A stretch of 64,000 bases of DNA from positions 310,001 through 374,000 of the forward strand of contig JAKOVQ010000016.1 of NCBI GenBank assembly GCA_029781975.1, in the 5' to 3' direction. This document shows, in pieces, positions 1-64,000 of this stretch; within the stretch, counting starts at the first letter, position 1, and each line of letters begins with the position of its first letter. The DNA is from Acidobacteriota bacterium. Its GTDB lineage: Bacteria > Acidobacteriota > Thermoanaerobaculia > UBA5066. Under the pieces are notes generated by a model. The model was not told the origin of the DNA. It was given only the letters and a program-made list of their open reading frames with translations, and did no database searches. The position numbers were made by a program, and so were the translations under genes.

Positions 1-125
1 GCCAGCTCTACAACGTGACCTGCGACGCCTGCGGCAAGGCGACCCAGGTTCCGTTCAACCCCACCAACGGCAAGCCGGTCTACTGCCGCGACTGCTATCG
101 CGACCGGCGCAGCTCGGCTCGCTGA
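1..125 (+). CDS. C-terminal end of a CxxC-x17-CxxC zinc-ribbon protein (partial)
   Basis: The first 41 readable residues are the end of a gene that begins before the window. They contain CDAC, 17 residues, then CRDC, which is the spacing of the small CxxC-x17-CxxC zinc ribbon, followed by a basic tail ending RRSSAR. The family is taken to bind one zinc ion. It is often the C-terminal module of DEAD-box helicases or of small proteins, but nothing here shows what the full protein is. The stop is followed by a strong hairpin terminator (147-177). The ribbon call is secure and the host protein is unknown. Confidence 0.75.
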   Translation, partial: QLYNVTCDACGKATQVPFNPTNGKPVYCRDCYRDRRSSAR

Positions 126-146
126 GCCTTCCGGTCTGACCACCTT

Positions 147-177
147 CCGGGGGCGGCGGTCGCGCCGCCCCCGGTTT
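147..177 (+). terminator. Rho-independent terminator after the zinc-ribbon gene
   Basis: A perfect 11-bp GC stem (147-157 with 164-174), a 6-base loop and a short T run (175-177). It lies 21 bases after the stop of the zinc-ribbon gene and before the convergent cutA stop, so it may serve both genes. Confidence 0.7.
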
Positions 178-188
178 CCCTGTCCGGG

Positions 189-548
189 TCAGGCGTCGCC
201 GGGCCCGGGTTCCGGGGGCTTTCTCCCGCCGGAGGTCGCCTCCGCGACCCAGCGGGCATAGGCCTCGTCGGCCCACGCCGCCGGGAAGGCGAGCATCTCG
301 GGGACCTCGTAGGGGTGGAGGCCACGGATCGCCTCCCTCACGACCTCCACGTCGGCCGCCGTCTTGACGAGGAGGAGCACCTCGGCCTCGTCCTCGACGG
401 TCCCCTTCCAGACGAAAAGAGACCTCAGTCCCGGGACGATGCTGACGCAGGCCGCCAGGCCCCGCTCGACGAGCGGGCGTGCGATCCCTTCCGCGGCCTC
501 GGCGGAGGGGGCCGTCGTCAGGAGGAGGGTGACGCCGGGAGCGCTCAT
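189..548 (-). CDS. cutA: CutA-type divalent cation tolerance protein
   Basis: 119 residues, the usual size of CutA1, a small trimeric ferredoxin-like protein linked to divalent metal tolerance. The family signature is visible: an N-terminal strand ending LLTTAP, the AAEGIARPLVERGLAACV helix-strand, the VKTAADVE strand and the HPYEVPEM motif near residue 90. The start at 548 (ATG) is chosen because homology begins right after it, although the frame stays open far upstream through the tmRNA gene. A TACCGT hexamer lies 6 bases upstream with no Shine-Dalgarno, so the mRNA may be leaderless. It is transcribed divergently from ssrA. The function within the cell is known only loosely for the family. 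Confidence 0.9.
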   Translation of the reverse strand: MSAPGVTLLLTTAPSAEAAEGIARPLVERGLAACVSIVPGLRSLFVWKGTVEDEAEVLLLVKTAADVEVVREAIRGLHPYEVPEMLAFPAAWADEAYARWVAEATSGGRKPPEPGPGDA

Positions 549-554
549 GGCCGC

Positions 555-560
555 ACGGTA
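555..560 (-). promoter_or_regulatory. -10-like element of a leaderless cutA transcript
   Basis: TACCGT on the minus strand, 6 bases before the cutA ATG. It fits TAnnnT, and there is no ribosome binding site in between. It is weak alone but matches the pattern at a dozen other starts in this window. Confidence 0.35.
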
Positions 561-607
561 GGGACCGGACGGGGGGGCGTCAAGGCGTGGTACCCTCGAT
601 CCGACGT

Positions 608-968
608 GGGGGCGCACCGGTTTCGACGGGGCCTTCCGCGATCGAGGAGCACGCCGAGCACGCCGTTCGCCTCGTAAAAACGACGGCAAAATAAAAGCTG
701 CCAACGACAGCGAACTCGCTCTCGCGGCCTAAGACGCCGTGACGGGTTCCGGGGAGCTCGCCCGTCGCGCCCCGGGACTCGACGCAAAATTCGGGCTGGG
801 GACGCCCTCGCCGCCTGAAGGGACGCCCCGAGATCGCCAGGCTCGCCTCCGTGTCTGGTCGCCCGGTCCCATGGGCGCGCGAGGTCAGAAAAAAAGCCCG
901 GGCTGAGCGTGGAGAATCTCGACGTAGGAGCGCATCGGACGGGGGTTCGACTCCCCCCGCCTCCACCA
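608..968 (+). ncRNA. ssrA: Transfer-messenger RNA (tmRNA, ssrA)
   Basis: This is a one-piece tmRNA of 361 nt that rescues stalled ribosomes. The 5' end GGGGGCG (608-614) pairs over 7 bp with CGCCTCC (958-964), including the typical G3-U pair, followed by the discriminator A and an encoded CCA at 966-968. The conserved GGTTTCGACGGG follows the 5' end, and a T arm with GGTTCGACTCC precedes the 3' end. The tag reading frame is GCC (700-702) to TAA (730-732), encoding ANDSELALAA. The resume codon is GCC by alignment with the E. coli tag ANDENYALAA. The A-rich stretch just upstream of the resume codon is typical. The 3' T-arm half lies inside no gene, and there is no recognisable terminator. Confidence 0.95.
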
Positions 969-1140
969 TTTCGCCCCCTGCACGCCGGGTCTCCTTCGGT
1001 CCGCGCGGGCGCGGCCGGAGCGCACGAGGATCTCCTCTCGACGCGGCCGGTGCGTCGTCTGCTATAAGGCGGAGCGAGACCCCCGAGGACGCGCGGGACG
1101 CCGCGCCGGACGGGCGCCCGGGGGCGAAAGGCGAGGCGAC

Positions 1141-2175
1141 ATGGCGTACCGGCCGGTCATCGGAATCACCCTCGGCGACCCCGCGTCGATCGGGCCCGAG
1201 ATCGTCGTCAAGGCGGTGGCGGGGCCGGTCATCCGGAACTTCTGCCGGCCGCTCGTGGTCGGCGACGCCGCGACCGTCCGCCGCGCCCTCGCCTCGACCT
1301 CGCTCTCGCTCGCGGTCCATCCCGTCGCCCGCGTCGCCGACGCGCGGTTCGTCCCCGGCGAGCTCGACCTCCTCGAGGTCTCCGTCCCCGGGGTGGAGGA
1401 CGTCGTCTGGGGAAAGGTGCAGGCCGTCGCGGGGCGCGCGGCCTTCGCCTGCGTCGAGCGCGCCGTCGGCGCGGCCCTCGAGGGCGAGGTCGACGCCCTG
1501 ACGACCGCGCCGCTCCAGAAGGAGGCGCTGAAGGCGGCGGGGATCCCCTTCGTCGGGCACACGGAGATCCTGGCCAGCCTGACCGGGACCGACGACCCGC
1601 TGACGATGTTCGAGACGAAGGAGCTCCGGATCTTCTTCCTCACCCGCCACCTCTCGCTCACCGAGGCGATCCGGCGGATCACGGTCGAGGGGACGCGCGA
1701 CGCGCTCGTGCGCGCCGCGGCCGCGCTCGAGCGGCTCGGGGCCGAGCGCCCGCGGCTCGCGCTCGCGGCGCTCAACCCCCACGCGGGGGAGAACGGCCTC
1801 TTCGGCGACGAGGAGGCGCGCCTCCTCGCGCCCGCGGTCGCCGCCACCCGGGAGGCGGGCGTCGACGTCGAGGGCCCGCTGCCCGCCGACTCGGTCTTCT
1901 GGCACGCGGCGCGCGGCCGCTACGACGCGGTGATGAGCCTCTACCACGACCAGGGGCACGTCGCGGCGAAGATGTACGACTTCGAGCGGACGGTCTCGCT
2001 CACGCACGGCCTCCCCTTCCTCCGGACGTCGGTCGACCACGGGACCGCCTTCGACATCGCCGGCACCGGGACCGCCAGCCCCGTCAGCATGGAGGAGGCG
2101 ATCTCGGCCGCGGCCCGCTACGCGGGCGTCCTCCGGAAGGGGACCGGGACCGGGGCCGCGCGGCGGGCGCGATAA
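1141..2175 (+). CDS. pdxA: 4-hydroxythreonine-4-phosphate dehydrogenase
   Basis: 344 residues, full length. PdxA oxidises 4-phosphohydroxy-L-threonine with NAD(P) in the DXP-dependent pathway to pyridoxal 5'-phosphate. The N-terminus (GITLGDPASIGPE) and the three metal-binding histidine regions are present: GHTEIL near residue 140, NPHAGE near 213 and YHDQGH near 268. The ATG at 1141 has GGCGAG in the right place as ribosome binding site, and a TATAAG at 1063-1068 could be the -10. It is the first gene of a run pdxA, amidase, GerMN, murI and rph on one strand. The next gene starts 8 bases after its stop. Confidence 0.96.
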   Translation: MAYRPVIGITLGDPASIGPEIVVKAVAGPVIRNFCRPLVVGDAATVRRALASTSLSLAVHPVARVADARFVPGELDLLEVSVPGVEDVVWGKVQAVAGRAAFACVERAVGAALEGEVDALTTAPLQKEALKAAGIPFVGHTEILASLTGTDDPLTMFETKELRIFFLTRHLSLTEAIRRITVEGTRDALVRAAAALERLGAERPRLALAALNPHAGENGLFGDEEARLLAPAVAATREAGVDVEGPLPADSVFWHAARGRYDAVMSLYHDQGHVAAKMYDFERTVSLTHGLPFLRTSVDHGTAFDIAGTGTASPVSMEEAISAAARYAGVLRKGTGTGAARRAR

Positions 2176-2176
2176 T
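2171..2176 (+). promoter_or_regulatory. -10-like element before the amidase start
   Basis: GATAAT overlaps the pdxA stop codon and sits 7 bases before the GTG at 2184, with no Shine-Dalgarno between them. This suggests a leaderless internal transcript for the cell-wall genes. Confidence 0.4.
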
Positions 2177-2183
2177 CGGCGCC

Positions 2184-3758
2184 GTGCGTCCGGCCGGCCC
2201 CTCCCGCGAGAGCGCGCTGCTCGCGGTCGTCCCCCTCCTCCTCGCGGCCCTCCTCGCCGTCGCCCCGGGCCCCGTGGCCTCGGGCGCGCCTCCGGCCGCG
2301 ACCTTCGTCGGGCCCGCGGGCGCCCCGCTCCCCGTCCGCGCCGCCGAGGCGGAGGGGAAGACCCTCCTCTCCGTCGGCGACGTCGTCGCGGCGCTCGGGG
2401 GGACGGTCGAGCACGACGCCGAGAGCGGCTCGTACGAGGCGAAGGCGGGCGCGCACACGGCCGTCTTCGGGGCGGAGACGAACGTCGCCGTCGTCGACAC
2501 GCGGCTCGTCCCCTACGGGGCCCCGATCCGTGGAGAGGGGGGGGACGCGTATGCCGAGCCAGACTTCTTCGAGCGGGTCGTGGCGCCCCTCTTCGGCGTC
2601 GCCTTCTCGTGGGACCGGGGATCGCGGACCCTCTCGGCCCGGCTCGCGCAGCCGGCCGAGATCGGCGTGGAGGCGACCGTCGCCGCCTTCGACGAGACGA
2701 CGAAGGTCGTCTTCCGCTTCACGCAGCCGCCCATGTACCGGCTCGAGAAGGGGGAGACGCAGGTCGTCCTGCGCGTCGTCGGCTCGAGGCTCGTCTTCCC
2801 CGCCGCCGAGAAGCCCGTGGACGACCCCCGCGTCGCGCGGATCCTCCTCCGCCCGACCGAGATGACGGTCGTCCTCCGGTCGAAGGGGCTGTCGAGCAAC
2901 GTCTACGCGCTCAACAACCCGCCCCGCCTCGTCGTCGACGTCACGCGGCCCGCCGCGCCGCTCCCCGTCGTCCCCCAGCCGGTCCCGGGCGCGCTGAGCG
3001 CCCCGCTGCCGACGCGGCCCCCCGAGCCGAAGACCGTCGTCCTCGACGCGGGCCACGGAGGCTCGGAGGAAGGGGCGAAGGGCCCGGCGGGGACGCTGGA
3101 GAAGGACGCGACGCTGGCGATCGCGAGGACCGTCCGGGACGTCCTCGTCAAGAGGGGGTACCGGGTCGTCCTCACGCGGGACAGCGACGTCTCGGTCGGC
3201 CTCGAGGACCGGGCCGCGCTGGCCAACGCCGCGAAGGCCGACGTCTTCGTGTCGATCCACCTGAACGCCTCGCTCGCGGAGAAGGCTCACGGCACGGAGG
3301 TCTACTACCTCTCGCTCGACGCCTCGGACCGCGCGGCGGCCGCCCTCGCGGAGGCGGAGAACCGGACCGGAGCGGAGCCGACGCCGACCCCCTCGGCCGA
3401 GGCGAACGCCGCCCGCAGGGAGCTCGACCTGATCCTCTGGGACCTGGCCCAGAACCAGCACCTCGCCGCCTCCTCGCGGCTCGCCGACATCATCCAGGGG
3501 GACTTCAACCGCCTCCTCGGAATCACGACGCGTGGCGTGAAGCAGGCGCCGTTCAAGGTCCTGATCGGCGTCAACGCCCCCGCGGTCCTCGTGGAGGTCG
3601 CCTTCGTCACGAACCCCGACGAGGAGGCCAGGCTCGACTCGGACGAGTTCCGCAAGCAGGTGGCCGACACCCTCGCGGGGAGCCTCGACACCTTCTTCAA
3701 GACGGCCGAGGGGGTCTCGCCGGTCCCGTACGTCGCGCCGGCGAACGGGCGGCGCTGA
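2184..3758 (+). CDS. N-acetylmuramoyl-L-alanine amidase with AMIN domain (AmiC-like)
   Basis: 524 residues. It cleaves the amide between MurNAc and the stem peptide of peptidoglycan in the periplasm. Layout: a signal peptide (about 1-35, hydrophobic LLLAALLAVA); a copper-amine-oxidase-N-like/AMIN-like beta region (about 35-125); a second AMIN-type region (about 155-255); then Amidase_3 from about 282 to the end. The zinc ligands and catalytic Glu are visible as DAGHGG (about 288), LEKD, SIHLNA (about 360) and VEVAFVTNPDEE (about 472). The start is GTG, 8 bases after pdxA. AMIN domains normally target amidases to the septum, so a cell-separation role is likely. Confidence 0.93.
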   Translation: MRPAGPSRESALLAVVPLLLAALLAVAPGPVASGAPPAATFVGPAGAPLPVRAAEAEGKTLLSVGDVVAALGGTVEHDAESGSYEAKAGAHTAVFGAETNVAVVDTRLVPYGAPIRGEGGDAYAEPDFFERVVAPLFGVAFSWDRGSRTLSARLAQPAEIGVEATVAAFDETTKVVFRFTQPPMYRLEKGETQVVLRVVGSRLVFPAAEKPVDDPRVARILLRPTEMTVVLRSKGLSSNVYALNNPPRLVVDVTRPAAPLPVVPQPVPGALSAPLPTRPPEPKTVVLDAGHGGSEEGAKGPAGTLEKDATLAIARTVRDVLVKRGYRVVLTRDSDVSVGLEDRAALANAAKADVFVSIHLNASLAEKAHGTEVYYLSLDASDRAAAALAEAENRTGAEPTPTPSAEANAARRELDLILWDLAQNQHLAASSRLADIIQGDFNRLLGITTRGVKQAPFKVLIGVNAPAVLVEVAFVTNPDEEARLDSDEFRKQVADTLAGSLDTFFKTAEGVSPVPYVAPANGRR

Positions 3759-3765
3759 CCCGCCG

Positions 3766-4659
3766 ATGCCGCGCCGCTTCGCCCTCGCCCTCGTCACGGT
3801 CCTCCTCCTCGTCCTGGCGGCGCTGGTGGCCGCGCGCCTCCTCAGCGACCGGCGGTTCGAGAGGCGAGGGCCCACCCCTTCCCCGACCCCCGTCCCGACG
3901 CCCGTCGTCCCGCCGACGCCGATCCCGCCCCGGCCGGTCGCCCTCTACTTCGAGTCGGGCGAGGACGGGATGCTCCACCCGGAGGCGCGCGAGGTGACCG
4001 CGAGCGCGGACGAGGTGGCGCTCCTCCGGAGCATCGCGTCGGCCGTCCTCGAAGGGCCTCGCCGGCCGGAGCTCCTCCGCCCCTTCCCCGACCGGTGGTC
4101 GCTCCGCGCGGCGTTCCGGATGGCCCACGGCCTGGCGGTCCTCGACCTCGCCCCGCCCCCTCCTCCTCCGACCCCCACCCCGGCCCCGGAGGCCGACGAG
4201 GCCGCGGCCGGGAGCCCGCCGCCGCTCCCGCCGGCGCCGCGCCGCTGGGAGACGGGCTCGCACGAGGAGCTCTACGCGGTACAGGCCCTCGTCCTGTCGG
4301 TCACGAGGAACCTCCCGTCGGTGACCCGCGTCGTCCTCCTCGTCGGGGGCGAGCCGGTCGAGACGCTGGCGGGGCACGTCGACCTGACGCACCCCCTCGA
4401 CCCGGACGGGGCGCTGGCCGTGAACGAGCCGCCGCTCCCCGTCCCCACGGCGACCCCGGAGCCGACGCCCGGACCGGCCGCGACCGCGGCCGCCGCGGCC
4501 CCTCCGGCGCCGACGGCGACGCCGCGGCTCGCGCGGACCCCTGCCGCCGGGGCGGGCGGTCCTGCCGTCCCGCGCCCCGGGGCTCCCCCTTCGACGCCGC
4601 GGCCGACGCCCTCTCCGGCGCGCCCGTCTCCCTCCGCGCCCCCCTCGGACAGGACATGA
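3766..4659 (+). CDS. GerMN-domain membrane-anchored protein
   Basis: 297 residues. One N-terminal hydrophobic segment (about 5-28) is followed by a TP-rich linker (about 34-55), then a GerMN domain (VALYFESGEDGMLHPEARE onward to about residue 205) and a Pro/Ala/Thr-rich tail (222-297). The GerMN fold is known from GerM and LpqB and is associated with envelope or peptidoglycan functions outside sporulating bacteria. Here the domain is interrupted by a Pro-rich insert at about 128-157. It lies 7 bases after the AMIN amidase and overlaps murI by 4 bases (ATGA), so a role in cell-wall remodelling is likely. The biochemical function is unknown. Confidence 0.8.
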   Translation: MPRRFALALVTVLLLVLAALVAARLLSDRRFERRGPTPSPTPVPTPVVPPTPIPPRPVALYFESGEDGMLHPEAREVTASADEVALLRSIASAVLEGPRRPELLRPFPDRWSLRAAFRMAHGLAVLDLAPPPPPPTPTPAPEADEAAAGSPPPLPPAPRRWETGSHEELYAVQALVLSVTRNLPSVTRVVLLVGGEPVETLAGHVDLTHPLDPDGALAVNEPPLPVPTATPEPTPGPAATAAAAAPPAPTATPRLARTPAAGAGGPAVPRPGAPPSTPRPTPSPARPSPSAPPSDRT

Positions 4660-5477
4660 GCGACGCGCGTCCGATCGGGCTGTTCGACTCGGGGGTCGGG
4701 GGGCTGACGGTCCTCGACGCGGTGGCGCGGCGCCTCCCGGACGAGAACCTCCTCTACCTCGGCGACACGGCGCGCCTCCCCTACGGCACGAAGTCGCCCG
4801 AGACGGTCCGCCGCTACGCGCGCCGCGCCGTGGGGCTGCTCCTCTCCCGCGGGGTGAAGGCGGTCGTCGTGGCGTGCAACACGGCGACGGCCCTCGCCCT
4901 CGACGCGATCGCCGAGATCGTCGACGTGCCGCTGGTCGGGGTCGTCGAGCCCGGGGCGCGCGCCGCCCTCCGCGTCCTCTCCGCCCTCCCCGAGGCCGAT
5001 CGCGGCGCGCCGGTGGCCGTCCTGGCGACGGAGGCGACGGTCGCCTCGGACGCCTACGGCCGGGCGATCCGCGCGCTCGACCCGCGCCACCGGGTCCTCA
5101 ACGTCGCCTGCCCGCTCTTCGTCCCCCTCGCGGAGGAGGGGTGGACGGAGAACGAGGTGGCCCGCGCCGCGGCGGCCCGCTACCTCGCCCCGGTGGCCGA
5201 CGCCGGCGCCCGGGTCGTCGTCCTCGGCTGCACCCACTACCCGCTCCTGAAGCGGACCATCGCCGCGGCCCTCCCGCCGGCGACCATCCTGATCGACTCG
5301 GCCGAGGCGACCGCCGAGGCCCTCGTCTCGCTCCTCGCGCCCGAGCTCCGGAGGAACGGCGGGCCGGGAGGGGTGACCCACCTCCTCGTCACGGACTCCT
5401 CGGAGAGGCTGCGCCGGGTCGCGGCCCGCTTCCTGGGGCGCGAGGCGGCGGCCCTCGAGCTCGTCGACCTCCCGTAA
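4656..5477 (+). CDS. murI: Glutamate racemase
   Basis: 273 residues. It makes D-glutamate for the peptidoglycan stem peptide without cofactor. The two catalytic cysteines are in ACNTAT (Cys74) and GCTHYP (about Cys192). The N-terminal FDSGVGGLTVL and the YLGDTARLPYG motif are intact. The ATG at 4656 overlaps the GerMN stop (ATGA), so translation is probably coupled. Neighbours are cell-wall enzymes upstream and RNase PH downstream, a common murI-rph arrangement. Confidence 0.97.
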   Translation: MSDARPIGLFDSGVGGLTVLDAVARRLPDENLLYLGDTARLPYGTKSPETVRRYARRAVGLLLSRGVKAVVVACNTATALALDAIAEIVDVPLVGVVEPGARAALRVLSALPEADRGAPVAVLATEATVASDAYGRAIRALDPRHRVLNVACPLFVPLAEEGWTENEVARAAAARYLAPVADAGARVVVLGCTHYPLLKRTIAAALPPATILIDSAEATAEALVSLLAPELRRNGGPGGVTHLLVTDSSERLRRVAARFLGREAAALELVDLP

Positions 5478-5480
5478 CAT
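5475..5480 (+). promoter_or_regulatory. Possible -10 before rph
   Basis: TAACAT overlaps the murI stop and lies 6 bases before the rph ATG. Its spacing fits the leaderless pattern of the window, but part of the match is the stop codon, so it is weak. Confidence 0.2.
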
Positions 5481-5486
5481 CGGCGC

Positions 5487-6233
5487 ATGGCTCGTCCCGA
5501 CGGTCGCACCCCCCTCCAGCTCCGTCCCGTCACGATCGAGTGCGGCGTCGTCCCGCACGCGGAGGGCTCCTGCCTCATCACGCAGGGGAGGACGAAGGTC
5601 CTCGTCACGGCGTCGGCGGAGCAGAAGATCCCGGCCTTCCTCCGCGAGACGGGGGAGGGGTGGATCACCGCCGAGTACGGGATGCTCCCCCGCGCGACCC
5701 ATGAGAGGACCGCGCGCGAGGCGGCCAAGGGGAAGCAGGCCGGGCGGACCCTGGAGATCCAGCGCCTCATCGGGCGGGCGCTCCGCGGCGTCGTCGACCG
5801 GAGCTGCTTCCCCGAGTCGACGGTGACCCTCGACTGCGACGTCCTCGTGGCCGACGCGGGGACCCGCTGCGCCTCCGTCACGGGCGGCTGGGTCGCGCTC
5901 GCCCTGGCGCTCGCGCGGCTGAAGAAGGACGGGAACCTCCGGGGCCGGCCGCTGCGCGAGGCGGCGGCGGGGATCTCGGTCGGGGTCGTCCGGGGCGAGG
6001 TCCTCCTGGACCTCGACTACGCCGAGGACTCGACCGCCGACGTCGACCTCAACGTCGTCGGGACCTCCGGCGGGCGGTTCGTCGAGGTCCAGGGGACGGC
6101 GGAGCGGGAGCCGTTCGACGAGAAGCAGCTGCGGCAGATGCTCGCGATCGCGCGCCGCGGCCTGCGCCGCCTCTGGGCCGCGCAGCGCCGGGCCCTCGCG
6201 GGGCGGGTCCCGGAGGAGTGGATCCCGGGCTGA
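5487..6233 (+). CDS. rph: Ribonuclease PH
   Basis: 248 residues, full length. It is a phosphorolytic 3'-5' exoribonuclease that trims tRNA 3' ends. The family blocks are intact: RPDGRTPLQLRPV at the N-terminus, ITAEYGMLPRATHER, the phosphate-binding arginine region (RTLEIQRLIGRALR), DCDVLVADAGTR and the C-terminal VEVQGTAE. The ATG lies 9 bases after murI. The downstream gene is convergent, only 6 bases away, with no space for a terminator. Confidence 0.97.
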   Translation: MARPDGRTPLQLRPVTIECGVVPHAEGSCLITQGRTKVLVTASAEQKIPAFLRETGEGWITAEYGMLPRATHERTAREAAKGKQAGRTLEIQRLIGRALRGVVDRSCFPESTVTLDCDVLVADAGTRCASVTGGWVALALALARLKKDGNLRGRPLREAAAGISVGVVRGEVLLDLDYAEDSTADVDLNVVGTSGGRFVEVQGTAEREPFDEKQLRQMLAIARRGLRRLWAAQRRALAGRVPEEWIPG

Positions 6234-6239
6234 GGCCGA

Positions 6240-7013
6240 TCAGAGCTCGAGGAGGAGGTCGAGGAGGAGCCTGCCGAGCGCCTTCGGGCTCTCGAGGTGC
6301 GGGTAGTGGCCGACCCCGGGGAGGACGGCGTGGTCCGCGTCGGGGCAGGCGCGGAGGATCGTGGCCGCCTCGTCCGTCGGGGTGAGGGGGTCCTCCTCGC
6401 CGGAGACGACGAGGAGCGGGAGGCGGCAGCCCCGCAGTCGGTCCTTCAGCGGCGGCGAGCCGAGGACGCCGTCGACGCAGCGCTCCATGGCGCGGAGCCC
6501 CTCCTGCCCCTCGGCACCCGAGCGCGCCTTCAGGCCGCGCTCGACGAAGGCCCGCTTCGCCGGCCCGTCCGCCGCGAAGCCGTACCCCAGCGCCCGGCGG
6601 AGCGTCGCCTCGGGGGTCGACGCGACGACGCTCGCGCGCGACATCGCGCGCCACTTCAGCTTGTCGGCGATCCCGTACCCGGCGGCCCCGAGGGGCGAGA
6701 CGAGCGCCAGCCCCGACGGGCGCGCCGGCTCGAGGGCCGCCAGCTCCCCGGCCACGCGGGCCCCGATCGAGTGGCCGACGAGGAGGGGCTTCTCGGCCTT
6801 CTCCCTGTCGAGGGCGGCGGCGAGCCACCGCGCGAGGGAGGCGGGGTCGTATCCCTCCCGCGCCTTCGGGGAGCCCGCGAAGCCCGGGAGGTCCCACGCC
6901 AGGACGTGGGGCCCCTTTCCGAGCGCGGCCGCCGTCTCCTTCCAGTCGGCGGCCGAGCCGCCGAGCCCGTGGAGGAAGACGACGGGGCGAAGCCGGCCGC
7001 CCGCGGGCGTCAC
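6240..7013 (-). CDS. Alpha/beta hydrolase
   Basis: 257 residues, a single alpha/beta-hydrolase domain of the esterase/haloperoxidase-like type. The oxyanion region is HGLGG near residue 15, the nucleophile elbow GHSIG has Ser82, and the acid and base are Asp208 (SGEEDPLTP) and His236 (GVGHYPHLE). The start is GTG at 7013, preceded by GGAGGGG. No signal peptide is seen, so it is cytoplasmic. The substrate cannot be told from sequence. It is convergent with rph and has tRNA-Pro upstream on the other strand. Confidence 0.85.
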   Translation of the reverse strand: MTPAGGRLRPVVFLHGLGGSAADWKETAAALGKGPHVLAWDLPGFAGSPKAREGYDPASLARWLAAALDREKAEKPLLVGHSIGARVAGELAALEPARPSGLALVSPLGAAGYGIADKLKWRAMSRASVVASTPEATLRRALGYGFAADGPAKRAFVERGLKARSGAEGQEGLRAMERCVDGVLGSPPLKDRLRGCRLPLLVVSGEEDPLTPTDEAATILRACPDADHAVLPGVGHYPHLESPKALGRLLLDLLLEL

Positions 7014-7089
7014 GCGCCCCTCCGCGCGAACGGGCGCCGTCCGGCCGCCGCTTGCGGAGCCGGGGAGGGGCGCAGAGAATCCCCGCGGC

Positions 7090-7164
7090 CGGGGCGTAGC
7101 GCAGGGGTAGCGCAGCTGCTTTGGGAGCAGCAGGTCGGCGGTTCGAACCCGCCCGCCCCGACCA
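7090..7164 (+). tRNA. tRNA-Pro (anticodon TGG)
   Basis: The acceptor stem CGGGGCG (7090-7096) pairs with CGCCCCG (7154-7160). The D arm is GCGC-AGGGGTA-GCGC, and the anticodon stem-loop GCTGC-TTTGGGA-GCAGC gives anticodon UGG. The T arm has GGTTCGAACCC, and CCA is encoded at 7162-7164. C1-G72 is the bacterial proline identity pair. Confidence 0.97.
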
Positions 7165-7263
7165 TCTCGGATCCGGCCCGCGGCCGCAGCGAGCCGCGCG
7201 TGCGCGAAGCGCCCCGCCGTCCCGGGACGGGTCCCCGAGCCCCTTTGGACATGGCGACGGATT

Positions 7264-8136
7264 CTAAGGGCGCGAGGCCCCTCCCGGGGTGTCCTCTGAC
7301 GCGGCCGACGCGGTCACCGCGGCCTCCGCCGTCCCCGCGCCCTCCGCGGACGGCGCCGCTTCCGCCAGGCCCGCGAGGAGGGGCGGGACGAGCCCGGCCT
7401 CCTCGAGCGCCCGCCGGACCGGCGCCGGGTCGCGCACGACGAGGCTCGCCGCGCCGTTCCGGGCGAGCTCCACGGCGCGCTCCGGCGTCTCCACGCGGAA
7501 GACGTGGACGCGGAGGCCGGCCGCCCGGGCCGCCTCCAGGAACGGGACGGTCGCGCGCGGGTCGGGAACCGCGAGAGACCGGCAGCCGGCCGGGAGCTCC
7601 GGCCAGGGCCTGGCGTCGGCGGAGGCCGGGGCCGAGGCGGGCAGGACGAGCCCCGTCTCGCACCCTCGGACCAGCTCCGCGATCCGGCGGAGGGGCTCGG
7701 GCTGGGCGGAGAGGACGACCGACCGAGGGACGGCGCCGGTCTGCTCGAGGAGCGCCCCGACCCGGAACTCCAGGAGGCCGGGACGGGGAGAGGGGCCGGG
7801 CATCAGCTCGAGGAGGTACCGCCCCTCCCCGCGATAGCGGAGGAGGACGTCGCGCAGGAGCGGGAGCGGGGCGTCGAGCGGCGGGGCCACGAGGGTGCCT
7901 CCGGCCAGGTCGGCGACGGTCAGCGAGGCGACGGCCACGCGGCGGTTGCCGCGGACCACCTCGGCGTCGGGAGCGACGACGACCTCGCCGTCGGAGGTGA
8001 GGCGGACCTCGAGGAAGACGGCGTCGGCCCCCTCGGCGGCGGCCCGGTCGAGGCTCTCGATGGTGGCCTCGGCCGCGCGGCCCGGGGCGCCGCGAAAGCC
8101 GACGATCCGGGGGAGGGAGGCGAAGTAGGCCTTCAT
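7264..8136 (-). CDS. GDPD-like protein lacking catalytic residues
   Basis: 290 residues with the fold pattern of glycerophosphodiester phosphodiesterases: IVGFRGAPGRAAEATIESLD near the N-terminus, a strand ending RLTSDGEVVVAPD (45-57), and later strands LLELMPGPS and VVLSAQ. Active enzymes have HRG, E-x-D and a second His. Here these positions read Phe14, Phe41/Glu43 and Pro56, so hydrolysis is unlikely. There is no signal peptide. The start ATG at 8136 has GATAAT 7 bases upstream and no Shine-Dalgarno, and upstream in-frame extension would run into the divergent gene. It is probably a pseudoenzyme or binding protein. The C-terminal 35 residues are Ala/Ser/Pro-rich. Confidence 0.7.
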   Translation of the reverse strand: MKAYFASLPRIVGFRGAPGRAAEATIESLDRAAAEGADAVFLEVRLTSDGEVVVAPDAEVVRGNRRVAVASLTVADLAGGTLVAPPLDAPLPLLRDVLLRYRGEGRYLLELMPGPSPRPGLLEFRVGALLEQTGAVPRSVVLSAQPEPLRRIAELVRGCETGLVLPASAPASADARPWPELPAGCRSLAVPDPRATVPFLEAARAAGLRVHVFRVETPERAVELARNGAASLVVRDPAPVRRALEEAGLVPPLLAGLAEAAPSAEGAGTAEAAVTASAASEDTPGGASRP

Positions 8137-8143
8137 GTCTTCG

Positions 8144-8151
8144 ATTATCCT
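8144..8151. promoter_or_regulatory. Shared symmetric -10 of two divergent leaderless genes
   Basis: ATTATCCT reads GATAAT on the minus strand (8149-8144), 7 bases before the ATG at 8136. It reads TATCCT on the plus strand (8146-8151), 7 bases before the ATG at 8159. The whole intergenic gap is 22 bases and has no Shine-Dalgarno for either gene. Confidence 0.5.
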
Positions 8152-8158
8152 CGCGGGA

Positions 8159-9208
8159 ATGACGTCCCCGCCTCCCCGCCGGCCCGCGAGGCGCCCCGCA
8201 GCGAGGCGGCCCGAGGTGGCCGCCGACGCGATGCCCGAGGGGCTTCGCAAGACGCTCCGCCCCCGGCCCGCGCCCCGACTGGCCGCCGGCCCGCTTCCGG
8301 TGCCGATCTCGACGCTCGACTGGCTCCTCTCCCGCGAGAGCCCCGCGGCCCGCTTCGTCGCGCTGCGCGACCTCCTCGGGCGGCCGGCGAAGGACATCGA
8401 GCTGCGCAAGGCGCGCCAGGCGCTGGGGCGCGACCTCTTCCTCCGCGACGTCCTCCCCGCCGTCCGCCCGATGCTTCCGCCCCGCTCCGCGACCGACCCG
8501 GGCTCCTGGCCCGACCCGGGGACGCTCCTCGTCGGTCTCCTCCTCGAGATGGGGTGCGACGCGGAGATGCCCGAGATCCGTCACGCGGCCGACGTCTTCC
8601 TCGCCCGCTGGGAGCGGACGTTCGTGGAGATCGAGCGCTCCGACCCCCCGGTCTCGCCCGGGGGCCTCGCCTTCACCTGCCGGCTCCTCCTGAAGATGGG
8701 GCACGCCGACGACCCCCGCGTCGCAGGGGCCGCGGATTTCGTGGCGCGCCGCCGGGTCGCCTCGCCCGGCACGGGCGAGAGCGTCGCGCCGGACCTCCTC
8801 TTCCTCGCGTCGGTGCCCGAGCCGCGGCGGACGCTCGCCGTTCAGCGCGGGATCGACTTCTGCGTCGAGCGGGCGCTCGCGCGCGAGGTGCCACGGCCGG
8901 CGGCGGCAGGGTGGGACGCGTCGCGCGAGGCGATCGGCTGGCCGGGAGCGGGCCCCCCGGACCTCCTCGAGGTGCTGGAGGCGCTCGCGGCGGCCGGGGT
9001 GCCGCGCGAGCGCGGCGTCCGGACGGCGCTGGAGAGGCTCGTGAGGCGGGCCGACCAGAGGGCGCGGTGGAAGACCGACCGGCCTTTCCCGGTCCGCCTT
9101 CCCGTGGCCCTCGAGCGGCCGGGAGAGCTCTCCCGCTGGGCGAGCCTCCGGGCGCTGCGCGTCCTCCAGCACTTCACCGGACTGACCATCGCGGGGGCCC
9201 CGACATGA
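8159..9208 (+). CDS. Conserved-looking protein of unknown function, helical
   Basis: 349 residues; I do not recognise a named family. After a basic, Pro/Arg-rich start (1-45) the protein is strongly helical, with PISTLDWLLSRESPAARFVA (about 50-69) and repeated helix pairs. The pattern resembles alpha/alpha-toroid proteins (prenyltransferase/squalene-cyclase-like repeats), though no catalytic motif is visible. There is no signal peptide or membrane segment. The ATG at 8159 was preferred to one at 8135, which would overlap the divergent gene, because TATCCT lies 7 bases before it. The stop overlaps the next start (ATGA), coupling it to a lipoprotein. Confidence 0.7.
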   Translation: MTSPPPRRPARRPAARRPEVAADAMPEGLRKTLRPRPAPRLAAGPLPVPISTLDWLLSRESPAARFVALRDLLGRPAKDIELRKARQALGRDLFLRDVLPAVRPMLPPRSATDPGSWPDPGTLLVGLLLEMGCDAEMPEIRHAADVFLARWERTFVEIERSDPPVSPGGLAFTCRLLLKMGHADDPRVAGAADFVARRRVASPGTGESVAPDLLFLASVPEPRRTLAVQRGIDFCVERALAREVPRPAAAGWDASREAIGWPGAGPPDLLEVLEALAAAGVPRERGVRTALERLVRRADQRARWKTDRPFPVRLPVALERPGELSRWASLRALRVLQHFTGLTIAGAPT

Positions 9209-10035
9209 GAGAACGACCGACCGCTCCCGTCCCGTCGCGGCCCGCGGTCCGCGGCGCCTCGCCTCTCCTCGCCGGCCTCCTCGTGGCGTCGGGCCTCGCC
9301 GCGCCGGGGTGCGGCAAGCTGATGAGCCCGCCCCCCCGTCCGCAGGTCGACGGGTACCAGGCGACGGTGACGCTGAAGGCCGGGTCGACGGTGACCGCGC
9401 GCTTCGAGATCGCGGTCCGCGGGGAGGCGGTCCGGCGCTCCCTCGGGGAGCCGGACGCCGGGGGGCCGTACCTGGTGAGGTCGTCCGGGAAGGCGCCGGT
9501 CCTCGAGGTGGACCCCTCCGCCCGGACCGTGAGGGAGGTTCCGGCGGCGCGCCTCCTCGCGGGCCTGGCGGACGTGCCGCTCCAGCCCGGCTTCAACCAC
9601 GCGGCCGAGGCCGCGCGCCGGGGGGTGAAGGAGTACCACCGCGAGTCGGACGGGATCTTCGCGGGGCTGGCGTGCAACGTCTGGCGCTTCGAGGAGATGC
9701 CCGGCGCGATCAACTCCCCGTCGACGACCTACTGGGTCGCCCCCGGCCTCGACAACCTGGTGATCCGGACCGAGCGGCGCCTGCCGCGGGACGACGGCTC
9801 GGAGGAGAGGACGTTCGTCGAGCTCACCTCCATCCGGGCGGGAGCCCCGGAGGAGCTGTTCCGGGTGCCCGAGGGCTACCGGGACCGTGGGGAGCGCCGG
9901 AGGCCCCGCGCGGTAACGCGAGCGGGCGCCGGGTGCGGCGGCCGGCGGGCTTGCGTTTCGGAGGCTGATATGATTTTGGGTTCCGAGGGACCGGCCGGGA
10001 CCCGGCGTCCCCAGAGGAGACCAGCTCGCCGATGA
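9205..10035 (+). CDS. Putative lipoprotein of unknown function
   Basis: 276 residues. The N-terminal hydrophobic segment LLAGLLVASGLAAPGC ends in a lipobox-like site with Cys36, so it is probably lipid-anchored. The mature part is beta-rich (YQATVTLKAGSTVTARFEIA) and includes CNVWRFEEMPGAINSPSTTY, resembling LolA/LppX-like or outer-membrane-linked beta proteins, though no family is certain. The last 45 residues are Arg/Gly-rich and overlie the promoter of the next gene. The start overlaps the upstream stop (ATGA), and its own stop overlaps the next ATG by 4 bases. Confidence 0.7.
   Translation: MRERPTAPVPSRPAVRGASPLLAGLLVASGLAAPGCGKLMSPPPRPQVDGYQATVTLKAGSTVTARFEIAVRGEAVRRSLGEPDAGGPYLVRSSGKAPVLEVDPSARTVREVPAARLLAGLADVPLQPGFNHAAEAARRGVKEYHRESDGIFAGLACNVWRFEEMPGAINSPSTTYWVAPGLDNLVIRTERRLPRDDGSEERTFVELTSIRAGAPEELFRVPEGYRDRGERRRPRAVTRAGAGCGGRRACVSEADMILGSEGPAGTRRPQRRPARR
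9966..9974 (+). promoter_or_regulatory. Extended -10 promoter for the secreted protein gene
   Basis: TGATATGAT is an extended -10 (TG, one base, TATGAT) inside the end of the lipoprotein gene. It would give a leader of about 50 bases to the start at 10032. No good -35 is seen, which is usual for extended -10 promoters. Confidence 0.45.
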
Positions 10036-10910
10036 AGCCAACCCTGCGCTCCTTCGCCGTCGCCCTCGCGATCGCCGTTCCCTACCTGGCGTCCGCGGCC
10101 ACCCCCGTCGACCCGAAGTCCCCGCTCCCGGGGTACCCCGACGGGAAGGGGCCGACGGGCCCGGTCTCGATCACGATCAAGACCCCGAAGCAGGACGAGG
10201 TCTTCCCGATCCCGCCGGCCGAGCCGGGCAAGCCGGCGCCGAAGGGGGCGCGGGTCGTCCTCGAGGTCGAGGTGAAGAACTTCGAGACCTGGAAGGACCC
10301 GAAGTCGGGGCAGGGCCAGCACCTGCAGATGGTCCTCGACGGGCGCTACCAGTTCCCGTACCGCCAGGTCGACAAGCCGTGGGTCTTCCCCTCGCTCCCG
10401 AAGGGGACGCACACCATCCGGCTCTTCGCGCAGCGCCCGTGGCACGAGTCGATCAAGGAGAAGGACGCCTTCGCCGCCGTCACGTTCCACGTGGGCGAGA
10501 AGGACCCCTCCAAGCCCCTCTTCGACCCGTCGCAGCCGACGATCACGGCGAACGTCCCGCGCGGGAAGATCAAGAAGTCGGAGGCGGCGAAGGTCCTCTT
10601 CGACTTCTTCGTCACCGGCTGCACGGTCGGGCCGATCACCGACCCCGAGGCGTGCCAGGTGGTCTACCGCCTCGACGCCGAGCCGCAGAAGACGCTCACC
10701 GCGTGGGAGCCGGTCTGGTGGGAGAACGTCCCCGTCGGGCGGCACGCGTACGTCATCGCGCTCTACAAGGGGGAGAAGCGGATCGAGGCGCCTTACGCCC
10801 TCGACCAGGAAGGCTTCGAGGTGGTCGAGGACGGCCCCGGGGCCCCTGCCGGGCCCGCGGGGGAGACGAACGGCACGACGCCGTCGACCCCCCAGACGAA
10901 CGACAAGTGA
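10032..10910 (+). CDS. Secreted protein of unknown function
   Basis: 292 residues with a clean signal peptide (MKPTLRSFAVALAIAVPYLASAA, cut near 22). The mature part has Ig-like beta strands: VSITIKTPKQDEV, HLQMVLDGRYQFPY and LPKGTHTIRLFAQRPWHES. These resemble domains that describe a substance and its dose in small secreted bacterial proteins, but I cannot name a family. Two cysteines (GCTVGP and EACQ) may form a disulfide. The C-terminus is Gly/Pro/Thr-rich and disordered. It is the third gene of the 8159-10910 run, and it also has its own extended -10. Confidence 0.75.
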   Translation: MKPTLRSFAVALAIAVPYLASAATPVDPKSPLPGYPDGKGPTGPVSITIKTPKQDEVFPIPPAEPGKPAPKGARVVLEVEVKNFETWKDPKSGQGQHLQMVLDGRYQFPYRQVDKPWVFPSLPKGTHTIRLFAQRPWHESIKEKDAFAAVTFHVGEKDPSKPLFDPSQPTITANVPRGKIKKSEAAKVLFDFFVTGCTVGPITDPEACQVVYRLDAEPQKTLTAWEPVWWENVPVGRHAYVIALYKGEKRIEAPYALDQEGFEVVEDGPGAPAGPAGETNGTTPSTPQTNDK

Positions 10911-10978
10911 TCGAGTGATCCGGTGAGCGGGGCGCCGGCCGGCCGATCCGGCCGGCCCCGCCCGCCCGAGCCCGCCCG

Positions 10979-11986
10979 ATGCCGCTCCTCTACAGCTCTC
11001 CCGGAACGCGCCCCGTCGCCGTCGACCCGCCGCTCGTCCTGGCGCCGATGGCGGGGATCACGGACTCCACCTACCGGCTCCTCCTCCGGAGGATCGGCGG
11101 CGTCGGCCTCGTGACGATGGAGTTCGTCTCCTCGGAAGGGCTGACGCGCGGCAACTGGAGGACCGAGCGCCTCCTCCGCTGGGAGGAGGAGGAGCGGCCG
11201 CTCTCGATCCAGATCTACGGCGCCGACGCGGAGCGGATGGCGATCGCCGCCGCGCGGGTCGAGGCGGAGCAGGTCGACGTCTGCGACATCAACATGGGGT
11301 GCCCGGCGAACAAGGTCCTCAAGGGGTGCGCCGGGGCGGGCCTGATGCGCGACCTCGGCCGCGCGCGGGGGATCATCGCCGCGTGCCGGAAGGCCCTCCC
11401 CACGACCCCGCTGACGGTGAAGTTCCGCGCGGGGATCGACGAGGAGCGTCTGAACTTCGAGGAGCTGGGGCGGATCTGCGAGGGGGAAGGGGTCTCGGCG
11501 GTCGCCCTCCACCCCAGGACGGCGAAGCAGATGTACACGGGGCGGGCCGACTGGAGCCGGATCGCACGCCTGAAGGAGGCGGTCCGGATCCCCGTGATCG
11601 GGAACGGCGACGTGGAGGCGCCGGAGGACGTCCCGCGGATGATGCGGGAGACGGGCTGCGACGGGGTGATGATCGGGCGGGCCTCGATGAAGAACCCGTG
11701 GATCTTCCGCCAGGCGGCCGACCTCCTCGCGGGACGCCCGTACCGGGAGGCCACGCTGGAGGAGCGGCGCGACCTGATCCTCCTCCACTTCGGTCTCATC
11801 CCGGTGGCGGAAGGGGACCAGCCGAAGCAGGTGATGAACAAGCTCCGGACCTTCACGGGCTGGTACACCCACGGCGTCCCGAACGGCGGCGAGCTGCGCC
11901 GCAGGATCCAGTCGCTGCCGAGCCCGGAGGCGTTCCGGGAGGCGGTCGAGGAGTTCTTCGCGCGACGCCTCGCCGAGGCGGCGTGA
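10979..11986 (+). CDS. dus: tRNA-dihydrouridine synthase
   Basis: 335 residues, DusB-like. It is an FMN- and NADPH-dependent enzyme that reduces specific uridines in tRNA. Motifs: APMAGITDSTYR at the N-terminus, FVSSEGLTRGN, the INMGCP motif with Cys108, KFRAGID, HPRT and the FMN phosphate site IGNGDV, then MIGRASMKNPW. There is no Shine-Dalgarno in front of the ATG. Next comes a VWA gene 50 bases downstream with its own ribosome binding site. Confidence 0.95.
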   Translation: MPLLYSSPGTRPVAVDPPLVLAPMAGITDSTYRLLLRRIGGVGLVTMEFVSSEGLTRGNWRTERLLRWEEEERPLSIQIYGADAERMAIAAARVEAEQVDVCDINMGCPANKVLKGCAGAGLMRDLGRARGIIAACRKALPTTPLTVKFRAGIDEERLNFEELGRICEGEGVSAVALHPRTAKQMYTGRADWSRIARLKEAVRIPVIGNGDVEAPEDVPRMMRETGCDGVMIGRASMKNPWIFRQAADLLAGRPYREATLEERRDLILLHFGLIPVAEGDQPKQVMNKLRTFTGWYTHGVPNGGELRRRIQSLPSPEAFREAVEEFFARRLAEAA

Positions 11987-12036
11987 GGCCCCCGGGGGCG
12001 TCGTTCTTGCTTCCCCGCCGACAGGGAGGTCCCTCG

Positions 12037-13911
12037 ATGCGTCTCTGCGTCCTCTTCGTGCCACTCGCTCTCTGCGCGGGAGCCGCCCCGGCCCAGGAGG
12101 CCGTCCAGAGGTCGGCGGTCGAGGCGCGCGGCGTCGCGGTCCCGATCGAGGTCCGCGAGCAGTACCTCGGCCGGACCGGGGAGAAGACGGCCGTCCGCTT
12201 CGTCCTTTCGGTCTCCCGCGAGGAGCTGCGCGCGCGGGACGGGCTCACCCCGCGCGTCTACTCGTTCTTCCTGGCGGCGGAGGTGAAGGACGCCAGGGGG
12301 GAGGTGGTGGAGCGCTTCCGCGAGCCGCTCGACGTCGACCTCTCCGTCGCGGCGGCGGGACCCCTCGAGGTCTCGTTCCTCCGGGCCCTCCCCCCCGGAC
12401 CCCTCGAGGTCCAGCTGCGGCTGGAAGGGGTCGCCGGGACCGCGGTGGCGATGCGGGCTCTGTCGCTGAACGTCCCGGCGATGTCGTCGGAGTTCCGCGC
12501 CGAGGACGCGGGGGCGCTGACCGCCTCGGCGGTCCTCCTCGAGGCGGAGAACCGCCCGGCGGTGCCGAAGGGGGCGACGGGGCTGATCCGCTTCCTGCCG
12601 CCGTCGAAGGAGGTCCCCGTCGGCCTCCTGAGGATCGAGGTGGAGGCGCAGCCGCCGATCCAGCGGGTGGAGTTCCGCGTCGGCGACAAGAAGATCCTGA
12701 CCCGGAACCGTCCCCCCTACACGGTGGAGCTCGACCTCGGCACGATCCCGCGCAAGCAGACGCTGACGGCTCTCGGGTACGACGCCCAGGGGAACTTCGT
12801 CGACATGGACGCCTGGGCCATCAACGAGCGGGAGGCGCAGCTGGCGGTGCGGCTCCTCGAGCTGCCGAGAAGGGCCGCCGACGGGTCGCTCGAGGTGAAG
12901 GTGGCCGTCCAGTCGATCGGCGGGTCGGCGGCGCGCTCCGTCAAGCTCTTCGTCGACAACGAGAAGGTGAAGGAGTGGGCGGGCCCGCCGTACACCTTCA
13001 CGGTGCCGGCCGCCAAGCTGAAGGGGGCGACGCTCATCCGGGCGTCCGCCCTGGACGGGGAGGGGAAGGAGTACGGGGACGTGAAGCTCCTGAAGGGGGA
13101 CTCGCGCTTCCTCGCCTCGGTCGAGGTCCGCCTCGTCGAGCTGAACGTCTCCGTCTCCGACGCCGAGGGACGCTTCGCGCGCGGCCTGAAGAAGGAGGAC
13201 TTCACGGTCCTCGAGGACGGCGCCCGGCAGGAGGTCTCGGCGTTCTCCTTCTCCGAGTCGCTCCCCCTCTCGCTCGGGATCGTCGTGGACGGCTCGGGGT
13301 CGATGCAGTCCTCGCTCCCGATCGTCAAGCAGGCGGCGACGGACTTCGTCACGAAGCTGATCGGCGAGAAGGACCAGGCGTTCGTCATCGAGTTCCGCGA
13401 GAGCCCGACCCTGCTGGCGCCGATGACGAGCCGCCACGCCGCGCTCGTCCGTGCCGTCTCCGAGCTGCGCGCCGCGGGAGCGACCGCGCTCTACGACTCG
13501 ATCGTCCTCGGCCTCTACCAGTTCCGCGCGGTCCCGGGCAAGAAGGCGATCGTCGTCCTGACCGACGGCAAGGACAACCACTCCTCGACCGAGTGGGAGA
13601 CCCTCCGCCGCTACGCGCGGACGGCGGGAATCCCGATCTGGTTCATCGGGCTCGACCTCTCCGTCTTCGACGTCTCGCTCAAGGCGCGCCTGAAGGACCT
13701 GGCGGCCGACACCGGGGGAGAGACCTTCTTCATCGGCAACGTGAAGCAGCTCCCCGAGGTCTACGAGAGGATCCAGACGGAGCTGAGGTCGCAGTACTTC
13801 CTGACCTACCTCGCGAGCTCGACGAAGCCCGAGGACCAGTACCGGACGATCGCGGTGAAGCTCGCCGACCCGAAGCTGCGCGTGCGGACCATCCGCGGCT
13901 ACTTCCCCTGA
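12037..13911 (+). CDS. Secreted VWA-domain protein (acidobacterial VWFA-related type)
   Basis: 624 residues. The signal peptide is MRLCVLFVPLALCAGAAPAQ. The first 380 residues are beta-rich repeats with Ig-like character (FRVGDKKILTRNRPPYTVEL, then two similar blocks). The region VRLVELNVSVSDAEGRFARG (about 365-385) plus the VWA domain (about 410-600) is the arrangement of the VWFA-related family expanded in Acidobacteria. The metal site is intact: DGSGSMQSS (about 418), the Thr in AGATALYD and LTDGKDN. The start at 12037 has AGGGAGGT. Extracytoplasmic binding or adhesion is the usual guess, and no substrate is known. Confidence 0.9.
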   Translation: MRLCVLFVPLALCAGAAPAQEAVQRSAVEARGVAVPIEVREQYLGRTGEKTAVRFVLSVSREELRARDGLTPRVYSFFLAAEVKDARGEVVERFREPLDVDLSVAAAGPLEVSFLRALPPGPLEVQLRLEGVAGTAVAMRALSLNVPAMSSEFRAEDAGALTASAVLLEAENRPAVPKGATGLIRFLPPSKEVPVGLLRIEVEAQPPIQRVEFRVGDKKILTRNRPPYTVELDLGTIPRKQTLTALGYDAQGNFVDMDAWAINEREAQLAVRLLELPRRAADGSLEVKVAVQSIGGSAARSVKLFVDNEKVKEWAGPPYTFTVPAAKLKGATLIRASALDGEGKEYGDVKLLKGDSRFLASVEVRLVELNVSVSDAEGRFARGLKKEDFTVLEDGARQEVSAFSFSESLPLSLGIVVDGSGSMQSSLPIVKQAATDFVTKLIGEKDQAFVIEFRESPTLLAPMTSRHAALVRAVSELRAAGATALYDSIVLGLYQFRAVPGKKAIVVLTDGKDNHSSTEWETLRRYARTAGIPIWFIGLDLSVFDVSLKARLKDLAADTGGETFFIGNVKQLPEVYERIQTELRSQYFLTYLASSTKPEDQYRTIAVKLADPKLRVRTIRGYFP

Positions 13912-13922
13912 GGCCTCCGGCG

Positions 13923-14822
13923 TCAGGGGCGGGGCGGGGCCCTGCGGGCGAGCAGGCGCTCGCGCAGGGCCCTCACGTGTCCGGCGCGGGTGCCGCAGCA
14001 GCCGCCCACGATCCGGGCGCCGAGGTCGAGCCACCCCGCCGCCAGGAGCGCGTACGCGTCGGGGTCGACGGGCTCGGTGAAGGCGGAGTCGCGGGGGTCG
14101 AGGGGGAGGCCCGCGTTCCCGTATCCGGCGAGCCGGAATCCCGGGACCGAGGCGGCCACCGCGGCGAGGTCCCTCGCGAGGCGCCGGGCCGGGACGCAGT
14201 TGACCCCGACGGCCGAAGGGGGGACGGGGAGCTCCGCCAGCGCGGCGGCCGAAGGGCCCAGGGGCTCGCCGGAGAGGAGGTGGCCCTCCCCGTCCCCGGC
14301 GGCGCAGGCGACGACGGCGAGCGCGGTCGCCGCGGCGGCCCGGACGGCGGCCCGCCACTCGCGTGCCGTGTTCACGGTCTCGACGAGGATCAGGTCGGCC
14401 CCGGCGGCGGCGAGCGCCTCGGCCTGCTCGGCGTGCTCCCGCTCGAGCTCCCCGTCGGCGGGGACGAGGTCGGGGCGGTAGCAGTCCTCGAGCGGGGCGA
14501 GGGAGCCGGCCACGAGGACGCGGCGCCCGGCGGTCGAGGCCGCCTCGCGCGCGAGGGCGACCGCGCGGCGGGTCAGGTCGCGGGCCTTCCGCCCGGCCGT
14601 CCTGCGGTGGGTCCGGAAGGTCCCCGCCGTCACGACGTCGGCCCCGGCCGCCACGTTCTCGCCGTGGATCGCCAGGACGAGCGCGGGGTGCTCCTCGAGG
14701 GCCCGGGCGCTCCAGAGGGGGCCGGAGGTGTCGGCGCCGCGCCGGTTGAGCTCGGTGCCGAGGGCCGCGTCGAGGAGGAGGGGACGGACCGCGAGGAGCG
14801 CCGCGAGGGCGTCCGGCGTCAC
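13923..14822 (-). CDS. Homocysteine S-methyltransferase family protein
   Basis: 299 residues, a single Zn-dependent methyltransferase barrel of the MmuM/BHMT type that moves a methyl group to homocysteine. The zinc cysteines are Cys209 (GVNCVP) and Cys275/Cys276 (GGCCGT). The N-terminal LLDAALGTELNRRG and the TAGTFRTHR region are also typical. The methyl donor (S-methylmethionine, betaine or other) cannot be told. The start overlaps the stop of the upstream LuxR gene by 4 bases on the same strand, so the two are coupled. Confidence 0.88.
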   Translation of the reverse strand: MTPDALAALLAVRPLLLDAALGTELNRRGADTSGPLWSARALEEHPALVLAIHGENVAAGADVVTAGTFRTHRRTAGRKARDLTRRAVALAREAASTAGRRVLVAGSLAPLEDCYRPDLVPADGELEREHAEQAEALAAAGADLILVETVNTAREWRAAVRAAAATALAVVACAAGDGEGHLLSGEPLGPSAAALAELPVPPSAVGVNCVPARRLARDLAAVAASVPGFRLAGYGNAGLPLDPRDSAFTEPVDPDAYALLAAGWLDLGARIVGGCCGTRAGHVRALRERLLARRAPPRP

Positions 14823-15589
14823 GCGCTTTCGGCGTCGTCGGCCGCCGCGCCCCCCGAGATCGGCCCCTGGCCGAACCGCGCCCCGAACGCGAGCGCCACG
14901 ATCCCGGCGCGGTTGCGCGCGCCGGTCTTCCGGAAGGCGCTCTGCAGGTGCTTGCGGGCCGTCTCGGTCGCCAGGTCGAGCCGCTCGGCGACCTCCTTGT
15001 TCGACAGGCCGAGGGCGACGCCCGCCACGACCTGCGCCTCCGTCCGCGTCAGCCCCAGCCGGCTCACGAGGTCCGCGGCGATCACCGGCGGCGGGGCGTC
15101 GGTGGCGACGACGAAGACGACCGAGGGGCTCTCCGCGCCGGCCTCGCCGTTCGCCTCCGCGGCGTCGACGTCGGCCCCGACGAGCCGGAGCTCGACCCCC
15201 TTTCGGCCCGGGTGGGGGACAAGGGTCGCGTCCGCGTCCTCGTCTCCCTCGGCGGCCCTCCTCGCGGCGCGCAGGACGTGGGAGGTGATCGCCGGCCCGC
15301 CGAACAGGTCGCGCGCGGCGCGGTTCATCGTCAGGAGCTGGCCGTCGGCGCCCAGGATGAGGGCGGCGACGGGGAGGCGGTCGAGGACCACCTCGAGGGC
15401 GTGAGCGCGGCGCGAGAGGTCCTCGAGGACCCGCTTCATGGAGTCCATGTCCTCGAGGAGCGGCAGGACGAGGCGTCCGAACTCCAGCTCGCTGTCGGTG
15501 TAGGAGGCGGTGTCGGCGTCCGACTCCAGCGTCTTGCGGCCCGACGCCTGGAGCTGAGCGAGCAGACGGCGAACCGCGTCGAACCTCAC
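14819..15589 (-). CDS. LuxR-family regulator with PAS-like sensor region
   Basis: 256 residues. The N-terminal part is helical. A PAS-like segment (VVLDRLPVAALILGADGQLL, about 70-90, then NRAARDLFGG) is followed by a C-terminal LuxR-type helix-turn-helix (about 185-245: LTRTEAQVVAGVALGLSNKE, then LDLATETARKHLQ). There is no receiver domain, so it is probably a one-component regulator. The start is GTG at 15589, with a TATAGT -10 at 15608-15613. It is translationally coupled to the homocysteine methyltransferase and divergent from the enoyl-reductase-like gene, which it may control. That target is a guess from position. Confidence 0.85.
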   Translation of the reverse strand: MRFDAVRRLLAQLQASGRKTLESDADTASYTDSELEFGRLVLPLLEDMDSMKRVLEDLSRRAHALEVVLDRLPVAALILGADGQLLTMNRAARDLFGGPAITSHVLRAARRAAEGDEDADATLVPHPGRKGVELRLVGADVDAAEANGEAGAESPSVVFVVATDAPPPVIAADLVSRLGLTRTEAQVVAGVALGLSNKEVAERLDLATETARKHLQSAFRKTGARNRAGIVALAFGARFGQGPISGGAAADDAESA

Positions 15590-15609
15590 CAGCGCCCTCG
15601 GGCCGAGAC

Positions 15610-15638
15610 TATACAGCCGCGCGGACGCTCCGGATAAT
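15610..15638 (+). promoter_or_regulatory. Promoter of the enoyl-reductase-like gene, probably leaderless
   Basis: TATACA (15610-15615), a 17-base spacer and GATAAT (15633-15638). The ATG follows after only 7 bases, with no Shine-Dalgarno. The TATAGT on the other strand (15608-15613) overlaps the -35 and may serve the divergent LuxR gene. Confidence 0.5.
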
Positions 15639-15645
15639 CGAGCCC

Positions 15646-16449
15646 ATGTCGGAGAAGAAGAAGTGGGCCCTCGTGCTGGGAGCGTCCTCGGGGTTCGGGG
15701 AGGCGTGCGCCGTCGCGCTCGCGAGGACAGGCCGGAACGTCTTCGGCGTCCACCTCGACCGCCGGGCCACCCTCCCGAACGTCGAGCGGATCACCGGCCT
15801 CCTGGAGGAGGCCGGCGCCCGCGCCGAGTTCTTCAACGTGAACGCGGCGGACGCCGCCCGGCGGACCGAGGTCCTCGACAGGGCGTCGGCCATCCTCGCC
15901 GCGGAAGGGCAGGCGGAGGGAGGCGTCGACGTCCTCCTCCATTCGCTCGCCTTCGGGACGCTGAAGCCCTTCGTGGCCGACGAGCCGTCGGAGCGGATCA
16001 CCCAGGCGCAGCTGGAGATGACGATGGACGTCATGGCCAGCTCGCTCGTCTACTGGGTGCAGGAGCTCGTCGGGCGCCGGCTGATGGGCGCCGGCTCGCA
16101 CGTCTTCGCGATGACGTCGGCGGGCGGCCACCGGATCTGGCCCTCCTACGGGGCCGTCTCCGCGGCGAAGTCCGCGCTCGAGAGCCACTGCCGGCAGCTC
16201 GCCGTGGAGCTCGCGCCGCGCAAGATCGCCGTCAACGCGATCCAGGCGGGCGTGACCGACACCCCCGCGCTCCGGAAGATCCCGGGGAACGACCGGATGA
16301 TCGAGCGGTGCCTGGCGGTCCACCCGGCGAGCCGGCTGACGACGCCGGCGGACGTCGCCGCGGTGATGGCCGCCCTCGCGCGCCCCGAGACGGTCTGGAT
16401 GACAGGGAACGTCCTCCGGGTCGACGGCGCCGAGGACGTCGTCGGCTGA
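15646..16449 (+). CDS. SDR protein of enoyl-ACP reductase (FabI/FabL) type
   Basis: 267 residues. A divergent short-chain dehydrogenase. The nucleotide-binding motif is GASSGFGEA (12-20). The catalytic pair is Tyr168 and Lys175, a Y-x6-K spacing that marks enoyl-ACP reductases rather than the Y-x3-K of classical SDRs. The segment LLHSLAFGTLKPF (about 97-109) and the INAIQAGVTDTPA-like region near 215-227 also fit FabL/FabI. The likely role is the last step of fatty acid elongation, NAD(P)H-dependent, but the substrate is not proven. A classical SDR starts 2 bases after its stop. Confidence 0.82.
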   Translation: MSEKKKWALVLGASSGFGEACAVALARTGRNVFGVHLDRRATLPNVERITGLLEEAGARAEFFNVNAADAARRTEVLDRASAILAAEGQAEGGVDVLLHSLAFGTLKPFVADEPSERITQAQLEMTMDVMASSLVYWVQELVGRRLMGAGSHVFAMTSAGGHRIWPSYGAVSAAKSALESHCRQLAVELAPRKIAVNAIQAGVTDTPALRKIPGNDRMIERCLAVHPASRLTTPADVAAVMAALARPETVWMTGNVLRVDGAEDVVG

Positions 16450-16451
16450 CG

Positions 16452-17261
16452 GTGCTCGAGGTCCCGAAGGGCTCCTGGGCCCTCGTCACCGGGGCCTCGG
16501 CCGGGATCGGGGAGGCGCTCGCGGAGCGGCTCGCCGAGCGCGGCATCCCGCTCCTCCTGACGGCGCGCTCGGCCGGGCGGCTCGCGGAGCTCGCCGCGGC
16601 GTGGCGCGCACGCTACCGGGTGGAGGTCGAGGCCGTGCCGTGCGACCTGTCGGCGCCGGGGGCCGCCTCGGCCCTCTTCGACGCGACGGAGGGAGCGGGG
16701 CGGCCCGTCGACCTCCTCGCCGCGAACGCGGGGTTCGGCTGGTACGGGCCGCAGGTCGAGCACCCGCTCGACCGGACGCTCGAGATGCTGCGGCTCAACG
16801 TCGTCGGGACGACCGAGCTCGTCCACCTGGCGCTCGGCGCGATGCGGCGAAGGGGGCGAGGGAAGATCCTGGTCGTCGCCTCCACGGCGGCGTTCCTCCC
16901 CGTCCCGTACATGGCCGTCTACGCGGCGACCAAGGCGTACGACCTCTCCCTCGCCCACGCGCTCCACGAGGAGGCCGCCCCCGACGGCGTGACGGTGACG
17001 GCGCTCTGCCCCGGGACGACGCGGACCCGCTTCCACCGCGTCGCGGGGCTGGCGGAGGGGGAGCGCGTCCGGTTCCCCGCGCTCGACCCGGGAACGGTGG
17101 CCGAGGCCGGGCTGCAGGGCCTCGAGAGGGGGAAGGCCGTCGTCGTCCCGAACCTCCTCGACCGGCTCTGGATCGCGTCCGGGCGCCTCGTCCCGCGCAC
17201 CTGGCCTCCGCGGATCGGCGCGGCGGTCTTCTCGCGGCTCCGGCGGGCCGGCCCCGCCTGA
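16452..17261 (+). CDS. Classical short-chain dehydrogenase/reductase
   Basis: 269 residues. The Rossmann motif TGASAGIGEA, NAGFGWYG and the catalytic YAATK (Y-x3-K) with Ser in VVASTAAF are all present. The type resembles the DltE/YqjQ-like SDRs annotated as oxidoreductases acting on hydroxy or keto acyl groups. The start is GTG, 2 bases after the preceding gene, so co-translation is expected. The substrate is unknown, and the partner suggests lipid metabolism. A weak inverted repeat (17290-17306) follows before the convergent ftsX. Confidence 0.88.
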   Translation: MLEVPKGSWALVTGASAGIGEALAERLAERGIPLLLTARSAGRLAELAAAWRARYRVEVEAVPCDLSAPGAASALFDATEGAGRPVDLLAANAGFGWYGPQVEHPLDRTLEMLRLNVVGTTELVHLALGAMRRRGRGKILVVASTAAFLPVPYMAVYAATKAYDLSLAHALHEEAAPDGVTVTALCPGTTRTRFHRVAGLAEGERVRFPALDPGTVAEAGLQGLERGKAVVVPNLLDRLWIASGRLVPRTWPPRIGAAVFSRLRRAGPA

Positions 17262-17325
17262 GAGGGTCGTCCGGCGAAGGGAGCGACGCGGGCCGGCGAA
17301 CGGCCCCCGATCTTCGAGGGAAGCG

Positions 17326-18225
17326 CTACAGGTGCCTGCGGCGGACGGCCAGGGCGCCGCCGAGCGCCCCGGCCACGAGCCCCCCGACGACGAGGAGGGC
17401 CGCCTCGGCGGCGGGGAGGAACGTGACGAGGAAGACGCCCAGGAGCGGGTTCTGCGTGGTCGTGACGTGGCGCGTGAGCGCGGCGAACCCCCCCGCCAGG
17501 ACCCCGAGGGCGAGGAGGCCGCCCAGGGTCCCCTGGAGGAGCCCGCCGAGGAGGAACGGCCCGCGGATCAGGATCTCCGGCGCGCCGACGAGGCGGAGGA
17601 CGTCGATCTCGTCGCGGTGGAGCAGGATCGTGAGCCTCACGACGTTCGCGATGGTGAACGCCGCGCCCAGGACGAGGAGGATCCCGACGGCGGTCCCCGC
17701 CGCCTGGACCAGGGCGACGATCCCCCGGAGGCGGCGGATCCACTCGACGTCGAACTGGATCTCCTCGGCGGCGGCATGGGCCGAGAGGTTCTTCAGGAAG
17801 GCCGGGAGCGCCTGGGACCGGACGGCGTCCTTCGTCAGGTCGAGCTCGACGGACGCGGGGAACGGGTTCCCCGAGAGGGAGTTCGCGGCGGCGGCGAGGG
17901 ACCGCCACGACCGGGCGAACCTCAGCCGCGCCTGGTCGGCCGAGACGTAGCGGATCTGCGAGACCATCCGCGACTCGCGCGCGACCCGCTCGAGGTCGAG
18001 CCGCTCCGCCTCGGTGGCGGTCGGCTTGAGGAAGACCGTGATCGCCGTCTCGTCGCGGACCGTCGAGATGACGCCTCGCAGGTTGGCCGCGCCCAGGAGG
18101 AACGCGCCCACCAGGACGAGCGAAACGGTGATCTGGAGGATCGAGACCACCGTCATCCTCCGGGCGCGCCAGAGGCCCACGAGGGCCTCGTCCAGGAGCG
18201 CCAGGAGCGTGTGGGCCGACTTCAC
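17326..18225 (-). CDS. ftsX: Cell division protein FtsX (ABC permease)
   Basis: 299 residues. Four membrane segments: one near 20-45 and three in the C-terminal part (about 165-295), with an extracytoplasmic domain between the first and second. This is the FtsX plan. It works with FtsE to activate septal peptidoglycan hydrolases through periplasmic partners. The start is GTG, 4 bases after ftsE. The large extracytoplasmic loop contains FLKPTATEAERLDLERVA, typical of the family. The AMIN amidase at 2184 is a possible partner, which is an inference. Confidence 0.93.
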   Translation of the reverse strand: MKSAHTLLALLDEALVGLWRARRMTVVSILQITVSLVLVGAFLLGAANLRGVISTVRDETAITVFLKPTATEAERLDLERVARESRMVSQIRYVSADQARLRFARSWRSLAAAANSLSGNPFPASVELDLTKDAVRSQALPAFLKNLSAHAAAEEIQFDVEWIRRLRGIVALVQAAGTAVGILLVLGAAFTIANVVRLTILLHRDEIDVLRLVGAPEILIRGPFLLGGLLQGTLGGLLALGVLAGGFAALTRHVTTTQNPLLGVFLVTFLPAAEAALLVVGGLVAGALGGALAVRRRHL

Positions 18226-18229
18226 ACTC

Positions 18230-19054
18230 TCACCCCGCGCCCCCGCCGTCGTCGCCGCCCCGCTCCGGTCCCGGTCCCGCCGGAGGCCGGTGCGGGGGCC
18301 GCGGGGCCCGCTCCTCGCGAGCCTCCTCGCGCGCGCCGTCCCGGAGGACCTCCCTCAGCCCCTCGCGCCAGGCCGCCTGGGGCGGGAGCTCGGGCTCCAC
18401 CAGCCCCTCGAGGACCGACCCGCGGCTCAGCGTGAGGCAGCGCCTCCCCACCTCCTTGATGAGCGCGACGTCGTGCGTGGCGACGACGACCGTGGTCCCC
18501 TTCACGTTGATCGACGCGAAGAGCCTCATCACGTCGGCCGCCAGGCGGTGGTCGAGGTTCCCGGTCGGCTCGTCGGCGACGAGGAGCGCGGGCTCGTTGA
18601 TGAGCGCCCGGGCGAGCGCCACCCGCTGCTGCTCGCCCCCCGAGAGCTCCTCGGGGAGCGCGTTGACCCGGTGGTGGAGCTCGACGAGCCGCAGCACCTG
18701 GTAGGCCCGGCGGCGGCGCTCGGCGAGCGGGACGCCGAGGAACTTGAGGACGAAGGAGACGTTCTCGAAGACCGTCCGGGTCGGGAGGAGCTTGTAGTCC
18801 TGGAAGACGATCCCCATCGAGCGGCGGAGCTCGGGCACGCGGCGCACCGGCATGGCGGCGACGTTCATCCCGTTCACGAGGATCTGCCCCTCGGACGGCT
18901 GCTCGGCGCGGAAGAGGAGGCGCAGCAGGGTCGTCTTGCCCGCGCCCGACGGCCCCGTGAGGAAGACGAACTCCCCCTTCCCGACCTGGAACGTCACGTT
19001 CCGGAGGACGCGGCGTCCGCCGTACTCCTTCGAGACGCGATAGAACTCGATCAC
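18230..19054 (-). CDS. ftsE: Cell division ATP-binding protein FtsE
   Basis: 274 residues against about 220 in most FtsE. Walker A GPSGAGKTT, the LSGGEQQRVALARAL signature, Walker B ALLVADEPTGNLD and the H-loop VVVATHD are intact. The additional 50 or so residues at the C-terminus are acidic/basic and then Pro/Gly-rich, probably disordered. It hydrolyses ATP to drive FtsX. It lies between gatB and ftsX, 16 bases after gatB. The start codon is GTG. Confidence 0.95.
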   Translation of the reverse strand: MIEFYRVSKEYGGRRVLRNVTFQVGKGEFVFLTGPSGAGKTTLLRLLFRAEQPSEGQILVNGMNVAAMPVRRVPELRRSMGIVFQDYKLLPTRTVFENVSFVLKFLGVPLAERRRRAYQVLRLVELHHRVNALPEELSGGEQQRVALARALINEPALLVADEPTGNLDHRLAADVMRLFASINVKGTTVVVATHDVALIKEVGRRCLTLSRGSVLEGLVEPELPPQAAWREGLREVLRDGAREEAREERAPRPPHRPPAGPGPERGGDDGGGAG

Positions 19055-19070
19055 GCGCGGCCGCGGAGCC

Positions 19071-20531
19071 TCACGCGTCGAGGACCTCGCGCAGGAGCCG
19101 GTTGACGAGCGCGGGGTTGGCCTTTCCCCCGGTGGCCTTCAGCACCTGGCCCACGAACCAGCCGATGGTGGCGGTCTTGCCCCCCCGGTAGGTCGCGACC
19201 TGCTCCGGGCTCCGGGCGACGACGCTCGAGACCGCCTCGCGGAGGAGCCCCTCGTCCGAGAGCTGGACGAGGCCGCGCTCGGCGATCAGCTCGTCGGCGC
19301 CCTTCCCGCTCTCGATCATCGCGCCGAGGAGCTCCTTGGCGATCTTCCCCGAGATGGTCCCGTCGTCGATCCGCGCGACGAGGCCCGCCAGCCGCTCCGG
19401 CGCGAGGGGGATCCGGCCCGCCTGCCGGTCCGCGTCGGGGATCCGCGCGAGGAGCTCGGAGAGGAGCCAGTTGGCGAGCCCCTTCGGGTTCGACGGGTGC
19501 GCCGCGACGGCTGCCTCGTACCAGTCGGCGAGCGGGCGAGAGAGGCAGACGAGCTGCGCGTCGGCGGCGGGAAGGCCGAGGCTCGCGGCGAGCCGGGACG
19601 CGCGGGCGTCGGGGAGCTCCGGGAGCGAGGCGGCGACGGAGTCGCGCCACGCGTCGTCGACGACGAGGACGCCGAGGTCCGGGTCGGGGAAGTAACGGTA
19701 GTCCATCGCCTCCTCCTTCGAGCGCATGGGGCGGGTCGTCCCGCTCCCCGTCTCGAAGAGGCGCGTCTCCTGGACGACCGTCCCGCCGCGCGCGAGGAGG
19801 TCGGACTGCCGGGCGATCTCGTGCTCGAGGGCCTTCCGGACGTGCGCGAAGGAGTTGAGGTTCTTGACCTCGACCTTCGTCCCGAGCGCGGCGGTCCCGC
19901 GCGGGCGGACGGAGACGTTGGCGTCGCAGCGGAGCGAGCCCTCCTCCATGTTGCCGTCGGACGCCTCGACCCAGCGGACGAGCCGTCTCAGGCGGACGAG
20001 GTAGTCGTAGGCCTCCTCCGGGGACGCGAGGTCGGGCTCGGTGACGATCTCGATGAGGGGCGTCCCGGCGCGGTTGAGGTCGACGAGCGAGGAGCCGGTC
20101 GGGACGTCGTCCCACGGCACCTCGTGCATCGACTTTCCCGCGTCCTCCTCGAGGTGGATCCTCTCGAGCCTCACGGGGCGGAGCGCGCCGTCGGCCCGGA
20201 CGAGAGGGACGGCGCCGCCGACCGCGAGCGGCCGCTGGTACTGCGAGATCTGGTACCCCTTCGGCAGGTCGGGGTAGAAGTAGTTCTTCCGCTCGAAGAC
20301 GGATCTCTCCCTCACGGTACAGCCCGTCGCGAGGGCGACCCGGAGGGCGAGCGACACCGCCTCGCGGTTGAGGACGGGGAGGACGCCCGGGTACCCGAGG
20401 CAGACGGGGCAGACCGCGGTGTTCGCGGGGGCGCCGAAGACCACGGGGCACGGGCAGAAGAGCTTCGTCCGCGTCCGGAGCTGGCAGTGGACCTCGAGCC
20501 CGATGACGGGCTCGTACGCGTCGGCGGGCAT
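19071..20531 (-). CDS. gatB: Asp-tRNA(Asn)/Glu-tRNA(Gln) amidotransferase subunit B
   Basis: 486 residues, full length. GatB binds the misacylated tRNA and carries the kinase step that activates the side chain. The family start YEPVIGLEVHCQLRTRTKLF is present, as are the zinc cysteines CPCP and CPVCLGYPG, the ERKNYFYPDLPKGYQISQY region (split in two blocks) and a C-terminal YqeY-like tail domain. gatA and gatC are not in this window. TAGACT lies 8 bases before the ATG with no Shine-Dalgarno. First gene of gatB-ftsE-ftsX. Confidence 0.97.
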   Translation of the reverse strand: MPADAYEPVIGLEVHCQLRTRTKLFCPCPVVFGAPANTAVCPVCLGYPGVLPVLNREAVSLALRVALATGCTVRERSVFERKNYFYPDLPKGYQISQYQRPLAVGGAVPLVRADGALRPVRLERIHLEEDAGKSMHEVPWDDVPTGSSLVDLNRAGTPLIEIVTEPDLASPEEAYDYLVRLRRLVRWVEASDGNMEEGSLRCDANVSVRPRGTAALGTKVEVKNLNSFAHVRKALEHEIARQSDLLARGGTVVQETRLFETGSGTTRPMRSKEEAMDYRYFPDPDLGVLVVDDAWRDSVAASLPELPDARASRLAASLGLPAADAQLVCLSRPLADWYEAAVAAHPSNPKGLANWLLSELLARIPDADRQAGRIPLAPERLAGLVARIDDGTISGKIAKELLGAMIESGKGADELIAERGLVQLSDEGLLREAVSSVVARSPEQVATYRGGKTATIGWFVGQVLKATGGKANPALVNRLLREVLDA

Positions 20532-20539
20532 CTCGGCGG

Positions 20540-20545
20540 AGTCTA
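20540..20545 (-). promoter_or_regulatory. -10-like element of a leaderless gatB transcript
   Basis: TAGACT on the minus strand, 8 bases before the gatB ATG. There is no Shine-Dalgarno in the gap. Confidence 0.45.
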
Positions 20546-20600
20546 GTTCACGGGAGCGGCCGAAGGCTCGCGCGTCCCTCCGCCCGCGCGGGCCGCCTGC

Positions 20601-22010
20601 TCACGCGAAGACCTTTCCCGGGTTCAGGATCCCGAGCGGGTCGAGGGCGTCCTTGACGGCTCGCATGGCGGCGAGGAGGGGAGGGGCGAGGCGGAGCGGG
20701 AGCCGGCTCCTGAGGTGGATGCCGACGCCGTGCTCGCCGGTGAGCGTCCCCCCGAGCCGCAGCGCCTCGGCGTAGATCTCCGAGACGGCCTCCTCGAACC
20801 GCTCGGGCCGCCGCTCCGTCTCCCCGGTCCGGAGGAGGCGGACGTGGAGGTTCCCGTCCCCCGCGTGCCCGTAGCAGAACGGGTCGAGGCCGGCCCCGCG
20901 GGCGATCCGTCGGACGCCCGTCACGAGCGCGACGAGCTCCGTCCGCGGGACGGCGAGGTCGAGCTCCACGGAGACGCCCCGGTCGCGGATGGCCTCCGAG
21001 ATCCCCCGCCTCACGTCCCAGAGGGCGCGGCGCCGCGCCTCGTCGGTGGCCAGGACCACGTCGAGCGCGCCGCACGCCAGCGCCAGCTCGCCGCAGCGCA
21101 TGACGTCGCGCTCGACCTCCTCGTCGCCGCCGCCGTCGAACTCCACGAGGAGCCGCGCGTCGGCCTCGGGGAACGGGGGCGTCACCCCCTTCTTCGCCGA
21201 GGCGACGTCGATCGCCGGCTTGTCGACGATCTCGAGGGCCGCGGGGAGGAGGCCGTTCCGGGTGATCTCGACGACGCACCGCGCCGCCTCCTCGAGGGTG
21301 GGGAAGGGCGCGACCAGGACCGCCGCGGAGCGCGGCTTCGGGATCAGGCGGAGCCACGCCTTCGTCACGACGGCGAGGGTCCCCTCGCTCCCGACGATCA
21401 GCGACGTGAGGTCGTAGCCGGCGACGTCCTTCCGCGTCTTGCCGCCGGTCGTCAGGACGGCGCCGCTCGGCAGGACCGCCTCGAGCCCCATCACCCACCG
21501 CCCCGTCACGCCGTACTTGGCCGCGTGCGGCCCTCCCGCGTTCTCGGCGACGTTCCCCCCGATGCAGCAGGAGCCGCGCGAGGCGGGATCGGGAGGGTAC
21601 GAGAGCCCCTCCGCCTCCACCGCCTCCTGGAGCGTCTGCGTCACGACCCCCGCCTCGACGACGGCGACGAGGTTCGCGGCGTCGATCTCGAGGATCGACG
21701 CCATCCTCTCGACCGACAGGGCGAGCCCCCCGCGGACCGGGATCGCCCCGCCCGAGAGGCCGGTCCGGCCGGCCTGGGGCGTCACCGGGATCCGCCGCGC
21801 GGAGCAGTAGGCGAGGAGGGCCGACACCTCCTCGACGGTCCGCGGCCGGGCGACGGCAGCCGGCGCCGCGGCGAGGTCCTCCGTCCAGTCGTGCGCGTAG
21901 GCCTCGACGTCGGACGGGGCGACGAGGAGGTGGGACGGGCCGACGATCGCGGCGAGCCCCGCGAGCTCCTCGCCCGCCAGGTCGCGCCGGTCCTCGGAGA
22001 CGTCCCGCAC
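20601..22010 (-). CDS. FAD-linked oxidase, GlcD/D-lactate dehydrogenase type
   Basis: 469 residues. The N-terminal FAD_binding_4 domain shows RTGLSGGAIPV and EAVLPSGAVLTTGGKTRKDV. The C-terminal FAD-oxidase domain shows CYGHAGDGNLHVRLL and TGEHGVGI. The family oxidises 2-hydroxy acids (glycolate, D-lactate) in the cytoplasm or on the inner membrane. The substrate is not decided by sequence. No glcE or glcF is nearby, so D-lactate dehydrogenase is as likely as a glycolate oxidase subunit. The start is GTG with TAATAT 7 bases upstream. It is divergent, by 23 bases, from the next gene. Confidence 0.9.
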   Translation of the reverse strand: MRDVSEDRRDLAGEELAGLAAIVGPSHLLVAPSDVEAYAHDWTEDLAAAPAAVARPRTVEEVSALLAYCSARRIPVTPQAGRTGLSGGAIPVRGGLALSVERMASILEIDAANLVAVVEAGVVTQTLQEAVEAEGLSYPPDPASRGSCCIGGNVAENAGGPHAAKYGVTGRWVMGLEAVLPSGAVLTTGGKTRKDVAGYDLTSLIVGSEGTLAVVTKAWLRLIPKPRSAAVLVAPFPTLEEAARCVVEITRNGLLPAALEIVDKPAIDVASAKKGVTPPFPEADARLLVEFDGGGDEEVERDVMRCGELALACGALDVVLATDEARRRALWDVRRGISEAIRDRGVSVELDLAVPRTELVALVTGVRRIARGAGLDPFCYGHAGDGNLHVRLLRTGETERRPERFEEAVSEIYAEALRLGGTLTGEHGVGIHLRSRLPLRLAPPLLAAMRAVKDALDPLGILNPGKVFA

Positions 22011-22017
22011 GGGAGGG

Positions 22018-22027
22018 ATATTAGGAT
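22018..22027. promoter_or_regulatory. Shared -10 region between two divergent genes
   Basis: ATATTAGGAT reads TAATAT on the minus strand (22023-22018), 7 bases before the oxidase GTG. It reads TAGGAT on the plus strand (22022-22027), 6 bases before the dehydrogenase ATG. The gap is 23 bases, with no ribosome binding sites. Confidence 0.45.
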
Positions 22028-22033
22028 GCCGGC

Positions 22034-22906
22034 ATGACGAAGGTCGCCTTCCTCGGACTCGGCGCCATGGGCGCCCCGATGGCCCGGCGGGTCCTCTCCG
22101 CGGGGCTCCCCCTCACCGTCTGGAACCGGACGCCGGAGCGGGCCCGCCCGCTCGCCGAAGCCGGCGCCCGCGTCGCCGCGACCCCGCGCGAGGCGGCGGC
22201 GGGCGCGGACGTCGTCGCCACGATGCTCGCCGACCCCGCCGCGGTCGAGGCGGCGGCGCTCGGCCCCGACGGCCTCCTCGCGGGGGCGCCGCGCGGCGCG
22301 GTCTGGCTCGACTTCTCGACGGTCGCCCCGGCCGACTCGCTCCGGTTCGCCGCGCGCGCGGCGGAGGCGGGGGTCTCCTTCTGCGACGTCCCCGTCGCCG
22401 GCAGCGTCGCGCCCGCCACCGACGGCACGCTGATCGTCCTCGCGGGCGGCGAGCCCGCCGACCTCGAGCGGGCCGCGCCGGTCCTCGAGGCGGTGGCGCG
22501 ACACGTCGAGCGGTTCGGGCCGGCGGGTGCCGGCGCCGCGGTGAAGGTGGCGCTCAACCTCCTCCTCGGCGCCTCGCTCGCGGGGTTCGCCGAGGCGCTC
22601 GCGCTGGCCGACCGCCACGGCGTCCCCGCCGAGCGCGCGGCGGCGTTCCTCCTCGGGACCCCCCTGGCGGCACCCTACCTGAGGACGAAGTACGACTTCC
22701 TCCTCGCCGGCGGCGAGCCGCCGCAGTTCGCGCTCGGCCTCGCCGCAAAGGACATGCGGCTCGCCGCGGAGAGCTCGGACGGCGGGGCGCCGGTCGCCTC
22801 GGGGGCGTACGAGGCGTTCCGGCAGGCGGCCGCCTCCGGCCTCGCCGGGGCGGACTTCAGCCACGTCGTGCGGTTCCGCCTCGGACGCCTCCCGGGCCGA
22901 GGCTGA
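22034..22906 (+). CDS. 3-hydroxyisobutyrate dehydrogenase family oxidoreductase
   Basis: 290 residues. The N-terminal Rossmann domain begins KVAFLGLGAMGAPMARRVL. The substrate-binding signature is present (DVPVAGSV, then a Lys in GAAVKVALNLLLG). The C-terminal helical domain is complete. Family members reduce or oxidise beta-hydroxy acids with NAD(P)H (HIBADH, tartronate semialdehyde reductase, glyoxylate/succinic semialdehyde reductase). Beside a GlcD-like oxidase, a role in glyoxylate or tartronate metabolism is attractive but unproven. It is cytoplasmic, with no Shine-Dalgarno. Confidence 0.9.
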   Translation: MTKVAFLGLGAMGAPMARRVLSAGLPLTVWNRTPERARPLAEAGARVAATPREAAAGADVVATMLADPAAVEAAALGPDGLLAGAPRGAVWLDFSTVAPADSLRFAARAAEAGVSFCDVPVAGSVAPATDGTLIVLAGGEPADLERAAPVLEAVARHVERFGPAGAGAAVKVALNLLLGASLAGFAEALALADRHGVPAERAAAFLLGTPLAAPYLRTKYDFLLAGGEPPQFALGLAAKDMRLAAESSDGGAPVASGAYEAFRQAAASGLAGADFSHVVRFRLGRLPGRG

Positions 22907-22970
22907 AGGCGGACGTCCCGGAGGCGCTAGAATCGCCGGGCCCCGGGGCCTCGCCCGGCGGCCCCTCGAG

Positions 22971-24053
22971 ATGTCGTCCGTCGTCGTCCCGCCGGAAGCC
23001 CCGGCCCCTCCCCCCGGGCCCGCCGAGCCCGGGTTCGAGCCCGTCCCGGACGCCGGGGCCGCGGCGCCCCAGCAGCTCCTCGGGACCCTCGGCCGGCCGA
23101 CGCCGTCGAGCGTGGCCCGGCGGAGCGCCGAGGACGGCGCCCCGCCGATCGTCTCGCGCCTGGGCCACATCACGCTGGGCCTCTGGTTCCCCGCGTTCCG
23201 GAGCCTCGCCTCGCGCGTCCCCCCCGAGGCTCTCGCCGCGCTGAGCGTCCGGACGGTGGAGCGGGCGATCTGGGCCCGCCGGAGCGTGCGCCAGGCCGTC
23301 CTGGCGAACATGGCGGCGGTCCTCGAGCGTCCGCCCGGGGACGAGCGGGTCGAGGCGGCGGCCCGCGAGATGCTGGCGCACCACTCGCGGACGTGGATCG
23401 ACCTGCTCCGCTACACCGGGCGCCCTCCCGCGGATCCCACGACCCTCGTCGCGCGGCAGGAGGGGACGCACCACCTCCTGGCGGCCCGCCGCGGCGGGCG
23501 CGGGGCCATCCTCCTGACCGGGCACGTCGGGAACTTCGAGCTGGGCGGCCTCTTCCTCCGGGCGGTCGGCCTCCCCGTGGCGGTCGTCTACCAGCCCGAC
23601 CCGTCTCCGGTCGTCGAGCGGCACCGGGCCCGCGCCCGCGACCAGATCGGGGTCCGCTCGCTCCCGGTCACCTCGCCGCTCGCGTTCGTCTCCGTCCTCC
23701 GGAGCCTGGAGGAGAACGTCTTCGTCGCGATCCAGGGCGACCGCGACTACGCGGGGACGGGGCTCCGCCTCCCCTTCCTCGGCAGGAGCGCGTCGTTCCC
23801 CGTCGGACCGTTCAAGCTGGCCGGCGCCTCGGGCGCGCCGGTCCTGCCGGTCTTCGTCCTGAGGGAGCCGGACGGCCGCTACCGGACCGTCGTCGAGGAG
23901 CCGATCCCGGTCGCGCACCCCCGGTCGCACCAGGCGCGCGAGGAGGCCGAGCGCGAGGCGCTGGAGCGCTTCGTCTCCGTCCTGGCGCGGACGATCCGCG
24001 CCCACCCGACGCAGTGGTACTGCTTCACGAAGTTCTGGGAGCCGCTCGGGTGA
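22971..24053 (+). CDS. LpxL/HtrB-type lysophospholipid acyltransferase
   Basis: 360 residues, somewhat longer than LpxL at the N-terminus, where the first 45 residues are Pro-rich and probably disordered. The acyltransferase motif is GHVGNFE (His185, Glu190), followed by LGGLFLRAVGLPVAVVYQ and GDRDYAGTGLRLPFLG. The family moves acyl chains onto lipid A precursors or other lipids at the inner membrane. The N-terminal membrane helix of true LpxL is not clear, so a non-lipid-A substrate is possible. A TAGAAT -10 lies at 22928-22933. It is convergent with the ketosynthase-like gene. Confidence 0.85.
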   Translation: MSSVVVPPEAPAPPPGPAEPGFEPVPDAGAAAPQQLLGTLGRPTPSSVARRSAEDGAPPIVSRLGHITLGLWFPAFRSLASRVPPEALAALSVRTVERAIWARRSVRQAVLANMAAVLERPPGDERVEAAAREMLAHHSRTWIDLLRYTGRPPADPTTLVARQEGTHHLLAARRGGRGAILLTGHVGNFELGGLFLRAVGLPVAVVYQPDPSPVVERHRARARDQIGVRSLPVTSPLAFVSVLRSLEENVFVAIQGDRDYAGTGLRLPFLGRSASFPVGPFKLAGASGAPVLPVFVLREPDGRYRTVVEEPIPVAHPRSHQAREEAEREALERFVSVLARTIRAHPTQWYCFTKFWEPLG

Positions 24054-24062
24054 CCTGACGGC

Positions 24063-24085
24063 GCCGGGGCCGGGAGCGCCCCGGC
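24063..24085. terminator. Possible bidirectional hairpin between convergent genes
   Basis: An 8-bp stem GCCGGGGC/GCCCCGGC with a 7-base loop in the 55-base gap between the acyltransferase and the ketosynthase-like gene. No T tract follows, so termination is uncertain. Confidence 0.35.
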
Positions 24086-24108
24086 CCTCTCCCGCTCGCG
24101 GTGCCGGG

Positions 24109-25062
24109 TCAGCCGCCGGCGGCGGTGAGGACGAGGGCGGCGGCCGGCCCCTCCGGGTCGCGGACGAGGACGGCGCACGCGCCGCCCCCGCGACCGATCC
24201 GCTCGACGGCCCGGACCGCGCCGAGCGCTCCTGCGGCGCCGAAGGCGTCGCCGTCCGGCGGCTCCGGTCCGAGGATCTCCCCCGCGAGGCCCGCCCGGCG
24301 CAGGGGGCCGGGATCGAGGCAGCCGTCGAGATCGGGGGACGGGAGGACGAGGGGGAGGGTCCCGAGCGGATGGCCCGCGGCGCGCAGCCAGGCGGCGAGC
24401 CGCTCGCGCGCGCGGACGGGATCGGGCTCGAAGAGAAGGGTCCCGTCGGCGACCGCGGCGAGCGGCGCGGCGCCGGGGCGGCCGGGGCGCTCCAGGACGA
24501 GCGCGGCCCCGCCCCCCGCGAACGTCGGGGCACGCGCCCCGAAGCGGCGACGCGCCGCTTCCCACGCGGGGAGGAGCGCCGGGTCGGCACCGTCGACGCC
24601 GACGGCGACGACGAGCGCTGCGCTTCCCGCTCGGACCCGGTCGGAGGCGGAGAGGATCGCCTCGAGCCCGGCGGTCGGGCCGGAGAGGATCGCCTCCGAG
24701 ACGCCGCCGAGGTTCCAGGCCACGGCGAGCTCGCCGCAGGCGCTGTTGTGGACGGTCTGGGCGAAGACGGCAGGGGAGGGAGGGTCGGCCCCCTCGGCGC
24801 CGCGCAGGAGGCTCCTCGCGTGCGAGAGGATGCTCCCGCGGCAGCCCCAGGCGCTGCCGACGACGACGCCCGCGTCCGCGTCGGGGGAGGCGGGCCTGGA
24901 GACGCCGGCACGCGCGAGGGCGCGCGCCCCGGCGAGGAGCGCGGTCCGGGCGTAGTGGTCGACGCGCCGGAGGCGGGCGAGATCGACGGGAGACGGGTCG
25001 GCCGACGCGCCCGGCCCCTCGTCGGCGCGGGCGGCGGCGGTGACGACCACGCGACGGGTCAC
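24109..25062 (-). CDS. Ketosynthase-like protein without active-site residues (CLF-like)
   Basis: 317 residues with the thiolase-like layout of a beta-ketoacyl synthase N-terminal half, but shortened. At the active-site Cys position the sequence reads SGPTAGLEAI. The region matching the second catalytic His reads GDAFGAAGALGAV, where active enzymes have GHTLGAAG. It therefore cannot be a working condensing enzyme. It resembles chain-length-factor-like or Ketoacyl-synt_2 partners seen in aryl polyene and type II polyketide loci. The start is GTG overlapping the upstream ketosynthase stop (GTGA), so the two are made together, probably as a heterodimer. Confidence 0.75.
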   Translation of the reverse strand: MTRRVVVTAAARADEGPGASADPSPVDLARLRRVDHYARTALLAGARALARAGVSRPASPDADAGVVVGSAWGCRGSILSHARSLLRGAEGADPPSPAVFAQTVHNSACGELAVAWNLGGVSEAILSGPTAGLEAILSASDRVRAGSAALVVAVGVDGADPALLPAWEAARRRFGARAPTFAGGGAALVLERPGRPGAAPLAAVADGTLLFEPDPVRARERLAAWLRAAGHPLGTLPLVLPSPDLDGCLDPGPLRRAGLAGEILGPEPPDGDAFGAAGALGAVRAVERIGRGGGACAVLVRDPEGPAAALVLTAAGG

Positions 25063-26222
25063 GCGCGCTCCAGGACGAGGACGGCGTTCGTCCCGGCGAA
25101 GGCGGACGACGTCGACGCCGCGAACCGCGGGACGGCCTCGAGGGTCCGCGGGGCCCCGGCGACGACGTCGAGCGGGCACTCGGGGTCGGGCTCCTCGAAG
25201 CCCGCGGTGGGCGGCACGATTCCGGTCGACAGGACGAGGACCGTGAGGGCGGCCTCGATCGCCCCCGCCGCCCCGAGGGTGTGCCCGATCGCGCCCTTGA
25301 CGGAGTGGACCGGGAGCGAGCGGAGACGTTCGCCGAAGACGGACGCCAGGCCGAGCGCCTCCATCCGGTCGTTCAGCCGGGTGGCGGTGCCGTGCGCGCT
25401 GACGAATCCGACGGCGGAGGGCTCGGCGCCCGCGTCGCGCAGGGCGGCCGCGAGGGCACGCGCGAGGCCGCTTCCCTCGGGGCTCGGGCGCGTCGGGTGG
25501 AAGGCGTCGGCGGCGGACGCGGCTCCGCGGAGCCAGGCGAGGGGGCGGGCGCCGCGCGCGGCGGCGGCCTCGGCCGACTCGAGGAGGAGGCAGCCGGCGC
25601 CCTCGCCGAGCCCGAGCCCGTCGCGCCGGACGTCGAAGGGCCGGACCGTCCCGGGGCTGAGGGCGCGGAGCGAGTCGAAGCCGGAGAAGACGAACTCCGA
25701 GAGGGCGTCGAAGCCCCCCGCCAGGGCCCGGTCGACCCGGCCCGACCGGATCCACCCCGCGGCCTGCGCGATCGCGGCCGCTCCCGAGGCGCACGCGACG
25801 GAGACCGTCTGGACGGGCCCCGCGACGCCGGTGCGCCGCGCGAGGAGCCGCGCCGGCGAGGAGAGCTCCGAGGCGTCGGTCCAGGGTTCGCCGGCGAGCC
25901 ACGCGGTGAAGGCGCGGTTCCCGCCGAGGGTCGTCCCCAGGACGATCGCGCTCCTCTCCCCCGCGAGGGTCCCCTCCGCCCCGTCGAGCGCCTCTCCCGC
26001 CGCCGCCAGGAGGAGGCGATGGGCGCGCTCGGTCACCTCGCCGAGGGGATCGGGGGGGACCGACGGCACCTCGCACGCCTGCCGCGCCAGGTACGGCGAG
26101 GGGTCGAAGAGGCGGGCCGGCGCGAACGCGCTCGCGTTGGCGAGGAGGCCGGCCCGGAACGGCTCGACCCCCACGCCGAACGCGGAGACCACCCCCAGCC
26201 CTGTGACGGCGACCGACCTCAT
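25059..26222 (-). CDS. Beta-ketoacyl-ACP synthase (KAS I/II type)
   Basis: 387 residues. The catalytic triad is complete: Cys144 (VSVACASGAAA), His277 (SAHGTAT) and His314 (GAIGHTLGAAG). The start MRSVAVTGLGVVSAFG is typical. It condenses malonyl-ACP with an acyl chain. It is translationally coupled to a ketosynthase-like partner without active-site residues. This is not the arrangement of housekeeping fabF (no ACP gene nearby), so it is probably a specialised lipid or polyene condensing pair. An ACP, a dehydratase and a ketoreductase are not in view. Confidence 0.9.
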   Translation of the reverse strand: MRSVAVTGLGVVSAFGVGVEPFRAGLLANASAFAPARLFDPSPYLARQACEVPSVPPDPLGEVTERAHRLLLAAAGEALDGAEGTLAGERSAIVLGTTLGGNRAFTAWLAGEPWTDASELSSPARLLARRTGVAGPVQTVSVACASGAAAIAQAAGWIRSGRVDRALAGGFDALSEFVFSGFDSLRALSPGTVRPFDVRRDGLGLGEGAGCLLLESAEAAAARGARPLAWLRGAASAADAFHPTRPSPEGSGLARALAAALRDAGAEPSAVGFVSAHGTATRLNDRMEALGLASVFGERLRSLPVHSVKGAIGHTLGAAGAIEAALTVLVLSTGIVPPTAGFEEPDPECPLDVVAGAPRTLEAVPRFAASTSSAFAGTNAVLVLERA

Positions 26223-26342
26223 CGCGGCCGTCGATCATCCCCCAATCCCGGCCCGGGACGCGAGGCGGAACGTGCCTTGCTAGACTCCGCGCGCCCGGCG
26301 CCGGACGCCGATCTGGCCTTCCCCTGCGCCTCCCCGCCGTCG

Positions 26343-27839
26343 ATGAAGATCGTCATCTCCTCGGACGAGAAGCAGCCGAACCACCGCTACCGGGGGGCGC
26401 TCCTCTGCTCGGGCGCGCTCCCCGAGGAGGTGGAGGTCGTCGTCCCGGGGGACGCCCTCCCCGAGACGTTCGACGGCCTCCTCGTCGCGGGCGGCGCCGA
26501 CGTCGACCCGGCCCGATACGGCGAGGAGACCTCGGCACCGGGCGTCGAGGTCGTGGCCGAGCGCGACGCCCTCGACCTGGACCTCCTCGGGCGGGCCCGG
26601 GACGGGGGCGCCCCGGTCTTCGGGATCTGCCGGGGACTCCAGATCGTCAACGTCGCGCTCGGCGGGACCCTCTGGCAGGACCTCCCGACCCAGCGGGACC
26701 GCGGCGTGCCGCACGCCTTCGGGCGCGAGGACGGCTGGCCCCCGGACCACCCGGCCCACGTCGTGAGGCCCGCGCCGGGGAGCGCCGGCGGACGGATCGG
26801 GGACCTCCTCCGCCGGGCCGGGGAGCTCACCGTGAACTCGCGCCATCACCAGGCGGTGAAGGACCTCGCCCCCGGCCTCGTCCCGGTGGCCGCCTCCCCG
26901 GACGACCTCGTCGAGGCGTTCGTCGGCGAGCGAGGGCCGTTCCTCGCCGCCGTCCAGTGGCACCCGGAGGACCTCGTCGCCGAGCCGGTCCAGAAGGCGC
27001 TCTTCGTCCGCTTCGTCGAGGCGGCGCGCCGGGCCGAGGCGGCGAGGGGACGGCTCCCCGCCCCTCTCCTGGAGGTCGTCCTCGAGGGAGCGATCCCCGT
27101 CATCCGCTTTCGCCGTCCGGGCCGCCGGAACGCCCTGACCGCTTCCGTCCTCCGGCTCCTCGCCGAGACGGTCGAGGCCCTCGAGAAGGACGCCACCGCC
27201 CCGGCGATCGTCCTGACGGGAGCCGACGGGGACTTCGCGTCCGGCCCGGACCTCGACGTCCTCGCCGCCCAGGTCGAGGCGCGCGACGAGGAGGGGTTCC
27301 GCGAGACGCTCGAGGCGGGTAAGCGCGCGGTCCTCGCGATCGTCGGCTCCGGCAAGCCCGTCGTCGCGGCCCTCGACGGCCTCTGCGCGGGGACGGCGCT
27401 CGGGCTCGCCCTCGCGTGCGACGTCCGCGTCGCCTCGCGCGCGGCGCGGCTGGCCCCCCACACCGCATGGGGCGGGCTCTCTCCCGGCGACGGGACGAGC
27501 GCGCTCCTTCCCGCTCTCGCCGGACCGGGGGCCGCGCTCGACCTCGTCCTCTCGGCCGACGAGGTCCCCGCTTCGCGCGCCCGGGAGCTGGGCCTCGTCG
27601 ACGGCGTCGTCGACGACGGCTCCCCCCTGACCGCGGCGCTCGCCCGCGCCGTCCGGTGGTCCGAGCGCCCCGGGGCGACCCGGGCCGCCACGAAGCGGGC
27701 GGTCGCCTCCGGCCGCATGTCGTCCGTCGCCCAGGCCCTCGACAGGGAGATCCAAGACCAGCTCGACCTGTTCCGGAGCGGGGCGCTCGCCCAGAGGCGC
27801 GCGCGCCGGCCCCGGCTCGAGCCCGAGGAGATTGCATGA
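26343..27839 (+). CDS. Glutamine-amidotransferase (GATase1/PuuD-like) - crotonase fusion
   Basis: 498 residues in one continuous frame. Residues 1-225 are a class I amidotransferase of the gamma-glutamyl-GABA hydrolase type. The nucleophile is Cys96 (FGICRGLQIVN), with NSRHHQAV and His207/Glu209 (VQWHPED). Residues about 232-470 are an enoyl-CoA hydratase/isomerase fold: PVIRFRRPGRRNALTASVL, the oxyanion site FASGPDLDVLA, and DGLCAGTALGLALACDVRVA. The linker is short (AEAARGRLPAP). A TAGACT lies at 26281. It overlaps the next gene by ATGA and is divergent from the ketosynthase. The combination is not one I know, and the joint function is unclear. Confidence 0.85.
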   Translation: MKIVISSDEKQPNHRYRGALLCSGALPEEVEVVVPGDALPETFDGLLVAGGADVDPARYGEETSAPGVEVVAERDALDLDLLGRARDGGAPVFGICRGLQIVNVALGGTLWQDLPTQRDRGVPHAFGREDGWPPDHPAHVVRPAPGSAGGRIGDLLRRAGELTVNSRHHQAVKDLAPGLVPVAASPDDLVEAFVGERGPFLAAVQWHPEDLVAEPVQKALFVRFVEAARRAEAARGRLPAPLLEVVLEGAIPVIRFRRPGRRNALTASVLRLLAETVEALEKDATAPAIVLTGADGDFASGPDLDVLAAQVEARDEEGFRETLEAGKRAVLAIVGSGKPVVAALDGLCAGTALGLALACDVRVASRAARLAPHTAWGGLSPGDGTSALLPALAGPGAALDLVLSADEVPASRARELGLVDGVVDDGSPLTAALARAVRWSERPGATRAATKRAVASGRMSSVAQALDREIQDQLDLFRSGALAQRRARRPRLEPEEIA

Positions 27840-28867
27840 AGACCCGACCGTTCCGACGCCTCCGTCTCGCGGGGGCCCTGCTCGCCGCGGCCGCTCTCTC
27901 GCTCGCTCCGGCCGCGCTCGCCCAGGCGCCCGCCGGGGAGACGAACCAGCCGCCGCCGCTCCCGAAGGAGGTCCCGCCCTTCGAGGTGGCCCAGTACAAC
28001 GCGTTCACCTGGTACGGCCGCTTCGGCTACACGAACTGCTCGTGGATCGACCTCGGGGACGGGATCGCCGTCATCGACACGGGGTGGAGCCTCCAGGACG
28101 GGAAGAACCTGCTGCAGAAGATCAAGGAGACGACCAAGGGGAAGCCGGTCAAGTGGATCGTGATGACCCACCTGCACGGCGACTCGAACGGCGGCCTGGA
28201 GGCGTTCCTTCCCACCGAGGCGACCATCTTCATGAACGCGCGCGCCGCCCTCCTCTACGCGCGGTCGATGGCCGAGCGCGGCGGCGCGGGCGTGAGGCTG
28301 CCGGCGGTCGTGGGGGTCGGGGACCGGGTGGTCCTGAGCTCGACGGCGAGGAGCCTCGAGCTGATCGCGTCGCCGACGGCGGCCCACACCGCCTTCGACC
28401 TCGTGGCGTTCAGCCCGGAGGGGAGCGTCGCCTGGGTGGGGGACCTGATCACCACCGGACGCTGTCCCATGCTGAACGACCCCGCCTGCGACCCCAAGGG
28501 CTGGCTCGCCATGCTCGACAAGCTCGCCGAGCTCCATCCCGCGGGGATCATCCCGACCCGGGGCGAGCCGACCGGGGCCTTCGAAGCCGAGAGCTCCGCG
28601 ACGCGCCGCTACCTCGACCGGGTCGTCTCGCTCCTGAAGGAGTTCAAGGAGAAGAAGTACCCCGAGGCGCAGGTGGCTTCCGAGCTCGTCCTGAGGAAGA
28701 TCCCCGAGTACTGCCCGATCGCGATGGACAACACCAACGCGCTGGCTCTCTACCGGAGGCTCCAGCCGGACGGCTCATTCGCCCCGGTGCCGTCGGCGGA
28801 GAACCCCGCGGGCCCGCGCCCCTCGGCCCCCCGGCCAACGGCTCCCGCGACCAGCCCGAAGAAGTGA
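27836..28867 (+). CDS. Secreted MBL-fold metallohydrolase (B3-like, altered Zn2 site)
   Basis: 343 residues with a signal peptide (about 1-28, ending APAALAQ). The beta-lactamase fold shows HLHGDSNGG, a Zn1 His in PTAAHTAFD and the bridging Asp in WVGDLITT. The usual HxHxDH reads HxHxDS, and the final His (PGHG) reads PTRG. The C-terminus is Pro/Ala/Ser-rich. It is coupled by ATGA overlap to the GATase-crotonase fusion, so it may process a product released to the periplasm. The substrate is unknown. Confidence 0.82.
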   Translation: MKTRPFRRLRLAGALLAAAALSLAPAALAQAPAGETNQPPPLPKEVPPFEVAQYNAFTWYGRFGYTNCSWIDLGDGIAVIDTGWSLQDGKNLLQKIKETTKGKPVKWIVMTHLHGDSNGGLEAFLPTEATIFMNARAALLYARSMAERGGAGVRLPAVVGVGDRVVLSSTARSLELIASPTAAHTAFDLVAFSPEGSVAWVGDLITTGRCPMLNDPACDPKGWLAMLDKLAELHPAGIIPTRGEPTGAFEAESSATRRYLDRVVSLLKEFKEKKYPEAQVASELVLRKIPEYCPIAMDNTNALALYRRLQPDGSFAPVPSAENPAGPRPSAPRPTAPATSPKK

Positions 28868-28889
28868 GGGGGCGCCTTCGCGCCCCCTC
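28866..28889 (+). terminator. Hairpin directly after the MBL gene
   Basis: A perfect 10-bp stem GAGGGGGCGC/GCGCCCCCTC with a CTTC loop that begins in the stop codon. There is no T run, so it may be a 3' stabiliser or a weak terminator. Confidence 0.45.
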
Positions 28890-28934
28890 CGTCGTGCCAT
28901 TCGGGCGTTCCCGAAGGTCTTCCGAAGAAACGAG

Positions 28935-28967
28935 AAACCCGGCCGGTTGATCGGGCCGGCCGGGTTT
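28935..28967. terminator. 12-bp inverted repeat terminator
   Basis: AAACCCGGCCGG (28935-28946) pairs with CCGGCCGGGTTT (28956-28967). On the minus strand it is followed by TTTCTCGTTTCTT, a good tail for the candidate ncRNA that ends here. On the plus strand it could also stop MBL transcription. Confidence 0.55.
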
Positions 28968-29019
28968 ACCGGACGGGCGGATTCGTCTCCTTGGACACTG
29001 ACTCCGCCCTTTCTATGTC

Positions 29020-29042
29020 GGGCTGCGTCCGCAGCCCTTTTT
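29020..29042 (+). terminator. Intrinsic-terminator-shaped hairpin on the plus strand
   Basis: GGGCTGC-GTCC-GCAGCCC followed by TTTTT. By shape it is the best terminator in the gap on the plus strand. It could end read-through from the MBL gene or a plus-strand small RNA. On the minus strand it is an internal hairpin of the candidate ncRNA. Confidence 0.45.
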
Positions 29043-29119
29043 CTTTCGCGGTCCGAACGTCCCGGACCGGAAAGCTCGACGTAAAGGCCGCGGGTCCGTA
29101 GAACCCGTGGCCACTAAGT

Positions 29120-29148
29120 AATTTGGGCCCCGGGACGCGCTCTGTCAA
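29120..29148 (-). promoter_or_regulatory. Strong sigma-70-type promoter for the candidate ncRNA
   Basis: A perfect TTGACA (29148-29143) overlapping the queF stop, a 17-base spacer and CAAATT (29125-29120). Transcription would start near 29113 and read away from queF into the hairpin-rich gap. No gene follows on that strand within it. Confidence 0.5.
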
Positions 29149-29546
29149 GGGTGTCGGGCCGACGGGGGATGGCAGGCCTCCACGGTGGTCTGAATCCCTC
29201 CCCGGGGGGTGAAGATCCCCCGGACCGACATCCTTCGAGGCGCCACGGCCGCCACGAGGTCGCGGAGGACCCTGTTCACCACGTTCTCGTTGAAGATCCC
29301 GAGGTTGCGGTAGCCCAGGAGGTACTCCTTCAGGCTCTTCAGCTCGACGCACCTTTCCCCCGGGACGTAGGTCAGGACGAGGGTCGCGAAGTCGGGAAGG
29401 CCTGTCTTCGGGCAGATCGAGGTGAACTCGGGGATCGTGATCGTCACCTCGTACTCCTCGGCGTAGGGGGACGGCCAGGTCTCGAGGGGGGGAAGGGGGG
29501 CGTCGAGGCCCGCCACGGCGTGCAGGTCGGTGTACCCCGTGCTCAT
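29145..29546 (-). CDS. queF: PreQ1 synthase (7-cyano-7-deazaguanine reductase)
   Basis: 133 residues with the chosen start. QueF reduces preQ0 to preQ1 with NADPH in queuosine biosynthesis. The catalytic Cys is in FTSICPKTGLPDFATL, followed by the QueF motif ELKSLKEYLLGYRNLGIFNE and the FTPRGG C-terminal block. It is the short unimodular type. The frame allows an ATG at 29567, but ATG 29546 is preferred because TATTCT lies 8 bases before it and overlaps the upstream option. No preQ1 riboswitch is possible in the short gap to lepB. Confidence 0.93.
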   Translation of the reverse strand: MSTGYTDLHAVAGLDAPLPPLETWPSPYAEEYEVTITIPEFTSICPKTGLPDFATLVLTYVPGERCVELKSLKEYLLGYRNLGIFNENVVNRVLRDLVAAVAPRRMSVRGIFTPRGGIQTTVEACHPPSARHP

Positions 29547-29554
29547 CGTCGCCG

Positions 29555-29560
29555 AGAATA
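29555..29560 (-). promoter_or_regulatory. -10-like element of a leaderless queF transcript
   Basis: TATTCT, 8 bases before the ATG at 29546. There is no Shine-Dalgarno between them. Confidence 0.45.
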
Positions 29561-29612
29561 GCGGCATGCGCCCTGCAGGGGAACCTCGCCCCGTGCGAAA
29601 CTAGGAGTCACC

Positions 29613-30317
29613 ATGGCGCTCACCTCCGAGAAGAAGAAGCAGATCCTGAAGGACATCCGGCAGCTGGTGCTGATGGCCGCCGTCATCTTGACGGGGCGGT
29701 CGGTGCTCGCGGACTGGTACGTCGTCCCCACCGGCTCGATGAAGCCGACGATCCTCGAAGGCGACCGCGTCTTCGTCTGGAAGTCCGCCTACCAGGTCCG
29801 GGTCCCCTTCTCCAGGATCCGGCTCTTCCGGACCGGGATCCCCCAGCGAGGCGACGTCGTCGTGGTGAGGAACCCGGACGGCGGCAGCGTTCCCTTCGTC
29901 AAGAGGCTCATCGGCCTCCCCGGCGACACCATCGAGCTGCGGAACGAGATCCTCTTCGTCAACGGGAAGGCCCAGAAGATCGATTTCCTCCCCCCCTTCC
30001 ACCTGGAGGACGGCGAGACCGTCCTCCTCGGGACCGAGGAGCTGGGGAAGAGGACCCACCCCGTCCGGGTCCTCCCCGAACGACCGGCGCTCCGGAACTT
30101 CGGCCCGATCACCGTCCCGGACGACGAGGTCTTCCTGATGGGCGACAACCGGGACGAAAGCCGCGACGCGCGGTTCTTCGGGACCCGCCCGGAGATCGAC
30201 CTCCTGGGACGCGCCGTCGGGGTGATGTGGAGCTGGCACCCGAGCTTCCTCGAAGGCCCGCGCTGGAGCCGGTTCGGCCGGGCCTTCATCACGAAGGCTC
30301 CCGACCGGGCGATCTGA
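29613..30317 (+). CDS. lepB: Signal peptidase I
   Basis: 234 residues. It cleaves signal peptides of exported proteins at the inner membrane. It has one N-terminal membrane segment (about 16-36), the nucleophile Ser42 in PTGSMKPT and the base Lys97 in FVKRLIGLPGD, then LMGDNRDESRDARFFG. The start at 29613 has AGGAG at the right distance. It lies alone, divergent from queF, with a Fur-family gene 126 bases downstream. Confidence 0.96.
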   Translation: MALTSEKKKQILKDIRQLVLMAAVILTGRSVLADWYVVPTGSMKPTILEGDRVFVWKSAYQVRVPFSRIRLFRTGIPQRGDVVVVRNPDGGSVPFVKRLIGLPGDTIELRNEILFVNGKAQKIDFLPPFHLEDGETVLLGTEELGKRTHPVRVLPERPALRNFGPITVPDDEVFLMGDNRDESRDARFFGTRPEIDLLGRAVGVMWSWHPSFLEGPRWSRFGRAFITKAPDRAI

Positions 30318-30407
30318 TCCGGCCGGGGTCGGGAGTCCCTCCCCGCCCGGTGAGCCCCGCGAAACTGCAATCCCCCGCGGCTCCGGGAGGGGTCGAGACC
30401 CGGGGGC

Positions 30408-30436
30408 TTGCGGGAACTCCTCGTTGGATCTAATCT
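30408..30436 (+). promoter_or_regulatory. Promoter of the Fur-family gene, probably leaderless
   Basis: TTGCGG (30408-30413), a 17-base spacer and TAATCT (30431-30436). The ATG at 30444 follows after 7 bases, so transcription would start at or next to the start codon. The repeat ATCTAATCTAAT here is a direct repeat, not a Fur-box palindrome. Confidence 0.5.
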
Positions 30437-30443
30437 AATTCTC

Positions 30444-30902
30444 ATGGGTCTGGCTGCCGTCGAGCTCGAACGGGCGTTGAGGGACCGCGGGTTGAGGGTC
30501 ACCTCCCCGCGGCTTTCGGTCCTGGCCTACCTGGCAGCGACGGAGAGCCATCCGACCGCCGAGGAGGTGGAGGAGGCGGTCAACCGGGGAGGGCAGGTCC
30601 TTTCCCGCGCCTCGGTCTACAACGTTCTCCACTCCCTCTGCGAGGCGGGGCTGGTCTCGGAGATCGTGGCCGGCCAGACTCTGACGCGATACGACGCCAA
30701 CCTCGGGCCGCACCACCATCTCGTCTGCCGCGAGTGCGGGAGGCTGGAGGACGTGCCCTGGGAGCTCTTCAGCGTCCCCGACCGCGGCGAGCTCCCCGAC
30801 GGCCGCCCCGTCGACGCCCTCGCCCTGACCCTGCACGGGCTCTGCCGCTCCTGCAACGCCGGGAGCGGGCTGGGGCGCCACGCCGAGGCGGCGACCGGCT
30901 GA
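30444..30902 (+). CDS. Fur-family metalloregulator (PerR/Fur-like)
   Basis: 152 residues. An N-terminal winged helix (about 8-80, with RGLRVTSPRLSVLAYL and SRASVYNVLHSLCEAGLV) precedes a C-terminal dimerisation domain with a regulatory metal site in HHHLVC and structural zinc cysteines CREC and CRSC. Whether it senses iron, zinc, manganese or peroxide cannot be read from the sequence. The PerR-like distribution of His/Asp is possible. The ATG at 30444 is used because homology begins right after it. It has a -10 just upstream but no ribosome binding site. The next gene is convergent. Confidence 0.92.
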   Translation: MGLAAVELERALRDRGLRVTSPRLSVLAYLAATESHPTAEEVEEAVNRGGQVLSRASVYNVLHSLCEAGLVSEIVAGQTLTRYDANLGPHHHLVCRECGRLEDVPWELFSVPDRGELPDGRPVDALALTLHGLCRSCNAGSGLGRHAEAATG

Positions 30903-30960
30903 CGCGTCCGGCGCGGCCGGCGGAGCTCCCCGGGCGGCGGAAGCCGTTCGGCAGGGGCCT

Positions 30961-33900
30961 TCAGGCCCCGGCCTCGTCGGCCAGGGACTTCACGAGCCCG
31001 GCGTACCTCCCCTCGATCACGAACCCGAGCCGGTAGAAGAACTGGGGCCGGAAGAAGCCGGTGGTGAGCGAGCGGATCCCCGCCGTCGTGAGCCGCTTGC
31101 AGAGGTCCTGGAGGAGCGCGGCGGCCACGCCCTTGCGCTGGTAGCGCTCGGAGACGACGACCTTGTCCATGTGCGCGGTCCCGGCCTCGGCCTGCACCTC
31201 GTAGAAGAGCCCCCCCATGAGGTTGCCGCGCTCGTTCACCGCGACCAGGAAGCGGTGCTCCGGGCGGAACTGGACGGGGAGCTTCGCGGCGAGGAACGTC
31301 CGGTGGAGCCGCCCGACCTCCCGCGGGCTCGAGGCGTGGCGGATCTGGAAGGGGTTCCCGTCGGCGTCGGCGACGGTCACCACCATGTCGCTCTGCCTCA
31401 CGCCGCCGGGGGCGAACGCGACGAGCTCGGCCTCGTCCTCGGGACGGAGGTACGGGTAGGAGAGGCGGGTCAGGAAGTAGTTCGCGTCTGCCGGGAGGGT
31501 GAGGTTGGCGCGCAGGTCGGTCACCGCGCCGCTCAGCTCGGCCGCGGGGAGCTCCCGCGTCCGGAGCCGCCGGATCAGCTCCTCGAGGCCGTCGGCGAGC
31601 GGCCCCTCCGCGTGCCGGAAGACCGTCTGGCGGAAGAAGCGGGCGCGCGCCTCGGGGTAGGAGGAGCGGAGCCGCGCGAGCCCGTAGGTCCCGAAGAGCT
31701 CCTGGAGCGTCGCCGCGCGCGCGGCGAGCGTGGCGTCGGGGTTGATCTGCGACCAGCGCGCGTAGCGCTGGGCCGCGAAGTAGAGCTGGCGCGGCATGAA
31801 CCCCCGCCGCTCGACCGAGTCGAGGAAGGAGGCCAGGGCGGTCCTCAGGCCGTCGTCGGGCCCTGCGTCGGCCTCGGCCAGGACCTCCCTCAGGCGGGCG
31901 CCCCCCTCGTCCTCCCCGAGGACCTCGAGGACGGCGGAGAAGACGACGTCCCAGCCGACGAGGCCCGCGAGGCGCGGGTGGGCCGCCTCGACGCTCCCGA
32001 CGAACTGGCCGCGGAGCGAGCGGAGCAGGGCGACCAGCGTCGTGAAGCGCTCCCGCGCCGAGATGGAGACCAGCCGGGCCCCGGTCTGGTAGTCGTGCAT
32101 CGGGACGATCACGTTCGACGGCTTGGGGTCCGCGACGACGAGGCGCCGTCCCGTGCGGTCCCAGAAGTCGAGGTAGCAGCTGAGCGCGCTCCAGGCGGCG
32201 TAGGGCCAGACGCCGCGGAAGACGTCGTCCTGGGGCCTCCGGGAGAGCCGCTGCAGGGCGTGGTCGAGCGTCTCGCCGGAGATGAACTCCTCGGTCCAGA
32301 GCCCGTGCCCCTCCCAGCGCCCCCCGAAGTCCTCGACGAGCGGCCCCTGCTCGCGCGCCTCCCCGCAGACGATCAGCCAGTCGATCTCCTCCTGGACCGC
32401 CTCGTCCGAGAGCCCGCGGCTCACGTTGACCGCCAGGTCGAACTGGTCGCGCACCCGCGTCTTGACGGCGACGCGGTAGACCGACTTGCCGTGGGCCTCG
32501 CCGAGGAGCCGGACCCAGACGCCCCCCGGGAGGATGTCGGCGAGGGTCACCGTCCGCCCCTCGGCGAAGAGGAACCCGGCCTCGGAGAGGAGCGGCGTGG
32601 TCCGGAACGCGGCGAGCAGCTGCTGGCGCGTCGCGGCGTCGACGTCGTCGTCGAACGCGACGACGTCGTCCCAGCGGTACTCGAGGCCGGTCTCGGGGTC
32701 GACCGCGATCCGGGAGGGCGTCCCGAGCCAGCGGCGGAAGCCCTCGGTGAGGCGTCCCCGCGCGGCGGAGGCGAGGCGCCGGACCCTTTCGGAGGGGGCC
32801 AGCATCTGGAGCCTCGTCAGGACGGCGCGGAGCCTCCGGTAGTTCGCGGGGTGGGCCCCGCCGTACTCGGCCAGGAGCGACAGGAAGTCGCCCGCGACCT
32901 TCGTCGCCGCCTCGGGGAGGTCGGGGCGCCGGCAGCGCGCCTCGGCCTCGGCGACCAGCGCCTCGAGCCGCTCCGGCGAGAGGCCCCGCTCGACGAGGAC
33001 CTCCGTCGTCTCGCCGTCGAGGACCGCGGCGCCGGCGGCGCCCGAGTCGAGGAACCGGCGGACCGTCTCCGGGAACCGCGCCGGCACCTCGGCGAGCGCG
33101 AGGAGCTGGAAGGCGCGGCGGGCAACGGCGAGCGACCCGCTCCGGGCGCACCGGGCGAGGACCCGCCGGGCGGCCTCGACGACGGGCCCCTCCTCCGTCC
33201 CGAGGGCGGTCTCCAGGACCCGGACGCCGAGGAGGGCGTCCTCCGGTCCGGGAGCGTCGACGAGGAGGGCGGCGCGGTGGAGGTCCATTAGCCCCGGCGC
33301 CTTCTGCCGCTGGAGCGACGTCCCCGCCTCGCGGTCCGCCTCGGTCGGCTGGTAGGGCGCGGCGCGGCGGAGCCACGCGAGCTCGGCCGGAGCCCGGCGC
33401 CTCCCGTGGCGGAGCTCGGCGTCGAGGGGCGCGAAGCCGACGAGCCCGTCGTTGCCGAGCCAGAGCCGCGGCGTCGAGAGGAGGACCCCCAGGTCGAGCG
33501 TCCGTCCGCCGCCGGCGTAGACGGCGGAGCCCACCTGGACCTCCTCCTCGCCGAGCCGCCGGACGGAGAGCGACGTCCCGAGCGACGCGAGCGTCAGCTC
33601 GCCCTCCTCGACGCGGAGGTCCTGCGCGGTGACGCCCAGCGCCTGGAAGAGCCAGTTGGGGAAGGTGACCTGCACCCCTCCGACGGCGAAGGTGGTCCGC
33701 CGGTAGAGCAGGCGGATCACGTCGGCGAAGTTCCGCTCGATGACCTTGCGCCGGAACGTCCCCTTCGGCGTCAGCTCGCCGTGCGCGGCGTCGAAGTCGC
33801 GGTCCACCACGGCGAAGTCGACGATCCGCTCGTACGGGGCGAGGAACGAGTTCGCCGTCACGACGAGGGAGCGGAAGTGGGCCTTGAGCTCGGCGGGCGG

Positions 33901-35739
33901 GAGCTTTCCGAGGTCGAGCTCCCGGAACGCGGGGTTCGGGTAGATGAGCGCCGTGTTGTTGGGCCGGTTGTCCCCCACCAGGAAGACCCGGCCGACCGAC
34001 TCGAAGTCCCGGAAGAGGTTCTCGATCTTCTGCGGCGCGATCGTCTCGCCCTTGACGTTCTTGTAGATCTCCTTGACGCGGTCGATGATCCTCACGTAGC
34101 CGTCCCCGTCGGCCTCGAAGAGGTCGCCGGTGCGGAACCACCCCTCCCCGTCGACCGCCGGCTCGAGGCCCTCGTCGCCGAGGTACCCCATCGCGACGTA
34201 GGGCCCGTGGACCAGGAGCTCCCCCTCCTCCGAGAGGGAGATCTCGACGCCCGGCAGGGCGATCCCCTGGGTGTCCTCCTTGTAGCGGAACGGCGGCGTC
34301 ATCGTGATCCCGCCCGTCGCCTCGGTCATGCCGAACCCGCTCACCAGCTCCACGCCGTTGCGCTGGAAGAAGCGGAAGATCTCGGGGTCGAGGTACCCGG
34401 CGGCGGAGATGCCCCACCTCAGCCGGTCGCCGACGACGCGCCGGACGGCGGCGGCGACCACGGCGTCGTCTTCCGCCTCCACGTCCACCTCCTGCCGGAC
34501 GAGGTCGTAGAGCTGCATCCACTTCATCGGCACGCTGATGAAGATCGACGGGCGCTCCTCGCGCATCTGCCGGGCGAGCGTCTCGATCGCGGGGTTGGCG
34601 GCGAAGCAGTAGGTCGCGCCCCAGAAGATCGAGCCCTGCAGCTCCAGGAAGCGCCCGAACGTGTGGAAGAGCGGCAGGTAGGCGAGGTAGACGTCGTCCT
34701 CGCCGATCTCGGGCAGCGCCAGCGCGCGCGCGAACCGCTTGAAGACCATGTTGCGGTTCGAGAAGCAGATCCCCTTGGGCATCCCGGTCGTCCCCGACGT
34801 GTACATCACCGTCGCGAGCTCGTCGATCCGGACCCGGTGGCGGCGGTCGATCAGCTCCTCCGCCGGCACCTCGGCCGACCGCTCGAGCACCTGCTCGAAG
34901 GAGAGGACGCCGCGGTGCGAGGCGGCGTCGGGGTCGAGGGCGACCAGCGTCGCGAGCCCCGGCAGGCCGTCCCTGCACTTGAGCACCTTCTGGAGCTGCT
35001 CGCGCGACGAGACGAGGACCGTGTCGACCCGCGCGTGGCCGAGGATGTACGCGACGTCGGCGTCGGTCGCCGTCGCGGGGACCATCACGTCGACGATCCC
35101 CGAGGAGAGGCAGGCGACGTCGGTCAGAGCGCTCTCCAGCCGGTTCTCCGAGAGGATGGCGACGCGCCCGCCCCGCCGGCCGGTGACCGCGAGGAGGCCG
35201 CGCGCGAGGAGCTCGACCCGCCCGGCCGCCTGATGCCAGGTGACGGTCCTCGTGGCGTCGCCGTCGGGGACGCGGAAGAGAGGACGGGCGCCGTAGGCCG
35301 CGGCCCGCTGGGCGAAGAGCTCGCCGAACGTGTAATGGGAGGCGTCGACGAGCCCCAGGATCCGCGCGGCCCACGCCGCGGTCTCCCCGGCGTCGGAGAT
35401 CCTCCGGAGGAGAGCGCTCCTCCGGAGGAGGTCGAGCAGGTCCCACGCGGCCTGGCGCGCCTCGACGGGAGGGGGGGCGCCGGCGGCCGCGAGGCGCGCG
35501 GCGCAGCGGGCCGAGAGGGCCGCGAGGCCCTCGAGAGACACCAGGCGGAGGAGCCGCTCTCCGTCCCGCCGGTCGCCGAGGAGGGCGACGACGTCGGCGT
35601 CGGTCCGGGCGGAGGCCTCGGGGCCTCGGGCGGCAGCGCCCCGAAGGGCCTCCTCGAGGAGCCCGGAGGCCTCCTCGTCCGATGCGTGCGGGAGGCGGTC
35701 GACGAGGTCGGGGGCGGAGGGCGAGAACCGCGCGTCCAT
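30961..35739 (-). CDS. Acyl-CoA synthetase - kinase-like - GNAT fusion protein
   Basis: 1592 residues in one frame. Residues about 130-720 are a complete AMP-forming acyl-CoA ligase: MYTSGTTGMPKGICFSN (about 311), GFGMTEATGG, GWFRTGDLFEADGDGYV and the Lys motif LTPKGTFRRKVIERN. Residues about 720-1060 are helical (repeat-like). Residues about 1065-1260 look like a protein-kinase/APH-like fold: GKSVYRVAVK, hinge WTEEFISGETL (about 1147) and a loop VADPKPSNVIV (about 1199). The C-terminal about 140 residues are a GNAT acetyltransferase with RYQRKGVAAALLQ. The start at 35739 has GGGAGG 8 bases upstream. There is no transmembrane segment. The kinase-like middle is inferred only from motif order. 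Confidence 0.85.
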   Translation of the reverse strand: MDARFSPSAPDLVDRLPHASDEEASGLLEEALRGAAARGPEASARTDADVVALLGDRRDGERLLRLVSLEGLAALSARCAARLAAAGAPPPVEARQAAWDLLDLLRRSALLRRISDAGETAAWAARILGLVDASHYTFGELFAQRAAAYGARPLFRVPDGDATRTVTWHQAAGRVELLARGLLAVTGRRGGRVAILSENRLESALTDVACLSSGIVDVMVPATATDADVAYILGHARVDTVLVSSREQLQKVLKCRDGLPGLATLVALDPDAASHRGVLSFEQVLERSAEVPAEELIDRRHRVRIDELATVMYTSGTTGMPKGICFSNRNMVFKRFARALALPEIGEDDVYLAYLPLFHTFGRFLELQGSIFWGATYCFAANPAIETLARQMREERPSIFISVPMKWMQLYDLVRQEVDVEAEDDAVVAAAVRRVVGDRLRWGISAAGYLDPEIFRFFQRNGVELVSGFGMTEATGGITMTPPFRYKEDTQGIALPGVEISLSEEGELLVHGPYVAMGYLGDEGLEPAVDGEGWFRTGDLFEADGDGYVRIIDRVKEIYKNVKGETIAPQKIENLFRDFESVGRVFLVGDNRPNNTALIYPNPAFRELDLGKLPPAELKAHFRSLVVTANSFLAPYERIVDFAVVDRDFDAAHGELTPKGTFRRKVIERNFADVIRLLYRRTTFAVGGVQVTFPNWLFQALGVTAQDLRVEEGELTLASLGTSLSVRRLGEEEVQVGSAVYAGGGRTLDLGVLLSTPRLWLGNDGLVGFAPLDAELRHGRRRAPAELAWLRRAAPYQPTEADREAGTSLQRQKAPGLMDLHRAALLVDAPGPEDALLGVRVLETALGTEEGPVVEAARRVLARCARSGSLAVARRAFQLLALAEVPARFPETVRRFLDSGAAGAAVLDGETTEVLVERGLSPERLEALVAEAEARCRRPDLPEAATKVAGDFLSLLAEYGGAHPANYRRLRAVLTRLQMLAPSERVRRLASAARGRLTEGFRRWLGTPSRIAVDPETGLEYRWDDVVAFDDDVDAATRQQLLAAFRTTPLLSEAGFLFAEGRTVTLADILPGGVWVRLLGEAHGKSVYRVAVKTRVRDQFDLAVNVSRGLSDEAVQEEIDWLIVCGEAREQGPLVEDFGGRWEGHGLWTEEFISGETLDHALQRLSRRPQDDVFRGVWPYAAWSALSCYLDFWDRTGRRLVVADPKPSNVIVPMHDYQTGARLVSISARERFTTLVALLRSLRGQFVGSVEAAHPRLAGLVGWDVVFSAVLEVLGEDEGGARLREVLAEADAGPDDGLRTALASFLDSVERRGFMPRQLYFAAQRYARWSQINPDATLAARAATLQELFGTYGLARLRSSYPEARARFFRQTVFRHAEGPLADGLEELIRRLRTRELPAAELSGAVTDLRANLTLPADANYFLTRLSYPYLRPEDEAELVAFAPGGVRQSDMVVTVADADGNPFQIRHASSPREVGRLHRTFLAAKLPVQFRPEHRFLVAVNERGNLMGGLFYEVQAEAGTAHMDKVVVSERYQRKGVAAALLQDLCKRLTTAGIRSLTTGFFRPQFFYRLGFVIEGRYAGLVKSLADEAGA

Positions 35740-35821
35740 AGGCCAAGCCTCCCGTCGATCATATCTTCGGCCCGGCGCCGCGCCGGCCCGGGACGACGGT
35801 CCGGGGGACCGGCGCCGGAAA

Positions 35822-35854
35822 ACGAAAAGGGGGGACCGGTGCCGGTCCCCCCTT
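35822..35854 (-). terminator. Terminator after citrate synthase
   Basis: The perfect stem AAGGGGGGACCGG/CCGGTCCCCCCTT (35827-35839 with 35842-35854) is followed on the minus strand by TTTTCGTTTT. It lies 20 bases after the gltA stop. Confidence 0.75.
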
Positions 35855-35873
35855 GGATCGGAAGCGCCGCTTC

Positions 35874-37265
35874 CTAGTCGTTCCCGAGGTCGTCGGCCTT
35901 GATCTTCTGGCTCGCCACGTCCTCGAGCATCGCCGTGGTGACCGACTTCGGGCGCTCGATGGCGTAGCCGAGGGCGCGGTCCCAGGTGATGTTCGCCAGG
36001 ACGCCGATGGCCCGGCCGACCCCGAAGAGGACCGTGTAGAAGTCCCACTCGGTGAGGCCGTAGAACCACTGGATGACGCCCGACTGCGCGTCGACGTTGG
36101 GCCACGGGTTCTTCGTCTTGCCGTGCTCGGTCAGGACGCCCGGGGCCACCTGGAAGATCGTGTCGATCAGCTTGAAGAGCGGGTAGTCCGGGAGGTTCTT
36201 GATGCAGAACTCGCGCTGCGCGACGTAGCGCGGGTCGGTCTTGCGCAGGACCGCGTGGCCGTAGCCGGGGATGACCTGGCCGGCCTTCAGCGTGTCCCAC
36301 AGGGCCTGCTTGACCCGCTCCGGCGTCGGCTCCTGGCCGTCGAGCTTCTTCTGGAAGTTCATCATCCAGCGGAGCACTTCCTGGTTGGCCAGCCCGTGGA
36401 GCGGGCCCGCCAGGCCGTTGATGCCGGCCGAGAGCGAGTAGTAGGCGTCGGAGAGCGCCGAGGCGACCAGGTGCGTCGTGTGCGCGGAGACGTTGCCCGA
36501 CTCGTGGTCCGAGTGGAGGATGAAGTACATCCGGGCCACGTCGTCGTAGGGCTTGGGGATCCCCATCATGTGGGCGAAGTTGCCGCCGAGGTCGAGGCTG
36601 TCGTCGCTCGGGATGTGCGTGTCGGCCTTGTACTTCATCCGGTAGATGTAGGCCGCGATCGACGGGATCCTGGCGAGGATGTTCGAGCAGTCCTCGAACA
36701 TCGGGTCCCAGTACTCGTCCTTCTTGATCCCCTCGGCGTAGCGCCTGGCGAAGACCGACTCGCGCTGCATCGCCACGATGGCGGCCGAGAACATCGTCAT
36801 GGGATGGGTGTCGCGCGGCAGGGCGCGGAGGAGGTCGACGACGTAGCCGGGGACGGCCCTCCGGGCCTTCCAGTCCTCGACGACGGAGAGCGCCTCGGCC
36901 TTGGTCGGCGCCTCGCCGGTGAGGAGGTACCACCAGTGCGCCTCGACGAAGGGGTAGGCGCAGCCGTCGGGCTTCGGCAGGACGTCGAGCGTCTCGGGGA
37001 TCGTCCGGCCGCGGAAGCGGATCCCCTCGAACGGGTCGAGGTAGGAGATGTCGGTCACGAGGCAGCGAACGCCCCGCGCCCCGCCGATCGCCTGGGCGAT
37101 CGTCACGTCGCCGATCTTCGTGGCCCCGTGCTCCTTCAGGAGCTTCTGCGTGCGGGGGCGGTGTTCCAGGATCTTGGAATGGAGCTTCTCCTTGAGTCCG
37201 GCCATGGACCCTCCCTTTGTCTGATTCTTCAGCTGCTGCTGGAGTACGGCCTCTGCCACTGTCAT
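35874..37265 (-). CDS. gltA: Citrate synthase, eukaryote-like long type
   Basis: 463 residues. It condenses acetyl-CoA with oxaloacetate to enter the TCA cycle. The active-site residues are in HSDHESGNVSAHT (His), PGYGHAVLRKTDPRY (His) and NVDAQSGV (Asp). Overall length and the motif EYWDPMFEDCSNILARIPS match the mitochondrial-type enzymes more than the short type II forms. A ribosome binding site (AAGGGGGG) precedes the ATG at 37265. A second good one (AAAGGGAGGG) precedes an internal ATG at 37205, giving a 443-residue form. It is divergent from a Lys4-type aconitase, with a shared 328-base gap. Confidence 0.93.
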   Translation of the reverse strand: MTVAEAVLQQQLKNQTKGGSMAGLKEKLHSKILEHRPRTQKLLKEHGATKIGDVTIAQAIGGARGVRCLVTDISYLDPFEGIRFRGRTIPETLDVLPKPDGCAYPFVEAHWWYLLTGEAPTKAEALSVVEDWKARRAVPGYVVDLLRALPRDTHPMTMFSAAIVAMQRESVFARRYAEGIKKDEYWDPMFEDCSNILARIPSIAAYIYRMKYKADTHIPSDDSLDLGGNFAHMMGIPKPYDDVARMYFILHSDHESGNVSAHTTHLVASALSDAYYSLSAGINGLAGPLHGLANQEVLRWMMNFQKKLDGQEPTPERVKQALWDTLKAGQVIPGYGHAVLRKTDPRYVAQREFCIKNLPDYPLFKLIDTIFQVAPGVLTEHGKTKNPWPNVDAQSGVIQWFYGLTEWDFYTVLFGVGRAIGVLANITWDRALGYAIERPKSVTTAMLEDVASQKIKADDLGND

Positions 37266-37593
37266 GGTCCCCCCTTCGTTCGGCTTGGTGTCACCCCGGC
37301 CCGCCGGTGCTTACGCCGGCCGCACGCGGAGCGCCGCCGCGCGGGACGCACGGGGATCGCGTCCAGCGGGAAACGGTTTGGCTCGCATGTGGCGGCAAGA
37401 AACACCTCCGGTCGAGAAGGACCGCCGGCCGGCGAGTATATCTCCGCGATGCGAGGTCGCTTCGCCGCGAGACGAAGAATGATGCAAACCCATTACCCGG
37501 CGAAAACGTCGTCTGCCGAATTATCCTCCCGGGTGCGCGCGTCCGGCGCCGGGCGGATTCCCGGGCCTGCGACGCGGACGAAGGGAGCGCCCC
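37266..37593. promoter_or_regulatory. Divergent regulatory gap between citrate synthase and aconitase genes
   Basis: A 328-base stretch without a gene. On the minus strand TATACT (37435-37440) is a good -10 for gltA, leaving a 5' leader of about 165 bases. That leader contains long GC-rich inverted repeats near 37320-37360, but no known riboswitch motif is recognised. On the plus strand TTATCC (37519-37524) is a weak -10 candidate for the aconitase, and no -35 is evident. Otherwise nothing is seen. Confidence 0.4.
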
Positions 37594-39546
37594 ATGCCGC
37601 AGACCGTCGTCGAGAAGGTCACACAGGCTCACAGGACCGCCGGTCCGAAGGGACGTGCGGTGCGAGCCGGAGACTTCGTATCGATCCGGCCTCGCCACGT
37701 GATGACCCACGACAACACCTCGCCGGTGATCCGGAAGTTCCGGTCGATCGGCGCGGTCCGGGTCGTCGACCCGGCCCTCCCCGTCTTCTGCCTCGACCAC
37801 GACATCCAGAACGCCTCGCCCGAGAACCTCGCGAAGTACCGGGCCATCGAGGCCTTCGCGCGGGAGCAGGGGGTCGACTTCCACCCGGCCGGCTCCGGCA
37901 TCGGGCACCAGATCATGGTCGAGCGGCTCTACGCCCGGCCCGGGGCCTTCGTCGTCGCCTCGGACTCGCACGCGAACATGTACGGGGCCGTGGGAGCGGT
38001 CGGCACGCCCGTGGTGAGGACCGACGCCGCTGCTCTCTGGGCCACCGGCGAGTTCTGGTGGCAGGTCCCGAGATCCGTCCAGGTCGTCCTCGAAGGGAAG
38101 CTCCCCGAGGGGGCCTCGGGGAAGGACGTCATCATCGCCCTCTGCGGGCTCTACGCCGGGGGCGAGGTCCTCAACGCGGCCGTGGAGTTCACCGGCCCCG
38201 GCGTCGCGGCCCTCACCATGGACGACCGGCTCGCGATCTCCAACATGACGACCGAGTGGGGCGCTCTCGTCGGCTGGTTCGAGGTGGACGGGACCACCCT
38301 CCGGTTCCTCAGGGCGCGGGCGGAAGCCCTCGCGGCGCGCGGCGACCGGCGGATCGCCCCGGAAGAGCTGGACCGCTGGGAGGCCGACCCCCCGCGTCCC
38401 GACCCGGGCGCCTCGTACGCCGCCCGGATCACGCTGGACCTCTTGGAGGTCGCTCCCCACGTCTCCGGCCCCGACACGGTGCAGGTCGCGACGCCGCTCG
38501 CCGAGGTCGAGGGGCGGAGGATCGCGATCCAGAAGGCCTACCTGATCTCGTGCGTCAATTCGCGTCTCGCGGACCTCGAGGCGGCCGCGTCGGTCCTCCG
38601 GGGGCGGAAGGTCGCCGCGGGCGTGTCGCTCTACGTCGCCGCGGCGAGCCGGGAGGTCCAGGAGGCCGCGGAGCGCTCGGGCGCCTGGCAGACCCTCCTC
38701 GAGGCGGGCGCGTCGCCTCTCCCCTCGGGCTGCGGGCCGTGCATCGGCCTCGGGACGGGGCTCCTCGAGCCGGGCGAGGCCGGCATCTCGTCGACGAACC
38801 GGAACTTCAAGGGGCGGATGGGGTCGAGGGACGCGAGGTGCTACCTCGCGAGCCCCGCGGTGGTCGCGGCCTCGGCGGCGGCGGGGTACATCTGCGGGCC
38901 GCGGCCGGCGGAAGGACGGAGCCCCGCGCGGCGCATCGAGCTCCTGGCGCCGGCCGAGCCGCCCGCCGAGCGGGTGGAGATCGTCCCGGGCTTCCCCGCG
39001 CGCATCCGGGGCCGGCTCCTCTTCCTCCCTCAGGACAACCTCAACACCGACGGGATCTACGGGAAGGACTACACCTACCGGGACGACGTGACCCGCGAGG
39101 AGATGGCCCGGGTCGTGATGCAGAACTACGATCCCCGGTTCGCGGCCGTCGCCCGGGACGGGGACGTCGTCGTCGCGGGCTTCAACTTCGGGACGGGCTC
39201 GAGCCGCGAGCAGGCGGTGACCGCCCTCCAGGCCAGGGGGATTCCCCTCGTCGTCGCGGCGACCTTCTCGCAGACCTACCTCAGGAACGCCTTCAACAAC
39301 GGCTTCCCCTGCATCGAGGCCCCGGATCTCGTCTCGCGACTGAGGGAGCTCTTCGCGGAGGAGGTCCGGGCGGGGGAGCGGACGCTCGTGCCGGGGGACG
39401 AGGTCGAGGTGGACTTCGCATCCGGGGAGGTCTCCTTCCGCGGCGAGAGGTTCCGCTTCCCCGCGCTCGGGCCGGTCCCCCAGGCGCTCGTCGTCGCCGG
39501 GGGGGTGGAGAACCAGGTCCGCAGGGCGCTCGGCCTGAAGCCGTGA
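37594..39546 (+). CDS. Lys4-type homoaconitase/aconitase family hydratase (single chain)
   Basis: 650 residues. One polypeptide holds the large and small halves. The iron-sulfur cysteines are in ISCVNSR and SGCGPCIGLG. The order of blocks is that of the fungal Lys4 homoaconitase: SDSHANMYGAVGAVGTPVVR, IWATGEFWWQ-like (ALWATGEFWWQVP), NMTTEWGALVGWF and, in the small half, DNLNTDGIYGKDYTYRDDVT and GTGSSREQAVTALQARG. It is next to citrate synthase, so it may act as the aconitase of the TCA cycle or on a homocitrate-type acid, and the sequence does not settle which. A ribosome binding site GAAGGGAG precedes the ATG. Confidence 0.85.
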   Translation: MPQTVVEKVTQAHRTAGPKGRAVRAGDFVSIRPRHVMTHDNTSPVIRKFRSIGAVRVVDPALPVFCLDHDIQNASPENLAKYRAIEAFAREQGVDFHPAGSGIGHQIMVERLYARPGAFVVASDSHANMYGAVGAVGTPVVRTDAAALWATGEFWWQVPRSVQVVLEGKLPEGASGKDVIIALCGLYAGGEVLNAAVEFTGPGVAALTMDDRLAISNMTTEWGALVGWFEVDGTTLRFLRARAEALAARGDRRIAPEELDRWEADPPRPDPGASYAARITLDLLEVAPHVSGPDTVQVATPLAEVEGRRIAIQKAYLISCVNSRLADLEAAASVLRGRKVAAGVSLYVAAASREVQEAAERSGAWQTLLEAGASPLPSGCGPCIGLGTGLLEPGEAGISSTNRNFKGRMGSRDARCYLASPAVVAASAAAGYICGPRPAEGRSPARRIELLAPAEPPAERVEIVPGFPARIRGRLLFLPQDNLNTDGIYGKDYTYRDDVTREEMARVVMQNYDPRFAAVARDGDVVVAGFNFGTGSSREQAVTALQARGIPLVVAATFSQTYLRNAFNNGFPCIEAPDLVSRLRELFAEEVRAGERTLVPGDEVEVDFASGEVSFRGERFRFPALGPVPQALVVAGGVENQVRRALGLKP

Positions 39547-39652
39547 GCGGGAGCCGCCCGGCGGGCAGCGCCAGATCGACGGCCGGCGCGGGGCGCCCCG
39601 CTTGCATAGAATCCGCCGCCCGGGCGAAGCGCGCCCGGACCGAGGACCCCTG

Positions 39653-40453
39653 ATGAACCTTCGTCGACACGTGGCCGAGGCCGCGACCCTCGTCGCCCTC
39701 GCCGTCATCTGCGCCCTGGTCTCGAACGCCTTCGCCTCGCGGGAGCGCCGGCTCGTCCTTCCGGGCTCGTACCCGAACGCCCGGAGCCTCCCGGCCGGGG
39801 CGACCGCGCCCGATCCGGCCCCTGCCAGCTCGCCGACCGTCGAGGGGGCCGGGACGGCGGCGGCTCCTCCGGCGCCGGACTCCCTGGTCGCGTCGGTCCC
39901 GTCGGTCCCGTCGGTCCCGGCGGCCCCGAGCCCGACCCCGGTGCCGGCCGCGAGCCCTCTCGCCCGGGCCGGGCGGGCGCCGGGGCCGGCAGCCGGCCGC
40001 GACCCCGCGCCGGGACGGGATCCCGCCCCCGCCGCGCCGATGGCTCAGGCGTCGGCGACCCCAGGCCCGGGCGCCCTCCTCGCCCGGTTCCCCCCGCACG
40101 GGAAGCCCTGGGTCGAGATCGCTGGCTCCGACGCCGCATGGCTCCAGGCGCACGGCGCCCTCGTCCTGGACGCCCGGAGGACGAAGGACTGGGAGGCGGG
40201 CCACATCGCGGGGGCTCGGCCGTTCTCGGTCTGGGAATCGGACCTGAAGGAGAAGGTCGAGGCCCTCGTCGGCGAAGGGCGCGACCCGAACCTCCCGGTC
40301 GTCGTCTACTGCACCGGCGGCGAGTGCGAGGACTCCCACATGCTCGCCCAGACCCTCTACGGGGCGGGGTTCCAGAACCTCCTCGTCTACAAGGACGGGT
40401 GGCCCGACTGGGTGAGGAGGGGCGGTCCCGCCCGGACGGGAGACCGCCCGTGA
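39653..40453 (+). CDS. Membrane-anchored rhodanese-domain protein
   Basis: 266 residues. It has one N-terminal membrane segment (about 8-28), a long Pro/Ala/Ser linker (45-145) with three short repeats of SVP, then a rhodanese domain (about 150-260). The active-site loop is YCTGGECEDSH, so the nucleophile Cys is present. Location is inner membrane, catalytic side periplasmic. TAGAAT at 39607-39612 is a likely -10. It overlaps the next gene (GTGA), a MauE/DoxX-like membrane protein. Together they resemble genes for sulfur or thiol handling, which is only an inference. Confidence 0.85.
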   Translation: MNLRRHVAEAATLVALAVICALVSNAFASRERRLVLPGSYPNARSLPAGATAPDPAPASSPTVEGAGTAAAPPAPDSLVASVPSVPSVPAAPSPTPVPAASPLARAGRAPGPAAGRDPAPGRDPAPAAPMAQASATPGPGALLARFPPHGKPWVEIAGSDAAWLQAHGALVLDARRTKDWEAGHIAGARPFSVWESDLKEKVEALVGEGRDPNLPVVVYCTGGECEDSHMLAQTLYGAGFQNLLVYKDGWPDWVRRGGPARTGDRP

Positions 40454-40926
40454 CGCGCCTCGGCGCGCTCCTCGGGCACCCCTGGCTGACGGTCCGGACG
40501 CAGATCGCGCTCGGGATCTTCTTCGTCGTGGCCGCGCTCCCGAAGCTCGCCGACCCCCCGGGCTTCGCCCACATGATCTACAACTACCGGCTGGTCCCGG
40601 GCTCGCTCGTGAACGGCATGGCGCTGGCCATGCCGTGGCTCGAGCTCCTCCTCGGGCTCGCCCTGATCACCGGGATCTGGCAGAGGACGGCGGCCTCCCT
40701 CGTCGGCGCCCTCCTCGTCGTCTTCACCGTCGCCATCGGCCTCAACCTCCTCCGGGGGAACCCGATCGACTGCGGCTGCTTCGACGTCACGGCGGCGGGC
40801 CGGAGCGTCGAGGAGCGCTTCTTCGACATGAAGATGGTCGTCGTGAGGGACGTGGGGATGCTCCTCCTCGTCGCCCAGGGGCTCTGGGGGAGCCGACCGG
40901 GGGCGGCCGAGCCGGCCGTGCGCTGA
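40450..40926 (+). CDS. MauE/DoxX-family membrane protein
   Basis: 158 residues with four membrane segments, the pattern of the MauE/DoxX family. The motif DCGCF near residue 110 is the cysteine pair found in MauE-like proteins involved in disulfide formation or methylamine dehydrogenase assembly. The GTG at 40450 overlaps the rhodanese stop, so the two are coupled. A thiol redox role with the rhodanese is plausible. Confidence 0.85.
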   Translation: MTRLGALLGHPWLTVRTQIALGIFFVVAALPKLADPPGFAHMIYNYRLVPGSLVNGMALAMPWLELLLGLALITGIWQRTAASLVGALLVVFTVAIGLNLLRGNPIDCGCFDVTAAGRSVEERFFDMKMVVVRDVGMLLLVAQGLWGSRPGAAEPAVR

Positions 40927-40952
40927 AGGCGGACGATCGCCCCCGTCCGGGT

Positions 40953-40982
40953 GTGACCGATCGGCGGCGGAGTCGCTATGAT
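40953..40982 (+). promoter_or_regulatory. Promoter of the GAF-GGDEF gene
   Basis: GTGACC (40953-40958), an 18-base spacer and TATGAT (40977-40982), 29 bases before the ATG. Confidence 0.5.
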
Positions 40983-41011
40983 CCGTCGGACACCCGGAGA
41001 CGGAAGCAAGG

Positions 41012-43516
41012 ATGTCCGTTCCCAGCAGCCGCGACCTCGCTCTCCTGAAGGCCTTCGACGCCGTCCTCGCCGAGGGGCGATTCCTCGACGAGACGCTCGG
41101 GGGGCTGCTCGACGTGGCGCTCCGGTTCTTCGACGCGGTCGCGGTCGCCCTCCAGCCGGCGGGCGGGGCGCCCGCGCTCTCGAGGGCGGGCAGCTCCCTC
41201 GTCGCCACCGCCGCGGAGCAGCGGCTCGGGCGTTTCCTCGAGGCCCTCCTGGCCGAGGGGAAGGAGCGCCGCCTCGCGGAGTCGGGGCTCGTCTACATCA
41301 GCGCGCCGGTGAAGAGCGCAGACCAGGTGCGCGGAGCGTTCGGCATCGCGATCCCCCACTCCCAGTCCAAGGGCCCGGAGCCCGACGAGGGGGTCCGCCT
41401 CTTCTCGCAGGCCCTCACGCGCGTCCTCGACCGCGAGCGCCAGGTCGCCACCCTCCTGAAGCGGCGCGAGGAGGCGGTGGCCCTCTTCGAGCTCGCCGCC
41501 GGGGCGCTCCACACCCTCAACGCGGACGAGGTCCTCCGCCTGACGGCGGCTTCCCTCGCCAAGCAGCTCGAGTTCGACCAGGTCCAGGCGTTCCGGTACC
41601 ACCCGCACGCCCGGGAGGTCGAGCACATCCTCGGTCAGGGGACCTCTCCCGGGACCGCGGGCTATTCCCTCGGGGAGCGCCGGCCGCTCGACGCGGACGA
41701 GCTCCTCTCGCGGGCTCTGGCCGCGCACGGTCCCGTCTTCGACGACGAGGACGGGACCGACCCTGGGGCGGCCAAGCGGCGGCGGCGCCTCGCCCTCACC
41801 CTCGAGGCGGGAGAGACCGTCTTCGGGTTCCTCTCGATGTCGCGCCGCGGGACGTTCGTCCTGACGCCCCAGGAGATGCGTCTCGTCAAGGAGCTCGCCC
41901 GCCTCGCGGCGGGGGCCCTCGAGAAGGCCCGCCTGATCGACGCCGAGCGGCGGACGGCGGAGCGGATCGCCTTCCTCAACCGCCTCCACGGCGCCCTCGC
42001 GGGCCTGAGCGAGCCCGCGGCGATCCTGGAGCGGACGGCGAAGGAGGTCGGGACCCACTTCGACTTCGACCTCTGCGCCATCCACCTCCTCCCCGCGGGC
42101 GAGCTCCCGGGCGCCTCGGCGTTCCACTGGAAGAGCGGCCTCGACGGCGTCCCCCGGACCGACGAGGTTCCGAAGAGCCTCCTCGACAGCCTCCCGTCCG
42201 AGGAGTCGTACCTCCTCCTCCCGGACGTCGCGGCGGAGGCGCACGGCCTCTCGTTCGTCCCGGCCCCCGAGGTCCTGAAGGACCTCCCCCGACCCATCGG
42301 CCTCCTCGCCGTCCCGCTCGCCTACCGGGGCGAGGTCGCCGGGGTCCTCCTGGCGATCAGCGGCGGGCGGCCGAGGACCTTCACCAACGCCATGCTCCGC
42401 TCCTTCCAGGAGGTCGCCACCGAGGTCTCGCTCGGCGTCACCTCCGCGCGGTCGTCGTGGAAGGAGCGCGAGTCGTACCGGTTCCTCGACCGCCTCCGCG
42501 AGGTGGGCCGGACCCTGACGACCACGTTCGACGGCCCGCGGATCAAGCACGCCCTGTGCGAGCAGGCGGTCGCCCTCCTGAAGGGGGACTCCGCCCAGTT
42601 CTGGGACGCCGACCCGCACACCAAGTCGCTCCGGGTCCTCTCCCACTGGGGGCCGGACCCCGGCGGCGAGGGCCCCCGCCTCGTCCAGACCGACGCGGTC
42701 GCGCATCCGGTCGTCCGCGCCTTCCTCGAGAAGGCCCTCGTCCTCGTCTCCGAGGGCGAGGCGCGGACGCTCTATCCCCCCGCGCCCGGTCTGTCGCTCC
42801 CCGCGGGGCTGAAGGCGGTCGCCGTCCCGCTCCTCTACCAGGAGGAGCCGATCGGGGTCCTCACCCTCTCGCTCCGGTCGCCGACGCCCGACTGGCCCTC
42901 GGAGCTCGCCGGCCGGCTCTCGCTCCTCGCCGACTCGGGCGCGGTGGCCCTCCACAACGCGCGGCTGATGAAGATCATCGAGCAGCAGACGGAGCGGGAC
43001 GGCGTGACCGGGCTCTACAACCAGGCGGCCGTCGTGAAGCGGCTGGAGTCGGAGCTCAGGCGCGCCGAGCGGAGCGGCCAGCCGCTGGCGGTGGCGCACG
43101 TCAGGATCGACGGGCTCACCGACGCCATCCAGCGCTTCGGCGCGTCGTTCGGCGACTCCCTCCTCCCGAAGGTCGCCGCGCACCTCGTCCGGGCGACCCG
43201 GTCGGTCAACATCGTCGGGCGGGACCGGGACGACCGCTTCTGGATCCTGATCTTCGACGCGAACAAGTCCACCGGCCAGCGCGCGGTCGAGGCGATCCAG
43301 CGGAACTTCGCGATGGCGTTCGACCCCCGCCTCGACGCGGCCGGGCTCCACCTGTCGCTCTCGGTCGGCCTCGCGGCTTACCCCGAGGACGCCTTCGACA
43401 CCTCGAGCCTCTTGGGCCGCGCCGAGGAGGCCCTCGACGACGCGATCAAGGCGGGTGCCGGCTCGATCGCCCTCTACGGCGCGCTCGCGAGCGAGGAGTC
43501 CGAAGCGGCGCTCTAG
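41012..43516 (+). CDS. Multi-GAF sensor with degenerate GGDEF domain
   Basis: 834 residues, cytoplasmic, with no membrane segment. Several GAF-like domains (about 20-145, 150-300, 310-460, 480-650) repeat the pattern of AVPLLYQEEPIGVLTLSL-type strands. The C-terminal domain (about 665-830) is GGDEF-like, starting DGVTGLYNQAAVVKRL. At the signature it reads GRDRDDRFWI where active cyclases have GG(D/E)EF, so it probably does not make cyclic di-GMP. It may bind nucleotide or serve as an output platform. No phosphodiesterase or kinase is adjacent. The signal is unknown. Confidence 0.85.
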   Translation: MSVPSSRDLALLKAFDAVLAEGRFLDETLGGLLDVALRFFDAVAVALQPAGGAPALSRAGSSLVATAAEQRLGRFLEALLAEGKERRLAESGLVYISAPVKSADQVRGAFGIAIPHSQSKGPEPDEGVRLFSQALTRVLDRERQVATLLKRREEAVALFELAAGALHTLNADEVLRLTAASLAKQLEFDQVQAFRYHPHAREVEHILGQGTSPGTAGYSLGERRPLDADELLSRALAAHGPVFDDEDGTDPGAAKRRRRLALTLEAGETVFGFLSMSRRGTFVLTPQEMRLVKELARLAAGALEKARLIDAERRTAERIAFLNRLHGALAGLSEPAAILERTAKEVGTHFDFDLCAIHLLPAGELPGASAFHWKSGLDGVPRTDEVPKSLLDSLPSEESYLLLPDVAAEAHGLSFVPAPEVLKDLPRPIGLLAVPLAYRGEVAGVLLAISGGRPRTFTNAMLRSFQEVATEVSLGVTSARSSWKERESYRFLDRLREVGRTLTTTFDGPRIKHALCEQAVALLKGDSAQFWDADPHTKSLRVLSHWGPDPGGEGPRLVQTDAVAHPVVRAFLEKALVLVSEGEARTLYPPAPGLSLPAGLKAVAVPLLYQEEPIGVLTLSLRSPTPDWPSELAGRLSLLADSGAVALHNARLMKIIEQQTERDGVTGLYNQAAVVKRLESELRRAERSGQPLAVAHVRIDGLTDAIQRFGASFGDSLLPKVAAHLVRATRSVNIVGRDRDDRFWILIFDANKSTGQRAVEAIQRNFAMAFDPRLDAAGLHLSLSVGLAAYPEDAFDTSSLLGRAEEALDDAIKAGAGSIALYGALASEESEAAL

Positions 43517-43545
43517 TGTTCCCGGGGGTTTGGCAGCGCTGTTCC

Positions 43546-43655
43546 TGGGGGTTTCTCGATCCCCCCGGACCCCCCACCGAGGGATCGACCCTGGGGCTTC
43601 GTCGGTCCCGGCAGCGGTTTTCGGTGGGGGTTTCTCGATCCCCCCACACCCCCCA
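43546..43655. repeat. Two copies of a 31-base G/C-rich hairpin repeat
   Basis: TGGGGGTTTCTCGATCCCCC occurs at 43546 and again at 43625, 79 bases apart. Each copy continues into GGACCCCCCA or ACACCCCCCA with the same spacing. Each can fold as GGGGG-loop-CCCCC. Both are in the gap between the convergent GGDEF-like and radical SAM genes, and a partial third copy (CCCGGGGGTTTGGCAG) begins at 43521. This looks like a REP-type intergenic repeat. It is not part of a gene. Confidence 0.75.
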
Positions 43656-43681
43656 GCGGAGAGACGGGCCTGGCGGACGGG

Positions 43682-44521
43682 TCAGGGGAAGACGTCGACC
43701 GGGACGCCGGGGAGGGCGCGGCGAGCGGCGGCAGCGATCTCCTCGAGGCGCTCTTCGGAGAGCGGGGCGACGTCGAGCTCCATCGGGTCGCGCGCGACCG
43801 TGTAGACCTGGACCGCGGCGAGTCGGCCTCCGTCGGCGAGGAGGGACGCCAGGCGGGCGGCCCACGCCGAGACTTCTGCGGCGGGCGGGCCGTCGGGCGC
43901 GGTACCGGGGACGGCGCAGAACATCGACTGGACGACGACCGGGTGGCGGCGGGCCGCGTCCGCGAGGTTCGAGAGGATCCGCGGGAAGGGGACGCCGGTC
44001 CGGCAGACCGCCCGGTAGAAGGGCTCGGTCCCGGCGTCGAGCTTCACCCAGAACGAGCCGCCGCGCGCGGCGAAGAGGTCGTGCGCCTCGCGCATCTCGT
44101 CCCGGTCGATCCCGCTCCCGTTGGTGATCAGGACGAACGGGAGCGACGGGAAGGCGGAGGCGTCGCGGACGTCGAGGAGGCGCCGGGCGAGCGGCAGGAA
44201 CCCGCGGAAGGTGGACGGCTCGCCGTCGCCGGCGAACGCGACGTCGCGCGGGGCGCCGTCGCCGTCGGCCGCGAGCCGGGCGAGCTCGCGCTCGAGCTCG
44301 CCCGCCACCTCCTCCGGGTCGATCGCGGGGCGCGGGGTCTTCCTCTCCAGCGCCCTCCGGTCGACGACCTCGCAGTAGACGCAGTCGAAGTTGCACGTCT
44401 TCTGCGGGTCGAGGTTGATCCCGACCGAGAGGCCCCCGGAGCGGCGGGACGCCACGACGTAGACGTAGCGGTTCGTCCCCTGGCTCCGCGGGTGGTGCTG
44501 CGCCCCGAGGTCCTCGCTCAC
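43682..44521 (-). CDS. Radical SAM protein
   Basis: 279 residues. The [4Fe-4S] motif is CNFDCVYC (Cys43, Cys47, Cys50). The barrel follows, with AFAGDGEPSTFRGFLP and FVLITNGSG. The type resembles the single-domain radical SAM proteins related to tRNA wybutosine-like or NrdG-like activators, and no precise substrate is evident. The start is GTG. GAGAAT lies 7 bases upstream without a ribosome binding site, and the 7 bases between (CGAAGAC) are the same as before the GDPD-like gene. It is divergent from a Ser/Thr kinase. Confidence 0.88.
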   Translation of the reverse strand: MSEDLGAQHHPRSQGTNRYVYVVASRRSGGLSVGINLDPQKTCNFDCVYCEVVDRRALERKTPRPAIDPEEVAGELERELARLAADGDGAPRDVAFAGDGEPSTFRGFLPLARRLLDVRDASAFPSLPFVLITNGSGIDRDEMREAHDLFAARGGSFWVKLDAGTEPFYRAVCRTGVPFPRILSNLADAARRHPVVVQSMFCAVPGTAPDGPPAAEVSAWAARLASLLADGGRLAAVQVYTVARDPMELDVAPLSEERLEEIAAAARRALPGVPVDVFP

Positions 44522-44528
44522 GTCTTCG

Positions 44529-44534
44529 ATTCTC
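44529..44534 (-). promoter_or_regulatory. -10-like element of a leaderless radical SAM gene
   Basis: GAGAAT, 7 bases before the GTG. The sequence GAGAATCGAAGACGTG is nearly the same as GATAATCGAAGACATG in front of the gene at 8136. Confidence 0.45.
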
Positions 44535-44574
44535 GCGCGAACGACGTATGCTCACGGGTGGAGGAGAAGCGGCG

Positions 44575-46737
44575 ATGGCCCTCGCAGCCGGTCTGGTCCT
44601 CGGGCGGTACAGGCTCGTCTCCCGCGCCGGCGCGGGCGGGATGTCCGAGGTCTGGCGCGCCGAGGACACCACCCTCCACCGGACGGTGGCGGTCAAGGTC
44701 ATCCTCGACCCGATCGCCTCCGACCCGACCTTCGCGGAACGGTTCCTCCGGGAGGCCCGGCTCGTGGCCGGCCTCGACCACCCGAACGTCCTCTCGGTCT
44801 TCGACTTCGGCAAGGAGGTCGTCGAGGGGCGCGAGGTCTCGTACCTCGTCATGCCGCTCGTCTCGGGCGGCTCCCTGAGGGAGCGGATCAAGGGGCCCGT
44901 CCCCTTCGGCGAGGCGATCGCGTGGCTCGCCGCGATCGGGGCGGCGCTCGACCACGCCCACGCCAAGGGGATCCTTCACCGTGACGTGAAGCCCGGGAAC
45001 GTCCTCCTCGACTCCACCGGGCGCCCGCTCCTCGCCGACTTCGGCCTGGCGCGGACGGCCGATTCGGCCTCCGGCCTGACGGCGACCGGGACGGTCCTCG
45101 GGACGCCCTCCTACATGGCCCCCGAGCAGGCGGTCGGAAAGGCGCTCGACGGGAGGGCGGACCAGTACGCCCTCGCCGTGATCGCCTTCGAGCTCCTCGT
45201 CGGGCGCGTCCCGTTCAAGGCCGACTCGCCGCTCGCGGTCCTCCACCAGCACGTCTCGGTCGCTCCGGAGCCCCTCTCGCAGGTCCTCGGCGGGGTCCCG
45301 TCGGCAGCCGACCCGGTGATGACCCGCGCCCTGGCGAAGAACCCGGCCGACCGGTTCCCGACGTGCGGGGAGTTCGTCGCCGCCCTCGCCGACGCGCTCG
45401 GCGTCACCGTCCCTGGCACGGTCTCCGGCGCGATGTCGGGTGCCACGTCGGGCGCGGCGGCCGCCGCGGCGCCGCCGGCGGCGGGGGCCGCCCGACCCGC
45501 GCCGCCACCTCTCCCGCCGCCGCCCGGCCCCTCGCCGGCGGCATCGACGCAGGCCGCCACCGTCGTCACCGGCTCCGGCTTCCCGGCGGAGCAGCCGCCC
45601 CTTTCGGCGCCCGCCTCGCGCGCGGCGACGCCACCGAAGAGCTCCGCACGCGCCTTCGTCGCGATCGCCGCCATCCTCGTCCTCGGCGCCGGGCTCGTGA
45701 CCGCCGTCGTCTTCCTCGTGCCCAGGCTGAAGGGCCCCGCGGCCCCGACGCCCGCCCCGCAGGTGGCGGCCGCGGAGAGCTCCACCCTCGCTGCGGCAGA
45801 GGCCACCGCGACCGAGGGGACCACCGCCGCGACAGCGGCTTCTCCCTCAGGGCTCGCGCCGGAGAGCGCGAGCGCCAGCCCGACCGAGGCCGGTGGGAAA
45901 TCGACGACACCGCCGCCCGCGCTCGCTTCGGCCGAGGCCGGCGCCGGCCCGGAGGCGGGAGCCGGGCCAACGGGTCGAGGGGGGGTCGCCGGGGGAGACG
46001 CGGCCACCGGGCCGTCCCGGTCGACGCGCGGAGAGGCCCCGGTCGAGCCCCGCGTCGCCCGGGGGGGCAAGGAGACGGGGGGCGAATCGACGGGTCGTTC
46101 CCGTGTCGAGGGTGAACGGGAGGCCGGTGGGGCGACGCCCGCGTTCCGGCTCCCGCGGCCCGAGCCGCTCCTTTCGGCGTCCGCCTTCGCGGCCGACACG
46201 ACCCTCTCGGGAGCCCTCGCCGACCTCGACACCACCCGCAAGAGGAACGGCCGGCTCGAGAGGGGGGACTTCGCCTCGGCTCTCGGGACGGCCCGCGACG
46301 CCCTGTCGCGCCGACCCACGCCCGACGCCCGGTTCCTCGACGCCTACTGCCGGGGGGCGATCGCCTTCGCGGACGGGAACGACATGGACGCCTGGCGTCT
46401 CCTCGAGCGGGCGTTCGCCCTCGACTCCGGGAGGATCGGGAGCGGGCGCGTCCTCGACTTCGTCCGCGCCCAGTCCGCGGCCCTCGGCCCGAACCCGGGG
46501 CCGGACCGGGGCTGGGTCCTCGGCCTCGCGTTCGCCGACGTCCGCGGCGACCTCGGGGAGGAGCTCCGGAGCGCCGAGGCGCGGGCGCCCGAGAACGCCC
46601 GGGTGGCGTGGGCGCGCGCCCTCCACGCCCTCGAGGCGCGCCGCCCCGGCGAGGCGGCGCTCTACGCGCGGCGCGCCTGCGCCGACGGCCTCCGGGAGGC
46701 CTGCGACCTCCTGTCCGGGGAGCGCGGCCGGCGCTGA
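44575..46737 (+). CDS. Membrane-bound Ser/Thr protein kinase (PknB-type)
   Basis: 720 residues. The kinase domain (about 10-275) is complete: AGAGGMSEV loop, VAVKVI Lys, HRDVKPGN (about 139), ADFGLA, YMAPEQ. Then come an Ala/Pro-rich linker, one membrane segment (about 362-385, VAIAAILVLGAGLVTAVVFLV), a low-complexity stretch and a helical TPR-like C-terminal domain (about 545-715) outside the membrane. The start at 44575 is chosen because GGAGGAG precedes it, while an ATG at 44548 has none. It is divergent from the radical SAM gene and convergent with a CsgG-like gene. Confidence 0.95.
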   Translation: MALAAGLVLGRYRLVSRAGAGGMSEVWRAEDTTLHRTVAVKVILDPIASDPTFAERFLREARLVAGLDHPNVLSVFDFGKEVVEGREVSYLVMPLVSGGSLRERIKGPVPFGEAIAWLAAIGAALDHAHAKGILHRDVKPGNVLLDSTGRPLLADFGLARTADSASGLTATGTVLGTPSYMAPEQAVGKALDGRADQYALAVIAFELLVGRVPFKADSPLAVLHQHVSVAPEPLSQVLGGVPSAADPVMTRALAKNPADRFPTCGEFVAALADALGVTVPGTVSGAMSGATSGAAAAAAPPAAGAARPAPPPLPPPPGPSPAASTQAATVVTGSGFPAEQPPLSAPASRAATPPKSSARAFVAIAAILVLGAGLVTAVVFLVPRLKGPAAPTPAPQVAAAESSTLAAAEATATEGTTAATAASPSGLAPESASASPTEAGGKSTTPPPALASAEAGAGPEAGAGPTGRGGVAGGDAATGPSRSTRGEAPVEPRVARGGKETGGESTGRSRVEGEREAGGATPAFRLPRPEPLLSASAFAADTTLSGALADLDTTRKRNGRLERGDFASALGTARDALSRRPTPDARFLDAYCRGAIAFADGNDMDAWRLLERAFALDSGRIGSGRVLDFVRAQSAALGPNPGPDRGWVLGLAFADVRGDLGEELRSAEARAPENARVAWARALHALEARRPGEAALYARRACADGLREACDLLSGERGRR

Positions 46738-46750
46738 GACGCCGCCGCCG

Positions 46751-47743
46751 TCAGCGTGTCTTCAGCTCGTCGCCGGCCTTGAAGCCGGAGCCGTCGGTGA
46801 CCGCGGCCGTCGAGAGCCGCGGCCCGCGGACCGCGGTGATCCTCACGCGGCCGACCTTCGTCTCGTTGGTGCCGAGGACCTCGCCGGTGTCGGGGTCCTT
46901 GATGACGTCGCCGACGCGGTAGACGTCGAACTCGTCCCCCACCTGGACGCCCGCCTCCGATCCGACGTTCACGAAGACCGTCGCCCCGTCGACCTTGGCG
47001 ATCTTCCCGGCGACGCCGGACGCGTCAGCCGCGCCGCCGAGGCCGGAGGTCTCGAGCTTCGTCTCGCCGAGGCTCTTCGCCAGCTTCTGGACGACCGGGC
47101 GGAGGACCCGGTCGAGCTTGCCCCGGTCGCTCACGCCGCCTCCGGCGCCGGCCACGTAGACGCTCGCGTCGCTCGAGGTGTCCTTCTCGGAGTCGGTCCA
47201 GACGATCTCGCCGGTCGTCGTCGAGATCGCGCGGGCGTCGACGGCCGCCTCCATCTCCTCGGAGCGGACGTTGAAGCCGGGGAACCCGCGGAACCCGGGG
47301 GCCGAGCTCCTCCTCTCGGAGGCCGAGAGCTGGGTGAGCGACCCGGTGACGAAGTACTCGACCCCGAGCATCTTCCCGGCCCTCACGGCCGTCTTCGGGT
47401 CGATGTCGCCCGAGAGCGAGAGGTTCTTCTCGGCCATCAGCGCGGCGAGCTGCTCCCGGTCGATGACGCGGTACTTCCCGGTCTTCGCCAGCTCGGTGAC
47501 GAACATGTCCTGGACGGCCTGTCCCCCCTGGTACCAGGAGTAGCGGGACGTCTTGTCCTTGAAGGCGAGGACGGCGACGCGCGGCCTGGCCCCGGCGGCC
47601 GGGGCCGCCTCGGCTCTCTCGCCCGAGAGCGCGAGCGGCGGGACGAGGAGGAGGGCCGCGGCCAGGACGGCCCGGGCAGCGCCCGGACGGAGCGGGGCGG
47701 AAGGGAGGAGCGGGAGATCGGCGGTCGTCGCTTCACGGTTCAT
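46751..47743 (-). CDS. CsgG-family-like periplasmic protein
   Basis: 330 residues. The N-terminal segment AVLAAALLLVPPLALSG with cleavage near AEA is a signal peptide, and no lipobox Cys is present, unlike true CsgG. The first domain (RPRVAVLAFKDKTSRYSW, then YRVIDREQLAALMAEKNL, EYFVTGSLTQL) is CsgG/FlgT-like. A C-terminal beta domain (IAKVDGATVFVNVGSEAGVQ) is FlgT-like. GAGGT precedes the ATG at 47743. Related proteins make outer-membrane export pores or assist flagellar or pilus assembly. No curli genes are adjacent, so the partner is unknown. Confidence 0.8.
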   Translation of the reverse strand: MNREATTADLPLLPSAPLRPGAARAVLAAALLLVPPLALSGERAEAAPAAGARPRVAVLAFKDKTSRYSWYQGGQAVQDMFVTELAKTGKYRVIDREQLAALMAEKNLSLSGDIDPKTAVRAGKMLGVEYFVTGSLTQLSASERRSSAPGFRGFPGFNVRSEEMEAAVDARAISTTTGEIVWTDSEKDTSSDASVYVAGAGGGVSDRGKLDRVLRPVVQKLAKSLGETKLETSGLGGAADASGVAGKIAKVDGATVFVNVGSEAGVQVGDEFDVYRVGDVIKDPDTGEVLGTNETKVGRVRITAVRGPRLSTAAVTDGSGFKAGDELKTR

Positions 47744-47853
47744 CTGGTACCTCGTCGGGCCTCGAGGGGACCGATTGTGGGGTCCCCGTCGTCCGCTATC
47801 AACCTCCGTGCCGAGGACGGGCCCCGGGATCGTCGCTCCGGGCGGACGCGCGC

Positions 47854-47859
47854 TATCCT
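47854..47859 (+). promoter_or_regulatory. -10-like element of a leaderless smr-fabH transcript
   Basis: TATCCT, 8 bases before the GTG at 47868. There is no Shine-Dalgarno in the gap. Confidence 0.4.
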
Positions 47860-47867
47860 TCCCGGTC

Positions 47868-48209
47868 GTGTCGGAGGAGCCGGTCCGCATCCCGATCGAG
47901 GACGAGATCGACCTCCACGCGTTCCGCCCGGGCGAGACGGCGTCCCTGGTCGCCGAATACGTCGAGGAGGCGGCCCGCCGCGGCCTGACGACGGTGCGGA
48001 TCGTCCACGGCCGCGGCGCCGGGGTCCAGCGGCGGATCGTCCGCGCCGCGCTGGAGCGCTCGCCCCTCGTCGTCTCCTTCGCCGATGCCCCTCCGGCGTC
48101 CGGAGGGTGGGGCGCGACCGTGGCCACCCTGGATCCCCGGCGCTCGAACGTCGCTCGCGGGGCGGACGGCCCCCGGCTAGACTCCGACGGAAAGCACGGA
48201 CCTTCATGA
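47868..48209 (+). CDS. Smr-domain protein
   Basis: 113 residues, a single Smr domain. The conserved DLHAF (with EDEIDLHAFRPGE) and VHGRGAGVQR blocks are present. Smr domains are nucleases or nucleic-acid-binding domains seen in MutS2 and in stand-alone proteins, and the stand-alone role is not known. The start is GTG, inferred from the block order and a -10 element 8 bases before. The stop overlaps the FabH-like start (ATGA). Confidence 0.85.
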   Translation: MSEEPVRIPIEDEIDLHAFRPGETASLVAEYVEEAARRGLTTVRIVHGRGAGVQRRIVRAALERSPLVVSFADAPPASGGWGATVATLDPRRSNVARGADGPRLDSDGKHGPS

Positions 48210-49282
48210 AAACAGAGAGAACGACCGTCATCCGCAGCTCCGGCGGCTACGTCCCGCCCCGCGTCGTGACCAACGGGATGCTCGCCCGGATCATGGACAC
48301 CACCGACGAGTGGGTGGTCCCCAGGACCGGCATCCGCGAGAGGCGGTACGTCGAGCCGGGCGTCGGTCCGGCGGAGATCGGGGAGAAGGCGGCCCGGGCG
48401 GCGCTCGACGCCGCGGGCCTCGCCCCGTCCGACATCGACTTCGTCATCTTCGCGACGATGACGCCCGACCACTACTTCCCCGGCTCGGGAGGGCTCCTCG
48501 CGGCCCGCCTCGGGATGACGACGACCCACGCGCTCGACATCCGGATGCAGTGCGCCGGGTTCCTGTCGGGGCTCCACACCGCGGACGCGTTCATCAGGTC
48601 GGGCGCCTACCGGCGGGTCCTCCTCGTCGGCGCCGAGGTCCACACCGGGCTGATGCCGTGGCCGAAGGGGGTCTGGGACGTCCTGTACGGGGAGGTCCCC
48701 GGGCCGTGCGACCCGTTCTGGTACCAGAAGATCACGCAGCTCCGCGACCGGGCCGTCCTCTTCGGCGACGGCGCGGGCGCGCTCGTCCTCGAGGCGAACG
48801 AGAGCGGCGACGGGCGCGGCTTCCTCGGCTTCGTGATGTACACGGACGGGCTGAACTGGGACAAGCTCTACGTCCCCGGCGGCGGCTGCAAGTCCCGCCC
48901 GTACTTCACGCCCGAGATGTTCGAGAGGATGGGCACCGTCCCGATCGTCGAGGGGCGGCAGGTCTTCCGCCTCGCCTCGCAGCTGATGCCCCAGGCCGTC
49001 CAGGAGGTCCTGTCCCGCTGCGGGAAGGGCCTCGACGACCTCGACATGCTCCTGATGCACCAGGCCAACCTGAGGATCAACGAGGCCGTCCAGAAGGTGC
49101 TCGGCCTGCCGGACGACCGCGTCCACAACAACATCCAGAAGTACGGCAACACGACGGCGGCGACGCTCCCGCTCGTCTACGACGAGGCGGTGAAGCTCGG
49201 GAAGGTCGAGAGCGGCGACCTCGTCTGCTTCACCGCGCTCGGGGCCGGCCTCCACTGGGGGGCCGGCCTCGCCGTCATCTGA
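48206..49282 (+). CDS. 3-oxoacyl-ACP synthase III (FabH)-family protein
   Basis: 358 residues. The thiolase-fold triad is intact: Cys116 (DIRMQCAGFL), His285 (LMHQANLRI) and Asn315 (YGNTTAAT). An insert with PKGVWDVLYGEVPGPCDP (about 152-169) is a feature of longer FabH-like enzymes, not of the housekeeping one. It probably starts fatty acid or specialised acyl chains. It is coupled to an Smr protein. Its last 8 bases overlap the convergent DJ-1-like gene. Whether it is the main FabH of the cell cannot be told. Confidence 0.88.
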   Translation: MKTERTTVIRSSGGYVPPRVVTNGMLARIMDTTDEWVVPRTGIRERRYVEPGVGPAEIGEKAARAALDAAGLAPSDIDFVIFATMTPDHYFPGSGGLLAARLGMTTTHALDIRMQCAGFLSGLHTADAFIRSGAYRRVLLVGAEVHTGLMPWPKGVWDVLYGEVPGPCDPFWYQKITQLRDRAVLFGDGAGALVLEANESGDGRGFLGFVMYTDGLNWDKLYVPGGGCKSRPYFTPEMFERMGTVPIVEGRQVFRLASQLMPQAVQEVLSRCGKGLDDLDMLLMHQANLRINEAVQKVLGLPDDRVHNNIQKYGNTTAATLPLVYDEAVKLGKVESGDLVCFTALGAGLHWGAGLAVI

Positions 49283-49847
49283 CCGGCCGGGGGATCGCTC
49301 CGCTCTTCTGGCGCGAGGCGTCGATCATGTCGCGCAGGAGGACCCCGAACCGCTCGGCCGACGCGGGGCCGTCGGCGGTGAGGATCGACCCGGCGATGAC
49401 GAGCGGCTTCTTCTCGTAGCGGGCGCCGCCGTCCTTCAGGGCCTTGAGGGTGTCCGCGGAGACCCACGTCGTCGCCGCCTTCCCCTGCAGCATCCCGGCG
49501 CGGGCCAGGACGACGACCCCCTGCGAGAGCGCGCCGACCGGCTTGCCGTCGCGCTCGATCATCCGGACGGCCTTCTGGACGAGGCCGTTCTCCCAGAGGT
49601 GCTCGGAGGCCCCCGTCCCCCCGATGACGACGGCCCCCGCCATCTCCTGGGTCCGCGGCTCCGTGATCGGCACCGTCTCCACGGCCGTCCCGTCGGAGGA
49701 GACGGCCTCGTTCCCGGCGGTGGTGGCCAGGACGGCGACGGCCCCGGCCTCCTCGAGGATCCGGCGGCTGGTCGCGAGCTCCTGCTCGTGGAACCCCGTC
49801 GGCGCGACGACGAACAGGATCTTCAGCCCCTTCAGGGTTGGCGGCAC
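49275..49847 (-). CDS. DJ-1/PfpI-family protein without nucleophilic Cys
   Basis: 190 residues with the DJ-1/PfpI fold: KILFVVAPTGFHEQELATSR, GAVVIGGTGA and a nucleophile elbow. The elbow reads GALSQGVVVL, with Ser108 and Gln109 where active members have Cys and His. The catalytic Glu region at the N-terminus is kept (FHEQEL). It may be a Ser-based or non-catalytic member. The start is GTG with GGAGGGG just upstream, and the end overlaps the FabH-like gene by 8 bases. The substrate is unknown. Confidence 0.82.
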   Translation of the reverse strand: MPPTLKGLKILFVVAPTGFHEQELATSRRILEEAGAVAVLATTAGNEAVSSDGTAVETVPITEPRTQEMAGAVVIGGTGASEHLWENGLVQKAVRMIERDGKPVGALSQGVVVLARAGMLQGKAATTWVSADTLKALKDGGARYEKKPLVIAGSILTADGPASAERFGVLLRDMIDASRQKSGAIPRPVR

Positions 49848-49932
49848 GGGCCCCTCCTTTTCCGGTCTGCCCCGATCTTCCCCGTTGCGGGTCCGCAGTC
49901 AAGCCGCCCTGCGCGGGGGCGGCCGCCACGTC

Positions 49933-51150
49933 TCAGCCGGCCGGACGCAGGGCGACCGACGAGCCGACCCAGGTGAAGTCCTTGTTGAAGTCGACCCCGA
50001 GCATCTTGCCGCGCGAGAGGCGGCAGAGGTTGAGGCCGAGGACGAACTCGCGGGACCCGGGCGGACGGTAGAACATCATCCGGACCTCGACCTTCACCCC
50101 CCCGCCGTCGGCCGCTCGGATGCACGGCTCGTAGGCGATCTTCTCCTGCAGGCACCAGCGTCCGCGCTCGGCCACGGGGATCCGGGCGAGGTCCTCCGCC
50201 GTCGGCTCGACGTTCACGCCGCCCCCGGCGAAGGAGAAGAGGGGCTTCAGGACGTACCGCTCCGCCAGGTCGTCCGGGACGGACGTGAGGTCGGAGAGGT
50301 AGGTCGCCCCGGGGACGGCCGGGTGGGAGAGGAAGGGGATGGAGAACTTCGACCAGGTCCAGAACCAGTTCGGGTGGGGCGTCCAGGTCACGTCGAGGGG
50401 GTCGCGGAAGTCGAACGGCAGGGTGAGGCCCGACCGGATCAGCTCGTCGAAGACGATCCGGTTGTAGATCCTGCGGACCGGGACCCTTCGGCCCCCCTTC
50501 CTCCGGTAGAGGCGGCGCCCCTCCCGCTCGAGCTCGGTGGCGCAGACGGCGTCGACCCCCAGGAGGAGCCGGGTCGCCTCGAAGTCGACGTAGGTCTTCT
50601 GCTCGCGGGGCTTCAGGTCGAGGAGGACCACCTCCTCCGGGTCCTCGTCCGCGACGACGACCCGCCGGAGGAGCTCGACGTACGACGCCCGGTCGAGACC
50701 GGAGAAGTAGGGGCTCCAACCGCCGGCCGGCAGCCCCGGCACCCCGGCCAGGACGCTCTCCCACGCCTCCGCCTGGAAGACCTCGAACGCGGAGAGCGAC
50801 GGGAAGCCCTGGAGCTCGATGAGGCGCGGGGCGAGGGCGCCGTCCGCCCCCCGGACCACCGCCAGGTCGACCTGGGCCAGGCTCGGGAGCTCGTCCATCC
50901 CGGGGACGTCCCACTCGGGGGGGATCGCGGCCTTCATCCGCGCGATCACCTCCGGGCGCCGGATCTGCGCGAGGATCTCCCGCGCGGCGGTCTCGAGGGC
51001 CGTCCCCAGGGCGTCGGTCAGGAAGACCGGGGTCTCGGCCAGCCGGAAGCCGGGCGCGACGCCGACCCGGCGCTCCATCTCGGCCACGTACCGGCGGTAC
51101 GTCTCGCCGGTGAACGCCGCGTTGAACGCGGCCCTGTGGGCGGAGTCCAT
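49933..51150 (-). CDS. ATP-grasp-like protein of unknown function
   Basis: 405 residues, cytoplasmic. The C-terminal half has ATP-grasp-type features: RYVLKPLFSFAGGGVNVEP (about 290-308), then WCLQEKIAYEP and KVEVRMMFY. The N-terminal half (VFLTDALGTALETAAREIL and the IELQGFPSLSAFEVFQAE block) does not match a family I know. No acceptor or donor substrate is evident. It lies 12 bases after the SRAP gene on the same strand and may share its transcript, although TAGACT overlaps the SRAP stop 9 bases before the ATG. Confidence 0.75.
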   Translation of the reverse strand: MDSAHRAAFNAAFTGETYRRYVAEMERRVGVAPGFRLAETPVFLTDALGTALETAAREILAQIRRPEVIARMKAAIPPEWDVPGMDELPSLAQVDLAVVRGADGALAPRLIELQGFPSLSAFEVFQAEAWESVLAGVPGLPAGGWSPYFSGLDRASYVELLRRVVVADEDPEEVVLLDLKPREQKTYVDFEATRLLLGVDAVCATELEREGRRLYRRKGGRRVPVRRIYNRIVFDELIRSGLTLPFDFRDPLDVTWTPHPNWFWTWSKFSIPFLSHPAVPGATYLSDLTSVPDDLAERYVLKPLFSFAGGGVNVEPTAEDLARIPVAERGRWCLQEKIAYEPCIRAADGGGVKVEVRMMFYRPPGSREFVLGLNLCRLSRGKMLGVDFNKDFTWVGSSVALRPAG

Positions 51151-51162
51151 CCGGGGAGGAGT

Positions 51163-51852
51163 CTAGGGGGCGGGCGCGGACGAGGGAAGCAGAAGCTCGG
51201 GGCCGTTCCGCGACGGGTCGTTGACGAGGGGCGAGACCTCCCACGCCTCGAGCGTCCCCGCGGGGGCCGGAGCGAGGCAGCGGGCGAGCTCGGGGGCGGC
51301 CAGCGGCCGGCCCGAGAGCCAGAGCGCCTCGCCCTCGGCGTCGAGGACGGCCGGCATCCTGTCGTGGACGCGGGCAGCGACCTCGTTCGGCTCCGTCGTC
51401 ACGATCGCGAACGTCTCGAGCGGCTCGCGGCCGTCCGCCGGACGCCACGTCTCCCAGAGGCCGGCCAGCGCGAACGGTCCCCCGCCGGCGACCCGGAAGA
51501 AGAACGGCGTCTTGCGTCCCGGTCCCGCGCGCCACTCGTAGTAGCCGTCGACGGGGACGAGGGCGCGGCGCTTCCGGAGCGCGTCGCGGAACGTCGGCTT
51601 CTCCGCGAGCCCCTCGGCCCGGGCGTTGATCGGGCGCGGCGCCTTCTCCGCCGTCCGCGCCCAGCCGGGGAGGAGGCCCCACGCGGCCTCCGAAAGGAGC
51701 CTCCCCTCGGGCCCGATGACGACGATCGGCGCCCGCTGCCGGGGCGCGACGTTGAAGCGCCCGCCGCAGGCGACGCCGCCGGGTCCGACCGCGAAGCCGA
51801 AACGGTTCCTCAGGAGCTCCCGCTCGCTCGACTGGACGTAGCGACCGCACAT
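51163..51852 (-). CDS. SRAP (YedK/HMCES)-domain protein
   Basis: 229 residues. It forms a stable thiazolidine crosslink with abasic sites in single-stranded DNA. The Cys2 start (MCGRYV) is correct, so the start is at 51852, although the frame extends upstream. The other active residues are visible in NARAEGL, YYEWR and the HDRMP His block. GGGAGA precedes the ATG. It is flanked by AI-2E transporter and ATP-grasp-like genes on the same strand, with 23- and 12-base gaps. A DNA-repair role fits the family. Confidence 0.95.
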   Translation of the reverse strand: MCGRYVQSSERELLRNRFGFAVGPGGVACGGRFNVAPRQRAPIVVIGPEGRLLSEAAWGLLPGWARTAEKAPRPINARAEGLAEKPTFRDALRKRRALVPVDGYYEWRAGPGRKTPFFFRVAGGGPFALAGLWETWRPADGREPLETFAIVTTEPNEVAARVHDRMPAVLDAEGEALWLSGRPLAAPELARCLAPAPAGTLEAWEVSPLVNDPSRNGPELLLPSSAPAP

Positions 51853-51875
51853 CGCCGTCTCCCGCGCGGCCCGGC

Positions 51876-53054
51876 TCAGGCCTCGGGCTCGTCGCCGCCG
51901 GCCCGGACGGCCTCGGCCGCCTCGCCCCCGACCTTCTCCTCGTCCTCCTCCGGCTCGGGGTCCGGGGTCCGGTCGCCGAGGAGCGCCGCCCACGGGGCGA
52001 AGCGGTCGAAGCGCTCGGCGACGACCTTGATGGTCGCCGTCAGAGGGACGGCGAGGATCGCGCCGGGGACGCCCCAGAGGACCCCCCAGAAGAGGAACGC
52101 CACGAGGACGGCGAGGGGGTGAAGGCGGACGCGCCCGCCGACGATGAACGGGGTCAGGACGTTCCCCTCCAGGAACTGCACCACCGAGTAGAAGGCGATC
52201 ACCTTCACGGCCAGGATCGGCTGGTCGCCGGCGAGGATCGCGACGAGGAACGCCGGCGTGGTCGAGAGGATGACGCCGACGTACGGGACGAGGACGCAGA
52301 GCCCCGCCAGCGGGCCGAGGACGTAGCTGTACGGCACCCTCAGGACGAGGAGCCCCGCGGTGGTGACGCAGGCCGTGATGAGGATCACGAAGAGCTCGCC
52401 CAGGACGTAGCCCGAGAGGACCCGCGCCACGCCGACCGCGAAGTCGGACGCGGCCCGTCCCCCGCGCCTGCGGAGGATCCGGCCGATCGCCCCGGCGTAC
52501 TTCTCCCGGTCCTTGAGCATGAAGAACGCGAGCATCGGCACGGCCGCGGTGTAGAGCAGCAGCGAGAGGACCGTCCGGACCTGGAGGACGACCCGCCCGA
52601 CCGACTCGAGGACCCCCTCCTCGAGCTTGACCGAGCGGACCGACCGGTCCCCCTCGGGGAAGAGCCGGCGGGTCCCCTCCTCGAGCTTCGAGAAGAGCCC
52701 CTGGGCCCGGGTCGTGAACCCCTGCACCTTCCGCTCGTACGCGGGCCAGTCGCGGGCGAAGTCCTGGGCCTGGTCGAGCGCGTTGAAGATGAAGAAGCCG
52801 ATCAGCGTCCCGAGGAGGAGGAGGACGACCAGCGCGGCCAGGCCGCGCGGGATCCGGATCTTCTCGAGGAGCTCGACGAACGGGTGGAGGGCGAACGAGA
52901 GGAAGAGGGCGAAGAAGAAGGTGACGAAGAGGACCTTCCCGGCCCAGAGGAGCCCCACGACGGCCGCCGTCCCGAGGACGACGAGCGCCCGCGAACGAAG
53001 AGCCCCGCCGAGGGCGGGGCTCGTCCCCGTGGTGAACGCGCCGCTCGAGGCCAC
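51876..53054 (-). CDS. AI-2E family transporter
   Basis: 392 residues with eight or so membrane segments and the family's central YVLGPLAGLCVLVPYVG and VIAFYSVVQFLEGNVLTPFIVG regions. Some members export autoinducer-2 or act as Na+/Li+/H+ antiporters, and most are of unknown transport function. The acidic C-terminal tail after residue 360 is disordered. The start is GTG. TAAACT lies 7 bases upstream and there is no ribosome binding site. First gene of a likely operon with SRAP and the ATP-grasp-like protein. Confidence 0.9.
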   Translation of the reverse strand: MASSGAFTTGTSPALGGALRSRALVVLGTAAVVGLLWAGKVLFVTFFFALFLSFALHPFVELLEKIRIPRGLAALVVLLLLGTLIGFFIFNALDQAQDFARDWPAYERKVQGFTTRAQGLFSKLEEGTRRLFPEGDRSVRSVKLEEGVLESVGRVVLQVRTVLSLLLYTAAVPMLAFFMLKDREKYAGAIGRILRRRGGRAASDFAVGVARVLSGYVLGELFVILITACVTTAGLLVLRVPYSYVLGPLAGLCVLVPYVGVILSTTPAFLVAILAGDQPILAVKVIAFYSVVQFLEGNVLTPFIVGGRVRLHPLAVLVAFLFWGVLWGVPGAILAVPLTATIKVVAERFDRFAPWAALLGDRTPDPEPEEDEEKVGGEAAEAVRAGGDEPEA

Positions 53055-53061
53055 CGCCTTC

Positions 53062-53067
53062 AGTTTA
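53062..53067 (-). promoter_or_regulatory. -10-like element of a leaderless AI-2E transcript
   Basis: TAAACT, 7 bases before the GTG. It fits TAnnnT. A CTTTTA at 53085-53090 is at -35 spacing but is poor and lies in the OmpA terminator. Confidence 0.45.
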
Positions 53068-53085
53068 CCCCCGGGGGAAGGCCGT

Positions 53086-53121
53086 AAAAGAGAGGAGGCC
53101 GGCTCGTGCCGGCCTCCTCTC
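53086..53121 (-). terminator. Terminator after the OmpA-family gene
   Basis: A perfect 13-bp stem GAGAGGAGGCCGG/CCGGCCTCCTCTC (53090-53102 with 53109-53121) with a 6-base loop. It is followed on the minus strand by TTTTA. It is 24 bases after the ompA stop. Confidence 0.8.
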
Positions 53122-53145
53122 GGGTCCGCGGGGTCGGACGGCTCG

Positions 53146-54507
53146 TCAGGGGAAGGCGACGTTCACCACCACCCGGCGATTGCGCGTCGCGTCGCCGCCG
53201 GCCTCGGCGTCGCCCTTGGCCTCGGCCTTGATGCGGGACGCGTCGATGCCGTGCCTCTTCACGAGGTAGTCCTTCGCGGCGTCCGCGCGTCCCTGGGCGA
53301 GCTTCATGTGGTCGCCCTTCTCCTTCGGGTCGGTGTAGGCCGTGATGGTGCAGGTGGCCGCGAGGTTGTTCTTCAGGCGGAGGGCCACGCCGTCGAGGAT
53401 CGCCTTGGCGATGTTGGTCAGGCGGCTCTTGGACGTGTCGAAGAGGATCTCGTCGGTCGTCGAGGTCTCCGGCTTCGGCGGGGGCGGCGCCTCGGCGACG
53501 GGGGGGGCGGGGGCCGGGGCGACGGCCGGCTCGGGCGCGGGGGCCGGGGCGGGAGGCGGAGGCGGCGCCTCGTGGGCGGCCGCGGAGACCTTCATCTCCT
53601 CCTCGGCCGGGGGCTGGGGCGACCAGGAGAGCTGGACGAGGCCGCCGATGTTGCTCGGCGAGTTCCCGTACTTGACCCAGCGGTCGATGTTCGCCCGGAC
53701 CGCGGCGCCGGCGACGATCCCCGTCTCGCCGATGCCGAAGCGGGCGCCAAGGAGGGCCTCGGAGTAGGGGTCGGGCTTCGTCGTCCCGCCGTCGTACATG
53801 ACGCGGTTGATCTCGAAGATCCCCTTCAGCGTGTTCTTGATGATCGGGACCCCGAAGCCGAGGCCGAACCTCAGCTCGTTGGAGACGTCGTAGTCCTCGC
53901 CCTGGTCCCCCGCGAGGAGGTAGCCCATCTGGACCGTCGCCACCCCGTAGGTCCCTGAGATCCCGAAGTCGTAGTCGGCCCGGTAGGTGGAGAACGCGTT
54001 GGGGTCGTTCTTCGACTGGGTCGCCAGCGCGATGCCGCCGAAGAGGGCCACCTTCACGAGGTCCTTGGTCCTCGGGTTGACGACGACCTTCGTCCCGATC
54101 CGGAACTTGTCCGTCTCGTTGTGGCGGAAGCCGCTCGCCCGCTCGTGCCCCCCGACGACCCCGGACCAGGCGCGGTCCTCGGCGAAGAAGTTCGTCTGGC
54201 CGGCGGTGACCGACAGCTCCCAGTTGTCGAGCAGCCCGAACGCCGCCGTCAGCCCGAGCTTGCCGTACCCGTACCGGAGCGGGTCGTCGACCCCGGGCGG
54301 GTAGACCACCGAGGCCGCGGCGGAGCGGTCCGACTGGCTGTAGAAGAGGCTGAAGGAGAACCGTCCCGAGGGGAGACTCTCCGCGTTGTTCAGCTCGAAC
54401 AGCCCGGTGGAGCCGGTGAGCGTGGGAGCCACCTGCGCCGCGAGAGGAGAGGCCCCGACGAGGGTCGAGACCAGCGCGAGGAGGAGTCCGGTCCGCGTCC
54501 GTCGCAT
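53146..54507 (-). CDS. OmpA-family outer membrane protein
   Basis: 453 residues. The signal peptide ends near PLAAQ (about 25). An outer-membrane barrel-like region (30-300, ending near the LSWSPQPPAEEE linker) is followed by a Pro/Ala-rich linker and an OmpA C-terminal domain (about 345-450). The peptidoglycan-binding region is visible in EILFDTSKSRL and in a block with ITAYTDPKEKGDHMKLAQ and RAD. It is likely an outer-membrane anchor for peptidoglycan. The start at 54507 has AAAGGAG directly upstream, so an open upstream frame is not used. Confidence 0.93.
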   Translation of the reverse strand: MRRTRTGLLLALVSTLVGASPLAAQVAPTLTGSTGLFELNNAESLPSGRFSFSLFYSQSDRSAAASVVYPPGVDDPLRYGYGKLGLTAAFGLLDNWELSVTAGQTNFFAEDRAWSGVVGGHERASGFRHNETDKFRIGTKVVVNPRTKDLVKVALFGGIALATQSKNDPNAFSTYRADYDFGISGTYGVATVQMGYLLAGDQGEDYDVSNELRFGLGFGVPIIKNTLKGIFEINRVMYDGGTTKPDPYSEALLGARFGIGETGIVAGAAVRANIDRWVKYGNSPSNIGGLVQLSWSPQPPAEEEMKVSAAAHEAPPPPPAPAPAPEPAVAPAPAPPVAEAPPPPKPETSTTDEILFDTSKSRLTNIAKAILDGVALRLKNNLAATCTITAYTDPKEKGDHMKLAQGRADAAKDYLVKRHGIDASRIKAEAKGDAEAGGDATRNRRVVVNVAFP

Positions 54508-54681
54508 CGAATCTCCTTTTCTGCCCGCGGAACCCGGTGCGGCTCCTTGGCCCGAGGGAACCGACATCTCTCCAGATCCGGGGTCAGCGTCCTTTTCTAA
54601 AAGTCTAACAGCACGGCGTTTTCCGGCCAAGTCTCGCCGGAAGGAGGGCGGAAAGCCCGTCGGGGCCGGCCGCCGCGAAGG

Positions 54682-55623
54682 TCACAGCAGGGGAGCCATC
54701 TTCTCCCGGAAGCCGATCGCGGCGTCGCGGCCCCGGAGGGCGGTGACGGTCTGCTCCAGGCTCCGGATGAGGTCCCGGATGACGTCGAGGCCGCGGCCCT
54801 TGTCGACCTCTCCGAGCGCGGCCCGGTAGAGGCGGTCGATGGTCGGGTCCCCCGGGGAGAGCGCGGCGCTCTCGGCCTCCTGCTTCACCTTCGTGCAGAG
54901 GATCTGGAGGCTCCGCTTCTCGTCGCCACGGGTCACGGCGTTGAAGACGCCGCTGTGGGTCGTCACGGTCTGGACGCCCGCCGCCGCGGCGGCGGAGGCG
55001 CCGCCGGCGGGAGCGGAGGCGAGGGAGGGAGCCGGGGCCGGGGCCGGCGCCGGGGCGGCCGGAGCCGCCGGGCGGGCGGCCGTCCTGCGCGGGCCGACCT
55101 CCACGAGCTCGGCCGTCACCAGGCCGTACAGGGTCTTCGCCACGTCGAACGGCGAGAGCTTCGCGTGGCGGGCGACCTCCTCGATCGACCGGTTCCCGTC
55201 GATCCCGGTCACGACGAGCCACTCCGTGGGGGTCAGCGTCACGGGCTCGGACATCCCCTCGCGGCAGGTCAGCCGGGGCACCGAGTCGGTCGTCGGGATC
55301 TTCTTCGAGAGGATCTTCCACTCGTCGCTGCGGCGCGCGGCCTCCATGAGGAGGTTGGTGTTCGAGCGGGTGATCGTCCGCATCTCGCTCTCGACGCCCG
55401 GGGAGAACTGGAACTCGCCCTGGTTCCAGAGGGCGAGCCCGTAGATGGCGTCCTCCCCCTCGACGTCGCCGACCTTCGCGTGCGTGATCTGGCCGTTCTG
55501 GATGTAGACGACGCCGCGCTCGGCGCCTCGAACGAGCGAGAACATGCCGGTCTTCCCCGACACGGCGACGAGCTGGACGATGTCGGCGAGGGGAAGTTCC
55601 TTCAGCGAGCCTTGGAACGACAT
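54682..55623 (-). CDS. DUF4388-domain protein
   Basis: 313 residues. The N-terminal domain (MSFQGSLKELPLADIVQLVA onward, about 1-95) is DUF4388, which is common in Acidobacteria and myxobacteria and often partners regulatory domains. A helical middle (about 110-190), a Pro/Ala linker and a C-terminal helical region of about 90 residues follow. No catalytic motif is visible. The start at 55623 was preferred to an ATG at 55662, because the DUF4388 block begins there. The function is unknown. It is likely a regulatory or polar-localisation protein. Confidence 0.8.
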   Translation of the reverse strand: MSFQGSLKELPLADIVQLVAVSGKTGMFSLVRGAERGVVYIQNGQITHAKVGDVEGEDAIYGLALWNQGEFQFSPGVESEMRTITRSNTNLLMEAARRSDEWKILSKKIPTTDSVPRLTCREGMSEPVTLTPTEWLVVTGIDGNRSIEEVARHAKLSPFDVAKTLYGLVTAELVEVGPRRTAARPAAPAAPAPAPAPAPSLASAPAGGASAAAAAGVQTVTTHSGVFNAVTRGDEKRSLQILCTKVKQEAESAALSPGDPTIDRLYRAALGEVDKGRGLDVIRDLIRSLEQTVTALRGRDAAIGFREKMAPLL

Positions 55624-55678
55624 GCTGCTTTTCTCGTCATCCTGGTCGGAGGACGATACCACCCCGTCCCGGCGGGGC

Positions 55679-56227
55679 TCAACCGGACGGGCGCCGTCTC
55701 ACGGGCGCGGAGGCGCCGCCGGCCACGGCCGCGCCCGCGCGGACCGTCCGGTGCGCGGCGGTCTGGTAGCCGTGGGCCAGGGCGGTCGCGGCGGCGTCGG
55801 CTGCGTCGAGCGCGAGGCGGGAGGAGCCCGCGGGGCGTCCCAGGAGCGCGCCCACCATCCGCCGCACCTGCTCCTTGTCGGCCAGGCCCGTCCCGGTGAC
55901 GGTCTTCTTGATCTCGGCCGGCGTCACCTCCGCGATCGGAAGGCCCCTCTCCGCCAGGGCGACGAGGAGCGCTCCGCGCGCCTCGCCGAGCGCGATGAGG
56001 CTCTGCGGGTTGACGCCGGAGAAGACTTTCTCGACCGCGGCCGCGTCGGGGCGCTCCCGGTCGATCACGGCGAGGAGCGCGTCGCGGAGGGCGAGGAGCC
56101 GGACCGCGAACGGCCCCGAGGTCGCCGGCCGGAGGACGCCGGCGGCGGCGAGCCGCGGCGCGCCGTCGAAGTCGACGACCGCCCAGCCCGCCGCACGGCT
56201 CCCGGGGTCGACCCCGAGGATCCTCAC
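55679..56227 (-). CDS. ruvC: Crossover junction endodeoxyribonuclease RuvC
   Basis: 182 residues. It resolves Holliday junctions in homologous recombination. The four acidic residues are placed as expected: Asp7 (ILGVDPGS), Glu66 (AVEKVF) and Asp141/Asp144 (ALDAADAA). It lies 11 bases after yebC, a common arrangement. ruvA and ruvB are not adjacent; a DUF4388 gene follows instead. The start is GTG. Confidence 0.95.
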   Translation of the reverse strand: MRILGVDPGSRAAGWAVVDFDGAPRLAAAGVLRPATSGPFAVRLLALRDALLAVIDRERPDAAAVEKVFSGVNPQSLIALGEARGALLVALAERGLPIAEVTPAEIKKTVTGTGLADKEQVRRMVGALLGRPAGSSRLALDAADAAATALAHGYQTAAHRTVRAGAAVAGGASAPVRRRPSG

Positions 56228-56238
56228 CGCGGGGGCCG

Positions 56239-56982
56239 TCAGGCTTCCTGGAGGTAGCTGTCGTCGATCTGGCCCGTCGACCAGACCTTCTGGACGTCGT
56301 CGTGGTCCTCGAGCATCTCCAGGAGCTTGAGGAGCGCGGGGCCCTTGTCGCCGACCTCGACGGGGGTGTTCGGCATCATCTGGACCTCGGCCGTCTGGGC
56401 GGCGATCCCCTTCCCCTCGAGGACGGTCCGGACGGCCTCGAGCGACGAGGGGTCGGTCGTGATCTCGAACACGTCGGCGTCCTCGGTCCGGAAGTCCTCG
56501 GCCCCGGCCTCGAGCGCGAGCTCCATCAGGGCGTCCTCGGAGGCGGCGCCCCGCTCGACCGCGATGTACCCCTTCTTCGTGAACTGGAAGACGACGGAGC
56601 CCGCCGTCCCCATGTTGCCGCCGTACTTGGTGAGGAGGTGGCGGATCTCGGCGGTCGTCCGGTTCTTGTTGTCGGTCATCGCCTCGATGAGGATCGCCGC
56701 TCCGCCGGGCCCGTAGCCCTCGTAGACGACCTCCTCGTAGGTGACGCCCTCCAGCTCGCCCGTCCCCCGCTTGATCGCCTTGTCGATGTTGTCCGCGGGC
56801 ATCGACGCCTTCTTCGCGGCCTGGACGGCGCTGCGAAGACGCGGGTTCGACTCGACGACGCCGCCCCCGACCTTGGCGGACATCGTGATCTCCTTGATCA
56901 GCTTCGTGAAGAGCCGGCCCCGCTTGGCGTCGGCCGCGCCCTTCTTGTGCTTGATCGTGCTCCACTTGCTGTGACCGGACAT
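56239..56982 (-). CDS. yebC: YebC/PmpR-family transcriptional regulator or translation factor
   Basis: 247 residues, full length. The family start [20 protein letters not shown] is present, as are the [16 protein letters not shown] block and an acidic C-terminus. YebC proteins have been tied both to transcription control and to relief of ribosome stalling at proline stretches. Many Pro-rich tracts here would suit the second role. A TAAAAT on the minus strand lies about 60 bases upstream (57041-57046). The start has GAGAGGGG in front. ruvC follows. Confidence 0.95.
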
Positions 56983-57038
56983 CGGTAACCCCTCTCGCTC
57001 GCAGGCCCCTCGGGGCCGTCCTGACGCAAATCCCTATT

Positions 57039-58424
57039 TTAGCAAGGCGCCGCCCCGCCCAGGGAAAGGCCCCCGACGGCCGTCAGCTCCCCGTCCGCGC
57101 CCGGGACGAGGCGCGCGCGGAACCGCGTCCCCGCCGGCGGGACACCGTCGGGCCCGGCCGCGAGCGCCACCTCGAGGTAGTGGTCGGTCAGCCCGCGGCC
57201 TCCCCGGAGCGCCACGACCTCCGCCTCGGTCCCCGAGGCGCGCGAGCGGAACGCGCGGGCGCCGGCGTCGGCCCGTCGCCGGAGCCGCGCGGCGCGCCGC
57301 TCCACGACGGCGGGGGGGACGCCCCGCTCCCGGTGGAGGCGCTCGCCGTCGGTCCCCGGGCGGGGAGAGAACGGGAAGACGTGAGCCGAGGCGAACGGGA
57401 GCGAGGCGAGGAGAGACTCGGTCGCCCCGAACTCCTCCTCGCTCTCTCCGGGGAATCCCGCGATGACGTCGGTCGCCAGGTGGAGGCGCGGGTTCCTCAC
57501 CGCCCGCTCGGCGAGGCGGACGAACCTCGCGACGGTGAGGCCCCGCCGCATCCTCCGGAGGACGGCGTCCGAGCCCGACTGGAGGGGGAGGTGGAGGTGC
57601 GGGACGACGACCGCCGACCCGGCGACGAGGTCCACGAGAGCCTCGCCCGCCTCCATCGGCTCGAGCGACGAGAGCCGGATCCGGCAGGCCGGCGGGTGCC
57701 GCTCGAGCCGCCGCAGCAGGTCGACGAGCCGGCCGCCCCGGGTCCCGCGGCCGAAGCTCGCGAGGTGGACGCCGACGAGGACGACCTCCGGGATCCCGGC
57801 GTCGCCCAGCCGCCGCACGGCGTCCTCGGCGTCCTCGCACGCCGCGCTCCGCTCCCGGCCCCTCAGCGACGGCACGACGCAGAACGCGCAGCGCCGGTCG
57901 CAGCCGTCCTGGACCTTCAGGAACGCGCGGGTCCGCCCCGCGTTGACGAAGGCGCCGATCGGCGCGTCGGCGTCCGCCGCCGGAAGGGCGAGCGGGACGT
58001 CCGGGGCCGTCCCTTCCGACGGCGTCCCGACGACCTTGCCGGGGAGGAGTCCCGCCGCCCGCGCGGCGAGGAGCGCGGGGAGCTTCCGGAGCGCCGCGAA
58101 CCCGACCACGAGGTCGACCTCGTCGAGGGTGGCGAGCGCCCGGGGGTCGCGCTCGGCCAGGCACCCGGAGACGACCGTCGTGGCTCCCGGCGCCTCGCGC
58201 CGGACGCGCCGCAGGAGACGCCGAGCGTCCCGCTCGGCCCGCGCGGTGACGGCGCAGCCGTGGACGACGACGACCGTCGCCCGGTCGGGAGCGTCCGCAG
58301 GGGCGAGCCCCGCCCGCGCGAGGAGGGCGGAGAGCGTGGCCCCTTCGGCCCGGCTCACCTTGCACCCCAAACTGTGCAGGGCGTAGCGCGGAAGTGACGG
58401 CGGGGCCGGCGGATGCGTTGACAC
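57039..58424 (-). CDS. mtaB: tRNA t6A37 methylthiotransferase MtaB
   Basis: 461 residues with the chosen start. It adds a methylthio group to N6-threonylcarbamoyladenosine at tRNA position 37. N-terminal UPF0004 cysteines are in SLGCKVS, HGCAV and SGCLAE. The radical SAM cluster is in GCDRRCAFCVVPS. The C-terminal TRAM-like part ends GADGELTAVGGLS. A GTG at 58424 is preferred. It is preceded by AGAGAGG and lies 16 bases downstream of TATTAT, while an ATG at 58502 would lie upstream of that promoter and almost on the next gene. Confidence 0.92.
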   Translation of the reverse strand: MSTHPPAPPSLPRYALHSLGCKVSRAEGATLSALLARAGLAPADAPDRATVVVVHGCAVTARAERDARRLLRRVRREAPGATTVVSGCLAERDPRALATLDEVDLVVGFAALRKLPALLAARAAGLLPGKVVGTPSEGTAPDVPLALPAADADAPIGAFVNAGRTRAFLKVQDGCDRRCAFCVVPSLRGRERSAACEDAEDAVRRLGDAGIPEVVLVGVHLASFGRGTRGGRLVDLLRRLERHPPACRIRLSSLEPMEAGEALVDLVAGSAVVVPHLHLPLQSGSDAVLRRMRRGLTVARFVRLAERAVRNPRLHLATDVIAGFPGESEEEFGATESLLASLPFASAHVFPFSPRPGTDGERLHRERGVPPAVVERRAARLRRRADAGARAFRSRASGTEAEVVALRGGRGLTDHYLEVALAAGPDGVPPAGTRFRARLVPGADGELTAVGGLSLGGAAPC

Positions 58425-58446
58425 GGCCTCTCTTGAAGGGATAATA
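58418..58446. promoter_or_regulatory. Divergent promoter with symmetric -10
   Basis: On the plus strand: TTGACA (58418-58423), a 16-base spacer and GATAAT (58440-58445), giving a leader of about 55 bases for the kinase gene. The same place reads TATTAT on the minus strand (58446-58441) in front of mtaB. The -35 overlaps the mtaB start codon. Confidence 0.6.
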
Positions 58447-58506
58447 GGTGACTTCTCCCGGGGAGCCGGAATTGCGGAGGCGTGGGGGGGCAGCCCCGTC
58501 AACCTT

Positions 58507-61455
58507 ATGTCGAAGAAGATCCTCCTGATCGAATACGAGCCGAGGTACCTCGACAGGATTCGGGGTCATCTGGCGGGCAAGGACTTCGACCTCGTCGTCG
58601 CCAAGGACGGCGAGGAGGGTCTCGAGGCCTATCGCCGCGGCCGCCCCGACGTCGTCCTGATCTCCACGGTCCTCCCCAAGCTCCGGACCCGCGACGTCAT
58701 CCGCGGGATGCAGGCGCTGGGGCCGGTGCCGCCCATCATCCTCATGACCTCCGGCTACAAGGGAAAGGACAAGCACGCCGACGCGCAGCGCGAAGGGGGG
58801 ACCAGCATCCTCGAGAAGCCCTTCTCGGAGGACCAGCTCCTCGCCGAGGTCTCGTCGGTCCTCGGGACGACGCGAGCCTCCGAGCCATTCCCTTCCGCGG
58901 GAGAGCCCCTCCTCTCGTCGGACGACATCTTCTCCGACGTCCTCTCGGGCATGGAGGACGAGGAGCCCGTCAAGGCGGCGCCGGCCGCCCCCGCCGGGAC
59001 GGACCCCGGCATCCAGAAGAAGCTCGAGCAGACCCTCTCGGGGATCCTCGCCCGGCCCGGAAAGGCCGCCCCGGCCCCGGCCCCGAAGAGCGACGCCACG
59101 CCGAAGGCTCCCGCCGAGAGCGCCATCGACCGGACGCTCCGGATGGAGATCGGCCTCGACGCGCCCGCCGCGCCGAAGCCCGCCGAGAGGCCGGCGCCGA
59201 CGGTCGACAGCGCGGTCGACCGGATGCTGACCCAGACGCTCTCCGGGCTCCGCCCGGTGAAGGCGGAGAAGACCGGGCCGATCCCGCCCGTCTCCGTCCC
59301 GAAGAGCCCGGCCTCGGGCGTCTCGCGAGCCGTGACGCCGGCTCCCGAGCCGAAGGCCGCCCCGGCCGCGGCTCCGGCCGCCTCTCCGGCCGCGACCTCG
59401 CGCGCCGCGGAGCCGTCCCAGCGGCCGGCCCAGGCTCCCGCCCCGGCCTCTGCCCCCTCTCCCGAGCCGCGCAAGCGCGCCGAGGCGACGCTCGCGCCGG
59501 GCTCCCACTTCGGGCGCTACCAGCTCCTCGAGAAGATCGCGGCCGGCGGCATGGCCGAGGTCTACAAGGCCCGGATGCGGGGCGAGGAGGGGTTCGAGAA
59601 GATCGTCGCGATCAAGCGGATCCTCCCGCACATGGCCGACAACGATGACTTCATCACGATGTTCATCGACGAGGCCAAGCTCGCGGCCCAGCTGACCCAC
59701 CCGAACATCATCCACATCTACGACCTGGGGAAGGTCGACCAGTACCACTACATCGCGATGGAGTACGTGGAGGGGAAGGACCTCCGCTCCATCCTGAAGC
59801 TCGGCGCGGAGAAGGGGTATCCCCTCCCGACGGAGCTCGCCCTCTTCATCGCCGCGAAGATCGCCAACGCCCTCGACTACGCGCACCGGCGGGTCGGGCT
59901 CGACGGCAAGGAGCTCGACCTCGTCCACCGCGACGTGTCGCCCCAGAACGTCCTGATCAGCTTCGAGGGGGACATCAAGCTCTGCGACTTCGGCATCGCC
60001 AAGGCCGCGACCAAGGTCGGCCAGACGCAGGCGGGCGCGCTCAAGGGGAAGCTCCAGTACATGTCCCCCGAGCAGGCGTGGGGGAAGAAGGTCGACCGGC
60101 GGACCGACATCTTCTCGCTCGGCATCGTCCTCGGGGAGATGCTCACCGGCGAGCGGATGTTCAACGGCGACACCGACCTGACGATCCTCGAGCAGGTCCG
60201 CGACGCCCGGGTCGAGCCCCCGTCGCTGAAGAACCCCGAGGTCCCCAAGAAGGTCGACCAGATCGTCCTCAAGGCGCTCGCGAAGAGCCCGGCCGACCGG
60301 TACCAGAACGCCTCCGAGTTCGAGAAGGAGCTCAACAGCGTCCTCTATTCGTTCCAGCCCGCCCCCGGCCCCGCGGACCTGGCGATCTACATGCACCGCC
60401 TCGTCGAGGCCGCCGCGGTCGCCTCCGAGGAGAGCATCGACGCCGCCTTCGACTCCGTCGCCGCCGGTCCCGTCCCGGAGGAGAAGGAGAAGAAGAAGGG
60501 GAAGGGGCTGATCATCTCCAAGAAGGCGCCGGCGGAGAAGCCGGCGCCGGAGCCGGAGAAGCCGGCCCCCGCACCTGTCGAGCTCTCCGCGCCCGCCCTG
60601 ACCGTCGGGACCGAGGCCGGGAAGAGCCGGACCGGCCTTTACGCCGGCATCGCCATCGCTCTCGTCGCCCTCGTCGCGGGCGGGATCTACCTCGCCGGCG
60701 GCAAGAAGGAGGCGGCGCCCACGCAGGCGGTCCCCACGCCGGCTCCCGCGGTCGTCGAGACGCCGGCCGCGCCGGCCGGACCGACCCCGGCCCCGGAGAA
60801 GGTCATCGACCAGAAGGCCCTCGAGGCCGAGGCGAAGAGGCTCGCGGCCGAGCAGGCGAAGGCGCTCCGCGAGGCGGCCCAGAAAGGCGCGGCGCCGGCG
60901 CCGACCGCCGCTGCGGCCCCGGCTCCGGTCGGCCTCGCGCCGTCCCGGCCGCTGCAGCCCCCGAAGGCGGAGGTGGCGCCGGCAGCCGCGCCGACGGCCG
61001 TCCCGGTCCCGACGCAGGCTCCGCGGCCCGCGCCCACCCAGGCCCCTCCGCCGCCGACGCAGGCTCCCGCTCCGCCCGTCGTCGCCGCGCCCCCGGCTCC
61101 CGCCCCCGCTGCCGCTGCCGCCGAGCCCGCCCTCAAGGAAGGCGACCTCGTGGGCCCCGGCGAAGGGGTCGTCGAGCCGCGGATCGTCCGCCTCGGGAGC
61201 TTCGGGAACCTCCCCCCGGAGGCGCGGCAGATCCAGCGCCGCCGCGGCGAGCAGGGGATAGGGACCGTCCTCGTCCTGGCCCTGGTGAACGAGAAGGGCA
61301 AGGTGACCGAGGCGCGGATCGTCCGTCCTTCCGCCTACAAGTTCGTCGACGAAGCGGCCGTCGCCGCGATCAAGAGCTCGTCGATCGCGCCGGCGACGAA
61401 GAACGGGATCAAGGTCAAGATGTGGAAGACCTTCTCCATCACGGTCCAGCCCTGA
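58507..61455 (+). CDS. Receiver - Ser/Thr kinase - TonB C-terminal fusion protein
   Basis: 982 residues. Residues 1-120 are a response-regulator receiver (MSKKILLIEYEP). The phosphoryl Asp position reads Ser (VLISTVLP), but Thr in LMTSGY and Lys in LEKPF remain. An Ala/Pro linker follows. The kinase domain (about 337-615) is complete: IAAGGMAEVYK, VAIKRI Lys, HRDVSPQN, LCDFGIAK, YMSPEQ. There is one membrane segment (about 711-731, AGIAIALVALVAGGIYLAGG). A coiled/Pro-rich periplasmic stretch leads to a TonB-type C-terminus (about 885-982, LVNEKGKVTEARIVRPS, then AVAAIKSSSI). The topology puts kinase inside, TonB part outside. Unusual, and the transduction direction is unknown. Confidence 0.93.
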   Translation: MSKKILLIEYEPRYLDRIRGHLAGKDFDLVVAKDGEEGLEAYRRGRPDVVLISTVLPKLRTRDVIRGMQALGPVPPIILMTSGYKGKDKHADAQREGGTSILEKPFSEDQLLAEVSSVLGTTRASEPFPSAGEPLLSSDDIFSDVLSGMEDEEPVKAAPAAPAGTDPGIQKKLEQTLSGILARPGKAAPAPAPKSDATPKAPAESAIDRTLRMEIGLDAPAAPKPAERPAPTVDSAVDRMLTQTLSGLRPVKAEKTGPIPPVSVPKSPASGVSRAVTPAPEPKAAPAAAPAASPAATSRAAEPSQRPAQAPAPASAPSPEPRKRAEATLAPGSHFGRYQLLEKIAAGGMAEVYKARMRGEEGFEKIVAIKRILPHMADNDDFITMFIDEAKLAAQLTHPNIIHIYDLGKVDQYHYIAMEYVEGKDLRSILKLGAEKGYPLPTELALFIAAKIANALDYAHRRVGLDGKELDLVHRDVSPQNVLISFEGDIKLCDFGIAKAATKVGQTQAGALKGKLQYMSPEQAWGKKVDRRTDIFSLGIVLGEMLTGERMFNGDTDLTILEQVRDARVEPPSLKNPEVPKKVDQIVLKALAKSPADRYQNASEFEKELNSVLYSFQPAPGPADLAIYMHRLVEAAAVASEESIDAAFDSVAAGPVPEEKEKKKGKGLIISKKAPAEKPAPEPEKPAPAPVELSAPALTVGTEAGKSRTGLYAGIAIALVALVAGGIYLAGGKKEAAPTQAVPTPAPAVVETPAAPAGPTPAPEKVIDQKALEAEAKRLAAEQAKALREAAQKGAAPAPTAAAAPAPVGLAPSRPLQPPKAEVAPAAAPTAVPVPTQAPRPAPTQAPPPPTQAPAPPVVAAPPAPAPAAAAAEPALKEGDLVGPGEGVVEPRIVRLGSFGNLPPEARQIQRRRGEQGIGTVLVLALVNEKGKVTEARIVRPSAYKFVDEAAVAAIKSSSIAPATKNGIKVKMWKTFSITVQP

Positions 61456-61527
61456 GGCCGAAGGAAGGGAAGCCGTGGCGACGAGAGGGCCCTGGGAAGC
61501 CGACAGAAACCGAGGAGGGATAGAGGC

Positions 61528-61749
61528 ATGAGCCTGTCCGAGGACCAGAGGAAGTTCTACGAGAACACTCTCCGGGTCACCAAGAAGGAGATCAGCGACC
61601 TCGAGGCCCAGATCCAGGAGGAGCTGGCCAAGGTCAAGGAGCGCCTCGCGGAGCTTCAGAACGGCCAGAAGGCCGCGCGGCAGATGTATGCCGCCGCGTG
61701 CCTGCGCCTCGGGATCCAGAACGACCTCGAAGAGTCCGAGGAGTCCTGA
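61528..61749 (+). CDS. Small coiled-coil protein
   Basis: 73 residues, almost all one helix with a coiled-coil heptad pattern (EISDLEAQIQEELAKVKERL, about 21-40, and more), ending in an acidic tail EESEES. No family is recognised. It lies 72 bases after the receiver-kinase-TonB gene with a strong ribosome binding site (GAGGAGGG) and may serve as a partner for it. That is a position-based guess. It is unlike its neighbours in being Glu/Lys-rich. Confidence 0.8.
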   Translation: MSLSEDQRKFYENTLRVTKKEISDLEAQIQEELAKVKERLAELQNGQKAARQMYAAACLRLGIQNDLEESEES

Positions 61750-61792
61750 TCCGGCGATCCCCCGGCGTCTCCTGCCCCGGCTCCGGTCGAGC

Positions 61793-62701
61793 GTGACCGC
61801 GCCGGGGCTTTGCCTTCTCTTGGTCGGGCTCGCCGGGAGCGCCGTCCCGACGCCGGGGGGCGCCGCGGCGCCCCGCGTGGCGCCCGGCGCCGCTCCGCAG
61901 CGGATCGTCGCCCTCGCCCCCTCCGCCGCCGAGATCCTCTTCGCGCTCGGCGTCGCCCCCCGCGTCGTCGCCGTCTCGGACTTCGCCGCCGGCCTCCCCG
62001 AGGCGGCCGGCAAGCCCCGGGTGGGGGGGTTCACGCCCGACGTGGAGCGGATCCTCGCCCTCCGGCCGGACCTGGCCGTCGTCTCGCGGGACGGGACCGA
62101 CCGGGCCTCGGCCGAACGGCTCGCCTCGCTCGGCGTCCCCGTCGTCGTGACCGAAGGGACGAGCCTCGCCGGCGTCCGTCAGGACGTCGTCCGGGTCGGA
62201 GAGGCCGTCGGCGAGGAGGCCGCCGCACGCCGGCTGGCGGCCCGGATGCTCCAGCGCGAGGAGGCGGCGCGCGCCCGGGCGCTCCGCCGCCCCGGCGCGC
62301 CGCCCCGCGTGGCCGTCGTCATCTGGCCCGACCCGCCGATCCTGGCGGGACCATCGAGCTTCCTCGGCGACCTCCTCCGGGCCGCCAACGCGCGTAACTG
62401 CGTTCCCGACGAAACGGGCGAGTGGCCGAGGATCTCGCCCGAGACCCTCCTCGCCTGGAACCCCGACGTCGTCGTGAGGCCCGAGACGAGAGAGAACGCG
62501 GCGGCCTTCCGGACCGCGTTCGCCTCGGTCCAGCCCTGGAGCCGCCTGAGCGCCGTCCGGGAAGGACGCGTCGTCGGGCTCCCCGGGGACTGGCTCGAGC
62601 GCCCGGGCCCCCGGCTCGTCGACGCCCTCGAGGCGCTGGTCGACCGGCTCGATCGCCTCGCGTCCGCGACAACGGCGTCCGGCGCGGAGCCGGGACGATG
62701 A
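61793..62701 (+). CDS. btuF: Vitamin B12/iron-complex ABC transporter substrate-binding protein (BtuF-like)
   Basis: 302 residues with the chosen GTG start. A short signal-like hydrophobic segment (LCLLLVGLAGSAV) is followed by a class III periplasmic binding fold: QRIVALAPSAAEILFALGVA, the RVVAVSDFAAG loop, WPDPPILAGPSSFLGDLL and the helical linker typical of BtuF/FhuD. The GTG at 61793 is preferred but has no ribosome binding site, and the N-terminus lacks the usual positive charge, so the true start may lie slightly upstream. It is coupled to the permease by ATGA. Ligand B12 versus siderophore cannot be told. Confidence 0.82.
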   Translation: MTAPGLCLLLVGLAGSAVPTPGGAAAPRVAPGAAPQRIVALAPSAAEILFALGVAPRVVAVSDFAAGLPEAAGKPRVGGFTPDVERILALRPDLAVVSRDGTDRASAERLASLGVPVVVTEGTSLAGVRQDVVRVGEAVGEEAAARRLAARMLQREEAARARALRRPGAPPRVAVVIWPDPPILAGPSSFLGDLLRAANARNCVPDETGEWPRISPETLLAWNPDVVVRPETRENAAAFRTAFASVQPWSRLSAVREGRVVGLPGDWLERPGPRLVDALEALVDRLDRLASATTASGAEPGR

Positions 62702-63726
62702 GCGGGCCGGACGCGGGCCGGACGCGGGCACTCCTCCTGGGGCTCGCCGTCGTCCTCCTCGCCGCGAGCGTCGCGTCGCTCTTCGTCGGGAGCGTCTCCC
62801 TCGCGCCGGGGGACGTCCTCCGCGCGCTGGCCGGGCAGGGGGACCCGACCACCGTCGCCATCGTCCGCGAGCTCCGCCTCCCGCGCCTCCTCCTGGGTCT
62901 CCTCGTCGGCGGCGCCCTCGCCCTCTCGGGGGCGTCCCTCCAGGCGCTCCTCGGGAACCCGCTGGCGGACCCGTTCCTGCTCGGCGTCTCCGGGGGTGCC
63001 GCCTGCGGGACCCTCGTCGCGCTCCTCGTGGGGTCGGGGGCGCAGGCCGCGACGGCGGGGACCGCCCCGGGCCTCCTCGCGAGCGTCGGGCTCCCGGTGG
63101 CCGCCTTCGCGGGAGCCCTCGTCGCCGTCCTCCTCGTCGGCCTCGGCGCCTCGGTCGACGGCCGCCTCGACCGGGCCCGGCTCCTCCTCTGCGGCGTCGT
63201 CGTCAACGCCCTCGCCTCGGCCGTCCTCCTGTTCCTCCTCTCGGCGGGGGACGCTCAGGGGACCCGGGGCTTCGTCTTCTGGATGCTCGGCTCTCTCGCG
63301 GGGGCCTCCGCCGCGTCGGTGACGGCCCTCGCCGTCTACACGGCCGCCGGGCTCGCCCTCCTCCTCCCCCTCTCGCGAGCCCTCGACGCCCTCACCCTGG
63401 GCGAGGAGACCGCGTTCACGCTCGGCGTCGACGTCGAGCGGGCGAAGCGGACCGCGTACCTCGCGGCCTCTCTCCTGGCGGCCGCGGCGGTCTCGGCCGC
63501 GGGGATCATCGGGTTCGTCGGCCTCCTCGTCCCGCACCTGGCGCGCGGGGTGGTCCGGGGCCACCGCTCGCTCCTCCTCGTCTCGTTCGCGGGCGGCGCG
63601 GCCCTCCTCGTGGCCGCGGATCTCCTGGCGCGCGTGGTCTTCGCCCCGCACGAGGTGGCGATCGGAGCCGTCACGGCGCTGATCGGCGCCCCGGCGTTCC
63701 TCCTCCTCCTCCGGAGGCGCGCGTGA
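62698..63726 (+). CDS. btuC: FecCD/BtuC-type ABC transporter permease
   Basis: 342 residues, about ten membrane segments. The FecCD/BtuC motifs are present: RELRLPRLLLGLLVGGALAL, SGASLQALLGNPLADPFLLG and the cytoplasmic GIIGFVGLLVPHLAR. It imports the ligand delivered by the binding protein across the inner membrane. It overlaps btuF upstream (ATGA) and the ATPase downstream (GTGA), so a coupled operon. Confidence 0.93.
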   Translation: MSGPDAGRTRALLLGLAVVLLAASVASLFVGSVSLAPGDVLRALAGQGDPTTVAIVRELRLPRLLLGLLVGGALALSGASLQALLGNPLADPFLLGVSGGAACGTLVALLVGSGAQAATAGTAPGLLASVGLPVAAFAGALVAVLLVGLGASVDGRLDRARLLLCGVVVNALASAVLLFLLSAGDAQGTRGFVFWMLGSLAGASAASVTALAVYTAAGLALLLPLSRALDALTLGEETAFTLGVDVERAKRTAYLAASLLAAAAVSAAGIIGFVGLLVPHLARGVVRGHRSLLLVSFAGGAALLVAADLLARVVFAPHEVAIGAVTALIGAPAFLLLLRRRA

Positions 63727-64000
63727 GCGGCTCCCCGCGCCTCGAGCTCGCCGCCGTCCACGCGGGCTACCGGCGCGGCCGGGAGGCGCTGTCCGGCGTC
63801 TCGCTCGCCTTCGGCGCGGGGAAGGTCGTCGCCCTCCTCGGGGAGAACGGCTCGGGGAAGTCGACGCTCCTGAAGGTCCTGGCGGGGATCCTCCCGCCCT
63901 GGAGCGGCGAGGCGCGGCTCGACGGGCGGCCGATCGCCGCGCTTCCGCGACGCGAGGCCGCCCTCGCCATCTCCTACCTGCCTCAGAGCTTCTCCCCGTT
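63723..64000 (+). CDS. btuD: ABC transporter ATP-binding protein, BtuD/FecE-like (partial)
   Basis: The first 92 residues before the window ends. Walker A is GENGSGKST, after the start SGSPRLELAAVHAGYRRGRE. The Q-loop is in SYLPQSF. The GTG start overlaps the permease stop (GTGA). Continues outside the window, so the signature and Walker B are not seen. Confidence 0.9.
   Translation, partial: MSGSPRLELAAVHAGYRRGREALSGVSLAFGAGKVVALLGENGSGKSTLLKVLAGILPPWSGEARLDGRPIAALPRREAALAISYLPQSFSP

Follow-up and report, generated by a model that had tools for sequence, protein, structure and literature searches.

The window analysed here, a stretch of 64,000 nucleotides from an Acidobacteriota genome assembled into 54 contigs with a total of 5.37 Mb, contains two adjacent ketosynthase-like genes on the reverse strand. 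One of them (25059..26222, minus strand) encodes a KAS II-like ketosynthase (KS subunit) of 387 amino acids, and the other (24109..25062, minus strand) encodes a partner of 317 amino acids that resembles a chain-length factor (CLF) and lacks the active site. The pair is bordered by an LpxL-like acyltransferase gene (Lip_A_acyltrans; 22971..24053, plus strand), which lies convergent to it, and by a gene for a Peptidase_C26 glutamine-amidotransferase-like protein fused to an enoyl-CoA hydratase (26343..27839, plus strand), which is divergent to the ketosynthase gene and served as a flank marker. The ketosynthase exceeded the Pfam cut-offs of both ketoacyl-synt and Ketoacyl-synt_C. Its catalytic residues Cys144, His277 and His314 are intact and numbered as a first reading, made from the sequence alone, had stated. 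These residues were invariant among the orthologous ketosynthases of two alignments, with six and seven sequences, respectively (6/6 and 7/7).

The partner gene begins with a GTG codon that overlaps the stop codon of the ketosynthase gene by four bases (GTGA). Both this overlap and the adjacency of the two genes are kept in 8/8 readable pairs. The partner passed the cut-off of PF00109 with 46.7 bits. At the position of the catalytic cysteine, four of the six aligned partners have Arg and two have Pro, the window partner being among the latter. The position of His277 is a gap in five partners and Trp in one, while that of His314 is occupied by Asp, Glu or Pro in all six. All three residues are gone in 6/6 partners, which agrees with the sequence-only reading of a coupled partner devoid of catalytic equivalents. 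That reading had also compared the partner to CLFs and to Ketoacyl-synt_2 proteins. The first likeness holds, as indicated by the profile comparisons and the tree described below; for Ketoacyl-synt_2 the score of 23.6 bits was just under the cut-off of 25. The locus displays two features of KS-CLF systems, namely a Cys-His-His ketosynthase (7/7) and an adjacent, Cys-less ketosynthase-like partner (6/6). A further one, a cognate acyl carrier protein (ACP) within the cluster as in a minimal PKS, was absent from the gene calls near the pair.

Orthologues of the partner were found in 9 of the 14 genomes of a single Acidobacteriota family, spread over five genera (g1, g2, g3, g6 and g7). The best partner piece of each pair-bearing genome scored 101-447 bits, and the best other match among 148 genomes of the class, with at most 15 first-look candidates scored per genome, reached 74 bits. 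Ketosynthase and partner occur together in 8/14 family genomes, and neither is present in 5/14. Genome G012 holds only a C-terminal fragment of the partner, at which its contig ends, and in G002 and G007 the partner is split over two contigs. A pattern-based scan of the whole collection, which may miss distant kin, returned six loci, which apparently belong to six genomes of this family, and a plasmid search with the partner gave no match. As far as these searches see, the pair is restricted to one Acidobacteriota family. The pair was not named in the titles and abstract openings that made up the literature search, a scope that most subscription journals fall outside.

The partner is under purifying selection and is not a pseudogene. 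Its reading frame is open across five genera, and the two TGA codons flagged within matches correspond to the natural stop in G002 and to a contig-end junction in G007. The dN/dS of the partner was 0.26 between G010 and G008, 0.34 and 0.24 for N-terminal parts compared with G002, and 0.26 for the C-terminal part compared between G001 and G007. Comparators gave 0.27 and 0.24 (ketosynthase), 0.15 (acyltransferase) and 0.28 (GatB). Since dN/dS, overlap and frame are all kept across the orthologues, the partner is not debris.

These results bear on the case that the sequence-only reading had set against its own interpretation, in which the locus would hold an ordinary FabF-type enzyme and a functionless, decaying duplicate of it. 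The best NCBIfam matches of both proteins are indeed FabF models, and both proteins fall far below the cut-offs; the ketosynthase scored 281.3 bits with the FabF model TIGR03150 (cut-off 493.75) and 245.6 bits with the AmcF model NF058662 (cut-off 325). A clade uniting the ketosynthase with FabF was not firmly rejected either, with borderline AU p values of 0.085 in one tree and 0.0485 in the other. However, a clade of the partner with FabF was rejected (AU p 0.00014), and the open frame in five genera, the dN/dS of 0.24-0.34 and the overlap in 8/8 pairs all speak against decay. Moreover, the genome has its own FabF within a standard fatty acid synthesis (FAS) operon on contig C27, plsX-fabH-fabD-fabG-acpP-fabF, in which ACP and ketosynthase were identified by Pfam and gene labels were assigned by sequence reading. 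We consider a FabF paralogue with a degraded copy to be very improbable.

Instead, the best reading of profiles and tree places the partner with CLF-like proteins rather than with FabF. In profile comparisons its closest matches were the Acidobacteriota CLFs of the groups D (6.5e-20), C4 (6.4e-17) and C8 (3.2e-13), C4 and C8 being further pairs of the same genome. These were followed by FabF (3.4e-11), its own ketosynthase (1.3e-10), ApeC (4e-7) and the Streptomyces CLF (3e-4). In a tree of 48 rows, the partner, ApeC, the C4 CLFs and the D CLFs lie on one side of a branch with support 99/95, and all active ketosynthases, the C8 CLFs and the Streptomyces CLF lie on the other. Partner and ApeC also share one side of another branch (95/84), the ApeC branches being long. 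Origin of the partner by recent tandem duplication of the ketosynthase is disfavoured by profile and tree, although the AU test did not reject the two as sisters (p 0.09), the arrangement that an old tandem duplication would give.

Meanwhile, the window ketosynthase forms a clade of its own (100/100), outside FabF, ApeO, the C4 ketosynthases and the C8 ketosynthases. It also fell outside the D ketosynthases when these were added in a second tree. The phylogeny proposed by the sequence-only reading as a check puts the partner on the CLF side and the ketosynthase outside the ApeO and FabF clades. Profile comparison gave the C4 ketosynthases as nearest to it, and AU tests of single clades gave p 0.089 with the C4 ketosynthases, 0.03 with the C8 ketosynthases and 0.24 with ApeO. 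Among solved structures, the ketosynthase of the ishigamide system (1.7e-68) was tied with Thermus FabF (3.1e-68) as its closest match. The predicted model of the partner, built on a 6-row alignment with a mean pLDDT of 68 and a pTM of 0.76, displays the fold of a ketosynthase, the second half being shortened. Foldseek ranked the B chains of ishigamide KS/CLF structures first to third, with FabF chains within an order of magnitude, and in VIA the FabF chains came out on top by Z (28.9), with wide ties. Since FabF chains were close in the one search and leading in the other, the fold of the partner alone is not discriminating.

The two subunits differ in a surface patch. We take R69 and K70 of FabF (counted from the first residue) to be the positions that serve ACP docking. 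Basic residues occupy both columns in 6/6 FabF and 5/6 partner sequences and in 0/7 ketosynthases of the pair, the alignment of the window ketosynthase being gappy around these columns. The same division was found in aryl-polyene proteins, in which both residues are basic in 5/5 ApeC-type CLFs and in 0/5 ApeO-type ketosynthases. There are exceptions to this pattern: the C4 ketosynthase and the C4 CLF both keep the patch, the C8 and D CLFs have one basic residue, and in Streptomyces the patch is complete in neither KS nor CLF. In the part of PMC8358021 considered here, two neighbouring residues of Acinetobacter ApeC, Arg30 and Arg31, are named as likely ACP contacts, and the ACP of the ishigamide complex is described as interacting mainly with the CLF. 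According to our alignment, Arg30 and Arg31 of ApeC would fall on the same two columns as FabF 69/70. The distribution of the patch suggests that neither subunit of the window pair would work well alone.

Based on these findings, we postulate, with a probability of roughly 0.78, that the pair codes for a single condensing enzyme, a predicted heterodimer of the KS-CLF type. The active subunit probably builds a chain from small carbon units, and the catalytically dead subunit probably helps in docking the ACP-bound chain and in measuring it. The ketosynthase, with its Cys-His-His site, would load ACP-bound chains and extend them with malonyl-ACP by decarboxylative condensation. The partner has given up catalysis while keeping the fold and an Arg-Arg patch on the docking helix, and it would help to dock the ACP because it keeps this patch and the ketosynthase has lost it. 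By closing or shaping the chain pocket, it could set the number of rounds and so the chain length, as in known KS-CLF pairs. ACP, ketoreduction and dehydration would be provided in trans, most likely by general FAS or by the KS-less cassette on contig C42 described below. The sequences themselves show the intact active site beside a dead partner, the conserved coupling and joint occurrence of the genes, purifying selection and the CLF-side position in the tree, whereas dimer formation, the docking role of the partner, the control of chain length and the choice of ACP are inferred. Our guess is that the product is a specialised acyl chain of the cell envelope.

The neighbouring acyltransferase was examined as a further member of the unit. 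It passed PF03279 with 105 bits and carries the H-x4-E motif. It scored 42.4 bits with TIGR02207 (LpxL/LpxP; cut-off 297.8), and its best model, PRK07920, was likewise below cut-off (117.3 against 209). Its convergent position is as the sequence-only reading described, but its membership of the unit is not supported. Orthologues with 55-64% identity occur in 13/14 family genomes, including all five that lack the pair. In those five the amidotransferase gene follows the acyltransferase after 25-115 bases, and where the pair is present it separates the two, except that the fused amidotransferase gene is not beside the ketosynthase in two pair-bearing g2 genomes. The acyltransferase is part of a syntenic block at which the pair was gained or lost, and therefore proximity does not speak for a joint function here. 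It is probably not a dedicated part of the unit. The adjacent enoyl-CoA hydratase domain was likewise rejected as a dehydratase specific to the pair. The same fusion occurs in G005, G006, G002 and the pair-less G003, the hydratase part is absent in the pair-less G004 and G011, and the fused gene stands away from the ketosynthase in g2.

The same evidence weighs on the idea that the pair serves a dedicated lipid-A pathway together with the LpxL-like acyltransferase, comparable to the rhizobial FabF2XL-FabF1XL-LpxXL set for very long chains. The order of a ketosynthase, a ketosynthase-like gene and an LpxL-type gene resembles the acpXL-lpxXL cluster as portrayed in the section of PMC11901934 drawn on here, and the acyltransferase lies at most one gene from the pair in 8/9 pair-bearing genomes. 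However, it stands at the same junction without the pair, and it is absent in pair-bearing G006, a genome that is 83% complete. In addition, the genome has a separate, lipid-A-linked CLF-ACP-KS cluster. This set, on contig C8, includes a FabZ-like gene, lpxB and lpxD (labelled by sequence reading), a Cys-less CLF, an ACP, a ketosynthase and a DUF374 gene. The FabZ-like gene, CLF, ACP and ketosynthase occur together in six relatives, with lpxB in five and lpxD in four; LpxL-like and FabG-like genes come next in four of these loci, and the two remaining contigs end at the ketosynthase. It is the C8 set, not the window pair, that has its nearest analogue in the rhizobial cluster, as far as that section of PMC11901934 describes it. 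A lipid-A role with this acyltransferase is, in our view, unlikely.

The sequence-only reading had also seen the core logic of aryl-polyene loci in these genes, and a reduced version of an aryl-polyene system, of ApeO-ApeC type, was considered. Several observations point in this direction: the partner neighbours ApeC in the tree, E. coli ApeC has Arg in place of the cysteine as do 4/6 partners, and an Azospirillum cluster of polyene type has adjacent KS and CLF genes that share one base. The window also encodes an AMP-binding/GNAT ligase of 1592 amino acids (30961-35739), 4.7 kb from the ketosynthase. However, the window offers only this ligase and two SDR genes from the linked gene set of such a system. 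No counterpart of the ligase (>900 amino acids) was present in L036, L037 and L040, loci with long enough flanks, or in L041, in which the stretch ends early. The profile score of partner and ApeC is also low, and the ketosynthase falls outside ApeO in the trees, although a joint clade was compatible with the AU test. Because the ACP, thioesterase, LolA, MMPL and dehydratase genes of the compared aryl-polyene-type loci are absent beside the pair, and the trees do not place the ketosynthase inside ApeO, an aryl-polyene locus is not supported. We judge this system a little less likely still than the lipid-A pathway.

The gene calls, read by eye, contained no ACP, dehydratase or ketoreductase adjoining the pair, as the sequence-only reading had noted. 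The two SDR genes (15646-17261) lie 6.8-8.5 kb off; one is best matched by PF13561 (enoyl-ACP-reductase-type) and one has a ketoreductase match. Likely counterparts of both are also present in the pair-less G004, G009 and G011. A FabH-like gene (48206-49282) is likewise found in the pair-less G011. The genome-wide search that the same reading had proposed recovered ACPs, ketoreductase and dehydratase-type genes on other contigs. All nine matches to PF00550 (ACP) are on contigs other than that of the pair, C2 has a FabA/Z-family gene, and C15 has a second cluster of ketosynthase, ketoreductase and dehydratase. Genes for the remaining steps seem to lie at other places in the genome.

We evaluated two of these sets as suppliers of the pair. 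The C8 cluster as sole source of ACP, dehydratase and ketoreductase was rejected. Its ACP (at least 54% identity) is present in 7/14 genomes, and since it is missing from 5/9 pair-bearing genomes (G002, G007, G008, G010 and G012, of which G007 is 77% and G012 87% complete), C8 is not the general supplier of the pair. The cassette on C42 encodes a glycosyltransferase, a polysaccharide deacetylase (DUF3473), a malonyl-type acyltransferase, a ketoreductase, an ACP and a small hotdog-like protein, the last named by eye and free of Pfam matches. No ketosynthase gene was found in the 8-17 kb around this cassette in its own genome and six relatives; among the relatives, the G004 contig begins near the acyltransferase, and the hotdog gene of G003 was not cleanly called. 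Because the C42 acyltransferase is present in 14/14 family genomes (as fragments or split in G006, G007, G008 and G009), the cassette is not dedicated to the window pair. The KS-CLF pair on C4, which is accompanied by a 4HBT thioesterase and whose CLF occurs in 12/14 genomes, is a better fit for the cassette.

The split pathway that the sequence-only reading had suggested is nevertheless plausible, with the KS-less C42 cassette as a concrete candidate. As a tentative extension of rather low probability, the family may possess a highly reducing type II synthase whose genes are split over the genome. The family-wide C42 cassette, with its acyltransferase, ketoreductase, ACP and hotdog-like dehydratase, would rely on exchangeable KS-CLF modules acting in trans, namely the C4 pair, which is nearly universal, and the window pair, which is patchy in its distribution. 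Gain or loss of a module might then change the chain length or product of the shared line.

Acidobacteria are among the 14 phyla with KS-CLF pairs in the portion of PMC10132072 used here, so the kind of pair is already known. The closest counterpart of both window subunits among solved structures, best or tied-best, is ishigamide Iga11-Iga12 (PDB 6KXD), a highly reducing KS-CLF that likewise unites an active ketosynthase with a dead ketosynthase-like partner. Unlike it, the window pair has no linked ACP, ketoreductase or dehydratase, and its partner is 317 amino acids long with a shortened C-terminal half. ApeO-ApeC is a heterodimer and Acinetobacter ApeC a single thiolase fold, according to the part of PMC8358021 already cited. 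The window partner shares with ApeC the small size, the Arg at the cysteine position (E. coli ApeC) and the Arg-Arg on the docking helix, but it keeps a reduced second half, the aryl-polyene cluster is absent, and its ketosynthase falls outside the ApeO clade in the trees. AmcF-AmcG, the ketosynthase and 'cyclization factor' of cispentacin, is also given as a heterodimer in the passages of PMC10698177 consulted, and it too combines a ketosynthase with an odd, shortened partner. However, the window partner had no match to AmcG, whose model is 157 positions long, at E 0.1.

Within the same genome, the C4 and C8 pairs resemble the window pair in that the CLF has lost its cysteine and the ketosynthase gene either adjoins that of the CLF, as in C4, or is separated from it by an ACP gene, as in C8. 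They differ in that C8 comes with an ACP and a FabZ-like gene of its own amid lpxB and lpxD and C4 has its thioesterase, and the window, C4 and C8 ketosynthases form three separate clades. The window pair stands apart in having no linked cluster, a partner of intermediate size and, as far as our searches see, a distribution limited to one family.

KS-CLF pairs are usually interpreted through the cluster that surrounds them. The window pair has no such cluster, yet it is kept by selection in five genera, and the same genomes carry an ACP-ketoreductase cassette without a ketosynthase. The combination of an active site in the catalytic subunit and docking arginines in the dead one would be a simple and testable sign of an obligate heterodimer. 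If the pair and the C42 cassette cooperate, genome mining based on clusters would miss or misname such pathways.

Besides the ketosynthase (KS) and its Cys-less, chain-length factor (CLF)-like partner, the window carries other genes with a possible acyl-related role. A gene on the forward strand (26343-27839) fuses a Peptidase_C26/glutamine amidotransferase domain to an enoyl-CoA hydratase domain; the hydratase half is missing from its counterpart in two genomes of genus g5 (G004 and G011). A second FabH-like (KAS III) gene, additional to the copy in the FAS operon, lies at 48206-49282 (+), and a gene resembling it is present in G011 (L106), which lacks the pair. According to Pfam, the 1592-aa protein encoded at 30961-35739 (-) combines an N-terminal AMP-binding ligase with a C-terminal GNAT domain, separated by about 800 residues with no Pfam match, and no counterpart was found at the same position in relatives.

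In genus g3, an extra gene occupies the interval between the acyltransferase and the pair (L039:12983-14620, L038:17232-18926, L154:514-2238, and L105:4828-6567), and its G010 copy matched the penicillin acyltransferase-like AAT family. At a contig end of G007 (L042:7958-7999), no frame of the sequence ahead of the partner fragment matches the partner, and this stretch looks like adapter or assembly residue.

Elsewhere in the window's own genome, contig C42 holds an acyltransferase-ketoreductase-ACP-hotdog-like cassette (L150:7892-11862; relatives L177-L182). This cassette is family-wide, is accompanied by a polysaccharide deacetylase and a glycosyltransferase, and contains no ketosynthase in either this genome or those relatives.

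A further KS-CLF type (D) was detected in five other families of the class (L129-L135, L139), next to genes labeled by eye as HMG-CoA-reductase-like or FAD-dependent oxidoreductase-like. By profile comparison, this type is the nearest to the window partner.

Contig C8 of the window's own genome encodes a lipid-A-linked cluster comprising FabZ-like, lpxB, lpxD, Cys-less CLF, ACP, KS, and DUF374 genes (L030:12918-19518). Among six relatives with clusters of this type (L085-L090), four also displayed LpxL-like and FabG-like genes. The C8 CLF seems to have an origin separate from that of the other CLFs, and the cluster may correspond, in acidobacteria, to the very-long-chain acpXL cluster of rhizobia.

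Follow-up and report, generated by a model that had tools for sequence, protein, structure and literature searches.

A GNAT domain fused in a single chain to an AMP-forming acyl-CoA ligase and a kinase-like fold, often encoded near citrate synthase in Acidobacteriota and other phyla

Acetylation of acyl-CoA ligases by GNAT enzymes acting in trans is a textbook form of metabolic control in bacteria. In the class I-alpha lysine acetyltransferases, the GNAT domain is joined to an inactive acyl-CoA synthetase of the NDP-forming kind, which is thought to sense acetyl-CoA (PMC6456759, PMC8556138). Here we describe a protein family from poorly studied phyla whose members carry a GNAT domain on the same chain as an AMP-forming ligase that looks active, the two being separated by a pseudokinase. 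The original prediction, made from an Acidobacteriota contig, stated that one frame holds a ligase, a helical repeat, a kinase/APH-like fold and a GNAT domain, and this order proved correct by Pfam and AlphaFold2. It gave no strand for the ORF and mentioned neither the linkage to citrate synthase, nor the natural variant without a ligase, nor the precedent of GNATs joined to NDP-forming synthetases. Its author knew of no described system with this order; a search of open-access papers likewise turned up none, which is weak evidence that the order is undescribed.

The fusion gene occupies 30961-35739 on the minus strand of the window (the whole 64,000-nt stretch analysed), opens with an ATG at 35739 and encodes 1592 residues with zero internal stops; a GGGAGG stretch lies just 5' of the start codon. 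Long ORFs on the plus strand over the same region are taken as shadow frames of GC-rich DNA. The single frame is conserved with full coverage in nearly all homologues, including those on the closed chromosomes CP011806, CP070815, CP070722 and CP070637, and origin of the fusion by sequencing error, which the original prediction had named as its possible undoing, was ruled out by this recurrence in many independent genomes. A survey of the architecture, also proposed there, found relatives with one frame in several phyla, so that the fusion is genuine. About 56 distinct relatives were found in at least four phyla, namely Acidobacteriota, Gemmatimonadota, Calditrichota (one) and Ignavibacterium (one), nearly all of them a single frame of about 1540-1650 residues, and the split cases (L100/L062 and L114) look like frameshifts. 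With residues 690-1460 as query, matches were obtained in 12 of 61 close genomes and, across the phylum, in 33 of 347, with 35 loci in named genomes. On the tree, subfamily A (35 rows, 33-60% identity) and subfamily B (21 rows, 23-33% identity) fall on either side of a well supported branch. Elsewhere in the window, an LpxL-like acyltransferase lies beside a ketoacyl synthase (22971-24053, plus strand; 25059-26222, minus strand) in a region with several ORFs without Pfam match, possibly a lipid or polyene cluster, and a separate gene encodes a Ser/Thr protein kinase (44548-46737, plus strand).

All coordinates of the parts of the fusion given below are on the minus strand of the window. Pfam recognised AMP-binding at residues 143-520 (E 1e-62), AMP-binding_C_3 at 562-681 and Acetyltransf_1 at 1490-1573 (E 1e-8), and returned no match between about 690 and 1490. 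This middle part was resolved by an AlphaFold2 model of residues 640-1592 built with 31 homologues (mean pLDDT 86) and by a second model of residues 640-1040 (pLDDT 88), in which a beta domain precedes alpha-helical repeats resembling HEAT/ARM. The chain begins with a poorly conserved N-terminal extension (residues 1-135; 35335-35739), which is followed by the two ligase domains and then by the beta domain with an invariant LWxGN (residues 682-790; 33370-33696) and the HEAT/ARM-like helical region (residues 800-1005; 32725-33342). Structural matches of the helical region by Foldseek/VIA reached Z 9.8; its assignment to one particular HEAT/ARM family was rejected, as all Z values are below 10 and the arrangement is merely common. 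The kinase-like fold comes next, and a further helical segment (residues 1298-1430; 31450-31848) leads to the C-terminal GNAT domain.

The ligase core (residues 143-520; 34180-35313) carries the P-loop YTSGTTGMPKG at residues 313-323, and the C-terminal ligase domain (residues 562-681; 33697-34056) contains K659 (codon 33763-33765), the invariant lysine of an ELTPKG(T/S) motif. In a motif audit of 34 members, motifs A3, A5, A7 and A8 and the lysine of the A10 region, read as the P-loop, GFGMTE, TGD, DRxKEIYK and K659, were near-invariant in both subfamilies. Hence, the ligase is probably catalytically active. The A10 region reads ELTPKG(T/S)xxR in the fusion family versus ELTPTLKVKRR in long-chain paralogues of the same genome, and comparison with these paralogues places K659 two residues before the canonical position of the A10 lysine; the consequence of this displacement for ligase chemistry is uncertain. 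The closest profiles are those of long-chain fatty-acid CoA ligases, but all match far below their curated cut-offs, so that a fatty acid is no more than a probable substrate.

Residues 1033-1297 (31849-32643) of the AlphaFold2 model were compared with solved structures and matched Bud32 best (Z 13.1, rmsd 4.2 over 216 residues), with PRPK (Z 12.6), Rio1 (about 12) and an APH-like corramycin phosphotransferase (11.8) as further matches. The kinase/APH-like fold that had been read from the sequence was therefore recovered by structure prediction, and such a fold could speak for an active phosphotransferase that adds a phosphate step, the more so as the copy in the window retains the loop D and N in VADPKPSN. 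Conservation tells against this reading: with residue positions set by motif and predicted secondary structure rather than by residue-level structural superposition, Asn takes the place of the beta-3 lysine in 27 of 32 aligned homologues, the catalytic-loop Lys is present in 2 and the loop Asp in 17 of the 32, and no common Asp was found at the DFG position. The loop motif is also missing from subfamily B, where the loop is typically of the GSLSPANVVVP kind. We thus consider phosphate transfer by this domain most improbable, and the additional phosphate-transfer step of the original prediction finds no support. Because the catalytic residues are not conserved, the domain is best read, from its alignment, as a pseudokinase retained for structure or binding; D1216, located in the turn after the DFG position, is invariant in the 32 aligned rows.

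The GNAT domain (residues 1461-1588; 30976-31359), which had been predicted for the C-terminus, was confirmed by both the Pfam match and the fold. In the AlphaFold2 model it superposes on GCN5/PCAF structures with a VIA Z of about 12.9 and an rmsd of about 3 over 125 residues, and the profile search against solved structures ranks GCN5 lysine acetyltransferases first (tGCN5, E 4e-10). By structure, other GNATs lie within about one Z unit of the GCN5 match, so that likeness to GCN5 does not distinguish GNATs acting on proteins from those acting on small molecules. A GNAT profile match was obtained in 33 of 33 members, and the acidic residue of beta-4 (D/E1525) is present in all members examined. 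The CoA loop [RQ]xxGxG/A is kept in subfamily A and is mostly KxxGxG or near to it in subfamily B, and the motif FFRPxYFYxxGF of the GNAT part is strongly kept in subfamily A.

One relative, a protein of 799 residues in genome G060 (locus L024, 8678-11077, minus strand), has just the helical region, the pseudokinase and the GNAT. The upstream gene ends cleanly and an ATG at 11077 then opens the 799-residue frame; no ligase motif was found at the locus, and the ligases of G060 match the query at 25-35% identity only. Since G060 keeps the remainder of the fusion without a ligase, the GNAT module appears separable, on the basis of one case in a draft genome. This variant bears on the possibility that GNAT and pseudokinase are non-catalytic sensors, by which an acetyl-CoA-bound GNAT would feed back on an ordinary fatty acyl-CoA ligase of beta-oxidation. 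A pseudokinase without catalytic residues does suggest that the C-terminal half may be regulatory, and in the alignment the ligase is conserved far better than the rest of the fusion. We nevertheless hold such a purely sensory role to be doubtful, given that the CoA loop and FFRPxYFYxxGF of the GNAT are strongly kept in subfamily A and that the GNAT module persists in the ligase-less relative.

Genomic linkage pointed to central carbon metabolism. In the window, a citrate (Si)-synthase gene (35874-37265, minus strand) lies upstream of the fusion on the same strand, followed by an aconitase gene (37594-39546, plus strand), which also adjoins the fusion at L091, where citrate synthase comes next. 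Within 6 kb of the fusion, citrate synthase was found at 18 of about 39 distinct loci of subfamily A and at none of subfamily B. The linked loci span Acidobacteriota, Gemmatimonadota and Ignavibacterium, with citrate synthase on either side and in both orientations: upstream in the window and, at 2.4 kb, in L113, downstream on the same strand in L094, L096 and L114, and downstream and convergent at the other linked loci. In three genomes where the genes are not adjacent (G267, G115 and G169), the contig with the fusion also carries citrate synthase, at distances of about 13, 23 and 32 kb. Because there is usually one citrate synthase gene per genome of about 4 Mb, we estimate chance adjacency at roughly 0.5% per genome. 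Adjacency is scattered over subfamily A on the tree with 8 changes, so it partly reflects shared ancestry. The linked citrate synthases form three groups that are mutually only 44-58% identical, a divergence that simple inheritance would not readily explain and that suggests either repeated pairing or replacement in place. In the genomes of L093 and L094 (CP070815 and CP070722), citrate synthase matches are split between two chromosome segments far from each other; the genes may be misassembled or broken.

In the window, a very stable hairpin (35827-35854, minus strand; z -4.7) forms an intrinsic terminator after citrate synthase and before the fusion gene; this terminator and the frequent convergent orientation disfavour mere co-transcription as the basis of the linkage. 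An operon with conserved partners was rejected as well, since the surveyed loci show no conserved same-strand partner. The signal peptidase and FUR genes that neighbour the fusion in the window recur at no other subfamily-A locus surveyed. Several subfamily B members adjoin genes of carboxylic-acid metabolism (glutamate mutase, methylaspartate ammonia-lyase or fumarase); at L077-L080 and L082-L088, the genes close to subfamily B members are of these three kinds or AtuA-like, together with a GntR regulator.

These neighbourhoods are relevant to an acyl relay, in which the ligase would make acyl-AMP or acyl-CoA and the GNAT would transfer that acyl group onto an amine in a small molecule or a lipid, as an N-acyl amide synthase within one chain. 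The ligase is most like long-chain acyl-CoA ligases and shares its chain with the GNAT, and outside the fusion family some GNATs are long-chain N-acyltransferases. A relay is nonetheless unlikely in our assessment: the surveyed loci have no conserved biosynthetic neighbours, the linked genes being citrate synthase and aconitase, the Pfam matches are to Acetyltransf_1/7/10 and not to the OlsB-type family, and one relative has the GNAT part without the ligase.

Our preferred reading, put forward tentatively and at short of even probability, is that the fusion is a bifunctional, metabolically gated (lysine) acyltransferase of central carbon metabolism. In this model, the AMP-forming ligase would activate a carboxylic acid, probably a fatty acid, to acyl-AMP and then acyl-CoA, while the HEAT-like scaffold and the pseudokinase would join the ligase to the GCN5-type GNAT, which would modify protein lysines with acetyl-CoA or another acyl-CoA. 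The state or product of the ligase would signal acyl-CoA supply to the GNAT, by analogy with the inactive NDP-forming synthetase of Pat. The likely targets would be enzymes of the acetyl-CoA/TCA node, the linked citrate synthase first and/or K659 of the ligase itself. We read the fusion as a regulatory acyltransferase because of the precedent of the Pat class, the active-looking AMP-forming synthetase and the activity changes described for the E. coli citrate synthase (PMC11254643). No adjacent citrate synthase is present in half of subfamily A or anywhere in subfamily B, which counts against the acyltransferase reading, as does the fact that linkage by itself does not identify the target of a modification. 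The genome of the fusion encodes three SIR2 and three HDAC-type proteins; on its contig C38 (L129, L126), an HDAC/AcuC-type deacetylase gene is close to that of acetyl-CoA synthetase, an arrangement to be compared with reversible acetylation of Acs.

The original prediction had suggested that a ligase with its own GNAT could regulate itself. The GNAT might thus act only on its own chain, acetylating the catalytic K659 and switching the ligase off, with the citrate synthase linkage being incidental. K659 is invariant, in line with such self-regulation, while the TPKGT loop is unlike the usual A10 loop, G060 retains the GNAT module without a ligase, and the linkage to citrate synthase would be left unexplained; we regard self-regulation as the sole function to be distinctly unlikely. 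The gated acyltransferase may tie acyl-CoA supply to the control of central carbon metabolism, and it predicts that citrate synthase or K659 is acylated. A bolder form, which we offer as rather doubtful, is a new regulatory class in which the ligase is active and, by way of the pseudokinase, would supply or gate a lysine acyltransferase controlling the activity of citrate synthase and thereby TCA entry; if this were true, one protein would couple the production of acyl-CoA to its main consumer.

Among the described systems, long-chain AMP-forming acyl-CoA ligases (FadD11-like proteins and the Thermus enzyme 1ULT) have the same ligase core, motifs and AMP-binding_C_3 domain, whereas the fusion has about 900 additional C-terminal residues and reads ELTPKG in place of ELTPTLK, with the A10 lysine displaced by two residues. 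The Bud32, PRPK and Rio kinases share the fold of the middle domain (Z 12-13), but the domain of the fusion is without the catalytic residues and kinase function is not expected. Type III GNATs with regulatory domains (cAMP, ACT, NADP) resemble the fusion in combining a GNAT with an N-terminal ligand-responsive part, whose place in the fusion is taken by an enzyme that looks active and a pseudokinase. The Pat/PatZ/YfiQ proteins (type I and II GNATs, class I-alpha) are likewise large multidomain proteins of acyl-CoA synthetase and GNAT, in type I with the GNAT at the C-terminus as in the fusion, and the fusion is likely to be acyl-CoA-responsive too. Their synthetase is inactive and NDP-forming, whereas the fusion has an AMP-forming ligase, by profile, with conserved motifs and, in addition, HEAT-like and pseudokinase parts. 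Thus, we do not place the fusion in class I-alpha, which is defined by an NDP-forming synthetase, while by analogy it may work like an enzyme of that class.
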